Virus record (IMG/VR): IMGVR_UViG_3300032236_000548
Location: 40,656-104,655 of that record
Strand: one strand, 5' to 3'
From: a virus
Length of the DNA stretch: 64,000 nt
Both the position numbers and the translations under genes were made by a program. The notes under the pieces are model-generated. The model saw only the letters and a list, made by a program, of their open reading frames with translations. It did no database searches and was not told the DNA's origin. Below, piece by piece: positions 1 through 64,000 of the stretch; position 1 is the stretch's first letter, and each line of letters starts with the position of its first letter.

Positions 1-402
1 ACATTTAACGACGGTGATTCTATTGTTTCTTACAGCACTGCCGGTGCTAATGCTAGTTCAAGTTTTGCACTAAGCGTACAGAACAAAGAAATTATCTACG
101 GTGATGGTAATCAGATTAGTATCGGTGATAAGAGTTTACAAGCTAAACCTGTAAAAGTATTTGGCAAACTAAGTGTAGGTATTAATAACCCAGATCCAAC
201 AGTTAATTTTAGCGTAAATGGAGATGTTAGTATCGGCGGTAAACGCTTTACTAGTGCTACAGAAGCACCTACATCTGGTAGCTATCAACTTGGTGACATT
301 TGTTGGAATAGTGCTCCGCATACTAACAGCTATGTTGGCTGGGTGTGTGTAGTTGCCGGCACACCAGGTCAATGGTGTGGCTTTGGACAAATTGCTAGTT
401 AA
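1..402 (+). CDS. tail fibre/spike protein, C-terminal part
   Basis: The reading frame is open from base 1 and stops at 400-402, so only the last 133 residues are present. They are rich in Gly, Ser, Asn and Thr and end in a block (GDICWN near residue 100, then VGWVCVVAGTPGQW and GFGQI) of the kind that closes many phage tail fibres and spikes. The segment FSVNGDVSIGGKRF is a typical beta-strand repeat of trimeric fibres. A late-type promoter octamer follows it. The role in host recognition is inferred from this ending and from the fibre locus downstream. The N-terminus and length are unknown. Confidence 0.65.
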   Translation, partial: TFNDGDSIVSYSTAGANASSSFALSVQNKEIIYGDGNQISIGDKSLQAKPVKVFGKLSVGINNPDPTVNFSVNGDVSIGGKRFTSATEAPTSGSYQLGDICWNSAPHTNSYVGWVCVVAGTPGQWCGFGQIAS

Positions 403-431
403 ACTAGTCGTATTTAAATCAACGAAGTCTC

Positions 432-439
432 AATAAATA
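432..439 (+). promoter_or_regulatory. putative late promoter octamer
   Basis: AATAAATA, 24 bases before the start of the small membrane protein gene at 463. It matches the T4-like late promoter core TATAAATA at seven of eight bases and belongs to a set of eight similar octamers in this window. Confidence 0.45.
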
Positions 440-462
440 TTTGCTTAAGAGCGAATATTATT

Positions 463-798
463 ATGGGACCTATTACCCGAGAACTATACAAACAAATTAA
501 AGGCTGGAGGATCTACTCTGTTATCGCTCCGGCACTATTTTGTGCGAGTGCGGCTTTATTGTATCTAAAATACGGAACTCCCTTCCAATCAATTTTTTTC
601 ACAGGCTTGATTGTTTTGAGTGTAACTTGTATTAGTTGGTGGCATTGGAGCCTTTCGACTATGGTTACCATGCTTGCCATTATGAAAGATACCGACGACC
701 ACTTTAAAGAAGTTGCTGAAAAATTGGAGCAACTACGTATCCAAAATGGTGGCAGACCTGAATTAAAATTAGTCAAACCCGTTGACAACGATAAGTAA
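463..798 (+). CDS. small membrane protein, two TM helices
   Basis: A 111-residue protein of unknown function. Residues about 18-35 and 45-65 are hydrophobic and look like two membrane helices. The C-terminal third (about 75-95) is a charged, probably coiled helix (DDHFKEVAEKLEQLRIQ). It is the first gene after a late-type octamer and is followed by an early-type promoter whose -35 box lies in its last codons. The Shine-Dalgarno sequence is poor. An envelope-associated role late in infection is only a guess. Confidence 0.6.
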   Translation: MGPITRELYKQIKGWRIYSVIAPALFCASAALLYLKYGTPFQSIFFTGLIVLSVTCISWWHWSLSTMVTMLAIMKDTDDHFKEVAEKLEQLRIQNGGRPELKLVKPVDNDK

Positions 799-809
799 GA
801 GTATATAAT
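782..809 (+). promoter_or_regulatory. sigma70-type promoter for queD
   Basis: TTGACA at 782-787, a 16-base spacer and TATAAT at 804-809. Both boxes are perfect consensus. The -35 box overlaps the end of the preceding gene. It would transcribe the queD, small membrane protein and UV endonuclease genes early with host RNA polymerase. Confidence 0.75.
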
Positions 810-884
810 AGTTATATTGCGGCCTTAGACGCTCATCCCGCATTATAAATTCTGCGTGTCATTGCTAAATCTTAGGAGATAACA

Positions 885-1391
885 ATGGCAAATTTACAAC
901 CGGTTGCTTACAAATATCAAAGCACAAAAGAATATGTAGACGCATTTCCATGCGCCTATAGACAGTGGAGGGCAGATAGCCACTGTAATTTGATCCATGG
1001 ATATGCTTTTAGCATGAAGTTCTATTTTGGGACTAACGACTTAGACGTTCGTAATTGGGCGGCTGATTACGGTGGATTAAAAGAACTCAAAAGTATGCTA
1101 GAAGATCAATTTGATCACACTTTATTGGTAAGTGAAGATGATCCAGAATTGGCTACTTACAAACTGCTACAAGAAAAGAAATTGGCTAAACTAACTATCC
1201 TACCTCGTTTAGGATGCGAAGGTTTAGCAGACATGCTGTACAAGTATGTAAACGGTGTTTACATTCCAGACATGTGGGGACAAGGCGAAGCCGATCGCTT
1301 ATGGTGCTACCGTGTGGAAGTTAGAGAAACTCAAAGTAATATGGCATTTAGAGAAGGGCACCGCGAGTGGAATGAGGATCTTCTTTCGTAA
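885..1391 (+). CDS. queD: QueD-like 6-carboxytetrahydropterin synthase
   Basis: A 168-residue protein of the 6-pyruvoyl/6-carboxytetrahydropterin synthase fold. Cellular QueD converts dihydroneopterin triphosphate to 6-carboxytetrahydropterin on the way to preQ0. Visible family features are Cys34 in SHCNLIHGY, the DHTLL block (Asp78-His79) and Glu112 in GCEGLADML. The usual zinc ligands are only partly kept: the HGH motif reads HGY, and the earlier His of the AAH position appears as Tyr25. An AGGAG ribosome site sits at the right distance from the ATG. With the DpdA-like gene at 58.9 kb it suggests synthesis of a 7-deazaguanine for phage DNA. The altered ligands leave the exact reaction open. 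Confidence 0.8.
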   Translation: MANLQPVAYKYQSTKEYVDAFPCAYRQWRADSHCNLIHGYAFSMKFYFGTNDLDVRNWAADYGGLKELKSMLEDQFDHTLLVSEDDPELATYKLLQEKKLAKLTILPRLGCEGLADMLYKYVNGVYIPDMWGQGEADRLWCYRVEVRETQSNMAFREGHREWNEDLLS

Positions 1392-1542
1392 ATTTTGGCG
1401 CATTTGGGCCAAAGCGTTAGGTGAAAAAGCAGGCAAAACGGACGAGGAATCGGACCGAATTGCTTGCATTCGAACCCTAATTGTGTTATCATATGTACTT
1501 ACAAACACTTTTATAATCGCAGGCGTCATAAGGCATTGGTAA
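1372..1542 (+). CDS. 56-residue membrane protein between queD and uvdE
   Basis: A short frame that overlaps the last 20 bases of queD, has GAGAAGG upstream and ends in TAATG, sharing a base with the next start. The product begins with a basic aromatic stretch (MRIFFRKFWRIW) and ends with one hydrophobic helix (about residues 34-53). The longer open frame upstream is only queD read in another frame. The overlaps on both sides suggest translational coupling. No family was recognised; the function is unknown. Confidence 0.55.
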   Translation: MRIFFRKFWRIWAKALGEKAGKTDEESDRIACIRTLIVLSYVLTNTFIIAGVIRHW

Positions 1543-2567
1543 TGAAACGTATAGGCTTCGCATGTAAATGGATCGATCATCCACATCAAACAGACGGTAT
1601 TGGCAAAGACGATGATGCCAAACAATACAACACAGGCACAACTACTATTTCTTGGTTAAATAGACAATCGAGAGATATCGCGGAGCAGAAATTATGGGAC
1701 CTAATGGTAGGCAATATCGAAGCAACAAGGAAGTTGGTTGAACGTGTCAGCACACTTGACAGTTCTCTTCGGATGGTTAGGATTAGTAGTGACATTCTGC
1801 CTGCTTATACTCACGCTGACTTTGCTGATTATTGGCGTAAACCTGACGTTGTATCATACGCCGAAACCCACTTTAAGAGAGTGGGTGACATTGCTCGCAA
1901 TAGCAATGTTCGCTTGTCTATGCATCCTGGCCAATTTACTGTGCTGGCAAGTGATAACCCAGGGATTGTCGAACGCTCGATCGCAGAGTTTGAATACCAT
2001 GCTGATATGGCCCGCTGGATGGGATATGGAAAAACATTCCAAGATTTTAAAATCAACGTCCATATCTCCGGCAAACAAGGCCCTGAAGGCATTAGACGTG
2101 CCTACGGAAAACTAACACCCGAAGCCCGTAACTGTATTACTATCGAAAACGAGGAAAACTCTCATGGACTTACTGACTGTCTCACTATTAGTGATATTGT
2201 CCCCATTGTTCTTGACATACATCATCATTGGATACGAGAAGGGGAATATATTCAACCTAACGATGACCGCGTTAAAATGGTTGTTGATAGCTGGCGCGGC
2301 CTCCGTCCCACTTGTCATTATAGTATCAGCCGTGAAGATGTACTTGTGGGGCACTCCGGTAACGTTGCACCGAATCATGCCCAACTTCTTTTAGAAGGTT
2401 ACAAAAAGCAAAAGCTCAGGGCACATTCAGACTTTTACTGGAATACAGCAACGAATGAATGGGCTCTGAGCTTTTTAGATACTCACGATATTATGTGCGA
2501 ATCTAAAGGCAAAAACTTAGCTAGTTTTGCCCTTTACGAACAAGCTAAAAAACTTACTCTGCTTTAG
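1542..2567 (+). CDS. uvsE: UV damage endonuclease UvdE/UvsE
   Basis: A 341-residue UvdE-family TIM-barrel endonuclease, which nicks DNA 5' of cyclobutane dimers, 6-4 photoproducts and some other lesions, using metal ions. Family blocks are visible in order: MKRIGFACKW at the start, LRMVRISSDILP, LSMHPGQFTVLAS, KINVHISGKQGPEGIRR, TIENEE, and VLDIHHHW near the active site. The start at 1542 is chosen because it gives the family N-terminus and overlaps the previous stop (TAATG). The frame extends 26 codons further upstream without homology. T4 uses DenV for the same task, so this is an alternative repair gene. Confidence 0.9.
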   Translation: MKRIGFACKWIDHPHQTDGIGKDDDAKQYNTGTTTISWLNRQSRDIAEQKLWDLMVGNIEATRKLVERVSTLDSSLRMVRISSDILPAYTHADFADYWRKPDVVSYAETHFKRVGDIARNSNVRLSMHPGQFTVLASDNPGIVERSIAEFEYHADMARWMGYGKTFQDFKINVHISGKQGPEGIRRAYGKLTPEARNCITIENEENSHGLTDCLTISDIVPIVLDIHHHWIREGEYIQPNDDRVKMVVDSWRGLRPTCHYSISREDVLVGHSGNVAPNHAQLLLEGYKKQKLRAHSDFYWNTATNEWALSFLDTHDIMCESKGKNLASFALYEQAKKLTLL

Positions 2568-2805
2568 GCTTTTTAGGAGCACGTGGCTTTTTAACAGCTG
2601 GTGCTTTCTTAGCCGATGGCTTTTTCTTAGCAGGTTTTGCAGGTGCAATATCAACTTGACCAGCACCTTCTACTACTACAGAAGCTGGTGGCTCGCCAAC
2701 TACGACAGGCACGTCACTGATTGTAGAAACACTAGGTGTTTCAACTTTGTATGGTGCTACTGGCTCGTCTGCTTTTTTAAAGAAACTTTTGAAAAATTTT
2801 AACAT
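2554..2805 (-). CDS. small Lys/Ala/Pro-rich basic protein
   Basis: An 83-residue protein on the minus strand, preceded by a strong GGAGGA ribosome site. It starts with an aromatic basic helix (MLKFFKSFFKK), continues with a Val/Pro/Glu-rich middle and ends in a Lys-Ala-Pro tail like a histone H1 C-terminus. It converges on the UV endonuclease and overlaps it by 14 bases. DNA or RNA binding through the tail is plausible but unproven. No family was recognised. Confidence 0.65.
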   Translation of the reverse strand: MLKFFKSFFKKADEPVAPYKVETPSVSTISDVPVVVGEPPASVVVEGAGQVDIAPAKPAKKKPSAKKAPAVKKPRAPKKPKAE

Positions 2806-2834
2806 GGTATTTTATCCTCCAAGATATTTACCTC

Positions 2835-2842
2835 GATAAATA
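2835..2842 (+). promoter_or_regulatory. late-type octamer close to the SOD start
   Basis: GATAAATA, identical to the octamers at 3715 and 44279, but only four bases before the ATG at 2847. A T4-like late start would fall at or just inside the ATG, so the message would have almost no leader. It may be chance. Confidence 0.3.
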
Positions 2843-2846
2843 CACT

Positions 2847-3407
2847 ATGTATAATTTTATCAAGCATATTACTTTAAATGAGGGCAAAACACCCAAGACT
2901 TTAACCCAAACAAAATTGCCGTATAGCCGCGATGATTTGGAGCCAAGTATCAGCGAAGATACTATAAACTATCACTATGGTAAACTATACAAAGCATACG
3001 TAGAACGTTTTAATAACGGCGAAGGCGATGCTGATTTTAATGAAGCAGGTGCTTTTTTACACGATTTATTGTTTACACAATACCAGGCACCAAGCAGTAG
3101 TAACACTCCAGACGGTTCTGCGGGCGAACTAATCACTAAACATTTTAAAACTTTTGATAACTTTAAAGAAAAGTTTCAAAAAGAAGCTATGGCAGTGCAA
3201 GGTAGCGGCTGGGTTTACTTGTCACACAGGGGCGAAATTAAAACAATCAAAAACCATGAAATTAAGATGGATATTGTATTGTTAATCGACTGGTGGGAGC
3301 ATGCCTGGGCATTGGACTACCAAGCAGATAAAAAGAAGTACCTAGCTAATCAGTGGAAAATTATCAACTGGAACGTTATTAGTTCTAGAATTGGTCTAGT
3401 GTCTTAA
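2847..3407 (+). CDS. sod: Fe/Mn superoxide dismutase
   Basis: A 186-residue member of the iron/manganese superoxide dismutase family, close to the usual bacterial length. All four metal ligands are visible: His43 in NYHYGK, His72 in FLHDLLF, and Asp148 and His152 in DWWEHAW. The N-terminal LPYSRDDLEP block and GWVYL are also typical. The second-sphere His of the YHYGKHH motif is replaced (YHYGKLYKAYV), but the gateway Tyr is kept. It should convert superoxide to peroxide and oxygen in the cytoplasm. It is the only reasonable start in the frame and has no clear Shine-Dalgarno sequence. The metal, iron or manganese, cannot be told. Confidence 0.9.
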   Translation: MYNFIKHITLNEGKTPKTLTQTKLPYSRDDLEPSISEDTINYHYGKLYKAYVERFNNGEGDADFNEAGAFLHDLLFTQYQAPSSSNTPDGSAGELITKHFKTFDNFKEKFQKEAMAVQGSGWVYLSHRGEIKTIKNHEIKMDIVLLIDWWEHAWALDYQADKKKYLANQWKIINWNVISSRIGLVS

Positions 3408-3672
3408 GACTACTAACTGGCATATCCCAAACTTTACGCGACTCAACACCCTTTTCCTGTGCAAACTTCTTAGCGTCACAATCTCCGCAAACGTGATAGT
3501 AGTTATTGTTTAACCTATTAGGATCCATTGATCCTTTATCGCGTTTAAAAATTCCCTGGCAACAATCGCAACGAAATATTACCACACGTTTCTTACGAAA
3601 ATATGTGTGGTTGTTCCCACGCTTACTTGTTCGCATGTATTGTGTTTGCTGGTATTCTGTTCCTAAGTACAT
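3385..3672 (-). CDS. zinc-ribbon protein
   Basis: A 95-residue minus-strand protein that overlaps the 3' end of the SOD gene by 23 bases. Two cysteine pairs (FRCDCCQGIF and VCGDCDAKKF) with about 27 residues between them form a likely zinc ribbon or an HNH-like zinc scaffold, after a basic N-terminus (RTSKRGNNHTYFRKKR). No catalytic HNH residues could be assigned. The first ATG has no good ribosome site; a second Met at residue 13 is possible. Nucleic-acid binding is inferred from the fold only. Confidence 0.6.
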   Translation of the reverse strand: MYLGTEYQQTQYMRTSKRGNNHTYFRKKRVVIFRCDCCQGIFKRDKGSMDPNRLNNNYYHVCGDCDAKKFAQEKGVESRKVWDMPVSSLKTLDQF

Positions 3673-3714
3673 GATTGTATTTACTAGTTTACATTAAGAT
3701 TATAAAACGCCTTT

Positions 3715-3722
3715 GATAAATA
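3715..3722 (+). promoter_or_regulatory. putative late promoter for iscA-like gene
   Basis: GATAAATA, followed by a GAGGG ribosome site at 3730-3734 and a GTG start at 3743. The spacing suits a T4-like late promoter and supports the GTG rather than the TTG at 3713, which lies before the octamer. Confidence 0.5.
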
Positions 3723-3742
3723 TTATATCGAGGGCTAAAATT

Positions 3743-4066
3743 GTGATCACAATTACTGAATCAGCAAAAACAAAAATTAAAGACATCCTTTATCAAGAAG
3801 GAAACCCAAGTTTAGCACTACGTACTTTTGTCCAAGGAGGTGGCTGTAGCGGTTTTAGTTACGGTTTTACACTAGACGAAGTAGCGAACGAAGACGATTT
3901 TGAAATCCCTGTTGATGAGTTTCGAGTGCTTGTAGACAGCATGAGTATGCAATACATGACAGGTGCAGAAATAGATTATAAAGAAGAGCTAATGGGCAGT
4001 AGTTTCACTATAAAGAATCCTAATGCGACAACACAATGCGGCTGCGGTAGCAGTTTCGGAGTTTAA
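3743..4066 (+). CDS. iscA: IscA/HesB-type iron-sulfur carrier
   Basis: A 107-residue A-type Fe-S scaffold/carrier. The three conserved cysteines are Cys35 in [12 protein letters not shown] and Cys99 and Cys101 in the C-terminal CGCGSSFGV, the exact family pattern. The GTG start at 3743 is preferred: it has GAGGG eight bases upstream and gives the standard length, whereas the open frame begins at a TTG with no homology. It ends three bases before the giant fibre gene, so it sits at the head of the fibre operon. It may supply clusters to a host or phage enzyme; no client is visible here. Confidence 0.9.
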
Positions 4067-4069
4067 TAA

Positions 4070-7000
4070 ATGACACAACAAATAATTGATATTGGTATAC
4101 AAGGTAATGACGGAACTGGTGATAGTATCCGTACATCGTTTAACAAAGTTAACCAAAACTTTACCGAAATTTATGCAATTTTTGGTGCTGGCGGCAGTAT
4201 TAAATTTGGAAACTTAGCAGATGCTCCAGGTAGTAGTACTTTTACTATCGTTAGTGCTAGCGGCAATGGTACCCAAGCTACATTAAACTTTGCCAATCCT
4301 AACCCAGGTTTAGGACTTCCGTTTAGTATTGGTCAAAATATTGTTATCACTGGCACACTTCCTAGCGGATATAATGGTGCTTATACTGTCACTAACGCAA
4401 CGCCAACTAGTGTTACTTTTGCAAATACTACAACAGCCGCTATTACCCAAACAGGTAAAATTGCAGGAACTGCATATAGCTCTAACCAAGTTATTATGGC
4501 TAGCACTACTGGCAATAGCTTAACTGCTAGAGATATTGTAGGTATTAATGGTATTACCATTGATGCTTCAGATAACAATCAATTGATTATTGGTTCCAAT
4601 TCTGGAGGATTGATCACTGATCCACAGCCAACACTTGGTACACACATGAATGCCGATCAGTTTATTATCGGTAATTTAGCAGATCCTGATCCAAGTCTTG
4701 TAACACAATTTAATGCTGTATTTGCTAGTAAAGGATATACAACAACTATTGGCCAAATGGCTGTTACTGTTAACTACGCTAACAATCATTACTTGCAAGT
4801 TACTAACGGACAGGTAGTAGGTCCATTGCGTGTTCGCGCACAACCAACCGTTGCACAAACAAATGATCCTGATTATGATCCAACATTAAGTGGAAACTAT
4901 GTATCAACAGAAGCCATTCAACGTAAAGATGCTATTTTACGTAGCGGCGACAAGATGGCTGGAACTTTAACCCTAAGTGATCACCCAGGTAGTATGGCCG
5001 GTGCAGGAACACCAAATGGTGCAGATGATTTGCAAGCGGCTACAAAGTTCTATGTTGACAACAACACTCATTATAGTAATGTAAACTTGTATGTTAGTAC
5101 AGGCGGCGATGATACACAAAGAAAAACTCCATTAGGACGCGAAGGTCGTGCTCCTCAGTACGCTTATAAAACTGTCGGTGCGGCTGCTCTACAAGCACAA
5201 AACTTAATTAACTTGTCGTTCACAGAGCCTGGCCCTTACAGACAAACTGTTGCTTACACTATTGGACCATCTCAGTACACAAGTAGTGTTACTAGTGTAA
5301 GTTTCAGTGGAGGAAATAGTGGTATACAGGGTTATTTAGATGCGGCTAGTTTGTTAGAATCAAACAAAACATTTATTCAAAACGAAACATTAGCTTATCT
5401 AAACCAAAAATATGTAAACACATTTACATTTGATAAAACTCGTTATAGCAATATCATATCTGACATTGTCGACGGCGTAGCATATGACTTAGTTTTAGGT
5501 ACAAACTTTAACTCTACTACACAAGCAAGCATCTTATTCAATGCATATAATAGTGATGTTGTTGGAAACTTATCAACCATCATTGCGGCTATTCAAAATG
5601 CTGAGAGCCAAATTTTAAATTATTCATATAATACCGATAACACACGAACATATATCGGTAAAGTAATTAACGCTCTATGCTATGACTTAGAGTTTGGATC
5701 TAACTTCCAAAGTATTCAAGTAGGTTTAGGATTTAAGTATGCAAATACTGGATTGGAAACAACTCCTACCGTTATTAATACTGTTGCTACTGCAACTAGC
5801 GGTACTGCGATCGGTACAGACAGTTCTATTTCTGGAACTACGTTAGTTGTAGGTGGATCAGTTACTGGTACATTTGCCGTAGGAATGACCTTAAGTGGCA
5901 TTGGCATTACTCCCGGAACAACTATCACAGCACTGGGTACTGGTACAGGCGGAGCAGGTTCTTACACAATTAGTACAAGTTACTCTGGTGGTCTTTCGCA
6001 TGTAAGAGTTACAGGTGTTAATAATCGAATTACAGTTAGTAGCACACAAAGTATGGTTGTTGGTTCTGCTATTGTGTTTACTGGAACTAGTTTTGGTAAC
6101 TTAATTGCAGGTAATACATATTACATTAACAGTATTCCCGATAGTGCAAATATTACTATTAGTTCATCGTTTGGTGGATCTGACTACTCTCTAGCAACTG
6201 CTACAGGTAGCATGGTGGCTAATACAACGGCTCCTTCAGAAATTGCAAGTGCGTTGACAAACTTGGCTAATCAAATTACATTGTTGCCTGCCGTTTCATC
6301 AACTCCTTCAATTGTTAATTCTATTAATGCAATTCTTAAAAATATTAGTGATATTATTGTCACTGGAACATTGCCTGCGCCAACTTATCCGCCAGTTACT
6401 ACTGGCACTGGTTTTAGTTATAACTCAGCTAAGTGTGCTCGCGACGTTGGACTTATTGTTAATGCAGTATTAGACGATATTATTTTTAATACAAACTATC
6501 GCTCGTTGACTGCGGCGTTTGCATATTTACGAAGCTATAGTAATGTAGTAACAACTAGTCAAAAAGCACAAACAATTGCCGGTATTAATAATGCTAGAGA
6601 TCAAATCATTGCATTAGTAAGTTCTAATAACGCGGCTGTAACTGCTATTACTGGCAAGTTTGGCATCATCACAACAATTATTAATAATGTCAGTGCTTCT
6701 GGTGCACCGAGTGTATCGTTTACCAATCCAGGAAATACAGCAGTTGGTATCGTTAACGGTGCCGCTGAATTACAATCAAATCGTCAATTCTTAATCGATG
6801 AAACTATTGCATACGTTAAAGCTAATCTTAGCCCAAATAGTATTCCTTTATACGATGAAACAAGTTGCCGTCGTGACACCGGATACATTGTTGATGCATT
6901 AACATTTGACTTATTATACGGTGGCAATAGTGCGACAGTTGTTGCCGCGGATGCTTACTTTAACGGTGTAACTAGTACCATTAGTCAAGAAACTACTGCG

Positions 7001-10000
7001 GTTGCAAGTGCGTTCACACACTTACAAGCTATCATTGGTAACATTATTCAAGCAAATACTTCTTGGACCAAGACTACCGGCAACGTTACAAATCAAAGCA
7101 CAGTAGTAGGAGTTGGTTCTCCAGCTGCCGCATCGACTGTTAGTACATTATTAGGTTATGTTATTGCTATCGTTAACGGAGGAACTTCGGCAGGACCTGC
7201 TGTTATTGCTCCAACATACGCAAACGGTGTAAATTACAGTTCTTATTCTTCTGTACAAACTACTATATTATCTAGTTTAACAAGCATCGAGTCGAACGTT
7301 ATAACATTCCTAAATGAAACTTATGTTTCATCAACAGGTCAAGTAAGTGCTGTTAACTTATTGTTAAACAATATTAATTTTATTCAAGCTGAGATTGTTG
7401 CGTACCTACTAGCAAACTATCCAACAGTAACTTATAACAAGGCCACTTGCCAGCGAGATGTAAAATATATTATCTGGGCATTATGTTATGACATCACTTA
7501 CGGTGGTAACAGCCAAAGTATATACGCCGGTTTACAATACTGGATCAACAATGCATATCAGATTGCTGGATACGAACAAGCGGCTACAGTAAGTGCAATC
7601 GGTTATCTTGGAACTATTGCACAGAATATTGTACAAAATCAAACTCCAGTTAAACTATATCAAACTGGTGTAATTCAATATGCAAATACTACATTAAGTG
7701 GCGGTAGTGTAGCTACTTCTAGCATTAATACTAACATTGGTACAATTCAAAGTATCGTGGCTAGTAGCTCACAACCTAGTGTGTCGGTCACTTACCCAAC
7801 CACAAGTGCCGTTGCATCAACATTGACTACCGCTGTTGCGGCAATTACTGCCGATACAACAACTTTAGAATCGAATGCTATCACTTATATTGATACAAAC
7901 TTCCCAGTATTGAATAATAGTATTCAAAAGACTACTATTACAAATCTATTCAATACTGTAACTAATATTCTAAATGGTGGCATCGGTAGTAGAACACGAC
8001 CTACATACGCAACTACAGGATTTAGTTCAAGTATCGTACAAGCACAGTCTGCAATTTTAGCTAACATTGATTTTATTACAGCTGAAACAAATGCATGGAT
8101 TAATTCTCAATACCCAGGTGTAACATATGATCCTGTTGCATCTGCTAGAGATTTGTCATTTGTTTTAGAAGCGATTGTTTACGACATTACCTACGGTGGT
8201 AGTGCGGCTACGACTCAAGCGGCTAACCAATATTATGCAAACGGTGTTGCACAACTAGTGACTGGATTACCTTCAGTTTGTTCGGCTGCACTTAACCATG
8301 CATTAAACGTAACTCAAAACGTTGTATCAAACAGTTTAGTGACTCCAAGTGCTGGTAATTATATTACTACAACTGGTGCTAGTGGTGACGGTGTCAACGT
8401 TACTATCACATTTGCACCACAAGCAACTCCTCCTTATAGCATTGGCCAAGTAATTGCTATTCAAGGTGTTACTCCAACGGGGTACAATACTAATAATGGT
8501 GCAGGTGTAACTGTTACCAACTGTACTACTACCAGTGTAACTTTTGCAAGTACTGCCAGTGGCGCACAAACTATTGCAGGAAAAATTACAAAACAAGTTT
8601 TAAATTCATCATGGACACAAAGCTATGCTCAAAGTGCCGTTGTTAATACTTTGTTTGGAATTGTAACTGGTGTAATCGGAAGTAACAGTGTAGCTACTCC
8701 TGTATATCCAGTAATCACTAGTTACGATAATGCATTGCAAGCAACATTTGGTATTATTACAAACAATACATACACTATTTCAAATAATGTAGTAACATAC
8801 TTGACTAATACATTTAGTGGTGGATTTAGTTATAACGAAGCAACTTGCTACAGAGACCTTGGTTACATTATCGACGGACAAGTGATTGACTTGTTAACAG
8901 ACGGAACTTATCAAAGTATTACCGCAGGTAAGAGTTATTACAAAAACGTAAGTGCAAAGGCAATTGCGATTGGCTCACAGTACTCTGAAACAGTTGATGG
9001 TATTCAGTTTGCACAACAACTTGCAATTCAAGTTTTAAATCAAACAGTACAAACACGTTATCAAACATTAATATCTCAAGTTACTGATAATACTAAAAAT
9101 GCTACTGTAGGTACAAACGTTGCTACAGGTACATTTGTAAGCAACACAACAACTACATTGACATTAACTAGTATTACAGGAGTTATTGTTCCAGGTATGG
9201 TGATAACTGGTACTGGATTTACAAATAGCACTCCAGTAACTATTACAAGTATTTTAAATTCAAGCACTGTATCAATTAGCGCGGCACCTGCTGGAACTCC
9301 TAGCGGTACTATTACATTAACTGCTACACCAGTTACAACATTAAATGCCAACATGAATACTATTATTAGTATTATCAATGGCGGTGTTGGTGCGGCTCCT
9401 ACACCAAGTTTTGGTAGCGGATACTATACTGTTACATTCAGTAACGGTGGTAATGGTTATGTTGATCAAGGTCAGGCTGGTTCAAATCACATTATTCCAG
9501 GAAAGATTTTAGTAGGAGATACATCTAGCTCATACGGTCAAATTGTTAGTTATGTACCTGGAGTAAGTTCTAACAACGACACAGTTACATTGAACATGAC
9601 TCGCCCAGGGTTCTTTGCATACATTCCAACAACTGCAACTGCAACTGCTGGTAGTACTACACTTACTGTAACTGCAACAAGTTATACAACTGCATTTAAT
9701 AGCACTTCAAACATTGTTGTTGGGTTAGGTGTAACTGGCGTTAATATTCCGTTAGGTGCAACGGTTACTGCTATTATAGGAAATACTGTAACCATTAGCA
9801 CTCCTACACTAGGAATTCTAACTAGCAGTAACGTTGTATTCGGTGAATTACTAGATTTCGGTGAAACTGTTTCAGAACAAAACATTACCATTTATGTTGA
9901 AAGCGGTATCTATTATGAAGATTACCCAATTAAGTTATCAGCCAACGTAACAATTCGCGGTGACGACTTCCGTAGAACAATTATTCGTCCGTTGAATCGT

Positions 10001-13000
10001 ATTAGTCAATCACCATGGCGCAATGTATTCTTCTACCGCGATACTATTATCGACGGTATGCAACTTGGATTGATTAATTTCTCAGGTACAGACTACGCGG
10101 CTGCTACCGGTTCAGGTGCAACTTTAAGTGGAACTACTGGTAACATTACCATTACATTGACTACTGGACAAGCAAGCCCAACATGGATTGGTAAAGTTAT
10201 TGTGGACCAGACTAGCGAAACAGGTATTGCTGGTAAGGCTGTGATTAATACCGTTAGCGGTAACGTAATGAACTGTACTGTAGTGTATCCGTTTGCGGCG
10301 GTAATAACATACCCAAGCGGTTCATGGCACATGTACGACACTATCAACTATGGACGTCACTACTTGACTAACCCATCGTTGCCAGAAAGTCCAAGCAATC
10401 CGGCATTAAACAACAAGTTAATGGACGTATTCTTAACTAACGATGCTAACCGTGTTAAGTTAATTACATGTCAAGGCCACGGCGGATTTATGATGGTACT
10501 CGACCCAGAAGGTCAGATCAAAACTAAATCTCCATATGCTCAAGAATCTGCTAGCTTCTCTGGAAGTATAAACAGAAAACGTTTTGCTGGTGGTCAATTC
10601 ATTGACGGCTTTGCTGGACGTTTATTTGGTACTATCACTGGTGTAAGTAATAGCGGGTATACAATTACTGTAACTGGATCTACTAATAGTGGGTTGGATG
10701 TACGTGCTCCACAAACTCCTTGTGCATTCTATGTACAAGGTAATCGTTATCAAATTAACAATGTGTTGAGCTACAATAATACAACTGCTACTGTTGTATT
10801 AGGTTTAGATACAAGTACACCATTCTACCCAAGTGCTACCTATAGCAACTCATTATTGTATTCAAACATTGCAAGTGTTGTCGATGGCATTAGCTATGAC
10901 ATGGCATTTGGTAGTAACTATCAAAGTATTAAGACTGGTATTACATTCTTGCAACCTGCAAATTCTGTTGTAGGTCTAAGCGAGTCAATTATTACACAAA
11001 GTTTTAGTTATGTTGCCACACAAATTAATGCGTTACCTGGGGTAGATAGTCCTGGTAAGACTGCAATTAATAACAACGTAACTATTATTAATAACATTAT
11101 TAATAACGGTATTTTTGGAAATAGTACTGCCGGTATTCCAACAGTTGTGTTCCCTAACCCAGCTAACGTAACTGCAAACGTTTCTAATGCAAAATTATTG
11201 CTACAAGCTAATAAAGCATTTATACAAGCTGAAGTTGTTGCTCGTGTTTCTGCCAACTATAACGTAGGCGGCTTTGCTGGTTATAGTGCATTAACATTAT
11301 CTAATAACATTGGTTTTGCAATTGATGCTATCACTTATGACTTATTATACGGCGGAACAAGTAGCGTATATGACGTTGCACAATGGATGTACTTCCCAGC
11401 ATTAGCTACTTTATATACTGCGGCTATGGGTTACTTGGGTACAGTTGCTGGACAAATTGTTCAGAAAACTAATGTAACACGAACAAACGGTAATACACTA
11501 TTCCAAGTAACTACAGGATATACTGCGGCTACAAGTACTCAAGCAACTACAATTACTTCGTTATGTGCTGTTCTAGCTGACTATACAACTGATGGCACAT
11601 TTGGCAGTTCAACAAGAACATTGCCAACTGTTTCAAGTACAACAACTACAAGTTCATTAGCTACTGATTTTAATAATATTCAAACAGCAAAATCAACATT
11701 ACAATCTACTACAATTACCTATGCTAACAACGGTTCTGGTATTGTTATTAATATTGAAATGGGCGGTAATAAGTCCATGTTGGCCAACGACTTTACACAG
11801 ATTAACGACTTAGGTTATGGTATTCTATGTACTAACGCTGGTTTAACTGAACAAGTTTCAACATTTACCTACTACTGTTATACAGCTTACTGGGCGTTGA
11901 ATGGTGGACAGATTCGTTCTGTTGCTGGTTCAAACTCAAACGGTGTGTTTGGTTTACGTGGCACTGGTTCAGACGTAACTGAACTACCTAACGCAGTTAA
12001 CCTTGCTTACAACATGGTACAAAGTGCTCGTGTTTACAAACAAGGCGCATACTCTACTGCAATGCAACCGACTTCTACTCAGCAAGCATTAACAGTTTAC
12101 ATCACTAACTGGGAATACTTGCCAGCTGGTACAAGTGAATTAGAAATTGACCACACACTTGCTGGTGGTGGAATTGCACGTTATGAAATCAGTACTGTTG
12201 CACATACTCCAGTTAACGTTAACGGACAAAACGTTCTTAGCTTGACATTGAGTACAAGCGGTAATAACCAAACTAGTGCTAGCGGTTTACAATATGCATT
12301 ATACGATGGACAAATTGTTACAATTCGTGTTCTAAGTAATATTAAGTTTTACAACATTAGTAACGTAAAACCAGTTCGTCCAAGTACAGCGTTACAATAT
12401 AGTAACAACTTGGCCAGCATCTATCGTATTATTGCGTATAACTTAACAGAAGCAACTGGTGAGGCACTACCTGCTCACCAATCATTGCTACAGATGGATA
12501 CTTCGTTTGCTTACTATAAGTTTGTTGTCGATACAACAAATATGTACAACGCTGATCCATCAGTATACATAACATTAGGTACTGTTGCATTAAGCCCTGC
12601 TAGTACAATTGGTACAACATTATATGTTGTAACAAGTAGTCTTACAAATGGTGCACCAGTTGTTGGACAATATGTTGGCGGTTACGGATATCAAAACTGT
12701 GTTGTAACAAACGTTACAACTAGTGGTGCTAACACAGTTATTACTACAAGCACTCCACCAAGTGTAGCGCCAGTAGGAAATGTTTGGTTCTCCACAACCA
12801 CAATGGGTGCTCAAGTTGGCGACAACAAGATTGCTGTATTGCAGATTAGTGATACCGCAACTATTAGCCAATTAAATTCAGGTACTTACGTATTTGGTTG
12901 GGCAGGTCGTACACATCGTGTTATCAGTTATGTTGTTCCACAAACTATTGCATCTGGATCATTTGGTACTGGTAGTACCAGCAGTTATACTCTAGTTGTT

Positions 13001-16000
13001 AACAACGTTGCTGGAACTATTACTCCTGGACAGATTGTTACAGGAAATGGTTTTAACGGTACACAAACTGTTAGCAGTGTATCAACTAGTATCATAACCG
13101 GTACATCTAATATTCAAGCTACTATTACATTAAGTGCATATCCATCAAGTACTCCTAGCGGAACTATTACATTTGGTGGTGCAAACACTAACGGTTACTT
13201 ACAGATTGATCCAAACCCTGTAATCAATATTAGTGCTGTAGGTACCGGTGTAAGTGCCATGACTTATCAGAGCAATACATTAGAGACTGGTAGTACTACA
13301 AGTAAAATTGTTACATTTAACTTGCCATACAATTCATTGTATACATATCCTCCAGTCGACAGCTTCTTAACTGTTACAGGAAATGCCAATGCAAAGTATA
13401 ACGGTTCATATCAAGTAACTAGCTTTACAAATGCTAGCCAGTTAACTGTTGCATCGACAACTAGCTTGCAAGTTGGTATGGTTGTAAGTACCAGCACAAG
13501 CGGTGCGTTTATTGAAAGTTCAGTAACAAATCCAAGTGGTACTACAATTATTCAAAGTATTGATAGTCCGACACAGTTTACAGTTGCTCCAGCTATTTGG
13601 GCTCCTGTAGGAACTACTATCAACGCTATCTTAGTAGCCACTGTTGCAAGTATTACAATTTCCAATGCAGGTAGCGGATATACTAGTGCTCCAACAATTA
13701 TATTCAGCGGTGGTGGTGCGGCTAGCCAAGCACTTGCAACATGTAGTATTGTTAACGGCAGTATTAGCCAAGTTGTTTTAGTAAGTCCAGGTTATGGTTA
13801 TACTAGCGTTCCAACAATTACCTTAAGTGGTAATAGTGGTAGTGTATTCAACACTACAATTGGAACTAACTTGATAACTTTAAACTCAAGTGCTAACTTA
13901 CAAGTTAACCAAGTTATTATATTTGGCGGTAGTGTGTTTGGCGGTATTGTATCTGGTACACAATATTATATTGCTAGTATCAATGGTAACCAAATTACTA
14001 TTAGTGCAAGTACTGGCGGTGTTGGTATTATTACATTAACAACTGCAAGTGGTGCAGGTATGACATGGAGCACTCCAGGTAATGCTGTACTAACTCCAGT
14101 ATTAACAAGTAGTCCAACTGCTGTTGTAACCACACTAGCAGGTTCAGATGTTCTACAATTAAGTTTACTATATCCAACTGATCCAGGTACTAGCGGCAAT
14201 GCTACTGCTACTTCTAACGCAGTTGCTACTTTAAGCACTAGTTCAATTAACAGTAGCGGTGTATTAACAGTTGGAACTGTAAGCGGAACTGTTGCGGCTG
14301 GTATGGTGTTAACTGGTGGTCCTAACACAGGTTCAGGTATTGCTCAAATCAATTCATATGCTACTACTGCCACAAGCGGTAACGGTACTACTGTAACTAT
14401 TTCGTTCTCTGCACAGACATTTGTTCCATATGCAGTTGGCCAGACAATCTTTGTTTCAGGCGTAACTCCAGCTGGATACAACGGAACATATATCGTAACT
14501 GCGGCAACGACTAGCTCGGTTAGCTATACTAATGCAACTACTGGCGCACAAACTATTGCTGGTACTGTTGCAAGTAATGTCTACACTTATATTACTGCTA
14601 ATATTAGCGGTAGTGGTGCAGGTTCTACATGGCAAACTGCTACAAGTCAAGGTACTAACTTTACTGTTGCATCATCGACTATTACTGGCACTAACAACTT
14701 AGTAACACTAAGCTCTAACACTAACGTTAGTGTTGGTAACACGATTACATTTGCAGGAACAGCATTTGGTAATCTTAGCGTAGCTACTGTTAGTGCTGGC
14801 TCATTTGTAGTTGGTCAAACTTATACTATTACTAGTGTAGGTTCTAATACAACTACAACAACTACAACAAACTTTACACTAATTGGTGCTCCTAACAATA
14901 ACGTTGGAACAGTCTTTACTGCGACTGGCGCAGGTAGTGGAAGCGGCCAGGGATTGATAACATACTATATCACTGAAGTTATTGGTTCAAGTGTTGGTAT
15001 CAGTGCTGTCAAAGGCGGTACTAACGTAACCTTAACTGGTGCAACTGGTGCAAGTTTAACATACTACACTCCAGGATATACATTCGGTACAAGCTATACT
15101 GCAACAACATTTGGCAGTGTTTCAGGAACAGGTCCATACTTAGTTACTTTAAACATTCCAACAACAACTGCTCCTACTACAAGCGTATATTATTATGTTA
15201 GTGGTAACAGCAATGCATTGTATAACGGTTACTGGCAAGCAACAAGTAGTACTACAACAAGTATTACATTGAGCTATCCATATAACCCAGGTACTTATGG
15301 TATTAGTAGTATTACTACAGTTACTAGAGAAGCGACATCTGCTACTAGTTCAAGTTTAGGTCTTGCAAGACCATTCAATCCTAACTCAAGTACTACATTA
15401 CGTCTAGGCTACCCAGCAACAGGTGGCGCACAGATTACTGTTCGTATTAGTACTTGCCGTGCTACAGGACATGACTTCTTAGATATTGGTACTGGTGGTT
15501 TCATTACTACTAACTATCCAAACCAGATTTATGGTAACGCGGCTCTTAGTGCTAATGAAAGTAATGACGTTGTTGAAGAAACAACAGGTCGCGTATTCCA
15601 CGTATCAACAGACCAAAACGGTATCTTCCGTGTAGGACGCTTCTTCAAAGTTGACCAAGGTACTGGTACAGTTACATTCAGTGCTAGTATTGCGTTGAGT
15701 AACTTGGACGGTTTAGGATTTAAGCGTGGTGTTGTTGTAAGTGAATTCTCAACAGATCCTTACATGACAGAAAACGCCGCCGACGTTGTACCAGTACAGT
15801 CAGCAGTTCGTAGCTTTATGGACTACAGATTAGGTTTAGACTACGGTGGTAGTCCAGTTCCAACATCTGGTTTAATTGGCCCAGGATTCTTACCACTGAA
15901 CGGTGTGTTAAGTATGAAGGGTAACTTAAACATGGCAAGTTACACAATTGGTAACTTAACAATGCCAGTTAGTAACGTTACACAGTACGATGCGGCTAAC

Positions 16001-18037
16001 AGAGGTTATGTAGATGCTAACGCAACTGCATTGAATAACTTATACAAATTAAACGATGTAGCTACTGGTGCTATTGCAACTTATGTAAGTTTCAGTAGCG
16101 TAGGAAATACTGTAACATTGCAAGGTGTTTATGGTACTATTGTTCCAGGCATGGTTATTAGTGGAACTGGATTTAGTGGTGGACAAGTTGTTTTAAGTGT
16201 AAACATAACACCGGGTGCAACTTCAGCAATTGGTGGTAGCGGTACTGTTACTCTAAACGGTCCATATAACACTACTCCTAACGGTGTATTAACATTTAAT
16301 AATCTTGCAAATGGTAACTTCATTGTTTACGATTCAACATTTAATCAATGGACTAACATTGTTCCGCCAACTGGTACAAGTAATAATAACCAAGTTGCTA
16401 TTACATACACCCATGGAACTCCAGGATATTTGACTGCAACTATTCAACCAGGTGTTATTGTTAACTCAATGGTTAGTACTAGTGCGGCAATTGCACAAAG
16501 CAAGTTAGCATTGCAACCTGCAACTGCACAACCTGCAGGACAAAGTTCTTATGTACAAAGTACATTAGGCCTAAGTAGCTTCAACAATCAAGTGTTTACT
16601 TCAACTAATGGTTGGATTAATTTAGCTCAAGCTAATAGTGTCACTGCTACTTACGTGTCAGGCGGTACTTCAGGTACTACAATGACTGTGTCTAGTACAA
16701 CTAACATTGTACCAGGAATGATTGTAACTGGACTTGGTTTTACAAGTTATACACAAACTGTTGTTAGCGTTCCTAATGGAACTACACTTATTCTAAGTGC
16801 TGTTGCTGACGGAGTTCCAAGTGGTACATTACAATTCTCAAATAGCGGTATTGGTTTAAGTTACTTACAACAAATTGGTACTGGGTACGTGTTAGGTAAC
16901 AGAAGCGGTATTTCTGCAAGCCCACAATTAATTACTCCAGGTAACATTGTTGCTGACGGTGATGGTTTGAAGAATGCATTGTTCAGCATACCAAATACTG
17001 TTAGTTCAAACGTTAACGCAGTAGCAATGCTAGCATTGTATGACGGTGCAACTACTACAAATAACCAATACGGTGTTATCGGTATTACTACTACTGGTGT
17101 TGCTAGTAAGTTAGTTAAGACTGGTTCTGATGGTTCAATTAGTGCGGCATTGATTAACGTAGGTGGCTACAAAGCAATTACATCTAGCGGTAGTACAATT
17201 AGTTTCTACACACCTGGACAGTTCTCATTCATGAGTAGTCAGGACGTTAGTGGTAGTAGTACAACTACTATCAACGGTGTGTTGAATGCGGCTGGTACAT
17301 TAATTACAACTACACTTGAAACTGGTGCTAGTGTTGCTACTACAGGTACAATTACTGGTCAATGGAGTTTAGGTGCGTTAAGCTCAATTAACGCAAGTGC
17401 TGGTACATTACAGTCTAACAACCTAACATCTGGTAGTGCAAGTACAGCTGGTACATTTACTGGTTTGTGGACATTTGCTCAAGCTACTACAATGTCAAGT
17501 AATTTAACTGTTAATGGCACTATTGTAACTCCAACAATCAGCAGTCCAACAATTAGTGGCGCTATTACAACTACTAATATCACAACAGGCGATGCGTATA
17601 CTGCTGGTACTATTACTGGTGCATGGAGCTTAAGTGCTAACAGTACATTACAAGCTACTTACGCTGACTTAGCTGAGTATTACGAAGGCGATGCACAGTA
17701 TGAGCCGGGAACTGTTTTAGTGTTTGGCGGTGACAAAGAAGTCACAACAACTGACATGATTAATGATACACGTTCAGCTGGTGTAGTAACAACAAACCCA
17801 GCGTATGTAATGAACTCAGAACAAACTGGTATTAAAGTTTGTCTAGCACTTGCAGGACGTATTCCATGTAAAGTTGTAGGCCGTGTTAAGAAAGGAGACA
17901 TGTTAACTACAAGTGCTACTCCTGGATATGCTGTTAAAGCATTGACTCCAACACTAGGTGCTATTATTGGTAAGGCATTAGAGGATAAAGACTACGGCGA
18001 GGCCGGAGTAATTCAAATTGCTGTAGGGAGAGCATAA
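4070..18037 (+). CDS. giant tail fibre/adhesin, 4655 residues
   Basis: One uninterrupted frame of about 14 kb. The N-terminus (NDGTGDSIRTSFNKVNQNF) is a module shared with the proteins at 18037 and 27547 and probably attaches the fibre to the tail. The body is Ser/Thr/Gly/Asn-rich and made of repeats. One family has the pattern Y..C.RD.GYI+DA..YDL.YGGN; copies, some degenerate, lie near residues 460, 524, 783, 927, 1121, 1353, 1587, 2263 and 2404. Two beta-rich families also recur. Residues about 1940-2150 (ITIYVESGIYYEDYP and VTIRGDDF) look like a beta-helix. The end (ATYADLAEYYEGD, then LAGRIPCKVVGRVKKGDML) resembles the C-terminal domain of phage appendages related to peptidase G2; self-cleavage there is not shown. 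Confidence 0.85.
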   Translation: MTQQIIDIGIQGNDGTGDSIRTSFNKVNQNFTEIYAIFGAGGSIKFGNLADAPGSSTFTIVSASGNGTQATLNFANPNPGLGLPFSIGQNIVITGTLPSGYNGAYTVTNATPTSVTFANTTTAAITQTGKIAGTAYSSNQVIMASTTGNSLTARDIVGINGITIDASDNNQLIIGSNSGGLITDPQPTLGTHMNADQFIIGNLADPDPSLVTQFNAVFASKGYTTTIGQMAVTVNYANNHYLQVTNGQVVGPLRVRAQPTVAQTNDPDYDPTLSGNYVSTEAIQRKDAILRSGDKMAGTLTLSDHPGSMAGAGTPNGADDLQAATKFYVDNNTHYSNVNLYVSTGGDDTQRKTPLGREGRAPQYAYKTVGAAALQAQNLINLSFTEPGPYRQTVAYTIGPSQYTSSVTSVSFSGGNSGIQGYLDAASLLESNKTFIQNETLAYLNQKYVNTFTFDKTRYSNIISDIVDGVAYDLVLGTNFNSTTQASILFNAYNSDVVGNLSTIIAAIQNAESQILNYSYNTDNTRTYIGKVINALCYDLEFGSNFQSIQVGLGFKYANTGLETTPTVINTVATATSGTAIGTDSSISGTTLVVGGSVTGTFAVGMTLSGIGITPGTTITALGTGTGGAGSYTISTSYSGGLSHVRVTGVNNRITVSSTQSMVVGSAIVFTGTSFGNLIAGNTYYINSIPDSANITISSSFGGSDYSLATATGSMVANTTAPSEIASALTNLANQITLLPAVSSTPSIVNSINAILKNISDIIVTGTLPAPTYPPVTTGTGFSYNSAKCARDVGLIVNAVLDDIIFNTNYRSLTAAFAYLRSYSNVVTTSQKAQTIAGINNARDQIIALVSSNNAAVTAITGKFGIITTIINNVSASGAPSVSFTNPGNTAVGIVNGAAELQSNRQFLIDETIAYVKANLSPNSIPLYDETSCRRDTGYIVDALTFDLLYGGNSATVVAADAYFNGVTSTISQETTAVASAFTHLQAIIGNIIQANTSWTKTTGNVTNQSTVVGVGSPAAASTVSTLLGYVIAIVNGGTSAGPAVIAPTYANGVNYSSYSSVQTTILSSLTSIESNVITFLNETYVSSTGQVSAVNLLLNNINFIQAEIVAYLLANYPTVTYNKATCQRDVKYIIWALCYDITYGGNSQSIYAGLQYWINNAYQIAGYEQAATVSAIGYLGTIAQNIVQNQTPVKLYQTGVIQYANTTLSGGSVATSSINTNIGTIQSIVASSSQPSVSVTYPTTSAVASTLTTAVAAITADTTTLESNAITYIDTNFPVLNNSIQKTTITNLFNTVTNILNGGIGSRTRPTYATTGFSSSIVQAQSAILANIDFITAETNAWINSQYPGVTYDPVASARDLSFVLEAIVYDITYGGSAATTQAANQYYANGVAQLVTGLPSVCSAALNHALNVTQNVVSNSLVTPSAGNYITTTGASGDGVNVTITFAPQATPPYSIGQVIAIQGVTPTGYNTNNGAGVTVTNCTTTSVTFASTASGAQTIAGKITKQVLNSSWTQSYAQSAVVNTLFGIVTGVIGSNSVATPVYPVITSYDNALQATFGIITNNTYTISNNVVTYLTNTFSGGFSYNEATCYRDLGYIIDGQVIDLLTDGTYQSITAGKSYYKNVSAKAIAIGSQYSETVDGIQFAQQLAIQVLNQTVQTRYQTLISQVTDNTKNATVGTNVATGTFVSNTTTTLTLTSITGVIVPGMVITGTGFTNSTPVTITSILNSSTVSISAAPAGTPSGTITLTATPVTTLNANMNTIISIINGGVGAAPTPSFGSGYYTVTFSNGGNGYVDQGQAGSNHIIPGKILVGDTSSSYGQIVSYVPGVSSNNDTVTLNMTRPGFFAYIPTTATATAGSTTLTVTATSYTTAFNSTSNIVVGLGVTGVNIPLGATVTAIIGNTVTISTPTLGILTSSNVVFGELLDFGETVSEQNITIYVESGIYYEDYPIKLSANVTIRGDDFRRTIIRPLNRISQSPWRNVFFYRDTIIDGMQLGLINFSGTDYAAATGSGATLSGTTGNITITLTTGQASPTWIGKVIVDQTSETGIAGKAVINTVSGNVMNCTVVYPFAAVITYPSGSWHMYDTINYGRHYLTNPSLPESPSNPALNNKLMDVFLTNDANRVKLITCQGHGGFMMVLDPEGQIKTKSPYAQESASFSGSINRKRFAGGQFIDGFAGRLFGTITGVSNSGYTITVTGSTNSGLDVRAPQTPCAFYVQGNRYQINNVLSYNNTTATVVLGLDTSTPFYPSATYSNSLLYSNIASVVDGISYDMAFGSNYQSIKTGITFLQPANSVVGLSESIITQSFSYVATQINALPGVDSPGKTAINNNVTIINNIINNGIFGNSTAGIPTVVFPNPANVTANVSNAKLLLQANKAFIQAEVVARVSANYNVGGFAGYSALTLSNNIGFAIDAITYDLLYGGTSSVYDVAQWMYFPALATLYTAAMGYLGTVAGQIVQKTNVTRTNGNTLFQVTTGYTAATSTQATTITSLCAVLADYTTDGTFGSSTRTLPTVSSTTTTSSLATDFNNIQTAKSTLQSTTITYANNGSGIVINIEMGGNKSMLANDFTQINDLGYGILCTNAGLTEQVSTFTYYCYTAYWALNGGQIRSVAGSNSNGVFGLRGTGSDVTELPNAVNLAYNMVQSARVYKQGAYSTAMQPTSTQQALTVYITNWEYLPAGTSELEIDHTLAGGGIARYEISTVAHTPVNVNGQNVLSLTLSTSGNNQTSASGLQYALYDGQIVTIRVLSNIKFYNISNVKPVRPSTALQYSNNLASIYRIIAYNLTEATGEALPAHQSLLQMDTSFAYYKFVVDTTNMYNADPSVYITLGTVALSPASTIGTTLYVVTSSLTNGAPVVGQYVGGYGYQNCVVTNVTTSGANTVITTSTPPSVAPVGNVWFSTTTMGAQVGDNKIAVLQISDTATISQLNSGTYVFGWAGRTHRVISYVVPQTIASGSFGTGSTSSYTLVVNNVAGTITPGQIVTGNGFNGTQTVSSVSTSIITGTSNIQATITLSAYPSSTPSGTITFGGANTNGYLQIDPNPVINISAVGTGVSAMTYQSNTLETGSTTSKIVTFNLPYNSLYTYPPVDSFLTVTGNANAKYNGSYQVTSFTNASQLTVASTTSLQVGMVVSTSTSGAFIESSVTNPSGTTIIQSIDSPTQFTVAPAIWAPVGTTINAILVATVASITISNAGSGYTSAPTIIFSGGGAASQALATCSIVNGSISQVVLVSPGYGYTSVPTITLSGNSGSVFNTTIGTNLITLNSSANLQVNQVIIFGGSVFGGIVSGTQYYIASINGNQITISASTGGVGIITLTTASGAGMTWSTPGNAVLTPVLTSSPTAVVTTLAGSDVLQLSLLYPTDPGTSGNATATSNAVATLSTSSINSSGVLTVGTVSGTVAAGMVLTGGPNTGSGIAQINSYATTATSGNGTTVTISFSAQTFVPYAVGQTIFVSGVTPAGYNGTYIVTAATTSSVSYTNATTGAQTIAGTVASNVYTYITANISGSGAGSTWQTATSQGTNFTVASSTITGTNNLVTLSSNTNVSVGNTITFAGTAFGNLSVATVSAGSFVVGQTYTITSVGSNTTTTTTTNFTLIGAPNNNVGTVFTATGAGSGSGQGLITYYITEVIGSSVGISAVKGGTNVTLTGATGASLTYYTPGYTFGTSYTATTFGSVSGTGPYLVTLNIPTTTAPTTSVYYYVSGNSNALYNGYWQATSSTTTSITLSYPYNPGTYGISSITTVTREATSATSSSLGLARPFNPNSSTTLRLGYPATGGAQITVRISTCRATGHDFLDIGTGGFITTNYPNQIYGNAALSANESNDVVEETTGRVFHVSTDQNGIFRVGRFFKVDQGTGTVTFSASIALSNLDGLGFKRGVVVSEFSTDPYMTENAADVVPVQSAVRSFMDYRLGLDYGGSPVPTSGLIGPGFLPLNGVLSMKGNLNMASYTIGNLTMPVSNVTQYDAANRGYVDANATALNNLYKLNDVATGAIATYVSFSSVGNTVTLQGVYGTIVPGMVISGTGFSGGQVVLSVNITPGATSAIGGSGTVTLNGPYNTTPNGVLTFNNLANGNFIVYDSTFNQWTNIVPPTGTSNNNQVAITYTHGTPGYLTATIQPGVIVNSMVSTSAAIAQSKLALQPATAQPAGQSSYVQSTLGLSSFNNQVFTSTNGWINLAQANSVTATYVSGGTSGTTMTVSSTTNIVPGMIVTGLGFTSYTQTVVSVPNGTTLILSAVADGVPSGTLQFSNSGIGLSYLQQIGTGYVLGNRSGISASPQLITPGNIVADGDGLKNALFSIPNTVSSNVNAVAMLALYDGATTTNNQYGVIGITTTGVASKLVKTGSDGSISAALINVGGYKAITSSGSTISFYTPGQFSFMSSQDVSGSSTTTINGVLNAAGTLITTTLETGASVATTGTITGQWSLGALSSINASAGTLQSNNLTSGSASTAGTFTGLWTFAQATTMSSNLTVNGTIVTPTISSPTISGAITTTNITTGDAYTAGTITGAWSLSANSTLQATYADLAEYYEGDAQYEPGTVLVFGGDKEVTTTDMINDTRSAGVVTTNPAYVMNSEQTGIKVCLALAGRIPCKVVGRVKKGDMLTTSATPGYAVKALTPTLGAIIGKALEDKDYGEAGVIQIAVGRA

Positions 18038-18525
18038 TGAGTCGACAATCTATAAACATTGGACAGTCTGCAAACGATCGCAACGGAGATCCGTTGCGTA
18101 CAGCATTTAATAAAATAAATGCCAACTTTATTGAGTTATATGGAAACTTAACCACATACTTGCCAAGCCCGACTGGAAATGGTGGGAAGTTTTTAACAAC
18201 AGATGGTAGTTCATTAATTTGGCAAACATTACCGACCCCTGCTCCTAGTTCGGCACCAATTACTGCCAGTGCAACTGCTCCAAATAGTCATCCAGATGGT
18301 ACTCTTTGGTACGACGAAGTCAGTGGCAGATTGTATGTATATTATGATGGCGGATGGGTCGATGCTAGTCCGCGTGGTGTTGGTGTTGCCGCCAGTGTTG
18401 GGTTAGGTACAAAAGCCGCTAACGATACAGGAACTGCTGGGCAGATAAGTTACGATGCAAATTACATATATATTTGTACAGCAACGAACACATGGAAAAG
18501 ATCACCATTGACTGGTGGATATTAA
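18037..18525 (+). CDS. short fibre-associated adaptor protein
   Basis: A 162-residue protein whose start overlaps the giant gene's stop (TAATG). Residues 1-40 (NDRNGDPLRTAFNKINANF) repeat the attachment module of the giant protein. The rest is short: a GGKFLTTDGSSLIWQ strand, a Pro/Ala/Ser linker and a WYDEVSGRLYVYYDGGW block typical of phage fibre adaptors. It may be a short fibre, a connector or a chaperone-like partner. The exact role is not known. Confidence 0.65.
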   Translation: MSRQSINIGQSANDRNGDPLRTAFNKINANFIELYGNLTTYLPSPTGNGGKFLTTDGSSLIWQTLPTPAPSSAPITASATAPNSHPDGTLWYDEVSGRLYVYYDGGWVDASPRGVGVAASVGLGTKAANDTGTAGQISYDANYIYICTATNTWKRSPLTGGY

Positions 18526-18540
18526 TTAAGGACACAATCG

Positions 18541-21500
18541 ATGGCAATTTTAAATTTCCCAGATCATCCGCAGACTGGTGATCAATATACAGGTGATAAC
18601 GGTACTACTTATATATTTGATGGTGTTAAATGGTTAGGGACCGCAGGTGCAGGAACTAGTGGCACTAATAGTATTGTTAACAATGGTAATACTGTTCAAA
18701 TAGACAGTACTGGTAAGTTAGTATTACCCGCATACTCATTACCTAACACTACAGGTACAGCAGGGCAAGTATTGGTATGGCCAGGAAGTGGCACAACATT
18801 AACATGGGCTACACAAAGTGGCAGTGGCGGAGGTAGCGGATCTAGTTTAACTAACGGCGGTTACTCGGTATCATTAGGTGTTGACGGTTACTTAAATTTA
18901 CCTAACGGACTAGATACTGCTGGTGCATTGTTACAGAGCGCAAGTCCTATAAGAGTTAACAGCAACGGTCATTTCTGGACATTTGGAGCAGACGGCAAAC
19001 TATCGTTTCCTCCCACAGTAGCTTCTCCAGTAGGTACAACAACTCAAGCGTTTGGTATGGGCAATTTGTTTGCTTGGGAAGACGGCGACAATTGGACTAT
19101 TGCTACTGGTAATCCTAGTACTGGTGCATTTGGAGAAACTGGCATCAGCATCAGTCCAGGTATTGAAAGTAATGCTTATCTAAATCTTCCTTCTGACACA
19201 GATATCGGCAATGGGGCAACAACAACGCTGGCCAACTTTAGCGGCAATGTTGTGATACAGTCCGCCGATGGTAACTGGGTATTTGGTAAAGATAATTCAA
19301 CAATATTCCCTAACAGCACCCTAACCACTGACAAATTATCTATACAAGGTGCTCCATATACTATACAAATCACAGACAGCGGCGGTGTATGGCCTCCTGC
19401 TGTTAATACATACACAAGACTACCTGGGCTTGGAGATCCAAAATGGGTTCCAGCTAATTACAATGCCAGCAGTGACTCTTATATAACATTTTCTAATGGC
19501 CTTTGGGCACTTAGTAGTCCAAGTTTCCCTCATCCTGTTTATGTAAACACAGGAACACTATACGCTCCTTCAGCAACTTGGAATCCTGATACACAATTTG
19601 GTCTTGGATCTGGTAACCCCACAGGTGCTTATACCTACAACACTTGGTTATTTGATTCTAATGGAGATTTAACAGCACCAGGCGATATTGTTGTTGGTGG
19701 CGGCCTCAACGCCGGCGGACAAGAACAACACTTTATCATTGACAGTTCTAACTACTGGACCAGCATCCAGTGGAAAAACTTTGCCAATCCTCAAGATCCT
19801 GGTACTACGCCGTTTGAATGTCAAGCACAGTTGCTAAGAGTATTTGCCAACAATAATACAGTCACTAGTGAGTGTAATGTTCAAAATCCTCGTGAAGAAC
19901 TAGTAGCAGTAACAGTTGTTCGACCTGATAATACAAACTACAATGGTTTGATGATCAGTACCAGCGAAAGAAAAATTCCAGATGCTCCGTACAATGACGG
20001 AACTGGTGCAAGACACGATTTCTTATTTGGTGGTGATGGTTATCTAACTATGGAAAGCCTACACCTACAAGGTCACTTAAAAGGTGTAGATGGTAGCACC
20101 GGTTCAACAGGACAAGTATTAACACGTCAAAGCAATGGAGGCGCGGCTTGGGCAAATGCCACAGGAGGAAGTGGTAGTGTAGTATTCCGCACTGTTAGCT
20201 ATCCAGCAGGTGCAGATGGTGATACACAGGGCACAATCGCTGTTGACAACACTGGTAAAATTTATCTGTGTCTCACAACTTGGGCGGCGTCAAGTACAGT
20301 AACTTATAGCGCAACTAACAACACAGACTATGCTATCAGTCAAAGCGCCGGGCATCTTCTTATGTATCAAATAACTCCGTCAACCTTGCCAGACATACAG
20401 GCATTGTTTGGTACGTTTAACAACTATCAATATAACTATCCAACTCCCGGTGACTTTACACTAGAAGTTCCAGGCATCACTGGTCCTAGAACTGTTACCG
20501 CTTGTGGATATCTTTCAGGTAGCGGCGATATATGGTTTGATATTGCCTATGTGTCAGGAGATCCTACAACAGTTTCAATCGGTGATGCAGTAACAATTCA
20601 CTATACTCCACAACAGCCTGCTATTTGGGAAAAAGTTGGAGCCACCGGTAATATTAAATTTGACGGACAAAATATTAGCACTGACGTTGGCTCAAGCATC
20701 TACATAAAGTCAACCAGCGACTCAACAGATGATACCGAAGTTGACATTGGTACACATTATGTTGACATTTACACCTATAATGACACTTCAGGTAGTTCAG
20801 CAGAACTATACATAAACAATGCTGATCATGCTAATCCCTACGCTTATATCTATACACAAGCACACAACAGTGCCTCTAAACAATGGACATTTAACAAGGA
20901 TGGTAACATTGTATTTCCAGATAACACAGTACAGACCACTGCCTATGTACCTGGATCTACTGATCCATTGATATGGGCAGTACAAGCCGTATCGAATACC
21001 AAAGCAACTTTCATGCAAGCAGTGACTCACGACAGCGTAGGCAACGCTATCGCGCTGATGTGGCAAGGTAACTGGAATGGTCCCGGCGAAGGCAAAGCCA
21101 CTATAGTCAAACTAGACGACCACGGTAACCCAGTATGGGCTATAGACCTAGCCGATGGCAACAGCGTTAACCCTTGGAGTTTATGCTGTGACGCTAACAA
21201 TGATGTATATGTAATTACACAGCGAGTCAATGGCAGTGGCTATTACAACAACGCCGTGGTAAAATTAAGCACTAGTAATGGTGGCATCTTGTGGCAAACT
21301 GATATACAGGATTCACAGAACTCTAATAATATGCAGGCTGTGCCAATGGTGTATAGTTCAGGCGAACTTAGTTTCAATGGCATTGTAATTGCTGGTACTG
21401 CCTATAACGGAACAGACAATGATTTCTTTGTAACATTTATTAACAACGACGGCTCAGTACCTGCTCCATCGGTTTTACTTGGCGATCAATATGAGCAGGC

Positions 21501-22914
21501 GGCATATAGTGTAGCAGTTAATAATACTACAGGTGATATTTTATTTGTGGGTAGAAAACAGAGTAATACTGACGCACACTATTATCTGGAGATGGTTAAA
21601 CTCAACATTGCAAGCCCAAGTCCTGGTTGGCAAAAACAAGTTTCAGTAACTGGTGACAATTATAATGTTCAAGGTACCGACTGCTGTTTACTAGCAGATG
21701 GTAACTGGGCTATACTGGCCACACACGGTCACAGCAGTGGCGCTGGCATTATAACTATGAAGGTCAGTAATACCGATGGTAGTGTTATGTGGAGTAGAGA
21801 AGTTAGTCAAGGCTGTCAGGCAGTTAGCTCTAGTTTAACCACAGGCAGTGATGGAAATATTTACATTTCGGGAATAACTTTCAATGGACAAACTATTCCC
21901 CCATATGGCTTACCGTTAACCAGCAGAGTAGTAGCAGCCTATAACACCAGCGGCACTAGCCTGTGGCAAAAATGGTTTGGAGCACCGGGTAGCAATTCAC
22001 TTGTTGATGGTAACTCCTTTAACAGCATAGGTTTCGCGGGTAAACTTTTATCAATATCTAACGATCACCTACTTCTAGGATCATCTCTTCTTACATTCCC
22101 CGACGGTTCATATCCTTCAACATCAATAGGTGTTGTTGTACAAATTCCAACAGGCAGTGACAATCAAGTAATTGGACCATTTGAACTTACCAACAGTAAT
22201 TTATCGGGTACTAGTGTTGCAATGACTGTGGCAGATACTGAATTTACCTTTAGTCAAGGTAGTCAAACGTTTGGTTCAGGATCAACAATATCTGGTACTA
22301 ACAGTTCAGTATCTTGGACAAAATTTAACTCGGGCGTTAGACCAAATCAGCTAGCCGCTAGCACCAAGACTCTAACACTACAGACAAATGGTTTGCTAGT
22401 TGATGAAAATATCAGAAGCATCACAGGTGAGTTTAACGGCCTTACTGAAAACACTGGTAACTATAGCAACAGCCAAATTTCAATTAGAAATGCTTCGGGT
22501 TACAAACGTATCAACAACTTGGACAGCGCACCGCAGACTTGGTTTAATGTCAGCGATGTGGCCACTCAGTTAGGAGTCAATCAATACTGGATTACCAGTG
22601 TAAGTATGGAATTCCAAGTGACCAGCAGTGGACTTGGTAACAGCGGTGACGTCTGTACAATGGTAGGAACTATTTTAATGGCTCACGACTATAGTTGGGG
22701 CAGAAACAGTGTCACACACACTGAAACAGCTATCTATGGCAACGACGATAACGCAGACGCTTATGTATTTGCTAACTTGGAACTATGGAATGCACCAAAT
22801 GGTAATATGCAATTGAAAACCTACAGAACTGACGGCAACAGTGGACAACAGCTAGACATTATGTGGACAGCTCGAGTCTTTATTAACCCAATGCTGGTAG
22901 AAAGATACTGCTAA
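18541..22914 (+). CDS. large tail fibre with beta-propeller region
   Basis: A 1457-residue fibre protein. The N-terminus (FPDHPQTGDQYTGDNGTTY, then FDGVKWLG) is a common phage fibre N-terminal strand module. Residues about 60-800 are beta-rich fibre repeats with a Gly/Ser hinge near 95-102. Residues about 808-1205 hold regularly spaced blocks such as IVKLDDHGNPVWAIDL, VVKLSTSNGGILWQ and MKVSNTDGSVMWSREV, the pattern of a PQQ/SBBP-type beta-propeller. The last 250 residues resemble the end of the next protein (MWTARVFINP against QWTAKIFYGY). The propeller is probably a receptor- or glycan-binding head; the target is unknown. Confidence 0.75.
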   Translation: MAILNFPDHPQTGDQYTGDNGTTYIFDGVKWLGTAGAGTSGTNSIVNNGNTVQIDSTGKLVLPAYSLPNTTGTAGQVLVWPGSGTTLTWATQSGSGGGSGSSLTNGGYSVSLGVDGYLNLPNGLDTAGALLQSASPIRVNSNGHFWTFGADGKLSFPPTVASPVGTTTQAFGMGNLFAWEDGDNWTIATGNPSTGAFGETGISISPGIESNAYLNLPSDTDIGNGATTTLANFSGNVVIQSADGNWVFGKDNSTIFPNSTLTTDKLSIQGAPYTIQITDSGGVWPPAVNTYTRLPGLGDPKWVPANYNASSDSYITFSNGLWALSSPSFPHPVYVNTGTLYAPSATWNPDTQFGLGSGNPTGAYTYNTWLFDSNGDLTAPGDIVVGGGLNAGGQEQHFIIDSSNYWTSIQWKNFANPQDPGTTPFECQAQLLRVFANNNTVTSECNVQNPREELVAVTVVRPDNTNYNGLMISTSERKIPDAPYNDGTGARHDFLFGGDGYLTMESLHLQGHLKGVDGSTGSTGQVLTRQSNGGAAWANATGGSGSVVFRTVSYPAGADGDTQGTIAVDNTGKIYLCLTTWAASSTVTYSATNNTDYAISQSAGHLLMYQITPSTLPDIQALFGTFNNYQYNYPTPGDFTLEVPGITGPRTVTACGYLSGSGDIWFDIAYVSGDPTTVSIGDAVTIHYTPQQPAIWEKVGATGNIKFDGQNISTDVGSSIYIKSTSDSTDDTEVDIGTHYVDIYTYNDTSGSSAELYINNADHANPYAYIYTQAHNSASKQWTFNKDGNIVFPDNTVQTTAYVPGSTDPLIWAVQAVSNTKATFMQAVTHDSVGNAIALMWQGNWNGPGEGKATIVKLDDHGNPVWAIDLADGNSVNPWSLCCDANNDVYVITQRVNGSGYYNNAVVKLSTSNGGILWQTDIQDSQNSNNMQAVPMVYSSGELSFNGIVIAGTAYNGTDNDFFVTFINNDGSVPAPSVLLGDQYEQAAYSVAVNNTTGDILFVGRKQSNTDAHYYLEMVKLNIASPSPGWQKQVSVTGDNYNVQGTDCCLLADGNWAILATHGHSSGAGIITMKVSNTDGSVMWSREVSQGCQAVSSSLTTGSDGNIYISGITFNGQTIPPYGLPLTSRVVAAYNTSGTSLWQKWFGAPGSNSLVDGNSFNSIGFAGKLLSISNDHLLLGSSLLTFPDGSYPSTSIGVVVQIPTGSDNQVIGPFELTNSNLSGTSVAMTVADTEFTFSQGSQTFGSGSTISGTNSSVSWTKFNSGVRPNQLAASTKTLTLQTNGLLVDENIRSITGEFNGLTENTGNYSNSQISIRNASGYKRINNLDSAPQTWFNVSDVATQLGVNQYWITSVSMEFQVTSSGLGNSGDVCTMVGTILMAHDYSWGRNSVTHTETAIYGNDDNADAYVFANLELWNAPNGNMQLKTYRTDGNSGQQLDIMWTARVFINPMLVERYC

Positions 22915-22931
22915 TTAACTGGAAATAAAAA

Positions 22932-23492
22932 ATGACAAGAGCATACTATAGAAGAATAACTGGATCTACAATGCAAGGTGACGGCGGCCAAGTTGCTGAA
23001 AAAGCTGGCACCTTGGTAGTCAATGCAGACGGTACACTACACCTACACGATGGGAGTACATCCGGTGGATTGCCTCTAGTGGTAGACAGTGATTGGGTAA
23101 ATCCCAACGATCATACTTGGAAGATACGTACCTACAACGATGGGGCCGCTGTGAGTTTTGATGGCACTACACCTGTGGTATGGTTTGATGTGGCTAATAG
23201 CCCATCGGGCCTAGATCAGTTCCGCGGTGCTATTATTGAGTATCACGCTTTTACCAGTCAAGGAACAATAGTTGGAACTATTCACATAGCCGACGATTAT
23301 CAACCAGGGGATGCTTTTACGCACACTGAACATATGAGTGGCAGTCCCAATCTACAAACAGTACATCTTTGGGGCCCAGATGTTAGCTTGACTCGCGGGC
23401 GCCTATGTTTCAAGCGCACAGATGGACAAGCTGCCACACTAATGATACAGTGGACCGCTAAGATATTCTACGGCTACGAAGCTGACTGCTAA
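22932..23492 (+). CDS. fibre tip-like protein
   Basis: A 186-residue protein. The N-terminal part contains GTLVVNADGTLHLHDGSTSG, the strand-turn module (..LHDGST.GG) also found at 23510 and 28046. The C-terminal 120 residues are related to the end of the 1457-residue fibre upstream, suggesting duplication of a binding module. It probably forms or caps a fibre tip. The assignment rests on shared modules and location. Confidence 0.6.
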   Translation: MTRAYYRRITGSTMQGDGGQVAEKAGTLVVNADGTLHLHDGSTSGGLPLVVDSDWVNPNDHTWKIRTYNDGAAVSFDGTTPVVWFDVANSPSGLDQFRGAIIEYHAFTSQGTIVGTIHIADDYQPGDAFTHTEHMSGSPNLQTVHLWGPDVSLTRGRLCFKRTDGQAATLMIQWTAKIFYGYEADC

Positions 23493-23509
23493 GATTAAGG
23501 AAAAATTAA

Positions 23510-24877
23510 ATGGCACAATTCAAACGATTTAACTCAAGCGAGAATCCTACTAGGTCAGATACTACCGCGGCCTATCCTAATGGTACGTTGACTTGGGATG
23601 ATACTAACGGACTTAGACTACACGACGGTTCGACATTAGGTGGTAACGCTATTGGTAGTGGTGGAGGTGGCGACCATATGACTGTTCGCAATAGTACACT
23701 ACAGTTAGACGGTGCAGGTGTTGCTTGGACTGGTTCGTACGGCGCCGGTGACTATAACTACGGTGGATTTTACTCTGCAGATACTAACAACACATTATTC
23801 ACATTTAGTTCAAACGGTACACCAAGTATGAGTGTACAGTTAGACGGAGCATTGTTTGTAGGTAGTTCAGCTCCTCCTAACTCGGCTGGTGTAAACATTA
23901 CAAACCCAGGATGGATTGTAGCAACAGGTGGTGCTAAGTTTGGTGGAGACATCAATACTGCTGGCGCTATGGGTATTACCGGCGGTATTACTTGGAGTAC
24001 TAGCGGTTCACAAATCTTTGAAGACAGTAGTTTAGTTATGTACAGTCCTAGTGCTGACGTGGTGCTGACAGCAGGTGAAGCCGCTCTATCACTACTACCA
24101 AACGGTGTACTACAAGTTCCTCCTATTTTACAAGGCGGTGGCGGAGATCCTAACGTCTACATACAGGTTCAAGCTAACGGCGGATGGGAAACCTGGACAT
24201 TTGATAACAACGGTGCGTTAACCATTCCTGGTTATCTTAATTTACCCGGCAATGCTAACATTGTAGCATCCACTAACCTAAGTATATACAGCAATAGCAA
24301 TAGCACAGTTGATATTGGTTCAGCTAATGCCAATGTAGTAGTGTATGGTGGTAACGTTGAAATTTTAACTAACAACCAAAACGGACAAGCAAAAGCCTGG
24401 ACTTGGTATCCAAACGGCAACCTTACTTTCCCAGACGGCGGATCTTTACGTGTAGCTAACCCTCCAACACACAGTACAGGTACTCCTGGCGACAAAGCAG
24501 GTATGATAGCCTTTGATAACACAGCTATATATTATTGTACTCAAGATTATTTTTCAATTAGCTTAACAGTAAACAATATTAGAGGCCCATCTCAAGGTGC
24601 TACGTATAGTAATAATGGCGGCGGATTTGGTATTATGGTAGGATTTGATGGACCTATTTCTGGATTAGCCAGTGGTCAAACATTTACCTACAATGGTGTT
24701 CTACGCACAATACAAGACGTTACTAATACATCTGATCAGTATGCTAACATCATATTCACACCATATGTAGACACAAGTGACTTGGCCAGCTTCACAGCCG
24801 GAACACAGTTAAGTATTTCCGCAGGAAGTCCATCAAATATTTGGGTCAAGACTCCGTGGGCAATAACTAGCTGGTAA
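23510..24877 (+). CDS. tail fibre protein
   Basis: A 455-residue, Gly/Ser/Asn-rich protein. It opens with a module ending GLRLHDGSTLGGNAIG and continues with beta-strand repeats of the kind ITWSTSGSQIFEDSS and WYPNGNLTFPDGGSLRV, also seen in the 1457-residue fibre. An AAGGAA ribosome site precedes the ATG. The final part (about 335-455) has no repeats and may be a separate head domain. A receptor-binding role is inferred. Confidence 0.65.
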   Translation: MAQFKRFNSSENPTRSDTTAAYPNGTLTWDDTNGLRLHDGSTLGGNAIGSGGGGDHMTVRNSTLQLDGAGVAWTGSYGAGDYNYGGFYSADTNNTLFTFSSNGTPSMSVQLDGALFVGSSAPPNSAGVNITNPGWIVATGGAKFGGDINTAGAMGITGGITWSTSGSQIFEDSSLVMYSPSADVVLTAGEAALSLLPNGVLQVPPILQGGGGDPNVYIQVQANGGWETWTFDNNGALTIPGYLNLPGNANIVASTNLSIYSNSNSTVDIGSANANVVVYGGNVEILTNNQNGQAKAWTWYPNGNLTFPDGGSLRVANPPTHSTGTPGDKAGMIAFDNTAIYYCTQDYFSISLTVNNIRGPSQGATYSNNGGGFGIMVGFDGPISGLASGQTFTYNGVLRTIQDVTNTSDQYANIIFTPYVDTSDLASFTAGTQLSISAGSPSNIWVKTPWAITSW

Positions 24878-24886
24878 AAAAGAAAT

Positions 24887-26899
24887 ATGTCATTAACTAT
24901 TCGTACTACAACTATCAAAGGCGCAATGACCTTACGCACTCAGCCAGATGTCTTATTCTGGATAGATGCTAACAACATAGATAGTTATAACTCTACTCCT
25001 CCCGGTGGTAGTATACACTTTGTAGGCGCATCAAATCAATACTTAACTGTACCAGCAGACTCAAGAGTTACATTAGGTACAAGTGATTTTACTTTAGAGT
25101 TTTGGCTATACCAAACATCACGCGGTGCTTATCCTACAGCATTCTTATACGATAATGCGGCCTCTGGCACAAGTCCAACCAGCTTCTTTATGTCTGTTGG
25201 AGATAGCAGTAGTGTTTTATTATCTGATGGCGGCAATAGCTGGAGTTTAGGGTTAAGTTGGACAGCACCATCTCTAAACCATTGGCACCACTACGCTCTT
25301 GTACGACAGGGTACTACATTTACAATGTATGTAGATGGAAGTAGTGTTGCTACAGGTACAAGTAGTTATGATATACCAGCACAAAACGGATCTTTACAAA
25401 TTGGCGGAGCAAATGATTCTAACGTGGTGCTCGATGGTTACTTGACTAACTTTAGATTGATCCGAGGTTCGGCTATATACCAAAGCAACTTTACACCGCA
25501 GACTACACCTCTAGCTGGTGGATCTAATACAACCTTTTTGTTAAGAGCACACGATGCTGGTACACTCTTAACAGATTCAAGTGGTAAAGATTTTACCACA
25601 ACAAATAATAACGGTGCTACATGGAGTAACAAATCTCCCTTTGGTTCTGGAAGTGTAACGTGGAACGACATTAGCGGTAATGGACATGTTGTAACTCTAC
25701 ACAATGGAGCCGCATACGATACTGACGGTATTAGTTTTGACTATACACAACAACAGTACGGTGACTTTGCTCCAGCTAATATGTTCACAGGCGACTTTAC
25801 TGCCATTACTTGGATCTATCTACGCAGTTATCAATCTTGGAGTCGTGTGTTTGACTTTGGCAACGGAGCCGGTGTAAACAATATTATATTAGCGGCTACT
25901 GGAAGTACTACTGGAGAACCAGTGTACGCTAACATTAACAGTAGCAACCTTCAGGCCAATGTCCAAGTTCCACTAAATCGATGGGTACAATTAGTAGCAG
26001 TACAAGAAGGTAATACTGGCTTAATTTATATGAACGGACAGCTAATAGCTTCAGCGACTAACAACGGTGGAACTACTATAGCAAACCGTATCTATAATTA
26101 TATCGGTCGTAGCAACTGGGAACAGGATGCTTACCTAGATGCTAAGATTGCGTCTATTAAGATTTATAATCGTTCTCTACGTTCTAGTGAAATATTAACA
26201 GACTATCATACCAACGGCCCTTCTACAATCGTTCAAAGCGGCCTACTCTTAAACTTTGATGCCGCAACATACAGCGGCACAGGTGATTGGATTGACGCGG
26301 CCAACGGTGTACACGCTACTCCTTACAATACACCTGCTTGGAGTAGTGACAACGGTGGAATCTTTACCTTAGCATCTAATAACCTACAATATTTCTCAGT
26401 ACCTTGGCCTACATTCCAACCTACATACACTATTGATATATGGTTTAACTATACTGGTGGTCAACCAGGTGGTGCGTGTTTAATCAGTGACGAATTTACC
26501 GGTGCTCCGTTTAATTTTACTATTGCAGCCGCCGGAAGCGGAATAAAAACAGGATGGTATACAACAAACTGGGACGGACAATGGGTTCCCAATAATACCT
26601 ACACAGCATTTCCAAACGACGGATCAACTTGGTATAACATTGTTATGTCTGTAGGTGCTACAGAATATAATGATTATCTCAACGGCACGTTGAGTTACGG
26701 TCCAGGCAGATATGGTATCGAAATCAATGGTGCTCCAAACGGTAGTAGTCCCACACAGAGATTCTTTATTGGACATCGTTGGGATTTACCTGAATCAGTC
26801 AATGCCAAAATTGGTGTAGTCAACATCTACAATCGTGCGCTGACTGCTGAAGAAGTTACTCAAAACTTCAACTACTATCGTTCACGCTACGGACTATGA
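24887..26899 (+). CDS. fibre protein with three LamG-like domains
   Basis: A 670-residue protein with three concanavalin A/LamG-like jelly-roll domains at about residues 45-205, 265-430 and 455-668. Signatures are DFTLEFWLYQT, HWHHYALVRQGTTFTMYVDG and LQIGGANDSN in the first; FTAITWIYLR, NRWVQLVAVQEG and SIKIYNRSLRSSEI in the second; and YTIDIWFNY and GVVNIYNRALTAEEV in the third. Such domains bind carbohydrates or proteins, so this is a good candidate adhesin. The stop overlaps the pirin-like start (ATGA). The ribosome site is weak. Confidence 0.75.
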   Translation: MSLTIRTTTIKGAMTLRTQPDVLFWIDANNIDSYNSTPPGGSIHFVGASNQYLTVPADSRVTLGTSDFTLEFWLYQTSRGAYPTAFLYDNAASGTSPTSFFMSVGDSSSVLLSDGGNSWSLGLSWTAPSLNHWHHYALVRQGTTFTMYVDGSSVATGTSSYDIPAQNGSLQIGGANDSNVVLDGYLTNFRLIRGSAIYQSNFTPQTTPLAGGSNTTFLLRAHDAGTLLTDSSGKDFTTTNNNGATWSNKSPFGSGSVTWNDISGNGHVVTLHNGAAYDTDGISFDYTQQQYGDFAPANMFTGDFTAITWIYLRSYQSWSRVFDFGNGAGVNNIILAATGSTTGEPVYANINSSNLQANVQVPLNRWVQLVAVQEGNTGLIYMNGQLIASATNNGGTTIANRIYNYIGRSNWEQDAYLDAKIASIKIYNRSLRSSEILTDYHTNGPSTIVQSGLLLNFDAATYSGTGDWIDAANGVHATPYNTPAWSSDNGGIFTLASNNLQYFSVPWPTFQPTYTIDIWFNYTGGQPGGACLISDEFTGAPFNFTIAAAGSGIKTGWYTTNWDGQWVPNNTYTAFPNDGSTWYNIVMSVGATEYNDYLNGTLSYGPGRYGIEINGAPNGSSPTQRFFIGHRWDLPESVNAKIGVVNIYNRALTAEEVTQNFNYYRSRYGL

Positions 26900-27525
26900 A
26901 AATACGTCCTGCTGATACTAGAGGTATGTTGATTACCAACTGGATTGTTAGTCGCAGAACATTTAGCAACAACAGCTACTGGGACCCCAAGTATATGAAT
27001 TGGGGTAATCTCAAAGTTATCAACGATGATATCCAACAGCCGGGTAATATGGTGCCTAATCATCCTCATCGCAACTACGATATATTAGGATATCTAGTAG
27101 AAGGCGAACTGGAGCATACTGACAGTTTAGGTAATGTCAGCAGAGCTCGTCCTGGGCAAGTACAGCACATGTGGTGTGGTAAGGAAATATGGCACACTGA
27201 AGCATCAGTAGGCCAAGTACCTGCACGTTATCTACAGCTATGGATCACTCCCAAAGACGAGTATAGAGATACAGAACCTTACTACGAAATCATAGACAAA
27301 TCACCAGAGTTTGGTCCTATAGCAGTAGACTTAAAACAGGATATGACAGTCAGTGCTGGTATATTAACTGATACTATTACTGTTGGCTCTAGCTATTTGT
27401 ATGTAGTTAAAGGTGCTTGTTTTGTAAATGGTGTAAAATTACGTGAAGGTGATGGTGCAGAGCTGGTTTCAGCTACTCTTAAACCTGTACGTGGCCCACA
27501 TTTGTTATTGTTCGAAAACCGCTAA
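26896..27525 (+). CDS. pirin-like cupin protein
   Basis: A 209-residue member of the pirin/YhhW family of metal-binding cupins. The signature is clear: NHPHRNYDILGYLVEGELEH, then TDSLGNVSRARPGQVQHMW and EIWHTEA, which supplies the usual three His and one Glu ligands. Bacterial pirins include quercetin dioxygenases and redox regulators. The C-terminal cupin half is short compared with the usual 230-290 residues. The gene is locked into the fibre operon by an ATGA overlap, with fibre genes on both sides, which is odd for an enzyme. It could be metabolic cargo or a virion part; the substrate is unknown. Confidence 0.85.
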   Translation: MKIRPADTRGMLITNWIVSRRTFSNNSYWDPKYMNWGNLKVINDDIQQPGNMVPNHPHRNYDILGYLVEGELEHTDSLGNVSRARPGQVQHMWCGKEIWHTEASVGQVPARYLQLWITPKDEYRDTEPYYEIIDKSPEFGPIAVDLKQDMTVSAGILTDTITVGSSYLYVVKGACFVNGVKLREGDGAELVSATLKPVRGPHLLLFENR

Positions 27526-27528
27526 ATA
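27521..27528 (+). promoter_or_regulatory. putative late promoter octamer
   Basis: GCTAAATA across the stop of the pirin-like gene, 18 bases before the ATG at 27547. The same octamer occurs at 36408 and 48432, each just before a new run of late genes. Confidence 0.5.
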
Positions 27529-27546
27529 TACTAAAGAGAACGTAAA

Positions 27547-28029
27547 ATGACCCAACAAACAATTTTCTTAGGAACTTACGCAAACGACGGTACAGGCGAT
27601 GATATTCGCACGGCGTTTACTAAAGTTAACTCTAATTTTACTGATTTATATCATTCACTTTCAACGCTGAATGGGCAAAATATTGGTTCAGGGCAAGGTG
27701 TATTTTCATCAGATGTTGCAGGAGTAATGAGTTTTAAGAGTATTACTGGAAGCAACGGTATTGTTGTAACTAGTACAAGTAATACTGTAAACATTGCGGC
27801 TACTACACAACCTACACATTTAGTATCAGATACCTCGCCCAGTCTAGGCGGCAACTTAACATTAAACGGTAATAATATTATTGGCAATGGTGACGTACAA
27901 ACTACAGTATGGGGTATCGACATTCGCACACTTAGCACACAAGTGAACACAGCATTAACTACAGGGTTTGGAGACTTAGGAACATTTAGTGTTCCTTTAG
28001 GAAACCCGTTTGATTTAGGAACCTTTTAA
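27547..28029 (+). CDS. fibre attachment-module protein
   Basis: A 160-residue protein. Residues 1-38 (NDGTGDDIRTAFTKVNSNF) are the third copy of the attachment module found at the start of the giant fibre. The rest includes short fibre-type strands (ISGSNGIVVTS-like and GGNLTLNGNNIIGNGDVQ) and a Gly/Phe-rich end. It begins a sub-operon behind a late-type octamer. It may be a short fibre or an adaptor for the fibre encoded next. Confidence 0.6.
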   Translation: MTQQTIFLGTYANDGTGDDIRTAFTKVNSNFTDLYHSLSTLNGQNIGSGQGVFSSDVAGVMSFKSITGSNGIVVTSTSNTVNIAATTQPTHLVSDTSPSLGGNLTLNGNNIIGNGDVQTTVWGIDIRTLSTQVNTALTTGFGDLGTFSVPLGNPFDLGTF

Positions 28030-28045
28030 GGTAGGAGAAGAATAA

Positions 28046-29539
28046 ATGGCATTACAAATACGAAGAGGATTAGCGTCTAACAGAACGTCAATTACTCCTG
28101 CACAAGGCGAAGTACTTTATACAACTGACACAAAACTACTTTATGTGGGCGACGGTTCAACTGCTGGTGGAACACCAGTTGCTCCTGTTACTACAGTTAA
28201 CGGTTTAACTGGTAACGTTGCACTAGTAACTGACAACATTGCCGAAGGCGGCAATCCATCAACTAGTAACAAATATTTTACAACAAACAGAGCAAAAGAT
28301 ACCATTGGAACAATGCTAACATCTGGAACTCTGAGCGGGTTAACTATCACTTATGACGCTGGTGCTCATGCAATCACCATTACTAATACTAACGTAATCC
28401 AATCAGGTACTACAAATAGTTTAGCATACTGGGCAAGTAATGGCACTACATTGACCCCAAGTGCAAACTTAACTTGGAACGAAGCTGGAAACGTTTTATC
28501 AAATATTAACGGCGCATTCCAAATTACTGCAAACAATGGTGGTCGTGCAATGTTGACTACTCAAACGTTTAATAATTCTGCAACTGGAAATAACTACCTT
28601 ACATTCCAAAAAGCAAGAGGAACAAACATAACTCCTACTACACTAGTAGCTGGAGATGCTATTCATGCACTTAATTTCTTAGGATACGATGGAACTGGAT
28701 ATGTCAACGCAGTGTCTCTTGTAGGCGCATCTAATGCGGGTAATCCTATTAGTACAGGTATTGTACCTGGATATTTCTACATCAGTTCAATGGACGCAAC
28801 TGGTGTTACCAGTATTCGATTCAGAATTAGTCCAACCGGTACTGCTACATTTGGTCCAGTTGCTACTACTGACACTGGAACAGGCGGTGTAGCTATTACA
28901 CAAACTGTAACTGGATCTACTAGAACTACTTTACGTTTATCTAACTATTTTTCAGATGTTGCCGCTAATAACTTGCAATTTAACAAGTATCGTGGAACTA
29001 TTGCCTCACCAACAGTTGTTGTACAAAATGACGAACTATCGGCAATCTATTCTAGAGGGTACGACGGTGCAGCCGCAGTAAACGCAAGTAGTATAAAAAC
29101 TATTGTAGACGGTGCTGTCACTACTGGTAAAATTCCAGGAGCAATCGTATTCAGCGTTGCAAACACCGCTGGAACATTAGTACAAACAACTAAGATTGGA
29201 AACGATGGAACTTTAACACATAACGGTTCTATGACTACTACTAGTACTCCTGGAACTATATGGAACTACGATTCATCAAGCTCTACTATCAATTTAATTG
29301 TAGGCGGTACTGTAGCATTCCGTAATTTCTCAGGAAGCATTTTAGTCAACTGTTATAATTCAGGAACTGTAACACAATACCTATGCGGTGGCGGAAGTAC
29401 ACCGATTGCAGTTGGTTCTTCGAAGGTAACACCAACTGGCACTATGGCCGCTACTAGCGGAATTAGTGGATATACATTTACTGCTACTGAATTGGGATTA
29501 CATAGTTTCTATGTAATCAGAACACGAAGTGGAGCATAA
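28046..29539 (+). CDS. tail fibre protein
   Basis: A 497-residue protein with a strong TAGGAG ribosome site. The N-terminus (MALQIRRGLASNRTSITPAQ, then LLYVGDGSTAGGTPV) is a well-known phage fibre/tropism-determinant opening. The middle has paired strand repeats (TTLRLSNYFSDVAANNLQF and YLTFQKARGTNITPT). The last 90 residues, without repeats, probably form the tip. The receptor is unknown. Confidence 0.7.
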   Translation: MALQIRRGLASNRTSITPAQGEVLYTTDTKLLYVGDGSTAGGTPVAPVTTVNGLTGNVALVTDNIAEGGNPSTSNKYFTTNRAKDTIGTMLTSGTLSGLTITYDAGAHAITITNTNVIQSGTTNSLAYWASNGTTLTPSANLTWNEAGNVLSNINGAFQITANNGGRAMLTTQTFNNSATGNNYLTFQKARGTNITPTTLVAGDAIHALNFLGYDGTGYVNAVSLVGASNAGNPISTGIVPGYFYISSMDATGVTSIRFRISPTGTATFGPVATTDTGTGGVAITQTVTGSTRTTLRLSNYFSDVAANNLQFNKYRGTIASPTVVVQNDELSAIYSRGYDGAAAVNASSIKTIVDGAVTTGKIPGAIVFSVANTAGTLVQTTKIGNDGTLTHNGSMTTTSTPGTIWNYDSSSSTINLIVGGTVAFRNFSGSILVNCYNSGTVTQYLCGGGSTPIAVGSSKVTPTGTMAATSGISGYTFTATELGLHSFYVIRTRSGA

Positions 29540-29547
29540 GTTTAATC

Positions 29548-32337
29548 ATGTCCTTAAATATTTGGACTAAAGATTCAGGATTTAATTTTGGAAATTATCC
29601 CGAAGAGCTGTACATTGATATTGCGTTGCCTGTTGCAGGCGATGACGGCGTATCATACAAAGTAATTTCTGGGAAGCTTCCCGGTGGGCTGAGAATCTCT
29701 GGGAATCACATTGTAGGAAATCCTTACATTGTAGCAAATAATACAAGTTTTAATTTTTGTATTAGAGCTACAAAAGGTGTACTTATTAGTGACCGCAGTT
29801 TCTTTATTGTAATTACTGGAAATAATCAACCACACTTTGTTGATTTACCAGGCGATTTACCTATTGGGCCTGCAAAACAATTATATGTACTAGACAGCAC
29901 CCACGTTAGCTATCAGATCGAAGCGTTTGATTTAAACGTTGCGGCTGGACAGACTTTAACATATTTTATCGGAAGCGACGACGGTGCATTGCCTAAAGGT
30001 GTTACACTAAGTCCGTCAGGATTGATAAGTGGGTTTATTGAGCCAACTGTTAAAATTACACCCAAAGATGGTAACGGTACTTACGACAATAGTTACTTTG
30101 ATGCTGTAGTTTATGATTTTGCTACATTACCAACTGACGGGTTTGATAGCTATCAGTATGACGATGTATTTTATGACTTTAACTTAGCGTCAGCACCTCC
30201 CACAACCTTAAACGTAAACTACCAATTCCGTGTTACATTAACAGACGGTGTAAATTACGCTCAACGAATTTTTAAAATATTTGTAGTTGGAACAGATCAG
30301 TTTAGAGCTGACAGTACTACATTTGACAGCATGGTAAACGGGTTTACCAGCGATGTAACATATCTAAGAGCACCAGTTTGGATTACTAATTCAGATTTAG
30401 GAACTCATAGAGCAAACAATTATCTGACTGTTCCTATTGCCCTATATGATAACTTAGATGTTATTTTTAGATTAGAGCCAACAAATAAAGAAGTGTATGC
30501 TGTAAGTTATCAAGTAGAAAGTACAGATAATAATCCAGGTATTACATTTAACGGAACACTTACACAAAATAATGCTATAGTAACTAATGTAACAAATATT
30601 TCATATATTAAAGTTGGTCAAACTATTACTGGATTTAATATTGCAAGAGGTACTGTTGTTAGTAGTAAAACTAACTCAACCATTACCTTATCTATTCCTG
30701 CATTAGGTAATGCAACTTTAGCAACATTAACTGCTGGCGGTGACGAACTTACAGTTACTAATGTTAAGGGAACCATTGAAGTAGGACAGTTCTTAACATT
30801 TGACAACTATTTAGACGGTGCATCTGGAACTATCTATAAAGTTGCTGCCGTAACTCCTCTTGTAAATAGCGCATACAGAATTAAACTATACAGTTTATTA
30901 GAATTAAATATTCCAAACGGAGTGCCGTTTTATCTTGGAACTCTAAGCAAACTGCCTACTGGGGTTGAGTTTGATCCTGGAACTGGTGACATATACGGTC
31001 AGTTGCCGTATCAGCCGGCAATTACCACTAGCTATGAATTTACTATTACTGCTACACGTATCGGTGATAAGATTACCGAATCATTAAATGCTAGTAAGAC
31101 TTTTACTATTAGTGTATTAGGAGATATCGATAGTGTAATTTCGTGGAATACTCCTGCTAACCTAGGAACTATACCAGCAAACTATATTTGCAATCTTGCA
31201 GTTAGCGCATCGACAACTGTTCCAGATGCTGTAGTGCTTTACGAATTGATCGGTGGAAAATTGCCTCCAGGATTAACATTAAACCTTGATGGCGAAATTA
31301 TCGGTACAACAAATCAGTATTATAACACAATTACAAAAGTTTCTGGTCTAACTACTTTTGATAATGGTCACATGACCTTTGATCAAAATACTAGTACTAT
31401 CGACAGAGTGTTTGTTGCCACTATTAAAGCAAGAGATCAATTTAACTTTAGTGCTATAACTAGAGACTTTACAATTACAATAACTACACCAAATGCTGTT
31501 GCATATAGTAATATTGTAACTCGCCCATATTTAAAATTAGATCAAAGAGTGGTATGGAAATCATTTATCAATGATAGTTCTATCTTTACTCCTGGTAGTA
31601 TATATAGAACAAACGACCCAAGTTTTGGTTTGCAGTCAGATTTAAAAATGCTTGTATATGCAGGTGTTCAAACACAAGTGGCGGCCGCATACGTTGGCGC
31701 AATGGGACTAAACTTTAAACGTAAACGTTTTCAATTTGGTAGTGTCGAGAAAGCTATTGCTATCGATCCTAATACTGGAAATAGTGTTTATGAAGTTGTA
31801 TATGTTCAAATGGTAGATCCTAAAGAACCACACGGAAAACATTTGCCGCTTAAGATAACAACTCGATTTGGAACAGAATCTGATAAGATTACTGCTGATA
31901 ATAGTACTAACTACTTTAGACAAGACTTGGAAGATTTAAATGCAAACGCACCAACTAGCGGTCCAGACATTCCAGTATTGACTGTTGATAGTACTGGGTA
32001 TGAAGTAAGCAATCCTAACCCAGATACATACTTTCCAAACAGTATTACTAACTGGCAAACAAGATTAAGCGGCGTAGGGTTATCAGAACGTAACTATTTG
32101 CCGCTCTGGATGCGAAGTGTTCCAGCAGGGCAAAAGCAACAATTAGGTTATACCCTGAGCGTACCGCTTTGTTTCTGTAAGCCCGGAACAGCAGATAAGA
32201 TAATTTTAAACATCAAATACAGTGGTTTTGACTTCAAAGTACTAGACTACGAAATAGACAGATTCATAATAGATAATGTCACCGGTCAACAAGGCGATAA
32301 ATATCTAGTATTCAGAAACGATAGGATAACCGTATGA
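29548..32337 (+). CDS. Ig-like virion structural protein
   Basis: A 929-residue protein like one carried by many T4-like cyanophages (opening SLNIWTKDSGFNFGNYPEEL). It contains repeated putative Ig/cadherin-like (He_PIG) domains with the hallmark pattern: YKVISGKLPGGLRI near residue 40, GALPKGVTLSPSGLISG near 145, LSKLPTGVEFDPGTGDIYG near 470 and GGKLPPGLTLNLDGEIIG near 570. The last 300 residues are different and may anchor it to the tail. It overlaps the next gene by four bases (ATGA). Likely a long-fibre or baseplate-associated protein. Confidence 0.7.
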   Translation: MSLNIWTKDSGFNFGNYPEELYIDIALPVAGDDGVSYKVISGKLPGGLRISGNHIVGNPYIVANNTSFNFCIRATKGVLISDRSFFIVITGNNQPHFVDLPGDLPIGPAKQLYVLDSTHVSYQIEAFDLNVAAGQTLTYFIGSDDGALPKGVTLSPSGLISGFIEPTVKITPKDGNGTYDNSYFDAVVYDFATLPTDGFDSYQYDDVFYDFNLASAPPTTLNVNYQFRVTLTDGVNYAQRIFKIFVVGTDQFRADSTTFDSMVNGFTSDVTYLRAPVWITNSDLGTHRANNYLTVPIALYDNLDVIFRLEPTNKEVYAVSYQVESTDNNPGITFNGTLTQNNAIVTNVTNISYIKVGQTITGFNIARGTVVSSKTNSTITLSIPALGNATLATLTAGGDELTVTNVKGTIEVGQFLTFDNYLDGASGTIYKVAAVTPLVNSAYRIKLYSLLELNIPNGVPFYLGTLSKLPTGVEFDPGTGDIYGQLPYQPAITTSYEFTITATRIGDKITESLNASKTFTISVLGDIDSVISWNTPANLGTIPANYICNLAVSASTTVPDAVVLYELIGGKLPPGLTLNLDGEIIGTTNQYYNTITKVSGLTTFDNGHMTFDQNTSTIDRVFVATIKARDQFNFSAITRDFTITITTPNAVAYSNIVTRPYLKLDQRVVWKSFINDSSIFTPGSIYRTNDPSFGLQSDLKMLVYAGVQTQVAAAYVGAMGLNFKRKRFQFGSVEKAIAIDPNTGNSVYEVVYVQMVDPKEPHGKHLPLKITTRFGTESDKITADNSTNYFRQDLEDLNANAPTSGPDIPVLTVDSTGYEVSNPNPDTYFPNSITNWQTRLSGVGLSERNYLPLWMRSVPAGQKQQLGYTLSVPLCFCKPGTADKIILNIKYSGFDFKVLDYEIDRFIIDNVTGQQGDKYLVFRNDRITV

Positions 32338-32933
32338 CAAGTAATATAAACTATGCCGCAATTAGCACCACTTACCCTGTAGCAGGACAGGATAACGATA
32401 GCCAAGGATTCCGTGATAATTTCACAGCAATTTCAGCTGGGCTTGCTACTGCGAAAAATGAAATTAGTGCATTACAAACTAACAGTTTATTAGCTGTTGA
32501 TTTAGCTACTAGTACAAATCCAGTAGTAAACAATATGTTAGGCAGTACACTTAGAAACGGTTTATATGTTCAATTCAACGGTGTATTTTTTAACGGGGGT
32601 ACAGTTTCCACTAGTGCCGATGTTAACCTAAACAACGGTCCTATACAACAATTTACCGCTAGCGGCAACATCACTTTAACATTTAAAAACTGGCCAACTA
32701 GTGGCCAATATGCTGTTGTCCGTGTTATGCTAATCGGTGATCAGCAAAGTACAAGAACTGTAACACTAGCAACATCTAATGCAGGGTTAATTAAACCAGC
32801 AACAGGTTGGGCAAACGGAAGTAGTCTACCAGCTACTGTAACTTTAGGTACTAATGGCAAGTATGAAGTTATTGAAGCATGGACTGTAGACGCAGGCGCT
32901 CACGTATTCCTTAAAGCAATAGGCGAATACTAA
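32334..32933 (+). CDS. fibre-associated structural protein
   Basis: A 199-residue protein whose N-terminus (NINYAAISTTYPVAGQDNDS, then QGFRDNFTAI) is a diverged form of the fibre attachment module. The remainder is beta-rich (LTFKNWPTSGQYAVVRVMLI), of the kind found in T4-like cyanophage structural proteins. Start and stop overlap the neighbours (ATGA and TAATG), so it is translated in series with the Ig-like protein. The position in the virion is unknown. Confidence 0.65.
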   Translation: MTSNINYAAISTTYPVAGQDNDSQGFRDNFTAISAGLATAKNEISALQTNSLLAVDLATSTNPVVNNMLGSTLRNGLYVQFNGVFFNGGTVSTSADVNLNNGPIQQFTASGNITLTFKNWPTSGQYAVVRVMLIGDQQSTRTVTLATSNAGLIKPATGWANGSSLPATVTLGTNGKYEVIEAWTVDAGAHVFLKAIGEY

Positions 32934-33163
32934 TGCATCCTTTAGCCGGTGATTTGAGTCCGCTCAAAGATTCTGAACTTGAAGAAAAAATCCAGAGTCT
33001 GACTAAAAAGTATTTTATGACTGGCAACTTTGATGTGAAAAATCAAATAGCCGGATTATTAGAAGATTACAACGCAGAATTGAGCAGACGCAGAGCGGCG
33101 GCCTTAAAGAAATTAATGGATAGTCGCGATAAAAGCCTTGACAAACTAATTAAAGTCAACTAA
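32933..33163 (+). CDS. small helical protein
   Basis: A 76-residue, highly charged and probably all-helical protein (LKDSELEEKIQSLTKKYF, then AELSRRRAAALKKLMDSRDK). It starts at a TAATG overlap and carries the -35 box of the next promoter in its end. It resembles a small conserved protein in T4-like cyanophages. Function unknown. Confidence 0.6.
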   Translation: MHPLAGDLSPLKDSELEEKIQSLTKKYFMTGNFDVKNQIAGLLEDYNAELSRRRAAALKKLMDSRDKSLDKLIKVN

Positions 33164-33166
33164 AAT
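33138..33166 (+). promoter_or_regulatory. sigma70-type promoter, possibly leaderless message
   Basis: TTGACA at 33138-33143, a 17-base spacer and TAAAAT at 33161-33166. The expected start of transcription is at or next to the ATG at 33173, which also has no Shine-Dalgarno sequence. Confidence 0.5.
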
Positions 33167-33172
33167 GTTGAC

Positions 33173-33682
33173 ATGCGACTAGACAAATTCGGTAATCCTA
33201 TTTTTAATTCAATTGATATATTCAAAGCCTTATATACAGGCAAGCTAACCAGCATCAAAGATATCACTGTAGACTATAACGAAGATATTGAAAAGTTAGA
33301 AGAAACTGCTGGTTTTACTTTTCAACGATTCAATGATCAATTAGACTCTATATCTGTCGAAGATTTTGATCAAGCACTTCAGTGCGATTGGTTTATGCCT
33401 CCAGAATACAGAGACTTTGATGTAGAAGAATACTGTATTAGTAGGTGTACTACTGACGAACAAAAACAACGTGTTTTTGACGAAATGGAAGAATACCAAG
33501 CTCGGGGAATGATACCTTTACTTCAATGGACTAAACACTTTGTAGATACTTGCACTGAAAACGGTATTGTCTGGGGTGTAGGACGTGGCTCTAGCGTAGC
33601 AAGTTTTGTACTGTTTTTACTAGGCGTACATCAAATAGATTCAGTCAAATATAATTTAGACTGGCAGGAATTCCTGAGATAA
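33173..33682 (+). CDS. DnaE-like fragment protein
   Basis: A 169-residue protein. Its last 37 residues (VWGVGRGSSVASFVLFLLGV, ID, then YNLDWQEFLR) match the block in bacterial DNA polymerase III alpha that reads GPGRGSGAGSLVAYALGIT..DP..Y.LLFERFLNP. The catalytic aspartates that follow in DnaE are absent because the protein stops there. Residues 1-130 are acidic and helical and match nothing I recognise. Similar stand-alone fragments occur in T4-like cyanophages. It cannot be a polymerase on its own; it may bind replication proteins. Function unknown. Confidence 0.6.
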   Translation: MRLDKFGNPIFNSIDIFKALYTGKLTSIKDITVDYNEDIEKLEETAGFTFQRFNDQLDSISVEDFDQALQCDWFMPPEYRDFDVEEYCISRCTTDEQKQRVFDEMEEYQARGMIPLLQWTKHFVDTCTENGIVWGVGRGSSVASFVLFLLGVHQIDSVKYNLDWQEFLR

Positions 33683-33709
33683 GTAATAGTATAATCCAAG
33701 GAGAGTTAT

Positions 33710-34015
33710 ATGGCTCAAAAAGAACAACAAAGACAAGTTTATCGCAGTGCTCGCGGTAAGGAAGTTGATTTAAATAAATTAATTTCTAAAAATGAGCTTA
33801 CTATTGCTGTAGGCAATATGGGTGTAAATGCTCGCGGAGATAAAATTGGCCCAGGTGGCAAAATTATTCCTAAAGCACAACTTCAAGGTAGCAATCAGGA
33901 CATTCCTAATCAAATTAATGTTCCAGAAGTAGTAGAACCTGTAGCATCTGCTCCAGCTACTCCAGCCCAAAAAGCTAAGAACATTGCAAGCATGGATCCG
34001 GAAGGCAACGAATGA
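33710..34015 (+). CDS. conserved small protein upstream of the GroES-like gene
   Basis: A 101-residue protein with an AAGGAGAG ribosome site and a TATAAT-like box at 33690-33695. A basic N-terminus (QRQVYRSARGKEVDLNKLI) is followed by a Gly-rich stretch (NARGDKIGPGGKII) and a Pro/Ala/Val tail. It overlaps the GroES-like gene by four bases (ATGA). Similar proteins sit in the same place in T4-like cyanophages. The function is unknown; coupling suggests a chaperonin or head-assembly link. Confidence 0.6.
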   Translation: MAQKEQQRQVYRSARGKEVDLNKLISKNELTIAVGNMGVNARGDKIGPGGKIIPKAQLQGSNQDIPNQINVPEVVEPVASAPATPAQKAKNIASMDPEGNE

Positions 34016-34407
34016 ACGTAGTACAAGGCAAGATTATTCCAATTCGTGACAATGTATTAGTCACAGATATGAACTTCGATGCACGTACGACAGCAGGAGG
34101 AATTATTCTGCAAAGCGATGACGGCAAAAGCGAAGGTATTCGTCACCGTTGGGGACGAGTATGGGCTATCGGGCCAGCACAGCAAGATGTCAAAGTAGGT
34201 GAATGGATTCTTGTTGAACACGGTCGTTGGACTCGAGGAGTTACTGTAGTAGATGAAAATGGAGACGAAATTGTCATTCGTCGAATTGACCTTAATGCAA
34301 TCTTAATGGTAACCGACGAAGAACCAGGCGATAATACTTACGGCTATCATAGCCAAGTACAACATGCAACATTCGATCCAGGTTCATTTATGCGTCCATC
34401 GTTTTAA
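34012..34407 (+). CDS. GroES-like co-chaperonin
   Basis: A 131-residue protein with the GroES fold signature: IPIRDNVLVTDM at the start, the mobile-loop region ARTTAGGIILQSDDGKSEG and then WGRVWAIG and VGEWILVEHGRWTRG. GGIIL matches the GroEL-binding tripeptide of mobile loops. In T4, gp31 replaces GroES so that the major capsid protein gp23 can fold in GroEL; a similar role is likely here. A C-terminal extension of about 30 residues is not found in bacterial GroES. It starts within the stop of the previous gene and is followed by a terminator. Confidence 0.8.
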   Translation: MNVVQGKIIPIRDNVLVTDMNFDARTTAGGIILQSDDGKSEGIRHRWGRVWAIGPAQQDVKVGEWILVEHGRWTRGVTVVDENGDEIVIRRIDLNAILMVTDEEPGDNTYGYHSQVQHATFDPGSFMRPSF

Positions 34408-34425
34408 ATTTTAATGATTCGAGTA

Positions 34426-34451
34426 ACAGGGCTATTGACTAGCCCTGTTTT
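34426..34451 (+). terminator. rho-independent terminator with -35 box in its loop
   Basis: ACAGGGCTA at 34426-34434, loop TTGAC, TAGCCCTGT at 34440-34448, then T residues: a perfect 9-bp stem. It ends the GroES-like operon. The loop plus the next T is the -35 box (TTGACT) of the following promoter. Confidence 0.75.
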
Positions 34452-34463
34452 CACCTGTACAAT
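34435..34463 (+). promoter_or_regulatory. sigma70-type promoter for clamp-loader operon
   Basis: TTGACT at 34435-34440, a 17-base spacer and TACAAT at 34458-34463, followed by an AAGGAG ribosome site for the 47-residue gene. The -35 box lies in the terminator hairpin loop. Confidence 0.65.
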
Positions 34464-34481
34464 AGAGAAAAGGAGAATCAT

Positions 34482-34625
34482 ATGGGCTTTGTCTTAGAAA
34501 TAGTAGTGCTATTAGCTTCGTTGTACTATGCTAAAGAAGAATACGACAATCAACGAATCGGATATGCCATGCTGTGGGCAAGTCTTGTTGGTTGGAACTT
34601 ACACACAATATTAGGAACGCTATGA
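34482..34625 (+). CDS. 47-residue membrane-like leader gene of the clamp loader
   Basis: A short frame starting at ATG 34482 behind a strong AAGGAG site and ending at TGA 34623-34625, overlapping the clamp-loader start (ATGA). The product has a hydrophobic N-terminal helix (MGFVLEIVVLLASLYY), a charged middle (AKEEYDNQR) and a second hydrophobic stretch (AMLWASLVGW). It probably enters the membrane. The strong ribosome site and overlap indicate that it is translated and drives clamp-loader translation. No family was recognised. Confidence 0.6.
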   Translation: MGFVLEIVVLLASLYYAKEEYDNQRIGYAMLWASLVGWNLHTILGTL

Positions 34626-35536
34626 AAGAATTATGGGTAGAGAAATACAGACCGGCAGAGTTAGACGGTTATGTGTTTAAAGATGAACAACAAAAGAGTC
34701 AAATTGAAAATTGGATCAAAGACGGAATTATTCCTCACTTGTTGTTCAGCGGCAATGCTGGTGTAGGTAAAACTACCCTAGCAAAAATTCTAATTAATAA
34801 ACTGGATGTACAAGAAACCGATGTACTGTATGCAAACGGTTCTAAAGAAGCACGTAAAGTCGAATGGGTAGACAAACTTATCGGTTTTTGCCAAACAATG
34901 CCGTTTGGAGATTTTAAAATTGTCTTAATCGACGAGGCAGACTACATGAACGTAAACTCAGTTCAACCTGCACTACGTAATTTAATGGAAGAATATAGTA
35001 ACAGCGTAAGATTTATTCTAACTTGTAACTATCCTAACAAACTTATTCCAGCTATCCATAGTCGTTGCCAACGTTTACACATTGAAAAAACAGACTTTAC
35101 TGAATTTACTGCTCGTGCGGCCACTGTACTAGTAAGCGAAAATGTAGAATTTGATTTAGATACACTAGACACTTATGTTAAAGGTACATATCCAGACTTG
35201 CGTAAATGTTTGAACAACTTGCAAATGAACAGTATCGATGGCAAGTTGATTAGTCCTGAAACTACCGACTCTAGTACTGACTACAGAGTTGACATGGTGG
35301 ATTTATTCAAGAAGGGTGAGATTAGCAAAGCACGTAAACTAGTTTGTAGCCAAGCACTTCCTGAAGAGATGGAAGAAATTTATCGCTGGTTGTATGAAAA
35401 CGTGAATATTTTCGGCGACGAAGAGAAACAGGATAAGGCAATTCTTATCATTAAACAAGGTCTTGTAGACCATACACTAGTTAGCGACCCGGAGATTAAC
35501 CTGGCCGCTACCCTAATTAGATTAGGACATCTTTAA
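34622..35536 (+). CDS. 44: sliding-clamp loader ATPase (gp44-like)
   Basis: A 304-residue AAA+ ATPase like T4 gp44, which with gp62 loads the gp45 clamp on primer junctions. Seen are the N-terminal WVEKYRP of clamp loaders, Walker A GNAGVGKTT at 44-52, Walker B VLIDEAD near 100, sensor 1 in FILTCN and the arginine-finger SRC motif in IHSRCQRLH. The ATG at 34622 is chosen because MKELWVEKYRP is the family start; the frame extends 16 codons further but has no homology there. Unlike T4, it is 23 kb from the clamp gene and no gp62-like gene follows. Confidence 0.93.
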   Translation: MKELWVEKYRPAELDGYVFKDEQQKSQIENWIKDGIIPHLLFSGNAGVGKTTLAKILINKLDVQETDVLYANGSKEARKVEWVDKLIGFCQTMPFGDFKIVLIDEADYMNVNSVQPALRNLMEEYSNSVRFILTCNYPNKLIPAIHSRCQRLHIEKTDFTEFTARAATVLVSENVEFDLDTLDTYVKGTYPDLRKCLNNLQMNSIDGKLISPETTDSSTDYRVDMVDLFKKGEISKARKLVCSQALPEEMEEIYRWLYENVNIFGDEEKQDKAILIIKQGLVDHTLVSDPEINLAATLIRLGHL

Positions 35537-35559
35537 AAAGGGCCGCAAGGCCCTTTTTT
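35535..35559. terminator. bidirectional terminator between gp44-like gene and phoH
   Basis: A run of A residues, GGGCC, loop GCAA, GGCCC and a run of T residues. The symmetry with A and T tracts on either side lets it end both converging transcripts. Confidence 0.85.
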
Positions 35560-36277
35560 ATTCTCCATATACAGACAACACCTCCTTCACTGCATTATGG
35601 CGTTCGATGTCTTTGGCTTCAAATTGAATGATATCAATATGTTCCAGATATTCTTTTTGTGCGAGTAGGTTACAGAAATCAATCAGACCATTATCGCTCA
35701 ATCGGTCTGCTTGTGCTAAATCACCTGTGACTACCATCTTAGAGCCCTCTCCTAAACGGGTTAGTAGCATCTTCATTTGATTTACTGTTGCGTTTTGCAT
35801 TTCATCTGCAACGATATATGCGTTTTTAAATGTGCGGCCACGCATATAGGCCAATGGGCTTATCTCGATAACACCTTCCTCTAGCATTTTAGCTATTTCT
35901 TTTTGTTGATAATATTCGCCCAAGACATCAAAAATAGGTCTTGTCCAAGGTGCCATCTTTTCATTTAAGTCACCTGGTAAAAATCCTAAATCTTCGTCTA
36001 CGGACACGGCGGGTCTTGTCACAACGATCTTGTCAACTTTCCCTTCCTGAAACATTTTAATTCCGTGTTGTACTGCTAGCATAGTCTTACCCGTGCCTGC
36101 TGGACCAATAGCAAGTACTATGCTAGTGGCTTCCTCATACAATTTCTGGAGATAAAGTTTCTGATTAGCATTACGTGCCTGAATACTGACACGTTGCTTT
36201 TTTGCCGGAAGATACGGCTGAAAGTCAATTATGTTAACTTCTGATGTAAAACGCTTTTTCACTCGTTGTTTACTCAT
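35558..36277 (-). CDS. phoH: PhoH-like P-loop ATPase
   Basis: A 239-residue PhoH-family protein on the minus strand, near the usual length of the PhoH core. Walker A is GPAGTGKT at 58-65, Walker B and flanks are AYIVADEMQNA, and TRLGEGSKMVVTGDLAQ is the family's sensor block. An AGGAGC ribosome site precedes it. PhoH is common in T4-like marine and freshwater phages; its molecular role (an ATPase possibly acting on RNA) is unsettled, and its old link to phosphate starvation is unproven here. It is transcribed away from the late operon at 36442. Confidence 0.92.
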   Translation of the reverse strand: MSKQRVKKRFTSEVNIIDFQPYLPAKKQRVSIQARNANQKLYLQKLYEEATSIVLAIGPAGTGKTMLAVQHGIKMFQEGKVDKIVVTRPAVSVDEDLGFLPGDLNEKMAPWTRPIFDVLGEYYQQKEIAKMLEEGVIEISPLAYMRGRTFKNAYIVADEMQNATVNQMKMLLTRLGEGSKMVVTGDLAQADRLSDNGLIDFCNLLAQKEYLEHIDIIQFEAKDIERHNAVKEVLSVYGE

Positions 36278-36309
36278 CTAGTTGTGCTCCTACTCTACAT
36301 GGTTAAAGC

Positions 36310-36349
36310 AGGACTTGTAGTGACCGCCTTTGATAACTACAGAGGTCCT
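36310..36349. promoter_or_regulatory. inverted repeat in the phoH upstream region
   Basis: AGGAC and TGTAG pair with CTACA and GTCCT around a 16-base loop, with a small bulge on each side. It lies in the 164-base divergent space between phoH and the late gene at 36442. No T tract follows, so it is more likely a regulatory hairpin or operator than a terminator. Confidence 0.35.
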
Positions 36350-36407
36350 ACACTATTATTTACTGATTTCCTAGAATAATAAAGTGATACGTTATGATTT
36401 TAAACCA

Positions 36408-36415
36408 GCTAAATA
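36408..36415 (+). promoter_or_regulatory. putative late promoter octamer
   Basis: GCTAAATA, 26 bases before the ATG at 36442, with AGGA ribosome-site bases between. Identical to the octamers at 27521 and 48432. Confidence 0.5.
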
Positions 36416-36441
36416 AGTATAGAGGATTCTAGGACATTAAC

Positions 36442-36999
36442 ATGCACCACGACATTTTAGACGTTATTAAAAACATTGAAGATCTATACGAAAACAACAG
36501 TAGTCTAGCTGTTTTAAAGGACTTTGAACGTGTGTTAGACGAAATGGATATGTACGTCTACGAGAACTGGGAAGATGGCGAATTAGCTTATGGCCCAAAA
36601 GTTGACCGTCACTGGATTACTGCTGGATTTATGTGGGACAAAGATAAGATGCCTAACCCAATTGCCGCCAAGCGTTTGACAGAGTTAGGCTGTAAAGTTA
36701 CGTATCAAAAGAGTCATTTACTAGAACCACGCAAGATTCGCACACACGAAGATATTCGTCCTAATAGTAAAAAAGGAAAGTTAGATCGCAAGCCTATATG
36801 GATTGTAGAAATCACTATGCCTAAGAAAGTAGCCTTTGATATGTATAAAGGCTACATGGACAAAATGAAAAACGAAAATAAAGACACTGGTGCACCTACA
36901 GGAGGCGACGGAGCTCCAGCACCAGGAGGAGCAGCCGCACCAGCCGCACCGGCAGCACCAGCAGGCGGTGGAGCAAATCCAGCTGCCGCACCAGCATAA
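36442..36999 (+). CDS. conserved late protein with Ala/Pro/Gly tail
   Basis: A 185-residue protein. Residues 1-140 form a mixed helical and beta domain with conserved-looking blocks (VYENWEDGELAYGPKVDRHW and FMWDKDKMPNPIAAKRL, then KPIWIVEITMPKKV). Residues about 150-185 are a flexible tail of Gly, Ala and Pro. Similar proteins are found in T4-like cyanophages, where they are counted as structural. It follows a late-type octamer and leads the operon that ends in lysis genes. The virion role is unknown. Confidence 0.6.
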   Translation: MHHDILDVIKNIEDLYENNSSLAVLKDFERVLDEMDMYVYENWEDGELAYGPKVDRHWITAGFMWDKDKMPNPIAAKRLTELGCKVTYQKSHLLEPRKIRTHEDIRPNSKKGKLDRKPIWIVEITMPKKVAFDMYKGYMDKMKNENKDTGAPTGGDGAPAPGGAAAPAAPAAPAGGGANPAAAPA

Positions 37000-37009
37000 G
37001 GAATATAGC

Positions 37010-37732
37010 ATGAGTTTACGTGCGGATGATTTAAGAGACCTAGTCAAAAAAGTTTTTGAGATAGATAGCTATCAAAGCAAACTAGGCAATGACGCAGATG
37101 TTTGTGTACTAAGTTTCACTGTTGACGAACAAGATCCTGCTAAGGATTTAGAAAACTTTATTGAAATGGGTTATGCATTTGTGCTTGATGCAGATGTGAC
37201 TCCCGGAGAATTAGACGACGGGAAGTATAGAGTCTATGTTGAATTAGAACGCACACGTCACTTACCTGAACAAATTTCTGAAATCATTGAAGGTGTTAAA
37301 AAAGTATCAGGCTTAGAAGATATGCGTTTCAGATATTTTAAAAGTTTCAAAAGCATTCCAGCTACTGAAGAAAATTTAAGATTATCTGTTCCAAAGAATA
37401 AAAACGAATACGAAGAAATTACTCAAAGAAATAAGCTAGACAATTTTAGCAACTTCTTTAGCAATAGTTATGCAGACAGTTTAGATGTAATGGAAGAAAG
37501 CATTACATTTAAAAGACCATACAGTGGTCCTGTCTCATTTAATATCTTAGATAGCGGTAGTAAACGTGATATCTATGATAGCATTAAGGGTCCTATCTTT
37601 TTAGAAAGCAAGGACATGGCCGAAGTAATGTTCCTAACTAAAATTATTGGTAACTATAACATTACTAAAATTGGCAATAAATTTATATTTGAAAACAGCG
37701 GCTGGGCCGTTGCACTTGAAAGGAAAGCATAA
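37010..37732 (+). CDS. conserved late protein, probably structural
   Basis: A 240-residue acidic protein. The start at 37010 has AAGGAA upstream; the frame extends 40 codons earlier but that part is a Gln/His-rich shadow of the previous gene's tail. The N-terminal half contains a beta-rich block (KYRVYVELERTRHLPEQISE) and the second half LSVPKNKNEYEEITQRNKLD and KRPYSGPVSFNIL. The stop overlaps the endolysin start (TAATG). It resembles uncharacterised structural proteins of T4-like cyanophages. Function unknown. Confidence 0.6.
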   Translation: MSLRADDLRDLVKKVFEIDSYQSKLGNDADVCVLSFTVDEQDPAKDLENFIEMGYAFVLDADVTPGELDDGKYRVYVELERTRHLPEQISEIIEGVKKVSGLEDMRFRYFKSFKSIPATEENLRLSVPKNKNEYEEITQRNKLDNFSNFFSNSYADSLDVMEESITFKRPYSGPVSFNILDSGSKRDIYDSIKGPIFLESKDMAEVMFLTKIIGNYNITKIGNKFIFENSGWAVALERKA

Positions 37733-38364
37733 TGGCATCGGAATTTACATTTAATTTTACAGCAGACAAGTTAGCGGCTTGTTTACCAGGTAATCAATAC
37801 ATTGAACACTGGCACGAAGCATTATCAAAAATTCTTCCTGATTATGATATCAATACTCCGCAACGTGTTGGTGCATTTCTAGCACAAACAGCACACGAGT
37901 CTGGCGGATACAAAGCTCTTAAAGAGAACTTGAACTATCGTGCAGAAACATTGATGAAAGTTTGGCCACGATATTTCCCTAGCATGGATGTTGCTAATCA
38001 ATACGCACACAATCAAGAAGCTATTGCAAACCGTGCATACGCTAATCGTATGGGCAACGGTGACGAGGCAAGCGGTGACGGTTTCCGTTATTGCGGTCGT
38101 GGACTTATTCAGTTGACTGGTAAGTCTAATTATCAACGTTTTGCAGAAAGTATTGAAACACCAGTAGAAGAAATTCCAGATTTCTTAGCTACATTTGAAG
38201 GTGCAATCCAATCAGCTTGCTGGTTCTGGGAAACAAATAACCTAAATGATTTTGCAGATACCGGAGACATTTTAACAATGACTAAGCGTATCAACGGTGG
38301 CACTTTAGGATTAGCAGAACGTCAACAGCACTATCAACACTTCATGCAAATTCTTCAGAGTTAA
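37732..38364 (+). CDS. GH19 endolysin
   Basis: A 210-residue glycoside hydrolase family 19 (chitinase-like) endolysin, which cuts the glycan strands of peptidoglycan. The catalytic Glu56 lies in FLAQTAHESGGY. The YCGRGLIQLTGKSNYQRF block and the Trp-rich ACWFWE segment are typical of phage GH19 lysozymes. No signal peptide or cell-wall domain is present, so it should need the holin. It is coupled to the previous gene by TAATG and opens a compact lysis module. Confidence 0.9.
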   Translation: MASEFTFNFTADKLAACLPGNQYIEHWHEALSKILPDYDINTPQRVGAFLAQTAHESGGYKALKENLNYRAETLMKVWPRYFPSMDVANQYAHNQEAIANRAYANRMGNGDEASGDGFRYCGRGLIQLTGKSNYQRFAESIETPVEEIPDFLATFEGAIQSACWFWETNNLNDFADTGDILTMTKRINGGTLGLAERQQHYQHFMQILQS

Positions 38365-38366
38365 TC

Positions 38367-38837
38367 ATGGGACAGATAGAGTGGATGCTTAGTATAATAC
38401 CTGATGCGGTATTAAACTGGTTTTACTGGGGTGTTATTGCTTTAGGGTTTTCTGGACTTGTAGCCGGATGGTTAGGCAAGTGGATTCCAGTGTACGGAAA
38501 GTATGCTCAGTTTCTAAAACCTATTGGTATTGCATTACTTGTAGTAGGTGTGTGGTTGCGCGGCGGCTACGATACAGAAATGGCATGGAGAGCTAAGGTC
38601 AAAGAGGCGCAAGCCAAAGTAGCCAAGGCAGAAGAAGCCAGCAAAGATGCTAATGCAAAACTAACAGAAGAACGCGGTAAAAAAGCTAAAGTTAGAACAG
38701 AATACATTACTACTGTTAAAGAGCGTATTGTAAAAGATACACAAATTATCGATGCAGAATGTAAGGTTGCTCCTGAAGCAATTAAAGATCTTAACGATGC
38801 CGCAATTAATCCTACTAAAAAGGAGGTTGCAAAATGA
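38367..38837 (+). CDS. i-spanin-like protein with two TM helices
   Basis: A 156-residue protein with two hydrophobic helices at about residues 14-38 and 50-67, followed by a long charged coiled coil (VKEAQAKVAKAEEASKDANA onward) reaching into the periplasm or cytoplasm. The last codon overlaps the lipoprotein gene by four bases (ATGA), as in Rz/Rz1 pairs. This points to an inner-membrane spanin. Typical i-spanins have one TM helix, so the extra helix is odd and could mean a holin-like or pinholin function as well. Confidence 0.65.
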   Translation: MGQIEWMLSIIPDAVLNWFYWGVIALGFSGLVAGWLGKWIPVYGKYAQFLKPIGIALLVVGVWLRGGYDTEMAWRAKVKEAQAKVAKAEEASKDANAKLTEERGKKAKVRTEYITTVKERIVKDTQIIDAECKVAPEAIKDLNDAAINPTKKEVAK

Positions 38838-39097
38838 ACCGACTTATATTAATAGGCGTGTTGTTACTGTCAGGGTGTGCATCATCTGTTCCAGTAGCAA
38901 TGAAATTCCCTGAAGTTCCAGCAGACATGCTAGTAGCTTGCCCTGATTTAAAATTAGCGCCGGATACTACTAAATTAAGCGAAGTACTTCCAGTTGTAGC
39001 GGACAACTATGGGCAATATTATAGCTGTAAAGACAACACAGACAGCTGGATAGAATGGTATAATACCCAAAAGAAGATATTTGACAGCGTGAAATAA
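38834..39097 (+). CDS. o-spanin-like outer-membrane lipoprotein
   Basis: An 87-residue lipoprotein. The signal peptide MNRLILIGVLLLSGCASS carries a clear lipobox (LLSGC) with the lipid-bearing cysteine at residue 15. The mature part is 73 residues with two further cysteines (LVACPDL and YYSCKDN). Together with the coiled-coil protein before it, it should form a spanin complex that fuses inner and outer membranes at lysis. This implies a Gram-negative host. Confidence 0.75.
   Translation: MNRLILIGVLLLSGCASSVPVAMKFPEVPADMLVACPDLKLAPDTTKLSEVLPVVADNYGQYYSCKDNTDSWIEWYNTQKKIFDSVK
39056..39064 (+). promoter_or_regulatory. possible extended -10 promoter
   Basis: TGG followed by TATAAT, an extended -10 element inside the end of the o-spanin gene. 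No -35 box is visible. It could give extra expression of the holin-like gene. Confidence 0.3.
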
Positions 39098-39100
39098 ATA
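39093..39100 (+). promoter_or_regulatory. putative late promoter octamer for holin-like gene
   Basis: AATAAATA across the o-spanin stop codon, 28 bases before the ATG at 39129 and followed by an AAAGGAG ribosome site. Confidence 0.45.
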
Positions 39101-39128
39101 CGTATATAACAGCCAAAAGGAGCGAACT

Positions 39129-39737
39129 ATGGAAAAAGATAGCGATTGGATGCAAAAACTATGGCGTCCAGCAATGGGATGGATGTACATGTTAATCTGT
39201 CTACTAGACATGGCAGTATTCCCAGTACTATGGTCATTGTTACAAGCAATGACACACATGCCGATTACACAATGGAATCCACTAACCTTACAAGGTGCAG
39301 GTTTATTCCATATTGCAATGGGCGCAGTTTTAGGTATTGCGGCTTTTGGTCGTACACAAGAAAAATTAGCAGGTACTGCCGCTAACCCAACTGCTACATC
39401 ACAAATAACAACTACCAATACTAACATGAGCGGTGTTCCAGCTGGCATGTCAGGCGGCTTTGGTGGTGCACCAAGTTTTGGAGGAGCAAGCAATGGCGGA
39501 TTCGGCGGTAACAACTCATCATTCGGCGGGGCTCCAACATTTGGCGCTCCTGCGGCAGGAGGCTTCGGTGCTTCCAGCGGTGGTTTTGGGGCAACAACAT
39601 CTCCAGCACCAGCCGCAAGTGGCTTTGGCGGAAGCGGGTTTGGAGGCGCACCTACAACAGGTTTCGGTTCAACAACGCCAGCAGTAAACGCAAAAGGTCT
39701 AAAGGTTATTCCCCAAGACCCAGATCCAGTTCTATAA
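39129..39737 (+). CDS. 3TM holin-like protein with FG-rich tail
   Basis: A 202-residue protein. Residues 1-80 resemble the three-helix holins named GTA_holin_3TM: DWMQKLWRPAMGWMYMLICL, then ITQWNPLTLQGAGLFHIAMG and LGIAAFGRTQEK. They would make membrane holes that release the endolysin. Residues about 98-190 are an unusual low-complexity tail of GGFGG, SFGG and TFGAP units, ending KVIPQDPDPVL. Holins normally end in a short charged tail. The tail may control timing or bind something; an alternative structural role cannot be excluded. Confidence 0.65.
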   Translation: MEKDSDWMQKLWRPAMGWMYMLICLLDMAVFPVLWSLLQAMTHMPITQWNPLTLQGAGLFHIAMGAVLGIAAFGRTQEKLAGTAANPTATSQITTTNTNMSGVPAGMSGGFGGAPSFGGASNGGFGGNNSSFGGAPTFGAPAAGGFGASSGGFGATTSPAPAASGFGGSGFGGAPTTGFGSTTPAVNAKGLKVIPQDPDPVL

Positions 39738-39747
39738 GGAAAATATT

Positions 39748-39942
39748 ATGAAAAAGTTTCTAGTTGCATTAAACATTGTAATTTGGTCAATTGTATGTGT
39801 TGAATTAGCACATGCAGAGCCTGCTAAAAAACCAGTAGCAGAAAAGAAGGCGCCAGCTAAGAAAGAAGTTAAAAAACATCAAAAATTCGAAGGCACAAAA
39901 GTAGAAGGTACTAAACCAGATACTCCAGCTAAGAAGAAGTAA
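39748..39942 (+). CDS. small secreted basic protein
   Basis: A 64-residue protein with an N-terminal signal peptide (MKKFLVALNIVIWSIVCVEL, cleavage likely after AHA) and a mature part of about 40 residues rich in Lys, Ala and Pro. It follows the holin-like gene by ten bases with an AAGGAAA ribosome site. It probably acts in the periplasm near the lysis proteins. No family was recognised. Confidence 0.6.
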   Translation: MKKFLVALNIVIWSIVCVELAHAEPAKKPVAEKKAPAKKEVKKHQKFEGTKVEGTKPDTPAKKK

Positions 39943-39955
39943 TTAAGTCAAAAAC

Positions 39956-39984
39956 TTGACTGGCTCCTTATAAGATAGTATAAT
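39956..39984 (+). promoter_or_regulatory. sigma70-type promoter for dnaJ-def-clpA
   Basis: TTGACT at 39956-39961, a 17-base spacer and TATAAT at 39979-39984. AGTCAA just upstream pairs with the -35 box. GGCTCC at 39962 also pairs with GGAGCC at 39998, which is followed by six T residues, so the leader may form a long-looped terminator-like hairpin that includes the -10 box. Confidence 0.7.
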
Positions 39985-40015
39985 TACTATATTATTTGGA
40001 GCCTTTTTTACGACC

Positions 40016-40891
40016 ATGACTGATTATTACCAAACACTAGGTGTTAGCGAAACAGCTAGCCCAGACGAAATTAAAAAAGCCTACAGAAAATTGGCTAATC
40101 AGCATCATCCAGACAAGGGTGGAGACCAAGCCAAATTTAAAGATATTTCTGTAGCATACGATACACTGAGCGATGCTAACAAAAAAGCCGAATACGATCA
40201 ACAACGTATGTATGGCAATAGCACACACTCATTCCATTCGGGAGGCGGATTTGATCCGTTTAGCGGAATGTTCGGTGGCGGTGGAAGTCCGTTCCCGCAA
40301 GGTCATCCTTTCAACGACATCTTTAGAGGTATGGGACGCGGTGCTGGGCAGATGAGAAAGAACAGAGACTTGAATATACAATGTACTATCTCATTTATAG
40401 ATTCTTATCAAGGTAAACAACTAGAAGCAAACTACAGATTACCAAGTGGTAAAAATCAAACTGTAGTTATTAATGTTCCAGCTGGTATATTGCACGGAGA
40501 TACAATTAAGTATCAAGGGTTAGGTGACGATAGTGTTCCTAACATACAGCGTGGTGATCTTAATGTAACTATTCTAGTTCAGCCTGATCCTAAATTTGCC
40601 CGTAACGGGGACGACTTATATACAACTATCTTTATTAATCCAATAGAAGCTATGATTGGTTGTAGGAAAACAATACAAACAATTTCTGGCGGGACAATGG
40701 ATTTAGATATTCGTGCAGGAGTCGAGCATGGTGTCGAGTTTGCTAGCAATGGTAACGGATTTACTAATGTAAACACTGGGCGCAAAGGACGATTTGTTAC
40801 TGTAGTTCATATTAGAACTCCAGCAATTAACGATCCAGCAATAGTAGCAAGACTGAGAGACATTAATGCCGACATTAGTAACCTTCCCTAA
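40016..40891 (+). CDS. dnaJ: DnaJ-type co-chaperone (CbpA-like)
   Basis: A 291-residue J-domain protein. The J domain (1-65) has HPDKGG with the essential HPD that stimulates DnaK. A Gly/Phe-rich linker (about 72-105) follows, then two C-terminal substrate-binding beta domains (VVINVPAGILHGDTIKYQGL and DLYTTIFINPIEAMIG). There is no CxxCxGxG zinc domain, so it is the CbpA/class II type. It would direct host DnaK to phage or host proteins. Its end overlaps the def gene by 26 bases. Confidence 0.9.
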   Translation: MTDYYQTLGVSETASPDEIKKAYRKLANQHHPDKGGDQAKFKDISVAYDTLSDANKKAEYDQQRMYGNSTHSFHSGGGFDPFSGMFGGGGSPFPQGHPFNDIFRGMGRGAGQMRKNRDLNIQCTISFIDSYQGKQLEANYRLPSGKNQTVVINVPAGILHGDTIKYQGLGDDSVPNIQRGDLNVTILVQPDPKFARNGDDLYTTIFINPIEAMIGCRKTIQTISGGTMDLDIRAGVEHGVEFASNGNGFTNVNTGRKGRFVTVVHIRTPAINDPAIVARLRDINADISNLP

Positions 40892-41372
40892 TCAAGTACT
40901 TAAACAACAAGCAGAACCTTTTCAATTTGAAACTGAGCAAGATTTAGAAAATGCTCGTCAACTTGAAATTGATATGGTTAAACTTATGATTGAGAGTAAC
41001 GGAATTGGGCTTGCCGCAAATCAAGTCGGAATACTCAAAAGAGTATTTGCTATACGTTTGCAGGATCAGGTTCCATTTTGTATGTTCAACCCGATAATTG
41101 TTTCACACACAGATGATATTGTAGAAGCAGAAGAAGGATGTTTGAGCTTTCCTAACTTGTGGCTCAAAGTAAAACGTCCTAGTTCAATTACTGCCGAATA
41201 CTTTGACAGACAAGGAAAAAAGTGTATAATAGAATTGAAGGGAATAGATGCTAGATGTTTCCAACATGAATTGGATCATTTGGATGGTGTTTGCTTCACA
41301 GATAAAATTAGTCCATTAAAACTAGCATTAGCTAAAAAGAAATTACAAAAGAGGAAGAAATTCAATGGTTGA
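40866..41372 (+). CDS. def: peptide deformylase
   Basis: A 168-residue peptide deformylase, which removes the N-formyl group from new proteins. All three motifs are intact: GIGLAANQVG at 46-55, EGCLSFP at 90-96 and QHELDHLDG at 133-141. Cys92, His134 and His138 bind the metal and Glu135 is catalytic. Unlike many marine phage deformylases it keeps a C-terminal helix (KLALAKKKLQKRKKF). It overlaps both dnaJ (26 bases) and the ClpA-like gene (8 bases). A perfect promoter lies within it. Confidence 0.95.
   Translation: MPTLVTFPNQVLKQQAEPFQFETEQDLENARQLEIDMVKLMIESNGIGLAANQVGILKRVFAIRLQDQVPFCMFNPIIVSHTDDIVEAEEGCLSFPNLWLKVKRPSSITAEYFDRQGKKCIIELKGIDARCFQHELDHLDGVCFTDKISPLKLALAKKKLQKRKKFNG
41203..41230 (+). 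promoter_or_regulatory. consensus promoter inside def, upstream of clpA
   Basis: TTGACA at 41203-41208, a 16-base spacer and TATAAT at 41225-41230. Both boxes are perfect although they also encode deformylase residues. It lies 135 bases before the ClpA-like start. Confidence 0.6.
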
Positions 41373-43635
41373 ACCTAGTGATAACCTACAAGCGGTATTT
41401 GAAAAAGCAATTGATACTGCTAAGAAACTACATCACGAATACTTAACAATCGAACATTTACTGTTTGCTATGTTAATGGAAGAAGGATTTGCTAATACTG
41501 TACAAGGGTTTGGTGCTAATGCTGATAACTTAAAACAAGAACTAGCAGACTATCTTCAAAACAAATGTGCAGAAATTACCATTGAAGACGTGGTTGTTAA
41601 GCCTAAAAAGACACAAGCCGTTGAACGTGTACTCAATCGTGCATTTACACAAACATTGTTTAATGGACGTCAGCGTATCGAGCCAACAGATGTTTTTCTT
41701 GCTATGATTGGCGAAAAACGTAGTTGGGCAAACTACTATATTCAAAAGGCTAATATTGACAAAGACAAATTTGCCGACTATTTGAATAATACTGTTGAAG
41801 AAGGTGAAGAAGAAGCGCCACAAGACAATCAAGGCGAACGTGCTTTGAAAGCATTTACAACAGACTTGAATGACCAAGTTATTAAGAACAAAGTTGATCC
41901 AGTTATCGGTCGAATTGACGAACTAGAAAACATTGCGTTGGCTTTAGGCCGTCGTAGTAAAAACAACGTAATCCTTGTTGGAGATCCTGGTGTAGGCAAG
42001 ACGGCTATAGCCGAAGGTTTAGCATACAACATAGTTAAGGGCGCAGTCCCAGATTTCCTCAAAGATTACAAAGTATTCAGCTTAGATATTTCAGCTATGC
42101 TTGCTGGTAGTAAATATCGCGGTGACTTTGAAGAACGTTTTAAACACGTTATTAAAGCATTGCAGAAGAAAGGCAAGACTGTGTTGTTTATTGACGAAGC
42201 ACACATGATTAGTGGTGCAGGTTCAGCAAGCAATTCAGCTAACGACCTTGCTAACATGATGAAACCTGCGTTGTCTAAAGGTAATATTAAAGTTATTGCC
42301 TCAACTACTTGGGAAGAATATCGTAAACACTTTGAAAAGGATCGTGCGTTGATGCGCCGTTTCCAACGCATTACTGTCGACGAGCCTACACAAGAAATGA
42401 CTGTTAGCATTTTGCAAGGTATTAAGAAATACTACGAACAATACCATAATGTCAAAATTCGTAATGATGCTATCCAAGCGGCTGTTAAGCTGTCTGTTAA
42501 GTATCAAACAGATAAGAAGCTTCCAGATAAGGCAATTGACTTAATTGACGTAGCATGTTCACGCTTTAATTTGAAACTTGCCGATGAACGTATTATCGGC
42601 GAACATGAGATTCAATACGAACTTGCTAAAATGATTCAAATGCCAGAAGAAAAGATTATGGAAACTGAGTCTAGCAACCTTGCCAGCTTACAAGACAACT
42701 TGCAAGCAGAAGTATACGGACAAGATCTTGCTCTTACAGAAATTGTAGACAAGATTATGGTTGCACAAGCTGGTTTGAAATCAGAAAACAAGCCAATTGG
42801 TAGTTTTGTATTCATGGGGCCAACTGGTACAGGTAAAACTGAAACTGCTAAAGCCCTTGCTAAACACTTGGGTACTAAGTTGCTACGCTTTGATATGAGT
42901 GAATATCAAGAAAAGCATAGTATCTCTAAGCTAATTGGTAGCCCTCCTGGTTATGTTGGCTTTGAAGAGAACGCTGGATTGTTAATTACACAGATTCAAG
43001 AGAACCCAAATGCTGTTCTGTTGTTTGACGAAGTAGAAAAGTCACATCCAGATGTAACAACTGTATTGTTACAAATGATGGATAATGGATTTATTACTGG
43101 TTCGAATGGTAAGAAAGCTGATTGCCGTAACTTAATCCTTATTCTAACCACTAACGCTGGCGCACAAGATGCTGAGAAGAACGTTATCGGCTTTGGCACA
43201 CAGGAAAAAGAGTACAGCGATAAAGACTTGAAGAAGTTCTTTACACCAGAGTTCCGCAATCGTTTAGATGGCATCATGACATTTAACAAGTTGGGCAAAG
43301 AAACTATGGTTAAGATTGTTGGTAAGTTTATCGACGAACTACGTGCTCAAGTTAAAGAGAAAGGTGTTAAAGTCAAGCTAGATAAGGAAAGTACTAACTG
43401 GCTGATTGCTAAAGGCTTTGATCCTAAGATGGGCGCTCGTCCGTTACAACGTGTTATTGACAAGGAAATTAAACGTCCGTTGGCAAAGGCTATGTTGTTT
43501 GGGGACTTGAAAGCTGGAGGTACTGCGTCAATTACTGTTGAAAACGATCAACTAGTACTTGTATCAACTCCTAAAGAAGTTAAAGTAGCTTTATTAACAG
43601 TAGATGCTACTAAAGAGGAGTCGAATGCTGTATAA
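41365..43635 (+). CDS. clpA: ClpA-type AAA+ unfoldase
   Basis: A 756-residue ClpA homologue, the same length as the bacterial protein (about 758). The N domain (1-140) is followed by D1 with Walker A GDPGVGKT at 206-213 and LFIDEAHMI, and D2 with Walker A GPTGTGKT at 485-492 and LLFDEVEKSHPDV. There is no ClpB-type middle coiled coil. The IGF loop (NVIGFG, about 606-611) at the ClpP-docking position suggests that it works with host ClpP to degrade chosen proteins. It overlaps def and the next gene. Confidence 0.93.
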   Translation: MVEPSDNLQAVFEKAIDTAKKLHHEYLTIEHLLFAMLMEEGFANTVQGFGANADNLKQELADYLQNKCAEITIEDVVVKPKKTQAVERVLNRAFTQTLFNGRQRIEPTDVFLAMIGEKRSWANYYIQKANIDKDKFADYLNNTVEEGEEEAPQDNQGERALKAFTTDLNDQVIKNKVDPVIGRIDELENIALALGRRSKNNVILVGDPGVGKTAIAEGLAYNIVKGAVPDFLKDYKVFSLDISAMLAGSKYRGDFEERFKHVIKALQKKGKTVLFIDEAHMISGAGSASNSANDLANMMKPALSKGNIKVIASTTWEEYRKHFEKDRALMRRFQRITVDEPTQEMTVSILQGIKKYYEQYHNVKIRNDAIQAAVKLSVKYQTDKKLPDKAIDLIDVACSRFNLKLADERIIGEHEIQYELAKMIQMPEEKIMETESSNLASLQDNLQAEVYGQDLALTEIVDKIMVAQAGLKSENKPIGSFVFMGPTGTGKTETAKALAKHLGTKLLRFDMSEYQEKHSISKLIGSPPGYVGFEENAGLLITQIQENPNAVLLFDEVEKSHPDVTTVLLQMMDNGFITGSNGKKADCRNLILILTTNAGAQDAEKNVIGFGTQEKEYSDKDLKKFFTPEFRNRLDGIMTFNKLGKETMVKIVGKFIDELRAQVKEKGVKVKLDKESTNWLIAKGFDPKMGARPLQRVIDKEIKRPLAKAMLFGDLKAGGTASITVENDQLVLVSTPKEVKVALLTVDATKEESNAV

Positions 43636-44263
43636 AACCACTAAGCGTCTGTTTAGAGGAATTTATCAGTATAAGATTGTACTGACATGTGCAGGCGCCG
43701 GCTATTTTAGAAATGCAGACTTAGACAATGTTGCATTACAATTAGTCGACGCCGAAGCAATGTTAAAGGATACACGTAAAACTCCTTCGTACAAACTTCA
43801 GCACATAAAAACATTAGAAGATCTTGAGTATGCACAAGGGCTACACCTGGCCCTTGTCAAGATGCAGGACATGGAAATCCGTGTAGAAAGTCCATGGATT
43901 ACCATTTACTCTAATAATAAAAAAGATATAGATACACTAGCTAAAATAGATAAATCTAAAGTAAAATATATCAGCCAACCTGAAGCAAATACAGCATTAG
44001 CCGCTGGGACTATAGTAATGCCCAAGATGGACTACGATTATCGTGTTACAATGGGTAAAACTAACCAGCCAAACCCTAGTTTCATTGCTTGGGCACAAAC
44101 AAATAAAAAATGCAAATTAACTAAAAGTTGCATTAGAGATTTAGAGAAATCGCGTAGTTGGGGCGGCACACATTTTTATATCACGGGTGATAATAACTTA
44201 CTCTTAGCTAAGATGCATCTGGGCGGTTGCATAGCTAAAGTAGAGCGCATCGTTAAAAACTAA
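43625..44263 (+). CDS. conserved phage protein of unknown function
   Basis: A 212-residue protein starting at ATG 43625 behind AGAGGAG and overlapping the ClpA-like stop. A basic N-terminus (YKTTKRLFRGIYQYKIVLTC) is followed by a helical part, then a beta-rich half with the block YRVTMGKTNQPNPSFIAWAQ and the ending THFYITGDNNLLLAKMHLGG. No catalytic motif was recognised. Coupling to clpA suggests it could be an adaptor or partner, but this is a guess. Confidence 0.6.
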   Translation: MLYKTTKRLFRGIYQYKIVLTCAGAGYFRNADLDNVALQLVDAEAMLKDTRKTPSYKLQHIKTLEDLEYAQGLHLALVKMQDMEIRVESPWITIYSNNKKDIDTLAKIDKSKVKYISQPEANTALAAGTIVMPKMDYDYRVTMGKTNQPNPSFIAWAQTNKKCKLTKSCIRDLEKSRSWGGTHFYITGDNNLLLAKMHLGGCIAKVERIVKN

Positions 44264-44278
44264 AGCCTTTGCAAAAGC

Positions 44279-44286
44279 GATAAATA
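44279..44286 (+). promoter_or_regulatory. putative late promoter of the internal-protein cluster
   Basis: GATAAATA, 46 bases before the ATG at 44333 in a 69-base gap. It matches the octamers at 2835 and 3715 exactly and would transcribe the cluster from 44.3 kb. Confidence 0.5.
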
Positions 44287-44332
44287 CTCTAACCGCAGAG
44301 ATTTCTGCTGAACAGTAAAAACGGGCTTAAAA

Positions 44333-44704
44333 ATGCGTATAAAAGAACTATTAGAGGGCAAATATTTTGACGATATGAAGTTTGTCAAGCAAGAAGGCGA
44401 CAAACGCGATATCGACTTTGATTTACCCGATGATCTTATACATTTCATGCACAACGATGACGATGTTTATCGCCGCCATCTTTTTCCTAAAATAGCACAT
44501 TGTATCGATCAAGTTAAAGTTAAAAAACCTACAGATTTAGAAATTTTCAAACCAGCTGTTCAACACAGCTACAAACTATACATTAAAAAGTTTCCTATTC
44601 GCGAATTACCTACCGAGCTAGGTGACAAGATGATGGAACGTATTTGTGGTAAGTTGCACGATGATACCCTTCAAGATATCAAAGACGGTGTTTACAAGGA
44701 TTAA
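44333..44704 (+). CDS. acidic protein with putative capsid-targeting leader
   Basis: A 123-residue protein. It begins MRIKELLEGKYFDD, one of a set of similar leaders in this cluster; LLE at 6-8 fits the L/I-x-E site used by the T4 prohead protease gp21. The rest is charged (DIDFDLPDDLIHFMHNDDDV, then LFPKIAHCIDQVKVKK) and partly helical. No family was recognised. If the leader works as proposed, the protein is packed in the head and injected with DNA. Confidence 0.6.
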   Translation: MRIKELLEGKYFDDMKFVKQEGDKRDIDFDLPDDLIHFMHNDDDVYRRHLFPKIAHCIDQVKVKKPTDLEIFKPAVQHSYKLYIKKFPIRELPTELGDKMMERICGKLHDDTLQDIKDGVYKD

Positions 44705-44706
44705 TC

Positions 44707-45948
44707 GTGTTACTAAGAGAACTATTCATTAGAGAAAATGTTAAACCTGCTGAAACTAAAAAGAAACAAGTAGGCAGAGCATTCAACCACCCTGAAGATT
44801 TAACATTCATGAATGGTAGTAAAGGTGCTATTAAAGCACTCGAGCACATTAAAAAGATCGGAACAGATTCTAGCGCAGTTCGTTTAAAGTGGGACGGTGC
44901 TCCTCAAGTATACTGGGGTTGGAATTGGAATGAACAAACTGGTCAACACGAATTTGTAACCGCTAACCATAATGGTTGGTTACGTGGAGGCGGTGGCACT
45001 AGTGATGTTAGTGAGTTTACTAACCAACATGGCATTTTTAATTTTATTGCTAACCGTAGCGGTAGTGCTAAAACTCCTGAAGAACAACAACAACGTGAAA
45101 TATTTGCCAAAGAGTTTAGCTTCTTACATCCTGTTTTAGAAAAAGCAACAAAGCGTCCTAAGAAAGGTAAGAGTTTATTCTTCTATGCTGATGGATTATT
45201 CTTACAGCCTCCAAGAGTGGATGCTAACGGTGTTTATAACTTACATCCTAATCCAAAAGGTAATACAGTTTATCATATTGCACAAGATACTGAATTAGGT
45301 CAGCGTATTAGCAGTGCCAGAGCAATGATGGTAGGTCATGGAATGTTTACACACTTTGGTGCTCCAGACGAAGCACAACAGGCAGTAGAAGATTTTAGTC
45401 CATACATTGACGATAATGTTTCCGATGTTATTATCCTTGGACCATACTATACACAAATTCAACCACAAGTAGATGTTGAAGCAATCAATCAAGTAGAACA
45501 AGATATTGCATCACACGGTGCAGAAATTGACAGTTTCCTTGCTCCGCTTGCTGGTGTAAGTGGATTTAAAAATATAATCTATCGTTATGTAAACACTATG
45601 GCTAAAGAAAGTAATTTACATAATGTAGCACATAACTTTATGACATGGGCGCAGGCAAACCCTACAGTTGTAAGTGCTAATCAATATCAAAAAATACAAG
45701 AACGTTTACAACAATTCCCAGGCGGCTTAACTGCCATGTTTAATCTGTTTAGCAGTATTATGCAATTAAAGAATCATATACTTGCACAGTTAGATGCAGA
45801 CCCCGGTGAGATTAAAGTAAGTAATCCAGAAGGTTGGGTACACTACGACAAGAAAGGTGACGACCACATTAAGATGGTGCCGCGTCACGATATAGAAACT
45901 CCACATGGAACAACTATTCCAGCGTGGGTACCAGGAATGCCAAAATGA
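44707..45948 (+). CDS. ligase-like nucleotidyltransferase candidate (DUF6267-like)
   Basis: A 413-residue protein with a GTG start, of a family I know from T4-like cyanophages (from memory DUF6267). The leader MLLRELFIRENVKPAE has I-R-E as a possible prohead protease site. It also carries a pattern like covalent nucleotidyltransferases (DNA/RNA ligases, capping enzymes): motif I KWDG at 61-64 in VRLKWDGAPQVYWG, an FYADGLFL block like motif III, EGWV at 375-378 like motif IV and HIKMVPR with Lys389 like motif V. Order and spacing fit, with a long insert. Ligase or other nucleotidyl transfer activity is inferred, not known. The stop overlaps the next start. Confidence 0.6.
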   Translation: MLLRELFIRENVKPAETKKKQVGRAFNHPEDLTFMNGSKGAIKALEHIKKIGTDSSAVRLKWDGAPQVYWGWNWNEQTGQHEFVTANHNGWLRGGGGTSDVSEFTNQHGIFNFIANRSGSAKTPEEQQQREIFAKEFSFLHPVLEKATKRPKKGKSLFFYADGLFLQPPRVDANGVYNLHPNPKGNTVYHIAQDTELGQRISSARAMMVGHGMFTHFGAPDEAQQAVEDFSPYIDDNVSDVIILGPYYTQIQPQVDVEAINQVEQDIASHGAEIDSFLAPLAGVSGFKNIIYRYVNTMAKESNLHNVAHNFMTWAQANPTVVSANQYQKIQERLQQFPGGLTAMFNLFSSIMQLKNHILAQLDADPGEIKVSNPEGWVHYDKKGDDHIKMVPRHDIETPHGTTIPAWVPGMPK

Positions 45949-46985
45949 GATTAAGACAATTATTTGAATCAGGTCATGCTAAAGCAGATGCGGCATTTTG
46001 CTTTGGACGTTTTAATCCTCCGCATCAAGGTCATGCAGAAGTTTGGTCAGCAGTTAAAAACTCTGCACATAAATGGTATATTGGCACAAACCCAACTACT
46101 ATCGGACCTAACGATCCGTTAGCTTTTAATACTAAGACAGCATGGATGACTGCCATCGATCCTGAAATTGAAGGACATATATTAGGCGAAACAAGCGTAC
46201 TTACACTAGCCGCTAGAATTTTTAGCCACTTAGGCGAAGGTGTAACTATTGGTTACGTTACAGACGAAACAGACTGGGCGTGGGCCGGTAAGCTATTACA
46301 TCAGTACAACGGACAAAAGAGTTTACACGGATATTTTAATTTTAAAGGTATTATTCATATTCCTAGCCCACGAGTTATGAGTGCTACGAAATTACGTGAA
46401 GCCGCTCGTGCAGGCAATGAGGAGCTGTTTTATCAATTAGCTGGCGTAGATCCAGAACTAAAAGTACATGGAAAATCATTCTTTGAAACCGTAGCAGAAG
46501 CATGTGGACAACATCCTATTAAAGCTAAAAAAGTTAAGAAAGAAAAGGCTGTAGTACAAGAATTAAATTCGATTAAATATGCTAATAAGGTATTAAGAGA
46601 AATGAAATTAAGAGAATTGTTCAGAGAAGGCAAAGTTACAGATGTACATCCAGATCATGATGCTGTACATCAAGGCGGAGTAAGTAGAAGCCGTGACGTT
46701 GGAGGGTACGATCGTGTTTACCACATGAATCGTTTGATGATGGCTATGGCTATGGCTAACGGTAAAGATACCAAAGCTGTTGATAGCCCAGAATCAACTT
46801 GGGTTGAAAAATTTAACACACACCATCCTTATACCAAAGAAGAACATAATATGATTCATTCGGCATTTAAAACTGTGCCAACTGACAAAGAAGAAATTTC
46901 TCCGTGGGAGAAAAGCGAAGAACCTAAAGATACAAACATAGTAAGCCCTGTGGCTAAATCTAAAAAGAACAAATACGGAATCTAA
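45945..46985 (+). CDS. HxGH nucleotidyltransferase fused to a second domain
   Basis: A 346-residue protein starting at ATGA within the previous stop. After the leader MRLRQLFESG (LFE as possible cleavage site) comes a cytidylyltransferase/NMNAT-like domain: FCFGRFNPPHQGH with HQGH at 27-30, and SPRVMSATKLREAARAG at 141-157, equal to the ISSTxIR motif. The substrate could be NMN, a phosphorylated alcohol or another group. From residue 220 a second unit begins with its own MKLRELFREGK and continues NRLMMAMAMANGKDTKAVDS, which resembles a separate protein in cyanophages. The frame therefore looks like a fusion of two genes. Confidence 0.75.
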   Translation: MRLRQLFESGHAKADAAFCFGRFNPPHQGHAEVWSAVKNSAHKWYIGTNPTTIGPNDPLAFNTKTAWMTAIDPEIEGHILGETSVLTLAARIFSHLGEGVTIGYVTDETDWAWAGKLLHQYNGQKSLHGYFNFKGIIHIPSPRVMSATKLREAARAGNEELFYQLAGVDPELKVHGKSFFETVAEACGQHPIKAKKVKKEKAVVQELNSIKYANKVLREMKLRELFREGKVTDVHPDHDAVHQGGVSRSRDVGGYDRVYHMNRLMMAMAMANGKDTKAVDSPESTWVEKFNTHHPYTKEEHNMIHSAFKTVPTDKEEISPWEKSEEPKDTNIVSPVAKSKKNKYGI

Positions 46986-46986
46986 C

Positions 46987-47427
46987 ATGGAACACGATAA
47001 GTATCATCTAGCACTTAAGACAGCGTTTGCTAGTGAATATGCCTTTGCTATCAAGGCACAAAACTTTCATTGGAATTGTGAAGGTCCATTATTTTATCAA
47101 TTGCATTTGTTATTTGAACGTGTTTACGAAGAAGTATATGGTAGCATCGATACGTTTGCTGAACAAATTCGTGCATTACAAGTATACACTCCAGCAAGTT
47201 TGGAAAAGTTTAGTATGCTATCAGCAGTCAAAGATGAAAACGAAATACTAGATTTTGAAAGTATGCTCCGTGAACTACTAGCAGACAGCGATAAAATGGC
47301 TGAGATTTTCCGTATTACGTTCGATATGGCTGAACATCACGGAGATCATGGACTAAGTAATTTTTTAGCTGATAGACAAGATGCACACAAGAAGCACAGT
47401 TGGATGTTAAGAGCGAGCTTGAAGTAA
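46987..47427 (+). CDS. dps: Dps-like ferritin
   Basis: A 146-residue four-helix Dps/ferritin-like protein. The ferroxidase residues at the subunit interface are visible: His28 in NFHWNCEGP, His40 in YQLHLLFERVYEEV, and Asp55 and Glu59 in SIDTFAEQIRAL. Dps dodecamers oxidise and store iron and coat DNA. The N-terminus is short, without the Lys-rich DNA-binding tail of E. coli Dps, so DNA binding is uncertain. It lies between putative internal head proteins and overlaps the next gene (TAATG). It may protect DNA from peroxide made by the phage SOD. Confidence 0.85.
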   Translation: MEHDKYHLALKTAFASEYAFAIKAQNFHWNCEGPLFYQLHLLFERVYEEVYGSIDTFAEQIRALQVYTPASLEKFSMLSAVKDENEILDFESMLRELLADSDKMAEIFRITFDMAEHHGDHGLSNFLADRQDAHKKHSWMLRASLK

Positions 47428-47639
47428 TGGATGATTTAGCACGTCTTAAGAAGTTAGCCGGTGTTAATGAATTTAAAGGCCTGCAACCTTACGAGCTAGA
47501 TGGAATAAACATAAGCATTACTGGAACTGAAAAAGCCAAGTTGATGCGTGAAAATAATATTAAACCGGGGACACCCGAATGGTTTCAACTATGGTTTAGT
47601 AAGCCTTACTTAACTGGTGAGAAACCTGTAGGAAAATAA
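47427..47639 (+). CDS. small conserved phage protein
   Basis: A 70-residue protein whose ATG overlaps the Dps stop (TAATG); the frame extends nine codons earlier without support. The blocks LARLKKLAGV and AKLMRENNIKPGTPEWFQLW, then FSKPYLTGEKP, resemble a small protein of T4-like cyanophages. No function is known. It ends two bases before the next gene. Confidence 0.6.
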   Translation: MDDLARLKKLAGVNEFKGLQPYELDGINISITGTEKAKLMRENNIKPGTPEWFQLWFSKPYLTGEKPVGK

Positions 47640-47641
47640 TT

Positions 47642-48436
47642 ATGAAAATTGAACATTTAATCGGTCTAACTAAAGAGCAATTATTAGAAATGGACAAGAG
47701 CCAGAAAGGTGCTCCAGGTTGGAATATTAGTGACGATGAGCCAGGCGGCAAGGAACATTACGTTAAAGCAGTTAAAGCTAAAGATGTTGTTAAAAGCGCA
47801 CACAAAGAGCTTAACAAGGCATTTAAAGGTGTGGATAGAAATAAAGTCGAAAAGCATAGTTATAAAAAGAATGAATTTGATATGAAAGAAAATCATAGAG
47901 ATGCTTACGAACGTGACTACGATAGTAGCGTGAGTGGATTCGGCCGTTCAGCTAGAGATTGGGACGAAGGTGATCAAGAACCACCAAACAATTTTGCTAT
48001 CTACATTAACGGTAAGAAGTGGAAGGTATTCCCTGGAGAAGGGTATCACGCAGACGATCATCGCGAGCGCATTCAGCACCAACGACTACGAGATATGTGT
48101 GCTAAAAAAACAGCACAATCAGGTAAGAAATGGTCAGTTCATGCTACTGGTGAAAATCCAACTTCTGAAAGTGTATCTGAATCAGCTACAGCAGGCGCTA
48201 CTAGTGCCGCTAACATTGGAACAGTTGATGCACCTCAGTTAAGTCCAGGTAAAGCACGTGGTAAAAAGAGCTACACAGGTAGTATGTCTAGTGGCTCAGG
48301 TACTAAAGCACCTCCACAACCAGTAGTAAAACAACCTAAAAACAAGGATGGAACAGCTAAAAATGGCCTGGATATTAAAGGCACAAGTCTGTTCGGCGGG
48401 CCCGCTAACGAGGGCGCAGTAATCAAAAGACGCTAA
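47642..48436 (+). CDS. hydrophilic late protein, putative internal head protein
   Basis: A 264-residue, very hydrophilic protein. The opening MKIEHLIGLTKEQLLEMDKS contains LLE, a possible prohead-protease site, near residue 16. The middle (RDYDSSVSGFGRSARDWDEG, then NFAIYINGKKWKVFPGEG) includes a short beta module with the pattern Y-I-N-G-K-x-W-K-V. The tail is Gly/Ser/Lys-rich and disordered. It is likely a head-internal or core protein because of its company; this is inference. Confidence 0.6.
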   Translation: MKIEHLIGLTKEQLLEMDKSQKGAPGWNISDDEPGGKEHYVKAVKAKDVVKSAHKELNKAFKGVDRNKVEKHSYKKNEFDMKENHRDAYERDYDSSVSGFGRSARDWDEGDQEPPNNFAIYINGKKWKVFPGEGYHADDHRERIQHQRLRDMCAKKTAQSGKKWSVHATGENPTSESVSESATAGATSAANIGTVDAPQLSPGKARGKKSYTGSMSSGSGTKAPPQPVVKQPKNKDGTAKNGLDIKGTSLFGGPANEGAVIKRR

Positions 48437-48439
48437 ATA
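48432..48439 (+). promoter_or_regulatory. putative late promoter octamer
   Basis: GCTAAATA across the stop of the preceding gene, 26 bases before the ATG at 48466, with ACGGAG as ribosome site. Spacing is the same as at 36408. Confidence 0.5.
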
Positions 48440-48465
48440 TATAAAGAGAATAACGGAGTATACTC

Positions 48466-49950
48466 ATGCCACCAGAATTAGATAATCAAGACCCAGAACT
48501 AGACGCACCAGAGATGGGCGCAGAAGATCCAGCAATGGGCGAGCCAGACGCTGAGCCAGAAATGGCTGAACCAACCGGTGATTCCGAAGTAATCGGACTA
48601 CACGGTGATGAAGGCGACCGCGAAGGTGCAATGGCTAAAGCTGATTTGTTTAAATTAGCTAACTATTCACACAAATTGTACCAACAATTGAATGACGAAG
48701 ATCAATTAGAGTCATGGGTACAAGCAAAGATTACTAAAGCGGCTGACTACATTGCGTCAGTATATCACTATTTAGAATATGAAATGAAGTTCAGCGAATA
48801 TGGACATCATTTAGATAACAGCGACACATTGAGCGAATCACAAAAACGTGCTCTTAAAAATCGCTTAATGGAGGCTAAAATGAGAATTAAAGAATTGAAA
48901 CAAGCACAAGCAGAAAAAGTTACTATCGCAGAAGGTATTTTACGTGGCGGTGAACATGAGTGTGCTGAATGCGGTGGTACTGGTATTGTTCATATGCCTG
49001 GTATTGAGCCAAGCGAAAAAGCAAAACGTCTAGCTAAAAAGCATGACACTTCTACTCGCGCACACTTTGCGGCTATGAAGCGTTTGCAAGCTGAAGGCGA
49101 TGACGAAATGGAAGAAGGCTTTGAAGCAGGTGCTAAGGCTGGTTCAGAATTCAAAACAAAGACTGGTGTTGCTACAAAAACTCCAACAGGTTTAAAGCAC
49201 ACAAATACAAGTCATAGTGATGAAGAGCATGGCGAGCCACCAAGCAAAGTTAAAGCTCGTTCAGCGGCTGACAAAGCAGGCGAGAAAGCTCAAGACAAAG
49301 CTGACGAGAAAGAATCTAAAGCATGGGGCAAAGCTAATCCAGGTAAGCAACACATCTACAAAGATGGTAAGAAAGTTAACGAAGCCAAACTAAAAGGCAA
49401 GCAGACTAAGTTAGATGTTGATAAAGATGGCGACATTGAAGCAGACGACCTAGCTGACTTACGTGCTGGCAAGAAGGCTAAGAAAGTTTCTGAGGCTGCT
49501 AAACCAAGTGCTGGTTTAAGCAAAGAGAAAAAATCTGCTGTAGTTAAGAAAGCCAAAGCTGGTGGAGACATTGGTAAGCCAGGTAAGAGCTTTGACAAAG
49601 TAGCTAAGGCTGCTGGTGGTGGTAAGAAAGGCGAGAAGATTGCCGCTGCCGCTATGTGGAAGAACATTAAAGAAACTACTGCATACCTAGCTGAAAAGAA
49701 AAAGAAAGAAAAAATGACTGATGAGAATTTAACAGTTGTTCCAAATCCATCAGGTGCTAAGGATGCTGAAGAAGCTAAGAAATTAGGTGCCGCAATGCCT
49801 AAGCCAGCAGGTTCAGCAAAAGATCCAATCAGCGAATCAGCACGTTTACGTGAATTAACTGGACGTTTGAACCGTGCTGAAAGACCAGCATTAGTTGAAA
49901 ATCGTGAAGTTGATCAAATCCGTGCATTGACACAACGTCTATTGGGATAA
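48466..49950 (+). CDS. prohead core/internal structural protein with EF-hand loop
   Basis: A 494-residue charged protein. Residues 1-55 are acidic (Asp/Glu/Pro/Met). Residues about 60-150 form a helical domain (LFKLANYSHKLYQQLNDEDQ, then VQAKITKAADYIASVYHYLE) found in T4-like cyanophage virion proteins. CAECGGTG at 166-173 looks like half a DnaJ zinc finger. DVDKDGDIEADD at 317-328 is a full EF-hand calcium loop. The rest is Lys/Ala-rich and low complexity, with several L/I-x-E sites (TIAE, PISE) where a prohead protease could cut. Likely a scaffold or packaged protein. Confidence 0.65.
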   Translation: MPPELDNQDPELDAPEMGAEDPAMGEPDAEPEMAEPTGDSEVIGLHGDEGDREGAMAKADLFKLANYSHKLYQQLNDEDQLESWVQAKITKAADYIASVYHYLEYEMKFSEYGHHLDNSDTLSESQKRALKNRLMEAKMRIKELKQAQAEKVTIAEGILRGGEHECAECGGTGIVHMPGIEPSEKAKRLAKKHDTSTRAHFAAMKRLQAEGDDEMEEGFEAGAKAGSEFKTKTGVATKTPTGLKHTNTSHSDEEHGEPPSKVKARSAADKAGEKAQDKADEKESKAWGKANPGKQHIYKDGKKVNEAKLKGKQTKLDVDKDGDIEADDLADLRAGKKAKKVSEAAKPSAGLSKEKKSAVVKKAKAGGDIGKPGKSFDKVAKAAGGGKKGEKIAAAAMWKNIKETTAYLAEKKKKEKMTDENLTVVPNPSGAKDAEEAKKLGAAMPKPAGSAKDPISESARLRELTGRLNRAERPALVENREVDQIRALTQRLLG

Positions 49951-49957
49951 TATTCCG

Positions 49958-51304
49958 ATGGACATGAAGCGCATACTACAGGCGATGGATGGTGTTGCTA
50001 CAAAGCCTGTAGCAGGTGCTAATGACATGGCACGATTCTTACGTGCTGTTACAGAAGCCGATATCAATCAAGAAGTCGTTGAAGACGAAGTAATTGACAA
50101 TGGAGATGGTTCTACTAGAACTAATCATCCAGACGGGACATATACTATATCCGACGGTGGCGGTATCACAACATACGATGCCCAAGGAACTGTTATTAAA
50201 CATAACAGTCCTAGCTTTGCTGGATATTCGCAATCAACAGATAGTAAAGGTCAAGTTACAAAAAACTTTAACCAAGGGCCTATGAGTATACAGCAAGGTC
50301 CACAAGGAACTACTGCTAACTATCAATTAGGAGATAAGAATTTACAAACAACTGTTAAAGAAGACAGTTTAAGTAAATTCCTGTCAATTATCGATAAAAA
50401 TAATGTTAGTATTCTTAACGAAGGTGCTAACCCGCATAAAGTCAGTTTGCCAGTACAAATGGCAATGCAACATTATCAAAAGCCACAAGAGCCTATTAAA
50501 ACTGTAGGACGTAACAATACGTTTGGCAAATACTTCCACAAAGTAGAACAAGAAGTTAACGAAGCTGTTGCAGAAGAACAAGCACAAAAACGTCAACTAA
50601 TTAATCAGTATGCTAGTGTTATTGCTGAACGTGTCTTAATGAAAGAAGCCGCTAATCCAGCACAACAGGCTGCTATTGCTATTTCTAAAAAGAAAGAACA
50701 ACAAGCAGACGAAAGCCTTAAGTCAGACAATCCATGCTGGAAGGGATATCATCCTGTAGGTACTAAGAAGAAGGGCGGGCGTACTGTTCCTAACTGTGTA
50801 CCAACTAACGAAAATGAAATTCCAGGACATAGTATGGGATTTACCGGTGGAGTTGGTCCAGGCATTCAGAGTAGTGTTGCTGAAACTCCGTTAGAATTAG
50901 ATCGCGATAATCCAATGGCTAGTATGGTACATAGTCATCAAGGTGCTAATCCTGGCAGTATTGAATATCGTATTATGCGAGCACGTCGTCAATTACAAGA
51001 TTTGGCTAAACAAGCTGAAAGCGATAGTCCGCTAGTATGGCAACACATTGCTAGATTATTTCCAGAACTAGCAATGAACATTGAGCAAATTAATCACGGA
51101 CTTGGTGAATTAAAGAACATCCGTAGCAAAGGCGGAAAGAATAGCAAAAATATTCCTGCCTTAGAATCCGTATTGCCAACAATTAAACCAAAAACAATTA
51201 AACCAAAAGCAAAGACAAGCGTATGTAAAGCTGGTCAAGTGCAAACTGGAATGCAAACAAAGGATGGTAAATCTGTGCCCAAGTGCTCAGTAACTAAGAA
51301 ATAA
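49958..51304 (+). CDS. putative internal head/structural protein
   Basis: A 448-residue hydrophilic protein. It opens MDMKRILQAMDGVATKP and reaches TEAD near residue 35, a possible cleavage region. A beta-type middle (HPDGTYTISDGGGITTYDAQ) is followed by helical parts (ILNEGANPHKVSLPVQMAMQ and AEERVLMKEAANP-like repeats of the E-x-ANP type) and a C-terminal domain with four cysteines (DNPCWKGYHPVGTKKKGGRT onward). Two C..KGY.P.G.K-like units at about 263 and 425 look related. It resembles cyanophage structural proteins. The exact role is unknown. Confidence 0.6.
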   Translation: MDMKRILQAMDGVATKPVAGANDMARFLRAVTEADINQEVVEDEVIDNGDGSTRTNHPDGTYTISDGGGITTYDAQGTVIKHNSPSFAGYSQSTDSKGQVTKNFNQGPMSIQQGPQGTTANYQLGDKNLQTTVKEDSLSKFLSIIDKNNVSILNEGANPHKVSLPVQMAMQHYQKPQEPIKTVGRNNTFGKYFHKVEQEVNEAVAEEQAQKRQLINQYASVIAERVLMKEAANPAQQAAIAISKKKEQQADESLKSDNPCWKGYHPVGTKKKGGRTVPNCVPTNENEIPGHSMGFTGGVGPGIQSSVAETPLELDRDNPMASMVHSHQGANPGSIEYRIMRARRQLQDLAKQAESDSPLVWQHIARLFPELAMNIEQINHGLGELKNIRSKGGKNSKNIPALESVLPTIKPKTIKPKAKTSVCKAGQVQTGMQTKDGKSVPKCSVTKK

Positions 51305-51316
51305 CAGGAAGATGAT

Positions 51317-53923
51317 ATGAACTTAAGAGACTTAATGACTAAACTTGATACAATTTCAGAAGCAGATTCTACTGGCCGTATCGATTATAAAGCCAATCAA
51401 GCCCAAGATGCTAAAGAGAAGGCAATTGCCGATGTTAAACAAATGGCAAGTACACCGTTGAATAGCATTCCTCGTTTTGGTGTTGCTATTGATCCAAAAA
51501 CTGGACAAATTTTCTACGGTGATGCTGGCGGAGAAACTGGTAACCCATCACCAAAAGGTTATCCATACAAGTGGATGCAACCAAACGGTCCAGCCGAAAG
51601 TGTTAGAGATGGCAATCGTATTCGTGCATCAGGTTTAGAAATTGTAGAAAAGAATGGTTATGCTTATGTCGATCCTACTAAACTTGCAACAATTGGTGAC
51701 GGTGGTGGTGGCAAACCTGATAACAAACCAGTAGGTCCACAAGGTAAAGATACAAGTGCAGACGATGCCGCAAAGTTAGAAGCATTGACAAATCAATTAG
51801 ATGCACTATTGCAAGGCGGTGGCGGTGGACAGCCTGTAACTCCACATCCTCATATTCCTCCAAAGATCGATCCTAAGACTGGAAAACCATTTAATTGGAA
51901 GGAACTTGCGGCCGCTGGTGCAGTAAGTGCGATGCCAGGAGCAATGGTTGGCGGACTACCAGGTGCGGCTCTTACTGGTGCAACTGGCGCCGGTGTCGAT
52001 GCATATCATCAACTACATAAAGAAGGTAAAGAATATAGTATTGCTCAAGCATTAGTTGAAAGTTTTGATTATCAATTAAATGAAAAGCAATCCTGGATGG
52101 GAGATATTCCAGGCGCTAACTATGATGCATCATTTGGTGTTAAACAACCTGAAGCTCCTGTATACGATCCTAATCAAAAATATAGAGATGCATTAGCAAA
52201 TCAAGATAAAGTAGCGGCTGAAAAGAAAGCCGCATCTGATGCTAGATTAAAATCAATGATGCCCGAACCAACAGCACCTGCTACAACAGCTCCGGCTAAG
52301 ACAGCTCCTAATTTTGGTGGCGGTCAAATGCAAGGTAACGTATCTAGTGTCAAATACGACGCACCAAACTTAACAAAAGTTGCACCGTCTAGTGCTGCCG
52401 CAGGTGCAGAAACAAAGATTGCTACCAGTTTAGAAAAAGCTGGTGTGCCAATTGCTAAAAATGCCGAACAAGCTGCCGCAACTGTTGCCGCTAAAGCTGG
52501 TACTAAAGCCGGTGGAAAGATTTTAAGTAAACTAATTCCTGGTGTTGGATTAGTTGTAGGTACTATCGATGCCGTTAAACGTGCTCAAGAAGGCGACTGG
52601 ACTGGGGCCGCAATGGCAGGTGCTAGTGGTTTATTGAGTTTAGTACCAGGTGTAGGTGGTGCAGTTGCTATGGGATTAGATGCCGCTAACATTGCACGTG
52701 ACTACAAAGCTGGCAAATTTAGTTCCGACGGCGGCGCTGGTGGTGGTGGCGCACACGGTGGTTCTACTACCGGCGGTGATGCAAAACTAGTTCAATTACA
52801 AAAAATAATTGGAGCTAAACCAGATGGGTTGATGGGGCCGGAAACTAGCGAAAAGCTAAAAGCATGGCAACAAAAGAATGGTATTAAAGTAGACGGTCAA
52901 CCAGGCCCAGAAACTTATGGCAAAGCTGGTATTAAAGAAGAACAAGTTACTGTTGCAGAAAGTATCCGCAACATGCAACAACGTCTACAGTTAATTGAAA
53001 CTAAAGCACAGATTAAACAAAAACTAGAACAACGCTATCACTTAGACGAGTACTGCTACATGTACAATAGTCGTGGTGAGCAAATTACAGACTTAGTTGA
53101 AATTGCTGTTATTAACGAAGCATATGCAAACGGTGAAGTTGATATCGACGAAGGTGTTTGGAGTGACTTGTTTAAGGGCGGAATGGAATACGGCGGTAAA
53201 GCTCTAAAAGGTATTAAAGACTTTACAGGTGCCGCAGTTAAAGGCGGCGCAAGTCCAGCGGCAGCAGAAAGATTAGCAGGACAGGCTGGTATTACTGGTG
53301 CTAAGAAAGCTGGTTTGAAAACTGGTGCGGCTATTGCTAAAAATCCAATTAAAGCAGCCTTAGGTGCTACAGCATTAGGCGCAGGTGCCGGTTTAGCATT
53401 AGGCGGCGGCAAACCTACAACTACTACAGACACCGGAGGTGGTGGCGGTGGTGGAGGTGGTGGCGGTGGTGGTGGAGGTGGTGGTTCACAAACCGGCACA
53501 ACTGATACTCCAGCAACTCCTACTGATCCAAAGATCCAAGAGATTATCAAGCAAATGAAAGAGTTAATGATGTCGCACGGTGATGAACCAAACCCAGCAC
53601 CAATTTGGGTACAAGCAACATCACATGCTCAAGCAGTTATTGATAAAGCTGAACATGCTAGCAAAGAACAAACTGCTTCCGATGCCAAAGCTTCTCAAGC
53701 AGACAAGACTGCGGTAGCAGGTGCTACTCCAACAACTACTCCAGATAGTGGTCAAGCTGGTAGCCCAGCTGGAACAACTGGTACTCCAAAATCAAATGCA
53801 GTTAATGTTAGTGGAGCGGCAGATATTCCAGGAGTCAAAAGCGATAAACAAGATTCAACAGTGAAAGTTTATAAAGAAGATGATGAACTAGCTCGTTGGT
53901 TAAGAATCGCCCGCGGACAGTAA
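51317..53923 (+). CDS. large internal protein with peptidoglycan-binding domain
   Basis: An 868-residue protein with a leader MNLRDLMTKLDTISEAD (ISE as possible cleavage site) after AGGAAG. It holds a PG_binding_1-like domain at about 490-530 (LVQLQKIIGAKPDGLMGPET, then KLKAWQQKNG, KVDGQPGPETYGK), two Gly/Ala-rich hydrophobic blocks (about 195-225 and 395-465) that could insert in membranes, and a run of 17 glycines at 707-723. Such a mix suits an ejected protein that crosses the envelope with the DNA. No enzyme motif was found. A terminator follows the stop. Confidence 0.65.
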   Translation: MNLRDLMTKLDTISEADSTGRIDYKANQAQDAKEKAIADVKQMASTPLNSIPRFGVAIDPKTGQIFYGDAGGETGNPSPKGYPYKWMQPNGPAESVRDGNRIRASGLEIVEKNGYAYVDPTKLATIGDGGGGKPDNKPVGPQGKDTSADDAAKLEALTNQLDALLQGGGGGQPVTPHPHIPPKIDPKTGKPFNWKELAAAGAVSAMPGAMVGGLPGAALTGATGAGVDAYHQLHKEGKEYSIAQALVESFDYQLNEKQSWMGDIPGANYDASFGVKQPEAPVYDPNQKYRDALANQDKVAAEKKAASDARLKSMMPEPTAPATTAPAKTAPNFGGGQMQGNVSSVKYDAPNLTKVAPSSAAAGAETKIATSLEKAGVPIAKNAEQAAATVAAKAGTKAGGKILSKLIPGVGLVVGTIDAVKRAQEGDWTGAAMAGASGLLSLVPGVGGAVAMGLDAANIARDYKAGKFSSDGGAGGGGAHGGSTTGGDAKLVQLQKIIGAKPDGLMGPETSEKLKAWQQKNGIKVDGQPGPETYGKAGIKEEQVTVAESIRNMQQRLQLIETKAQIKQKLEQRYHLDEYCYMYNSRGEQITDLVEIAVINEAYANGEVDIDEGVWSDLFKGGMEYGGKALKGIKDFTGAAVKGGASPAAAERLAGQAGITGAKKAGLKTGAAIAKNPIKAALGATALGAGAGLALGGGKPTTTTDTGGGGGGGGGGGGGGGGGSQTGTTDTPATPTDPKIQEIIKQMKELMMSHGDEPNPAPIWVQATSHAQAVIDKAEHASKEQTASDAKASQADKTAVAGATPTTTPDSGQAGSPAGTTGTPKSNAVNVSGAADIPGVKSDKQDSTVKVYKEDDELARWLRIARGQ
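53435..53485 (+). repeat. GGN trinucleotide tract encoding 17 glycines
   Basis: Seventeen Gly codons (GGA, GGT and GGC mixed) in a row within the gene at 51317. Mixed third bases reduce slippage but in-frame length change is still possible. It makes a flexible hinge between the Ala/Gly block and the C-terminal part. Confidence 0.85.
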
Positions 53924-53926
53924 AAT

Positions 53927-53952
53927 AAATGGCAGACTAGTTCTGCCATTTT
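53927..53952 (+). terminator. rho-independent terminator after the internal-protein cluster
   Basis: AAATGGCAGA at 53927-53936, loop CTAGT, TCTGCCATTT at 53942-53951, then T. It is followed by TTTTCACCT-like bases, as is the terminator at 34426. Confidence 0.8.
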
Positions 53953-53974
53953 CACCTCTAAAATTTCTTAAAGG

Positions 53975-54003
53975 TTGATTTTGTAAGATAAGTAGTTTAT
54001 AAT
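53975..54003 (+). promoter_or_regulatory. sigma70-type promoter for dsbA-like/polymerase operon
   Basis: TTGATT at 53975-53980, a 17-base spacer and TATAAT at 53998-54003, followed by AAAGGAG for the gene at 54026. It sits 23 bases after the terminator stem. Confidence 0.7.
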
Positions 54004-54025
54004 AGGCAAATAAAGGAGAATTAAT

Positions 54026-54283
54026 ATGGCAGGTCGTTCATACGGTGCAGAAGAAAAGGCAAAATTAGAGCGTTTGATTTCGGAAGGTAGTACAGTACTA
54101 CGTGAAATTGAAGACTTATCAGAAGGCTTAAAAGAAACTGTTAAAGCAGTTGCAGAAGAACTACAGGTAAAACCTAGTGTTATTAATCGTGCTATTAAGA
54201 TTGCTCATAAAGGCGATTGGAGTTCGCATAACGAAGACTGGGAAGAAATTGAAGCAATTTTGGATATCACCAAGCGTATCTAA
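54026..54283 (+). CDS. small helical protein, DsbA-like
   Basis: An 85-residue acidic, all-helical protein (LERLISEGSTVLREIEDLSE, then VKAVAEELQVKPSVINRAIK). Length and the second half resemble T4 DsbA, a small double-stranded-DNA-binding protein linked to late promoters; the helix-turn-helix-like part is about 45-70. The match is from memory and weak in the first half. It leads the operon to the DNA polymerase. Confidence 0.5.
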   Translation: MAGRSYGAEEKAKLERLISEGSTVLREIEDLSEGLKETVKAVAEELQVKPSVINRAIKIAHKGDWSSHNEDWEEIEAILDITKRI

Positions 54284-54305
54284 TAAGTATTGCTAGGAAA
54301 GGTCG

Positions 54306-54360
54306 GCGGACCATAATCCGCACAAAGGGTATTTGCAAGCCTAAAATTGCAATGGAGAAG
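54306..54360 (+). promoter_or_regulatory. putative translational operator before DNA polymerase
   Basis: Two short hairpins in the 82-base leader: GCGGA, loop CCATAA, TCCGC at 54306-54321; and TTGCAA, 8-base loop GCCTAAAA, TTGCAA at 54333-54352. The second abuts the TGGAGAAG ribosome site. T4 gp43 represses its own translation by binding a hairpin with an 8-base loop at this place. Confidence 0.45.
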
Positions 54361-54365
54361 AAACT

Positions 54366-57035
54366 ATGTCTTATGTAGACGCATGGTTTGACCGCGAGAA
54401 CGACATCGTTAAAGTGGTTGAACGCAACAAGAAAGGCGATAGGGAATTTAGAGACATTCCTGTACGCCATACATTTTATGTAAAAGACCCACGCGGCAAA
54501 TTTCAATCAATCTATGGAGATGCACTAACACGCATTGTCTGTAAGAACACAAAAGAACTACGCAAAGAACAAGCCATTAACAGTGGCAAGGAAATGTTTG
54601 AATCAGACATTAATCCAATCTTTGTAACATTAAGTGAAAACTATCTTAATCAAGATGCTCCAAAATTAAATGTAGCATTTTTCGATATTGAGGTAGATTT
54701 CGATCCAGAGCGAGGCTATGCTAGTCCAGACGATGCATTTATGCCAATTACTGCGATTGCAATCTACCTACAATGGTTAGAGACTATGGTATGTTTAGCA
54801 ATTCCGCCTAAAGGTTTAAAGATGGAAAATGCTAAGGAAATGGTTAAAGAATTTCCTAATACTATGTTGTTTGATAACGAAGCAGATTTACTAGATACGT
54901 TTTTAGATTTAATTAAAGACGCAGATATTATTAGTGGTTGGAATAGCGAAGGCTTCGATATCCCGTATACTACTAACCGCGTTACAAAAGTTTTAAGCAA
55001 AGAAGATACTAGACGTTTTTGTTTGTTTGATCAGTTTCCAAAAAAACGTGAATACGAAAAGTTTGGTCGTCAAAGTACAACATACGATTATATCGGTCGT
55101 GTACACTTAGACTATCTAGAGCTATATCGTAAGTACACATATGAAGAACGCCATAGCTATCGACTAGATGCTATTGCCGAATATGAACTAGGCAAACGTA
55201 AAACACAATACGAAGGCACTTTGGATCAGTTATACAACAATGACTTTAAAACATTTGTTGAATACAACATCAATGACTGTAAACTGCTTGACGATTTAGA
55301 CAAGAAGTTAAAGTTTATGGATCTTGCCAATACGCTGGCTCATGAAAATACAGTATTGCTCCAAACAACTATGGGCGCAGTTGCGGTTACTGAACAAGCT
55401 ATTATTAACGAATCTCATCGCCGAGGTTTTCAAGTTCCTAATAGAACTAAAATGAGCGAGCGTGAAGAAAATACTGCGGCCGCTGGTGCGTATGTTGCAT
55501 ATCCTAAAGAAGGCATACACGACTGGATTGGATCTTTAGATATTAACTCACTGTATCCATCAGCTATTCGTGCGTTAAACATGGGTCCTGAAACTATTAT
55601 CGGTCAGCTTCGTCAAACAATGACGGAAGAGTTTATTGAAGCACAGATGGCAAAGGGCAAATCATTTGCGGCTGCATGGGAAGGTATCTTTGGATCATTA
55701 GAATACACAGCAGTAATGGAACAAGAAATTGGAACTGACATTACTATTGACTGGGAAGATGGTTCTAGTGATATTCTAAGTGCCGCAGAAGTATACAGAC
55801 TTATTTTTGAAAGTAACCAGCCTTGGGTACTCAGTGCGAACGGAACAATCTTTACTTACGAGAAAGAAGGTATTATTCCTGGACTATTAAAACGTTGGTA
55901 TGCTGAACGTAAAGAGATGCAGGCCAAATTAAAAGAAGCAATCAAAGCTGGTAATAAGATTGAAGAAGAATACTGGGATAAACGACAACTAGTTAAGAAG
56001 ATTAATTTGAACAGTTTGTATGGTGCTATTCTTAACAGCGGCTGTCGCTTCTTTGATAAACGTATTGGTCAAAGTACGACACTTACTGGTCGACAAATTG
56101 TTCGTCATATGGCAGGTAAAGTAAATGAAATCATTGCTGGCGAATATGATTATCGCGGTAAGGCAGTTATATATGGCGATACGGACTCTTGTTACTTTAC
56201 AGCCTATACTACTTTGAAGAAAGATATCGACAAAGGACTTATTCCTTGGACTAAAGAAACTGTTATCCAACTATACGATACTATCGGAGAAGAAGTTAAT
56301 ACTACGTTCCCACAATTTATGTTGGATACATTCCATGTACCTAAAAGCCGCGGTGAAGTTATTAAAGCAGGACGTGAAATTGTCGGTAGTAAGAGTTTGT
56401 TTATTACTAAAAAACGTTATGCTGTTCTTTATTACGATAAAGAAGGCAAGCGTACTGACGTTGATGGCAAACCAGGCAAGATTAAAGCCATGGGCTTGGA
56501 TCTAAAACGTTCAGACACTCCTGAATTTATTCAAGACTTCTTAAGTGAAGTGTTGGAAATGGTACTTATGGGTAAACCTGAACAAGAAGTGTTGGATCAT
56601 ATTAGCGAGTTTCGTATGAGATTCAAGGGAAGACCAGGTTGGGAAAAAGGTTCGCCTAAACGTGCTAATAAAATTACCGAGTATAACGGTAAAGAAGTCA
56701 AGTCCGGCAAGACTAACATGCCTGGACACGTTCGTGCAAGTATTAACTGGAACACACTAAAGCGTATTTTCGACGACAAATACTCTATGAGTATTACTGA
56801 CGGTGCTAAAGTTATTGTTTGCAAGCTCAAACCTAACCCACTAGGCTTTACTAGTGTAGCATATCCAGTGGATGAGCTACGTTTACCACAGTGGTTTAAG
56901 GATCTACCGTTCGATCATGCAGAAATGGAACAGACAATTATCGATAATAAGTTAGAAAACTTAATCGGTGTATTGAAATGGGACATTGCTAGTACTGAAG
57001 AGAAGAACACATTTAACAGTTTATTCGAGTTCTAA
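54366..57035 (+). CDS. 43: family B DNA polymerase (gp43-like)
   Basis: An 889-residue replicative DNA polymerase like T4 gp43 (898 residues). The exonuclease motifs are FDIEVD at 106-111, SGWNSEGFDIPY and YNINDCKLL. The polymerase motifs are DINSLYPS from Asp392 (motif A), KKINLNSLYG (motif B) and YGDTDS at 603-608 (motif C), so both proofreading and synthesis sites are intact. It ends NTFNSLFEF, a likely clamp-binding tail as in T4. It has a GGAGAAG ribosome site beside a hairpin that may be a self-repression operator. Confidence 0.97.
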   Translation: MSYVDAWFDRENDIVKVVERNKKGDREFRDIPVRHTFYVKDPRGKFQSIYGDALTRIVCKNTKELRKEQAINSGKEMFESDINPIFVTLSENYLNQDAPKLNVAFFDIEVDFDPERGYASPDDAFMPITAIAIYLQWLETMVCLAIPPKGLKMENAKEMVKEFPNTMLFDNEADLLDTFLDLIKDADIISGWNSEGFDIPYTTNRVTKVLSKEDTRRFCLFDQFPKKREYEKFGRQSTTYDYIGRVHLDYLELYRKYTYEERHSYRLDAIAEYELGKRKTQYEGTLDQLYNNDFKTFVEYNINDCKLLDDLDKKLKFMDLANTLAHENTVLLQTTMGAVAVTEQAIINESHRRGFQVPNRTKMSEREENTAAAGAYVAYPKEGIHDWIGSLDINSLYPSAIRALNMGPETIIGQLRQTMTEEFIEAQMAKGKSFAAAWEGIFGSLEYTAVMEQEIGTDITIDWEDGSSDILSAAEVYRLIFESNQPWVLSANGTIFTYEKEGIIPGLLKRWYAERKEMQAKLKEAIKAGNKIEEEYWDKRQLVKKINLNSLYGAILNSGCRFFDKRIGQSTTLTGRQIVRHMAGKVNEIIAGEYDYRGKAVIYGDTDSCYFTAYTTLKKDIDKGLIPWTKETVIQLYDTIGEEVNTTFPQFMLDTFHVPKSRGEVIKAGREIVGSKSLFITKKRYAVLYYDKEGKRTDVDGKPGKIKAMGLDLKRSDTPEFIQDFLSEVLEMVLMGKPEQEVLDHISEFRMRFKGRPGWEKGSPKRANKITEYNGKEVKSGKTNMPGHVRASINWNTLKRIFDDKYSMSITDGAKVIVCKLKPNPLGFTSVAYPVDELRLPQWFKDLPFDHAEMEQTIIDNKLENLIGVLKWDIASTEEKNTFNSLFEF

Positions 57036-57036
57036 T

Positions 57037-57813
57037 ATGGAAATTATAATTGCAGGATACGGATTTGTCGGCAAAGCAGTAAGCGAGGGTATTAAACATG
57101 CTCATACTACTTGCATTGTTGATCCAAAATATACTACAGCCGAAATAAAACACTTTCCAATGGCTGATGGCATTGTCATTTGCGTAGGAACGCCTAGCGA
57201 TCCTACAGGCGATTGCGATGTTAGTCAAATTTATAGTGTTTTAGACGATACACCTATACATATACCAGTACTAATCAAGTCGACTGTTCCTCCAGATTAC
57301 TTGGAAAAGATTATGACAACATACAAAGATCATAGTATTTGTTATAGTCCTGAGTTTTTACGTGCGGCTACTGCTAATGAAGACTTTGCAAATCAAACAT
57401 ACATGGTGTTAGGTGGTGACGATCCAGAAGGCTTTTGGCATTCTGTGTTTCAATCCGCATTGCCTAACTGTAAAGTAATCTTTAATACTAGTATCACCGA
57501 AGCTAGTATGATCAAATATGCTACTAATTGCTTCTTAAGTGTTAAAGTAACCTTTTTTAATCAGCTATACGATACATGTAAGCAAAATGGTGCAGATTTT
57601 AACCTTGTAAGACAAGTACTACTACACGATAAACGTATTGGTAACAGTCATACTATGGTGCCTGGTACAGATGGAACACGTGGTTTTGGCGGCGCTTGCT
57701 TTCCAAAAGACACAAACGCATACATGTTATATTCAGATCGAGTAAATCAATCGCATACATTGGTCGAATCGGCAATAAAATATAACAAGAAAATAAGAAA
57801 AACATTGACATAG
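57037..57813 (+). CDS. UDP-glucose/GDP-mannose dehydrogenase-like, short form
   Basis: A 258-residue protein starting one base after the polymerase stop. It has the NAD-binding start MEIIIAGYGFVGKAV, the block CVGTPSDPTGDCD, KSTVPP, the Lys161/Asn164 pattern MIKYATNCFL and the catalytic Cys221 in GFGGACFPKD. These fit a nucleotide-sugar 6-dehydrogenase, which oxidises UDP-glucose to UDP-glucuronate. Normal members have 390-450 residues; the C-terminal UDP-binding domain is missing. It may use another substrate or be regulated differently. It sits between the polymerase and clamp genes. Confidence 0.85.
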   Translation: MEIIIAGYGFVGKAVSEGIKHAHTTCIVDPKYTTAEIKHFPMADGIVICVGTPSDPTGDCDVSQIYSVLDDTPIHIPVLIKSTVPPDYLEKIMTTYKDHSICYSPEFLRAATANEDFANQTYMVLGGDDPEGFWHSVFQSALPNCKVIFNTSITEASMIKYATNCFLSVKVTFFNQLYDTCKQNGADFNLVRQVLLHDKRIGNSHTMVPGTDGTRGFGGACFPKDTNAYMLYSDRVNQSHTLVESAIKYNKKIRKTLT

Positions 57814-57832
57814 TCACAAAAACCTATATAAT
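57805..57832 (+). promoter_or_regulatory. sigma70-type promoter for the clamp-dpdA operon
   Basis: TTGACA at 57805-57810, a 16-base spacer and TATAAT at 57827-57832, both perfect. The -35 box is in the last codons of the dehydrogenase-like gene. Confidence 0.75.
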
Positions 57833-57852
57833 AAGAAAACATGGAGAATCAT

Positions 57853-58584
57853 ATGAAAGACTTTTTACAAGATTTAGTATCACATACACACAGCCTGGGC
57901 TTTTTGCCTTTGGTAAAGATTTCGGCAAGCGAAAAAGAAACCGCTATCGAATCAATGGCTGAAGACCGTAGTGTTATTCTAAATGCAAAAACACACAATC
58001 CAGTAGATGCATTGGAAGGAACATTTGGTATGCCTAACTTAAACAAGCTAGACATCCATTTGAAGTGTCCAGAATACAAAGAGAACGCAACTATTAATGT
58101 TGTTAAGCAACAGCGCAATGGTGAAGATGTTCTTACTGGCTTACACTTTGCTAATAACACAGGCGACTTTGAAAACGACTATCGTTTTATGAGTTTGGAA
58201 GTTATTAACGACAAACTTAAGACTGTAAAATTCAAAGGTGCTAAGTGGGATATTGAATTTAGCCCAAGTGTTGCTAGTATTCAAAAATTAAAATTCCAGG
58301 CGGCTGCTCATAGCGAAGAACAAACATTCCAAGTTAGTACAGAAGACAATAACTTGGTATTCAGCTTCGGTGATGCTAGTACACATGCAGGTAGTTTTGT
58401 ATTCCATAGCGGAGTAAATGGCAAATTGCGTCAAACTTGGAGTTGGCCAGTTGCACAAGTTCAATCTATTTTGAACTTGCCCGGTGATGTTACAATGCGT
58501 ATTGCAGATGTAGGTGCATTAAACATTACTGTAGATAGCGGCATTGCAGTTTACGACTACATTTTGCCAGCACAATCTAAATAA
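57853..58584 (+). CDS. 45: sliding clamp (gp45-like)
   Basis: A 243-residue protein near the length of T4 gp45 (228). The acidic N-terminal part, the LNKLDIHLKCPEYKENATIN strand region and the end ADVGALNITVDSGIAVYDYI, then LPAQSK, fit the trimeric T4-type clamp, which tethers the polymerase and activates late transcription in T4. The ATG at 57853 is chosen over one at 57841, because GGAGAATCAT lies before it, the same leader as at 34472. The next gene starts inside its stop (TAATG). Confidence 0.85.
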   Translation: MKDFLQDLVSHTHSLGFLPLVKISASEKETAIESMAEDRSVILNAKTHNPVDALEGTFGMPNLNKLDIHLKCPEYKENATINVVKQQRNGEDVLTGLHFANNTGDFENDYRFMSLEVINDKLKTVKFKGAKWDIEFSPSVASIQKLKFQAAAHSEEQTFQVSTEDNNLVFSFGDASTHAGSFVFHSGVNGKLRQTWSWPVAQVQSILNLPGDVTMRIADVGALNITVDSGIAVYDYILPAQSK

Positions 58585-58937
58585 TGAACATTGAACAGAT
58601 AGCTTACGCCACCATAGCATGGATGGTGCTCACATTTATAACATATACTCATTGTAGATGGAGTAACATAAAATCATGCTATGGCATGTGGTTTACAAAG
58701 GAGTACTGGACCAGTTATAATATTGTAGATGCGTTAAGCTGGTTAGCAAAAGCAATGATTATTATTCCAGGGTTAATCTTTGGAGTACAAATATGGCAAC
58801 TATATTGGATTGCGTTAATCACATCTGTTGCACTTATATGGGCAAGCTATAAAAGATTTAGTCCAACCGTAGTTGGCTTTAATACAATATGGTGTTGGAT
58901 TAGTTGCATGGTGCTAGCACAACATTTGGTAAAATAA
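58584..58937 (+). CDS. membrane protein, about four TM helices
   Basis: A 117-residue hydrophobic protein with likely helices at about 4-22, 48-68, 71-88 and 95-113 and few charges. It overlaps the clamp stop and the DpdA-like start (TAATG on both sides), so it is made together with them. Three Cys and many Trp are scattered without a motif. The function is unknown; its fixed place suggests that it belongs to the same module as the DpdA-like gene. Confidence 0.6.
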   Translation: MNIEQIAYATIAWMVLTFITYTHCRWSNIKSCYGMWFTKEYWTSYNIVDALSWLAKAMIIIPGLIFGVQIWQLYWIALITSVALIWASYKRFSPTVVGFNTIWCWISCMVLAQHLVK

Positions 58938-60643
58938 TGAATAAGAATTTAACAGCAACTCAAAACGATTATGCGTATTTCCTTCCAGCAACGTCTGGTT
59001 TCTTTAGTACATATATAGGAAAACAACGCTATAGCAACTACGTAGATCCTGCTCGCATTCCTGCGAGCTTTGGACATATGGGCATAGAAGCTATGAACTA
59101 CTTGAATCCTAATGCGGCATTTTACTTTGACCACTGTTTGTATTCAGCAGGTCATGCTAACTTAGATTTAACTAAACCTGATCCTAGTGAAGATATGTTT
59201 CGTAACAGAGACCGTTCAACTAGTTGGGTTTTAGGTGATTCAGGTGGATTCCAGATTGGTAAAGGTGTGTGGGCAGGTGAATGGAGAGATCCAACCGGGC
59301 CAGAAGTCGCGGCTAAATGGAAAGAAGTACGTGCTAAAGGTGTTGAACTTGTTCCACAATTAGATGCTACAGGCAATCCTAAGCTAGATAAGAATGGTAA
59401 TCCTAAAATGACTAAGATTGACCATGTTAAAAACTATCAAGCACAATTAGATGCGGCACAAAAGAAACGTGAGCAAGTGCTTGCGTGGATGGACGCACTA
59501 ATGGACTATGGCATGGTGTTAGATATTCCAGCTTGGGTCGAACGTAGTCCTGCCGGACGTGCGGCAACAGGTATCGAATCGTATCAACAAGCTGTCAATG
59601 CTACAAAATACAATAACGAATACTTTATTAAACATCGCACAGGTGCTTGTAAGTTCTTAAATGTGTTACAAGGCGAGAATCACGCACAAGCAGAAGATTG
59701 GTATCAGCAAATGAAAGACTTCTGCGACCCAACAAAGTATGATAATCCATTTAACGGTTGGGCAATGGGTGGACAAAATATGTGTGACGTGGATCTAGTA
59801 TTACGTAGATTAGTCGCATTAAAGTTTGACGGATTGCTAGAACAAGGTCATCAAGACTGGATGCACTTCTTGGGCACTAGTAAATTAGAATGGGCATTGT
59901 TGCTAACAGACTTACAACGTGCTATTCGCAAGTATCATAATCCAAACTTTACAATCAGTTTTGACTGTGCTAGTCCATTCCTAGCAACTGCTAATGGACA
60001 AATTTACGTTCAAACAGAAATTAAAGACAGAGAAAAATGGTTGTACAGAATGTTACCTAGTTTAGATAACAAGAAGTATAGTCAAGATACACGTCTATTC
60101 AAAGATGTTGTAGTACAAGATAAACACTTTACTAACTTTGAATCAAGTCCAATTATGGATGGTGTAGAAGTTAATAAAATTTGTATCTATGGACCTAACG
60201 ACCTAAATAAGATTGGTAAAGTTGGCAAGACTAGTTGGGATAGTTTTACGTATGCTATTATGATGGGTCATAATGTTTGGTTGCATTTGAATAGTGTACA
60301 AGAAGCCAATCGTCAATATGATGCCGGCCTATGCCCAGCTATGTTGGTAGATGAAAAGTTTGAACGTGTGTACTTCAAAGATGTAGTAGATGCTATCTTT
60401 AGTGCTCCAGACCGTGCAACTGCTAATGCCATTATCGATCATTATGACAAATTTTGGCAAGCTATTCCTGGAACACGTGGTGCTACAGGTAAGAAAACAG
60501 TTAATGCTAGTACAATGTTCTCCACATTGTTTGACGAAGAAGGTGCAGATACTGTACAATCAGAAGACGAACAAGAATTTGGCGAAGATGTTTCCGATAA
60601 ATTAGACGAACTAGAAGCAAGCGTACATGACATTACCCGATGA
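58937..60643 (+). CDS. dpdA: DpdA-like 7-deazaguanine DNA transglycosylase
   Basis: A 568-residue protein related to tRNA-guanine transglycosylase (TGT). The TGT motifs are kept: the acid/base Asp101 in WVLGDSGGFQIGKG, LNVLQGEN (TGT: GIVQGG) at 241-248, GWAMGGQ (GLAIGG) at 274-280, HFLGTS at 310-315 and the nucleophile Asp343 in SFDCASPFLATANGQ (FDCVMPTR.AR.G). The CxCxxC..H zinc site of tRNA enzymes is missing and the protein is longer, as in DpdA, which swaps guanine for preQ0-type bases in DNA. With QueD it points to a modified phage genome that resists restriction. A tRNA target is less likely. Confidence 0.8.
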   Translation: MNKNLTATQNDYAYFLPATSGFFSTYIGKQRYSNYVDPARIPASFGHMGIEAMNYLNPNAAFYFDHCLYSAGHANLDLTKPDPSEDMFRNRDRSTSWVLGDSGGFQIGKGVWAGEWRDPTGPEVAAKWKEVRAKGVELVPQLDATGNPKLDKNGNPKMTKIDHVKNYQAQLDAAQKKREQVLAWMDALMDYGMVLDIPAWVERSPAGRAATGIESYQQAVNATKYNNEYFIKHRTGACKFLNVLQGENHAQAEDWYQQMKDFCDPTKYDNPFNGWAMGGQNMCDVDLVLRRLVALKFDGLLEQGHQDWMHFLGTSKLEWALLLTDLQRAIRKYHNPNFTISFDCASPFLATANGQIYVQTEIKDREKWLYRMLPSLDNKKYSQDTRLFKDVVVQDKHFTNFESSPIMDGVEVNKICIYGPNDLNKIGKVGKTSWDSFTYAIMMGHNVWLHLNSVQEANRQYDAGLCPAMLVDEKFERVYFKDVVDAIFSAPDRATANAIIDHYDKFWQAIPGTRGATGKKTVNASTMFSTLFDEEGADTVQSEDEQEFGEDVSDKLDELEASVHDITR

Positions 60644-60887
60644 AAGATACCGTGCTGTAATGGCGGCAAAAGAATTGCTAGTGGATTTAACTGATCCAAA
60701 AGCAACTCCTAGGATTCCACAAATGATTCGGCTACGTGCTGGACATTGTTTGCGACACTTTCCTAGCGAGTGGGATATGGATCTTGCTAGTCGTGTTGCG
60801 CCTGAAGTGTTTGCTAAACGCATGGAAGATGTAACTCGTATGTTTATGAAATACGAACAATCAAAGGCAGAAAAAGATGAAAACTAG
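60627..60887 (+). CDS. BPSL0761-family protein
   Basis: An 86-residue protein. The opening TLPDERYRAVMAAKELLVDL and the later CLRHFPSEWDM match the small BPSL0761 family of Burkholderia and related bacteria (pattern T.P.ER.RAV...+EFL..L and LLRH+P). Function is unknown. It overlaps the DpdA-like gene by 17 bases and the next by 11. It may have come from a proteobacterial host. Confidence 0.7.
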   Translation: MTLPDERYRAVMAAKELLVDLTDPKATPRIPQMIRLRAGHCLRHFPSEWDMDLASRVAPEVFAKRMEDVTRMFMKYEQSKAEKDEN

Positions 60888-61764
60888 TCTTATTGTAGGA
60901 ATGGGTATTGGCAATTTATATGCTACTGTACTAGATAATCTTGGACATGGTATTATTACAGTCGATGCTGATCCTAGCAAAGGTGCAGATTTTACAAGTG
61001 TAGATGATGCTATTAAAGAAATTCGATTATTTGATACAGCGCATATATGTACACCAAATTTTACACACGAAGAAATTGCACGTAAACTCGCACCTGTAAC
61101 TAAAATTGTATTCATCGAAAAGCCAGGTGTTATAAATTCCACAGCCTGGCAACAACTAGTAGAAGATTTCAAATACACACGCTTTATGATGGTTAAGAAC
61201 AATCAATGGCGTAGTAACTTTGCAGATGTTAAAAGTATGTCAGATCGTGCAAAGACTGTTAACTTGCGATGGGTTAATAAAGATCGCGTTCCTAATCCAG
61301 GTAGCTGGTTTACTACAAAAGCATTATCATATGGCGGTGTTAGTAGAGATTTAATGCCACATTTATTGAGCTGGATGACTAAACTAGATACCAATTATAA
61401 ACATACAGAATGTGTTTTAAAAACACACCATCAACGTTGGAAGTTAGAAGATTTACTCACTACTGATTACGGTACTGTAAATCCTAATGGTACATACGAT
61501 GTTGATGATTTTTATTACCTCGAATATAAAAACAATGATAAACGTTGGTTGTTAACTGCCGACTGGCGTGGATTAGGAGATGAAAGAATACACATTCAAT
61601 TTATCTACCCAGATGACACATATGATATAGTCGAGCTTGGACTATGCCCCGAAGATGCTTATCAAAGTATGATTCAAGATGCTGTTGATCATGTTAACGA
61701 TCCTGCATTCTGGCTTAACCAATTAGAACAAGATTTGTGGATACACGAAAATATAACACTATGA
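60877..61764 (+). CDS. Gfo/Idh/MocA-type oxidoreductase
   Basis: A 295-residue protein of the NAD(P)-dependent sugar dehydrogenase superfamily. The nucleotide-binding turn is IVGMGIGNLY (8-13 Gly-rich), the EKP motif with the conserved Lys82 is at 81-83, and GGVSRDLMPHLLSWM is equivalent to the GG.l.D.g.H.ld active-site helix. Members oxidise or reduce sugars and cyclitols. The substrate is not predictable. It overlaps both neighbours and likely works with the next enzyme. Confidence 0.75.
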   Translation: MKTSLIVGMGIGNLYATVLDNLGHGIITVDADPSKGADFTSVDDAIKEIRLFDTAHICTPNFTHEEIARKLAPVTKIVFIEKPGVINSTAWQQLVEDFKYTRFMMVKNNQWRSNFADVKSMSDRAKTVNLRWVNKDRVPNPGSWFTTKALSYGGVSRDLMPHLLSWMTKLDTNYKHTECVLKTHHQRWKLEDLLTTDYGTVNPNGTYDVDDFYYLEYKNNDKRWLLTADWRGLGDERIHIQFIYPDDTYDIVELGLCPEDAYQSMIQDAVDHVNDPAFWLNQLEQDLWIHENITL

Positions 61765-62666
61765 AAGTAAAATGTTTACAGACAACAGGTCAAGGCTACT
61801 TTGAAGAAGTTGAATACGACAAACCTGATCCTGCTCCGCATCAAATAGAAGTGCGGGCAATTATGACCGGTGTTTGTCGCAGTGATGTTGATATGATGAT
61901 GGGCGAGTTTGGTCCGTTACCTTTGCACATGCAAGGCCACGAAGGCATTGGGCAAGTAACTCGTTTGGGGTCAGATGTAGTAACAACTAAAATCGGTGCG
62001 TATGTAGCAACACGCGGTGAACCAGCGTATGCAGATTATTACAATGTTCAAATGGATGAATATGTAGAAATTCCCGAAGCTGATCCTAAGTATATTTTAG
62101 AGCCAGTTGCTTGCGGTATTAACTTAATTAATCAAGCCAAAGATCAAATTGAACATAGACAAGGCAGAAATGAAAACACTAGAATGCTAATTATTGGCAG
62201 TGGGTTTCTTGCGTGGGTCGCTTACCATACTATGCGCCTAAATGGTTTTATCTATCATGTAGATGTACTAGGTCATAGCAATAAAGAGCTTTGGGGAGAT
62301 AAGCTAATTTCAAGTACTATTGAAAATTATGATGTGGTGGTAGATCTTAGTGGAAACTATGAGTTGGGTTTACAGATTAACCTAAATAATAACGCATTGA
62401 TTATCGATGGTGTTGGCAAAGCAGTTAGTAAACAAGAGGCCCAAGCTCAATTATGGAAAGCTGTTACCACTATCAAACCTAGTCCACGCAATCCAAAATT
62501 TATCGATTGTATGCACATGGCCAAATATTGGATTAAAAACGGTTATCTAGAGGTTGATTCGTTCTGGACAAAGTGTTACAATCGTAGTACAGAATGGGAA
62601 CAAGCGTTTGCGGACGGCGTTAATCGTCCGAAGGGTTATAGCAGAGGTTATATTAAATGGGGTTGA
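61761..62666 (+). CDS. zinc-type alcohol dehydrogenase (MDR)
   Basis: A 301-residue medium-chain dehydrogenase starting at an ATGA overlap. The catalytic zinc ligands are Cys39 in MTGVCRSDVD, His60-Glu61 in QGHEGIG and probably Glu114 in LEPVACGI. The structural-zinc four-Cys loop is absent. The Rossmann turn IIGSGFLAWVAYHT is at about 156-169. It is shorter than typical members (330-350). With the preceding oxidoreductase it could act on a polyol or sugar. The pair resembles no pathway I know. Confidence 0.75.
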   Translation: MKVKCLQTTGQGYFEEVEYDKPDPAPHQIEVRAIMTGVCRSDVDMMMGEFGPLPLHMQGHEGIGQVTRLGSDVVTTKIGAYVATRGEPAYADYYNVQMDEYVEIPEADPKYILEPVACGINLINQAKDQIEHRQGRNENTRMLIIGSGFLAWVAYHTMRLNGFIYHVDVLGHSNKELWGDKLISSTIENYDVVVDLSGNYELGLQINLNNNALIIDGVGKAVSKQEAQAQLWKAVTTIKPSPRNPKFIDCMHMAKYWIKNGYLEVDSFWTKCYNRSTEWEQAFADGVNRPKGYSRGYIKWG

Positions 62667-63172
62667 ACACTGACGAAAGACAGAACATTGTCTACTTTAC
62701 AGGGTACGAAGTTGAACATACTATTTGTCACGGTATGAAAACATTGTTTGTTGTAGGCACTCCCGATTTAGAAGACATTATATACAAAGCCAGACAAACC
62801 GAATGTAAGCATATTTACTTTGGTACAAGTCAGAGTTTTAATCCTAAATCAATATCGCAAGAAGAATATAAACCGTGGGATGATGTTATCCTAGGTTGTT
62901 TAAAGAATGACTACTGGGTGACTTTAGACTTTGGTGTAGAGCACACAGAAGGTGTCATCGAATCTGGTTATTCAGAATACCAGAAATTCGTTCCGATGAT
63001 TAGTGTAAAATTACCATACATTAATCAATTTAATTACAACGCCACACTTAAACTAGATGATCGCACTTGGGGTGCTACTAATCCAGGTGTGTGGACCCAT
63101 CAACTACATGATCTAATGAGTAAAGACAAATATACTTACTGGGATCAATATACACAAGATACACCAACATGA
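62657..63172 (+). CDS. conserved T4-like phage protein
   Basis: A 171-residue protein that resembles a conserved cyanophage protein (IVYFTGYEVEHTICHGMKTL, then FVVGTPDLEDI, and HIYFGTSQSFNPKSISQEEY). It has an alternating beta/alpha order suggestive of a small Rossmann-like fold and many aromatic residues. Its ends overlap both neighbours. No active-site motif was recognised. Confidence 0.65.
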   Translation: MGLNTDERQNIVYFTGYEVEHTICHGMKTLFVVGTPDLEDIIYKARQTECKHIYFGTSQSFNPKSISQEEYKPWDDVILGCLKNDYWVTLDFGVEHTEGVIESGYSEYQKFVPMISVKLPYINQFNYNATLKLDDRTWGATNPGVWTHQLHDLMSKDKYTYWDQYTQDTPT

Positions 63173-63564
63173 TTATTAAACAAGACATTCGCCCTAACAA
63201 GATGATTTGGGTTACCTTTCAGAAAGAAGGTATTCACTGCTATCCAGCGGCCGCAACAGATCCTAACCTAGCAACCGGAGATTATTATGACGTATCGTTT
63301 CTTGGCACTCCTCATCGCCATATCTTTCACTTTAGGGTTTGGCTTGGCGTTACCCACAATGACCGAGATGTGGAGTTCATTCAATTCAAGCGGTGGCTTG
63401 AAAGGTTGTATTCTAGCGAACAAGGTGTACTGTCGCTAGATTATAAAAGTTGCGAGATGATGAGCGATGATTTATATGCTCAAATCTCAGCAAAGTATCC
63501 AGACCGCGAGGTTTGGATTGAGGTCTCCGAAGACGGAGAAAATGGTTCATTTATCAAATATTAA
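63169..63564 (+). CDS. conserved phage protein
   Basis: A 131-residue protein starting in ATGA. The block GIHCYPAAATDP, then YDVSFLGTPHRHIFHFRVWL and DRDVEFIQFKRWLERLY resembles conserved T4-like phage proteins. The His-rich HRHIFHF segment could bind a metal. Function unknown. Confidence 0.65.
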   Translation: MIIKQDIRPNKMIWVTFQKEGIHCYPAAATDPNLATGDYYDVSFLGTPHRHIFHFRVWLGVTHNDRDVEFIQFKRWLERLYSSEQGVLSLDYKSCEMMSDDLYAQISAKYPDREVWIEVSEDGENGSFIKY

Positions 63565-63577
63565 AACAAGAGGCTAT

Positions 63578-63838
63578 ATGGCTAAAAATTACAAAGATTA
63601 TTCTTATTTCGAAAACCGTCCGGATGTCGTTAAGATTTTTGACGACTTAGAAGCGTTCCATGATTGGTGTCGTTTAGAGATGGCTCCGTTTGACGAAAGT
63701 CATTTGTACAATCGTGAAAGCTGGGCATGGCGCAATTTCGAAAAGAGTCGTCGTCCTAAGAAACCATTCAACGGCGAACGTAAACCTTACTTAGGTAAGA
63801 ACCCACGCTATAATAACAATGACCGTATTTCTAATTGA
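63578..63838 (+). CDS. small conserved phage protein
   Basis: An 86-residue protein starting at ATG 63578 behind AGAGG; the longer frame upstream is a shadow of the previous gene. The sequence is Asp/Trp-rich in the middle (FDDLEAFHDWCRLEMAPFDE, then ESWAWRNFEKSRR) and basic at the end (RRPKKPFNGERKPYLGKNPR). It overlaps the next gene by 20 bases. No function known; the basic tail may bind nucleic acid. Confidence 0.6.
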   Translation: MAKNYKDYSYFENRPDVVKIFDDLEAFHDWCRLEMAPFDESHLYNRESWAWRNFEKSRRPKKPFNGERKPYLGKNPRYNNNDRISN

Positions 63839-64000
63839 TCTAGAAGCTGTCGAGACAAGGTACACGGGCCAGTGGAAGGCTCATGTACCTCACCTCTTAC
63901 GAAAGGCAGGACACGATGTTCAAGTTATATGTGGGCCTACGGATATTCCTACAGCCACTACTCCTGGTGCTTTTCTTAATTTTGGTGGCACCAATATATA
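63819..64000 (+). CDS. N-terminal part of a conserved phage protein
   Basis: The frame opens at ATG 63819 and runs off the window, giving 60 residues. It starts MTVFLIDLEAVETRYTGQWK, then LLRKAGHDVQVICGPTDIPT and PGAFLNFGGTNIY. T4-like cyanophages carry a protein with the same start. The beta-strand, helix and GP turn suggest a Rossmann or glycosyltransferase-like fold, but too little is present to decide. Confidence 0.65.
   Translation, partial: MTVFLIDLEAVETRYTGQWKAHVPHLLRKAGHDVQVICGPTDIPTATTPGAFLNFGGTNI

What the first reader, a model, noticed from the sequence alone, without database searches (positions are those of the whole stretch)
58937..60643. DpdA-like transglycosylase with QueD: 7-deazaguanine DNA modification
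Seen: all TGT catalytic motifs without the tRNA zinc site, and a QueD-like gene at 885. Known: DpdA enzymes in phages and bacterial islands insert preQ0-derived bases into DNA and some phages make them with FolE, QueD, QueE and QueC. Inference: the phage DNA carries such a base, giving protection against restriction. The dpdA gene is between the clamp and oxidoreductases, not beside queD.
Basis: partly seen in the sequence, partly recalled or inferred. Interest (0 to 1): 0.7.

Follow-up and report, generated by a model that had tools for sequence, protein, structure and literature searches.

The report
Phage DNA 7-deazaguanine base-swapping enzyme
This gene of an uncultured freshwater phage almost certainly makes an enzyme that swaps guanine in DNA for a 7-deazaguanine base; it sits in an operon that lacks the usual last base-making enzyme (QueC) and instead carries a QueD-like protein and a sugar transferase, which hints at an undescribed, possibly sugar-decorated, form of protected phage DNA.

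Summary
Window 58937-60643 encodes a 568-aa protein with the DSGGFQ, LDxP, LQG and SFDCASPF motifs of the guanine transglycosylases and no CxCxxC zinc site. No family library recognises it. Its AlphaFold model matches only tRNA-guanine transglycosylases among solved structures (16 of 16 hits below E=0.001), and its profile matches phage DpdA2 proteins (E=3.7e-7). A QueD gene lies at 885. The record ends at the window's edge. In close relatives the same operon continues into FolE and QueE within 10 kb.

QueC is missing from relatives up to 469 kb, including the complete PA5oct and Phosso genomes. In its place is a 131-aa QueD-like (T-fold) protein, window 63169-63564. Across 30 phage records this protein and full-length QueC never occur together. 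It lies beside FolE or QueE in about a dozen distant phages, with DpdA2 as well as with this DpdA. A GT4-type glycosyltransferase (window 63819 to the end) is coupled to dpdA or to the 131-aa gene in PA5oct, Phosso and ACP17.

Best reading: a new DpdA branch inserting a base made from 7-carboxy-7-deazaguanine without QueC, perhaps then glycosylated. No chemistry has been tested.

The parts
885..1391 (+). QueD-like 6-carboxytetrahydropterin synthase (PTPS family)
   Evidence: PF01242 E=1.5e-14; PHROG 2389 'QueD-like' E=6.5e-35; below the QueD equivalog cut-off of NCBIfam; a PTPS hit also in 9 of the 10 other DpdA-bearing records searched
54366..57035 (+). family B DNA polymerase, start of the syntenic block that carries dpdA
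   Evidence: the sequence itself; conserved upstream of dpdA in 155 loci, median gap 1.5 kb
57037..57813 (+). short UDP-glucose/GDP-mannose dehydrogenase-like protein (NAD-binding and central domains only); possible sugar-donor enzyme
   Evidence: PF00984 E=2.1e-20, PF03721 E=2.1e-11; in 31 of 33 window-clade loci with enough flank; in 7 loci it lies between the glycosyltransferase and FolE instead
57841..58584 (+). sliding-clamp-like protein (PHROG 12062)
   Evidence: PHROG 12062 E=7e-38; 32% over its full length to a Phosso protein annotated as DNA polymerase III sliding clamp
58937..60643 (+). DpdA-like DNA guanine transglycosylase; D101, D196 and D343 correspond by motif to the TGT base-binding and nucleophile aspartates
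60877..61764 (+). Gfo/Idh/MocA-type oxidoreductase (almost confined to the window clade); possible sugar tailoring
   Evidence: PF01408 E=6e-7; 33 of 33 window-clade loci, 2 of 35 others
61761..62666 (+). zinc alcohol dehydrogenase-like oxidoreductase (almost confined to the window clade)
   Evidence: PF08240 E=1.4e-9; 33 of 33 window-clade loci, 2 of 35 others
62657..63172 (+). conserved protein of unknown function in the operon
   Evidence: no family hit; present in 136 loci at BLAST level
63169..63564 (+). p131: QueD-like T-fold protein (PHROG 17812, unknown function) with a conserved His...His-x-His triad; takes the place of QueC in the pathway
   Evidence: PHROG 17812 E=2.5e-32; hhalign to phage QueDs E=2.2e-5 against 0.058 or worse for 11 other families; His triad in 119 of 120 members; excludes QueC
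63579..63838 (+). small conserved protein of unknown function
   Evidence: same gene in L007 15260-15517
63819..64000 (+). 5' end (60 codons) of a GT4/GT-B glycosyltransferase, cut off by the end of the record
   Evidence: 92% identical to L007 15498-16598; fold match to BshA, MshA and other GT-B enzymes; homologue in phage X1 passes PF00534

Best explanation
The protein is a DNA guanine transglycosylase of the TGT superfamily, a branch near but distinct from phage DpdA2. It breaks the glycosidic bond of guanine in phage DNA through a covalent aspartate intermediate (D343 by motif) and puts a 7-deazaguanine base in its place. The base is made by FolE, QueD and QueE from GTP as far as 7-carboxy-7-deazaguanine (CDG). 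QueC is not encoded. The QueD-like protein p131 most likely acts on CDG, perhaps by removing the carboxyl group, so the inserted base is CDG, 7-deazaguanine or a derivative rather than preQ0. A coupled glycosyltransferase probably adds a sugar to the base or the DNA. The modified DNA would resist host nucleases. Shown by computation: the fold, the motifs, the gene set, its synteny, and the mutual exclusion of p131 and QueC. Inferred: every reaction, the identity of the base, the glycosylation (about 0.4) and the protective role.
For: Fold: only TGTs among PDB hits with E<=0.001, and nt-1 DpdA2 (R9TGF0) among the viral hits (E=5.9e-8). Profile: DpdA2 E=3.7e-7 over 300 columns with the catalytic motifs aligned, against 0.12 or worse for unrelated control families. 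The Vibrio phage 2.275.O homologue lies in a cluster with QueF, YhhQ, QueC and FolE. Synteny PolB-clamp-dpdA-p131-GT-FolE-QueE across up to 166 loci. FolE in 9 and QueE in 9 of 11 records; the two without are G000, which ends too early, and G007, where no hit was found. QueC absent from PA5oct, Phosso and contigs of 383 and 356 kb. p131 beside FolE/QueE/QueD in ACP17, X1, RHph_I1_18, Bakedbeans, Ahp1, D479, BUCT-ZZ01, phiST and MA9V-3. ACP17 has one run QueD-FolE-gp122-DpdA2-GT-p131-QueE. GT directly follows dpdA in PA5oct (gap -1) and overlaps p131 in Phosso (gap -4).
Against: No chemistry of any of these phages' DNA was found in the papers searched. The window's own record lacks FolE and QueE, because it ends first, so its pathway is read from relatives. 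QueD in the window lies about 58 kb from dpdA. The hosts could supply QueC. D479 carries p131 and a partial QueC-like hit (32.8 bits, model positions 133-201). The glycosyltransferase substrate is unknown: the fold also matches a tetrahydrobiopterin glucosyltransferase, and the enzyme could act on a pterin or on host surface sugars. If p131 is a decarboxylase, the resulting 7-deazaguanine has no obvious handle for a sugar, so p131 and GT roles as proposed are not easily reconciled. Foldseek TM-scores to TGT are modest (0.34-0.52), in line with long insertions.
Confidence: 0.75

Rival explanations
1. An ordinary dPreQ0 (or dG+) phage: FolE, QueD and QueE raise CDG, host QueC converts it to preQ0, and this DpdA inserts preQ0. 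p131 and the glycosyltransferase belong to something else.
For: DpdA enzymes that have been tested insert preQ0 or its derivatives (PMC6884629). The relative in Vibrio phage 2.275.O keeps QueC and QueF beside its dpdA.
Against: p131 excludes full-length QueC across 30 records and sits in the same cluster in distant phages, which would be odd for an unrelated gene. A phage encoding three of four enzymes and lacking the fourth points to a product before QueC.
Confidence: 0.15
2. A tRNA-acting transglycosylase: the phage remodels the wobble base of host or phage tRNAs (queuosine-like) during infection.
For: TGT fold with the full active-site motif set; the PA5oct-like phage MIJ3 carries 12 tRNAs and a TilS homologue (PMC6892783).
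Against: No CxCxxC zinc site in any of 165 members. Nearest profile is DpdA2, whose carrier nt-1 has dPreQ0 in its DNA (PMC6884629), with E. coli TGT far weaker. The gene lies between replication genes (polymerase, clamp) and FolE/QueE.
Confidence: 0.06
3. The DNA transglycosylase is real, but the glycosyltransferase and the dehydrogenases form a separate surface-sugar or pterin-glucoside module that merely neighbours the DNA modification genes.
For: The GT fold is generic GT-B and matches BshA and a tetrahydrobiopterin glucosyltransferase. FolE and a PTPS are shared with pterin synthesis. The Gfo/Idh and ADH genes are almost confined to the window clade. Several p131 phages have no detectable GT.
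Against: The GT travels with 7-deazaguanine genes in phages whose DpdA differs (ACP17 and X1 with DpdA2; PA5oct and Phosso with this DpdA) and overlaps or abuts dpdA or p131. Erwinia phage Ep032 has Gat-QueC, a PIG-L deacetylase, a distant GT homologue and a Gfo/Idh oxidoreductase in a row.
Confidence: 0.35
4. A degenerate or structural TIM-barrel that kept the TGT fold but lost activity, for example a DNA-binding accessory of replication.
For: Homologues in named phages are annotated hypothetical and have no family hit.
Against: Three aspartates and the base-binding Gln/Gly motifs are invariant from 30 to 90% identity, as expected for catalysis.
Confidence: 0.03

Closest known systems
Phage DpdA2 (Vibrio phage nt-1 YP_008125322 family; PHROG 10773)
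   Same: TGT superfamily by profile and by model; DSGG[FL]Q, aspartate-proline, QG, H-x-LG and S-[FY]-D motifs in the same order; phages encode FolE, QueD and QueE
   Different: No BLAST-level link and no PHROG 10773 hit; longer (500-570 aa against 400-464); QueC present with nt-1 DpdA2 but absent here
Phage 9g / CAjan DpdA (DpdA1)
   Same: Proposed reaction and pathway context
   Different: No profile similarity detected (E=0.41); the 9g cluster carries Gat-QueC
tRNA-guanine transglycosylase (bacterial TGT, QTRT1)
   Same: Fold and active-site motifs
   Different: No zinc-binding C-terminal motif; weak sequence profile match (E=0.0017); DNA-replication and base-synthesis gene context
Predicted CDG decarboxylase DpdL with dCDG/dDG phage DNA (Cui et al. 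2023, doi 10.1093/nar/gkad657; recalled, not readable here)
   Same: A QueC-independent product of FolE-QueD-QueE; p131 is the obvious candidate for such a step
   Different: Whether p131 is DpdL could not be checked: the paper is not in the library. The coupled glycosyltransferase is not something I recall from that work
T4-type glucosylated hydroxymethylcytosine
   Same: A post-replicative sugar on a modified base would work alike
   Different: Different base; sugar on a 7-deazaguanine is only inferred

Membership tests
DpdA (DNA guanine transglycosylase) | TGT-superfamily fold with catalytic aspartates | tested here: met
DpdA (DNA guanine transglycosylase) | Encoded by a phage that makes 7-deazaguanine precursors | tested here: met
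   QueD in the window; FolE and QueE in the same operon of close relatives, the own record ending before them
DpdA (DNA guanine transglycosylase) | Inserts a 7-deazaguanine base into DNA | not testable with these tools
   needs nucleoside mass spectrometry or an exchange assay
DpdA2 subfamily | Sequence-level membership (BLAST or PHROG 10773 with nt-1 DpdA2) | tested here: not met
   no tblastn link in either direction; no PHROG 10773 hit; only profile-profile and profile-sequence links
DpdA1 (phage 9g) | Profile similarity to 9g DpdA | tested here: not met
   hhalign E=0.41; no HMM hit in 9g or Dp-1
DpdA3 and DpdA4 (recalled from Cui 2023) | Similarity to the Campylobacter or haloarchaeal virus enzymes | tested here: inconclusive
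   family HMM gives no whole-length match in CP220 (only a partial E=0.009) or HVTV-1; their exact genes were not identified
tRNA-guanine transglycosylase | C-terminal zinc site CxCxxC | tested here: not met
   0 of 165 members
tRNA-guanine transglycosylase | Pfam TGT match | tested here: not met
   no Pfam hit for the window protein or three distant homologues
preQ0 pathway (FolE, QueD, QueE, QueC) | QueC present | tested here: not met
   PF06508 absent from PA5oct, Phosso and two contigs over 350 kb; in the own record only a weak PP-loop match without the QueC zinc motif
QueD / T-fold (for p131) | Profile similarity to QueD and the His, His-x-His metal ligands | tested here: met
   hhalign E=2.2e-5 (over 43 C-terminal columns only) against controls of 0.058 or worse; His triad in 119 of 120; no structure prediction was run for p131
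GT4/GT-B glycosyltransferase | GT-B fold | tested here: met
   model pLDDT 89.5; 91 PDB hits with E<=0.001, those listed being GT-B glycosyltransferases; phage X1 homologue passes PF00534

The most novel reading that the evidence does not exclude
A widespread lineage of large phages (including PA5oct/Paride, Phosso and freshwater phages) carries a glycosylated 7-deazaguanine in its DNA, made without QueC: FolE-QueD-QueE give CDG, the QueD-like p131 processes it, a new DpdA branch inserts it, and a GT4 enzyme with phage-encoded nucleotide-sugar dehydrogenases decorates it. No glycosylated 7-deazaguanine in DNA turned up in the papers searched.
Probability: 0.35. Interest if true: 0.85.

Novelty: new variant of a known kind. 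Interest (0 to 1): 0.62.

Why it matters
It extends the 7-deazaguanine DNA modification machinery to a transglycosylase branch that no family library or BLAST search with nt-1 DpdA2 detects, found in hundreds of viral contigs and in well-studied Pseudomonas jumbo phages whose copies are annotated hypothetical. The p131-for-QueC swap and the coupled glycosyltransferase give a concrete, testable prediction of a base that is not preQ0. If a sugar is present, it would be a new class of bulky DNA protection, relevant to restriction and CRISPR escape, and possibly to the old mismatch between PA5oct's gel size (375 kbp, PMC3936114) and its sequence (287 kb, PMC6892783).

Tried and rejected
QueC replacement by the five tandem PP-loop proteins upstream in the own record (L083 2-6096): rejected, since they have SGGxDS but no C(x)8CxxCxxC zinc motif and only a sub-threshold QueC score. 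The radical SAM protein at L084 8705-9634 as QueE: not accepted, because its best family is NrdG2 and it is far from dpdA, while a true QueE lies in the relatives' operon. Direct sequence searches of the DpdA, GT and p131 profiles against the PDB gave nothing significant. Single-sequence scans of viral contigs with the PA5oct and Vibrio homologues found nothing; an alignment query was needed. A single-QueD comparison for p131 was too weak until a QueD family profile was used. The key paper on DpdA3/DpdA4/DpdL (Cui 2023) is not in the library. The Gfo/Idh oxidoreductases of the window and of Ep032 share a family but no clear BLAST similarity (E=0.015).

Full report
What was checked. The ORF at 58937-60643 is intact, starts with ATG overlapping the stop of the gene before it, and encodes 568 aa. 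Pfam, PHROGs, NCBIfam and PADLOC give no hit, and phmmer against the PDB gives none of significance. The window is the last 64 kb of a 104,655-base virus record.

Family and conservation. The protein has close relatives (82-90% identity) in 80 fetched viral contigs and hundreds more matches, and distant ones in Pseudomonas phages of the PA5oct group (30%, 98% coverage), Sinorhizobium phage Phosso (26%) and Vibrio phage 2.275.O (30%, partial). An alignment query brought in 80 further loci bridging the gap. Across 56 representatives the DSGGFQ aspartate (D101), the LDxP aspartate (D196), the LQG glycine, the HxLG block and the S-[FY]-D aspartate (D343) are invariant. None of 165 members has the CxCxxC zinc motif of tRNA-acting enzymes.

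Fold. The AlphaFold2 model (pLDDT 84.8, pTM 0.84) finds Zymomonas, human and mouse tRNA-guanine transglycosylases as the only PDB hits with E<=0.001. Among viral models it finds a 596-aa protein of the length of the 2.275.O homologue, the Motura 'tRNA guanine transglycosylase' and the nt-1 protein R9TGF0 (464 aa, the length of nt-1 DpdA2; E=5.9e-8). Profile-profile comparison with six DpdA2 proteins gives E=3.7e-7 over 300 columns, with the active-site motifs in register; E. coli TGT is weaker (E=0.0017) and 9g DpdA is not detected. Unrelated control families score 0.12 or worse. The family HMM recognises ACP17 DpdA2 at E=2e-5. So this is a TGT-superfamily enzyme on a branch of its own, nearest to DpdA2 of the groups tested.

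Gene context. In the window the genes run in one direction and mostly overlap: polymerase B, a short UDP-glucose dehydrogenase-like gene, a clamp-like gene, a 117-aa ORF, dpdA, an 86-aa ORF, a Gfo/Idh/MocA oxidoreductase, a zinc-ADH-like gene, a 171-aa ORF, p131, a small ORF and the first 60 codons of a glycosyltransferase, where the record ends. Relatives continue the operon: glycosyltransferase, a 163-aa ORF, a phosphoribosyltransferase, FolE and QueE, with FolE a median of 4.8 kb and QueE 7 kb past dpdA. FolE and QueE are each found in 9 of 11 records; the two without are the own record, which ends too early, and G007, where no hit was found. QueD is in 10 of 11. In Vibrio phage 2.275.O the homologue lies two genes from QueF, then YhhQ, QueC and FolE.

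No QueC. PF06508 is absent from the complete PA5oct (287 kb) and Phosso (469 kb) genomes and from contigs of 383 and 356 kb, and present in 2.275.O. The own record's weak hit belongs to a set of five PP-loop proteins without the QueC zinc motif.

p131. This 131-aa protein (PHROG 17812, unknown function) matches phage QueD profiles at E=2.2e-5 against 0.058 or worse for other families, though only over 43 C-terminal columns, and keeps a His...His-x-His triad in 119 of 120 members. Its tblastn hits fall in 27 phage records, and in nearly all of those inspected it lies beside FolE, QueE or QueD: Rhizobium RHph_I1_18, Vibrio Bakedbeans, Aeromonas Ahp1, Vibrio D479, Synechococcus BUCT-ZZ01, Cellulophaga phiST, Chryseobacterium MA9V-3, Acidovorax ACP17, Xanthomonas X1, Phosso and PA5oct; in Faecalibacterium Roos the neighbours are unannotated. 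Of 30 records scored for both, 20 have p131 and none of these has full-length QueC; the 10 without p131 all have a QueC hit over the cut-off, partial in Marzo. One p131 carrier, D479, has a partial QueC-like hit. On named phage records Fisher's test gives 1.5e-6, or 3.4e-5 counting D479 as an exception; the records are neither independent nor randomly drawn. The simplest reading is that p131 consumes CDG in place of QueC. Cui et al. 2023, recalled but not readable here, predicted a CDG decarboxylase (DpdL) and found dCDG and dDG in phage DNA; p131 may be that protein.

Glycosyltransferase. The model (pLDDT 89.5) is GT-B, nearest to BshA, MshA and similar GT4 enzymes, and the X1 homologue passes PF00534. 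The GT is present in 33 of 33 window-clade loci and about 33 of 35 others with enough flank. It is 47% identical in PA5oct and 51% in Phosso to the freshwater version, more conserved than the transglycosylase. It abuts dpdA in PA5oct, overlaps p131 in Phosso, and lies between DpdA2 and p131 in ACP17. In Erwinia Ep032 a distant GT homologue lies with Gat-QueC, a PIG-L deacetylase and a Gfo/Idh oxidoreductase. UDP-glucose dehydrogenase-like genes sit next to the clamp gene or between GT and FolE. These associations make a sugar on the base or DNA plausible, not shown. A tension remains: a decarboxylated base would offer no obvious attachment point for a sugar, so either p131 does something else or the sugar goes elsewhere.

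Verdict. DNA guanine transglycosylase: about 0.9. A base from the QueC-free route: about 0.7. Glycosylated: about 0.35-0.4. Protection against nucleases follows from work on 9g and CAjan (PMC6884629) and is inference here. A published oddity fits but does not prove a bulky modification: PA5oct DNA ran as 375 kbp in pulsed-field gels (PMC3936114) but is 287 kb by sequence (PMC6892783); terminal redundancy or gel error could also explain it.

Noticed in passing
L083 2-6096 (own record, G000 about 13.9-20 kb): Five tandem PP-loop (SGGxDS) proteins with a Rieske-type protein among them and a fatty-acid desaturase-like gene nearby; not QueC, function unknown.
   Followed up: partly
window 1464-2567 and 2847-3407: A UvdE-type UV endonuclease and a superoxide dismutase-like gene close to queD.
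   Followed up: no
L082 11390-12334: A TRAP-transporter solute-binding-like protein encoded by the phage record (by eye).
   Followed up: no
L200 328-8752 (Erwinia phage Ep032): Double acetyltransferase, Gat-QueC, PIG-L deacetylase, glycosyltransferase and Gfo/Idh oxidoreductase in a row: an independent 7-deazaguanine plus sugar-tailoring cassette.
   Followed up: partly
L087 7723-8835 (Vibrio phage 2.275.O): An amidoligase-like protein (PF12224, E=0.00018, just below cut-off) directly after the dpdA homologue, where PA5oct has the glycosyltransferase.
   Followed up: no
L007 18009-18530; L196 2471-2932: Xanthine/guanine phosphoribosyltransferase-like gene travelling with QueE; could salvage the guanine released by the transglycosylase.
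   Followed up: no
L193 6212-7363; L198 6395-7276: p131 occurs as the C-terminal domain of longer proteins, in MA9V-3 behind an endonuclease VII/HNH-like domain.
   Followed up: partly
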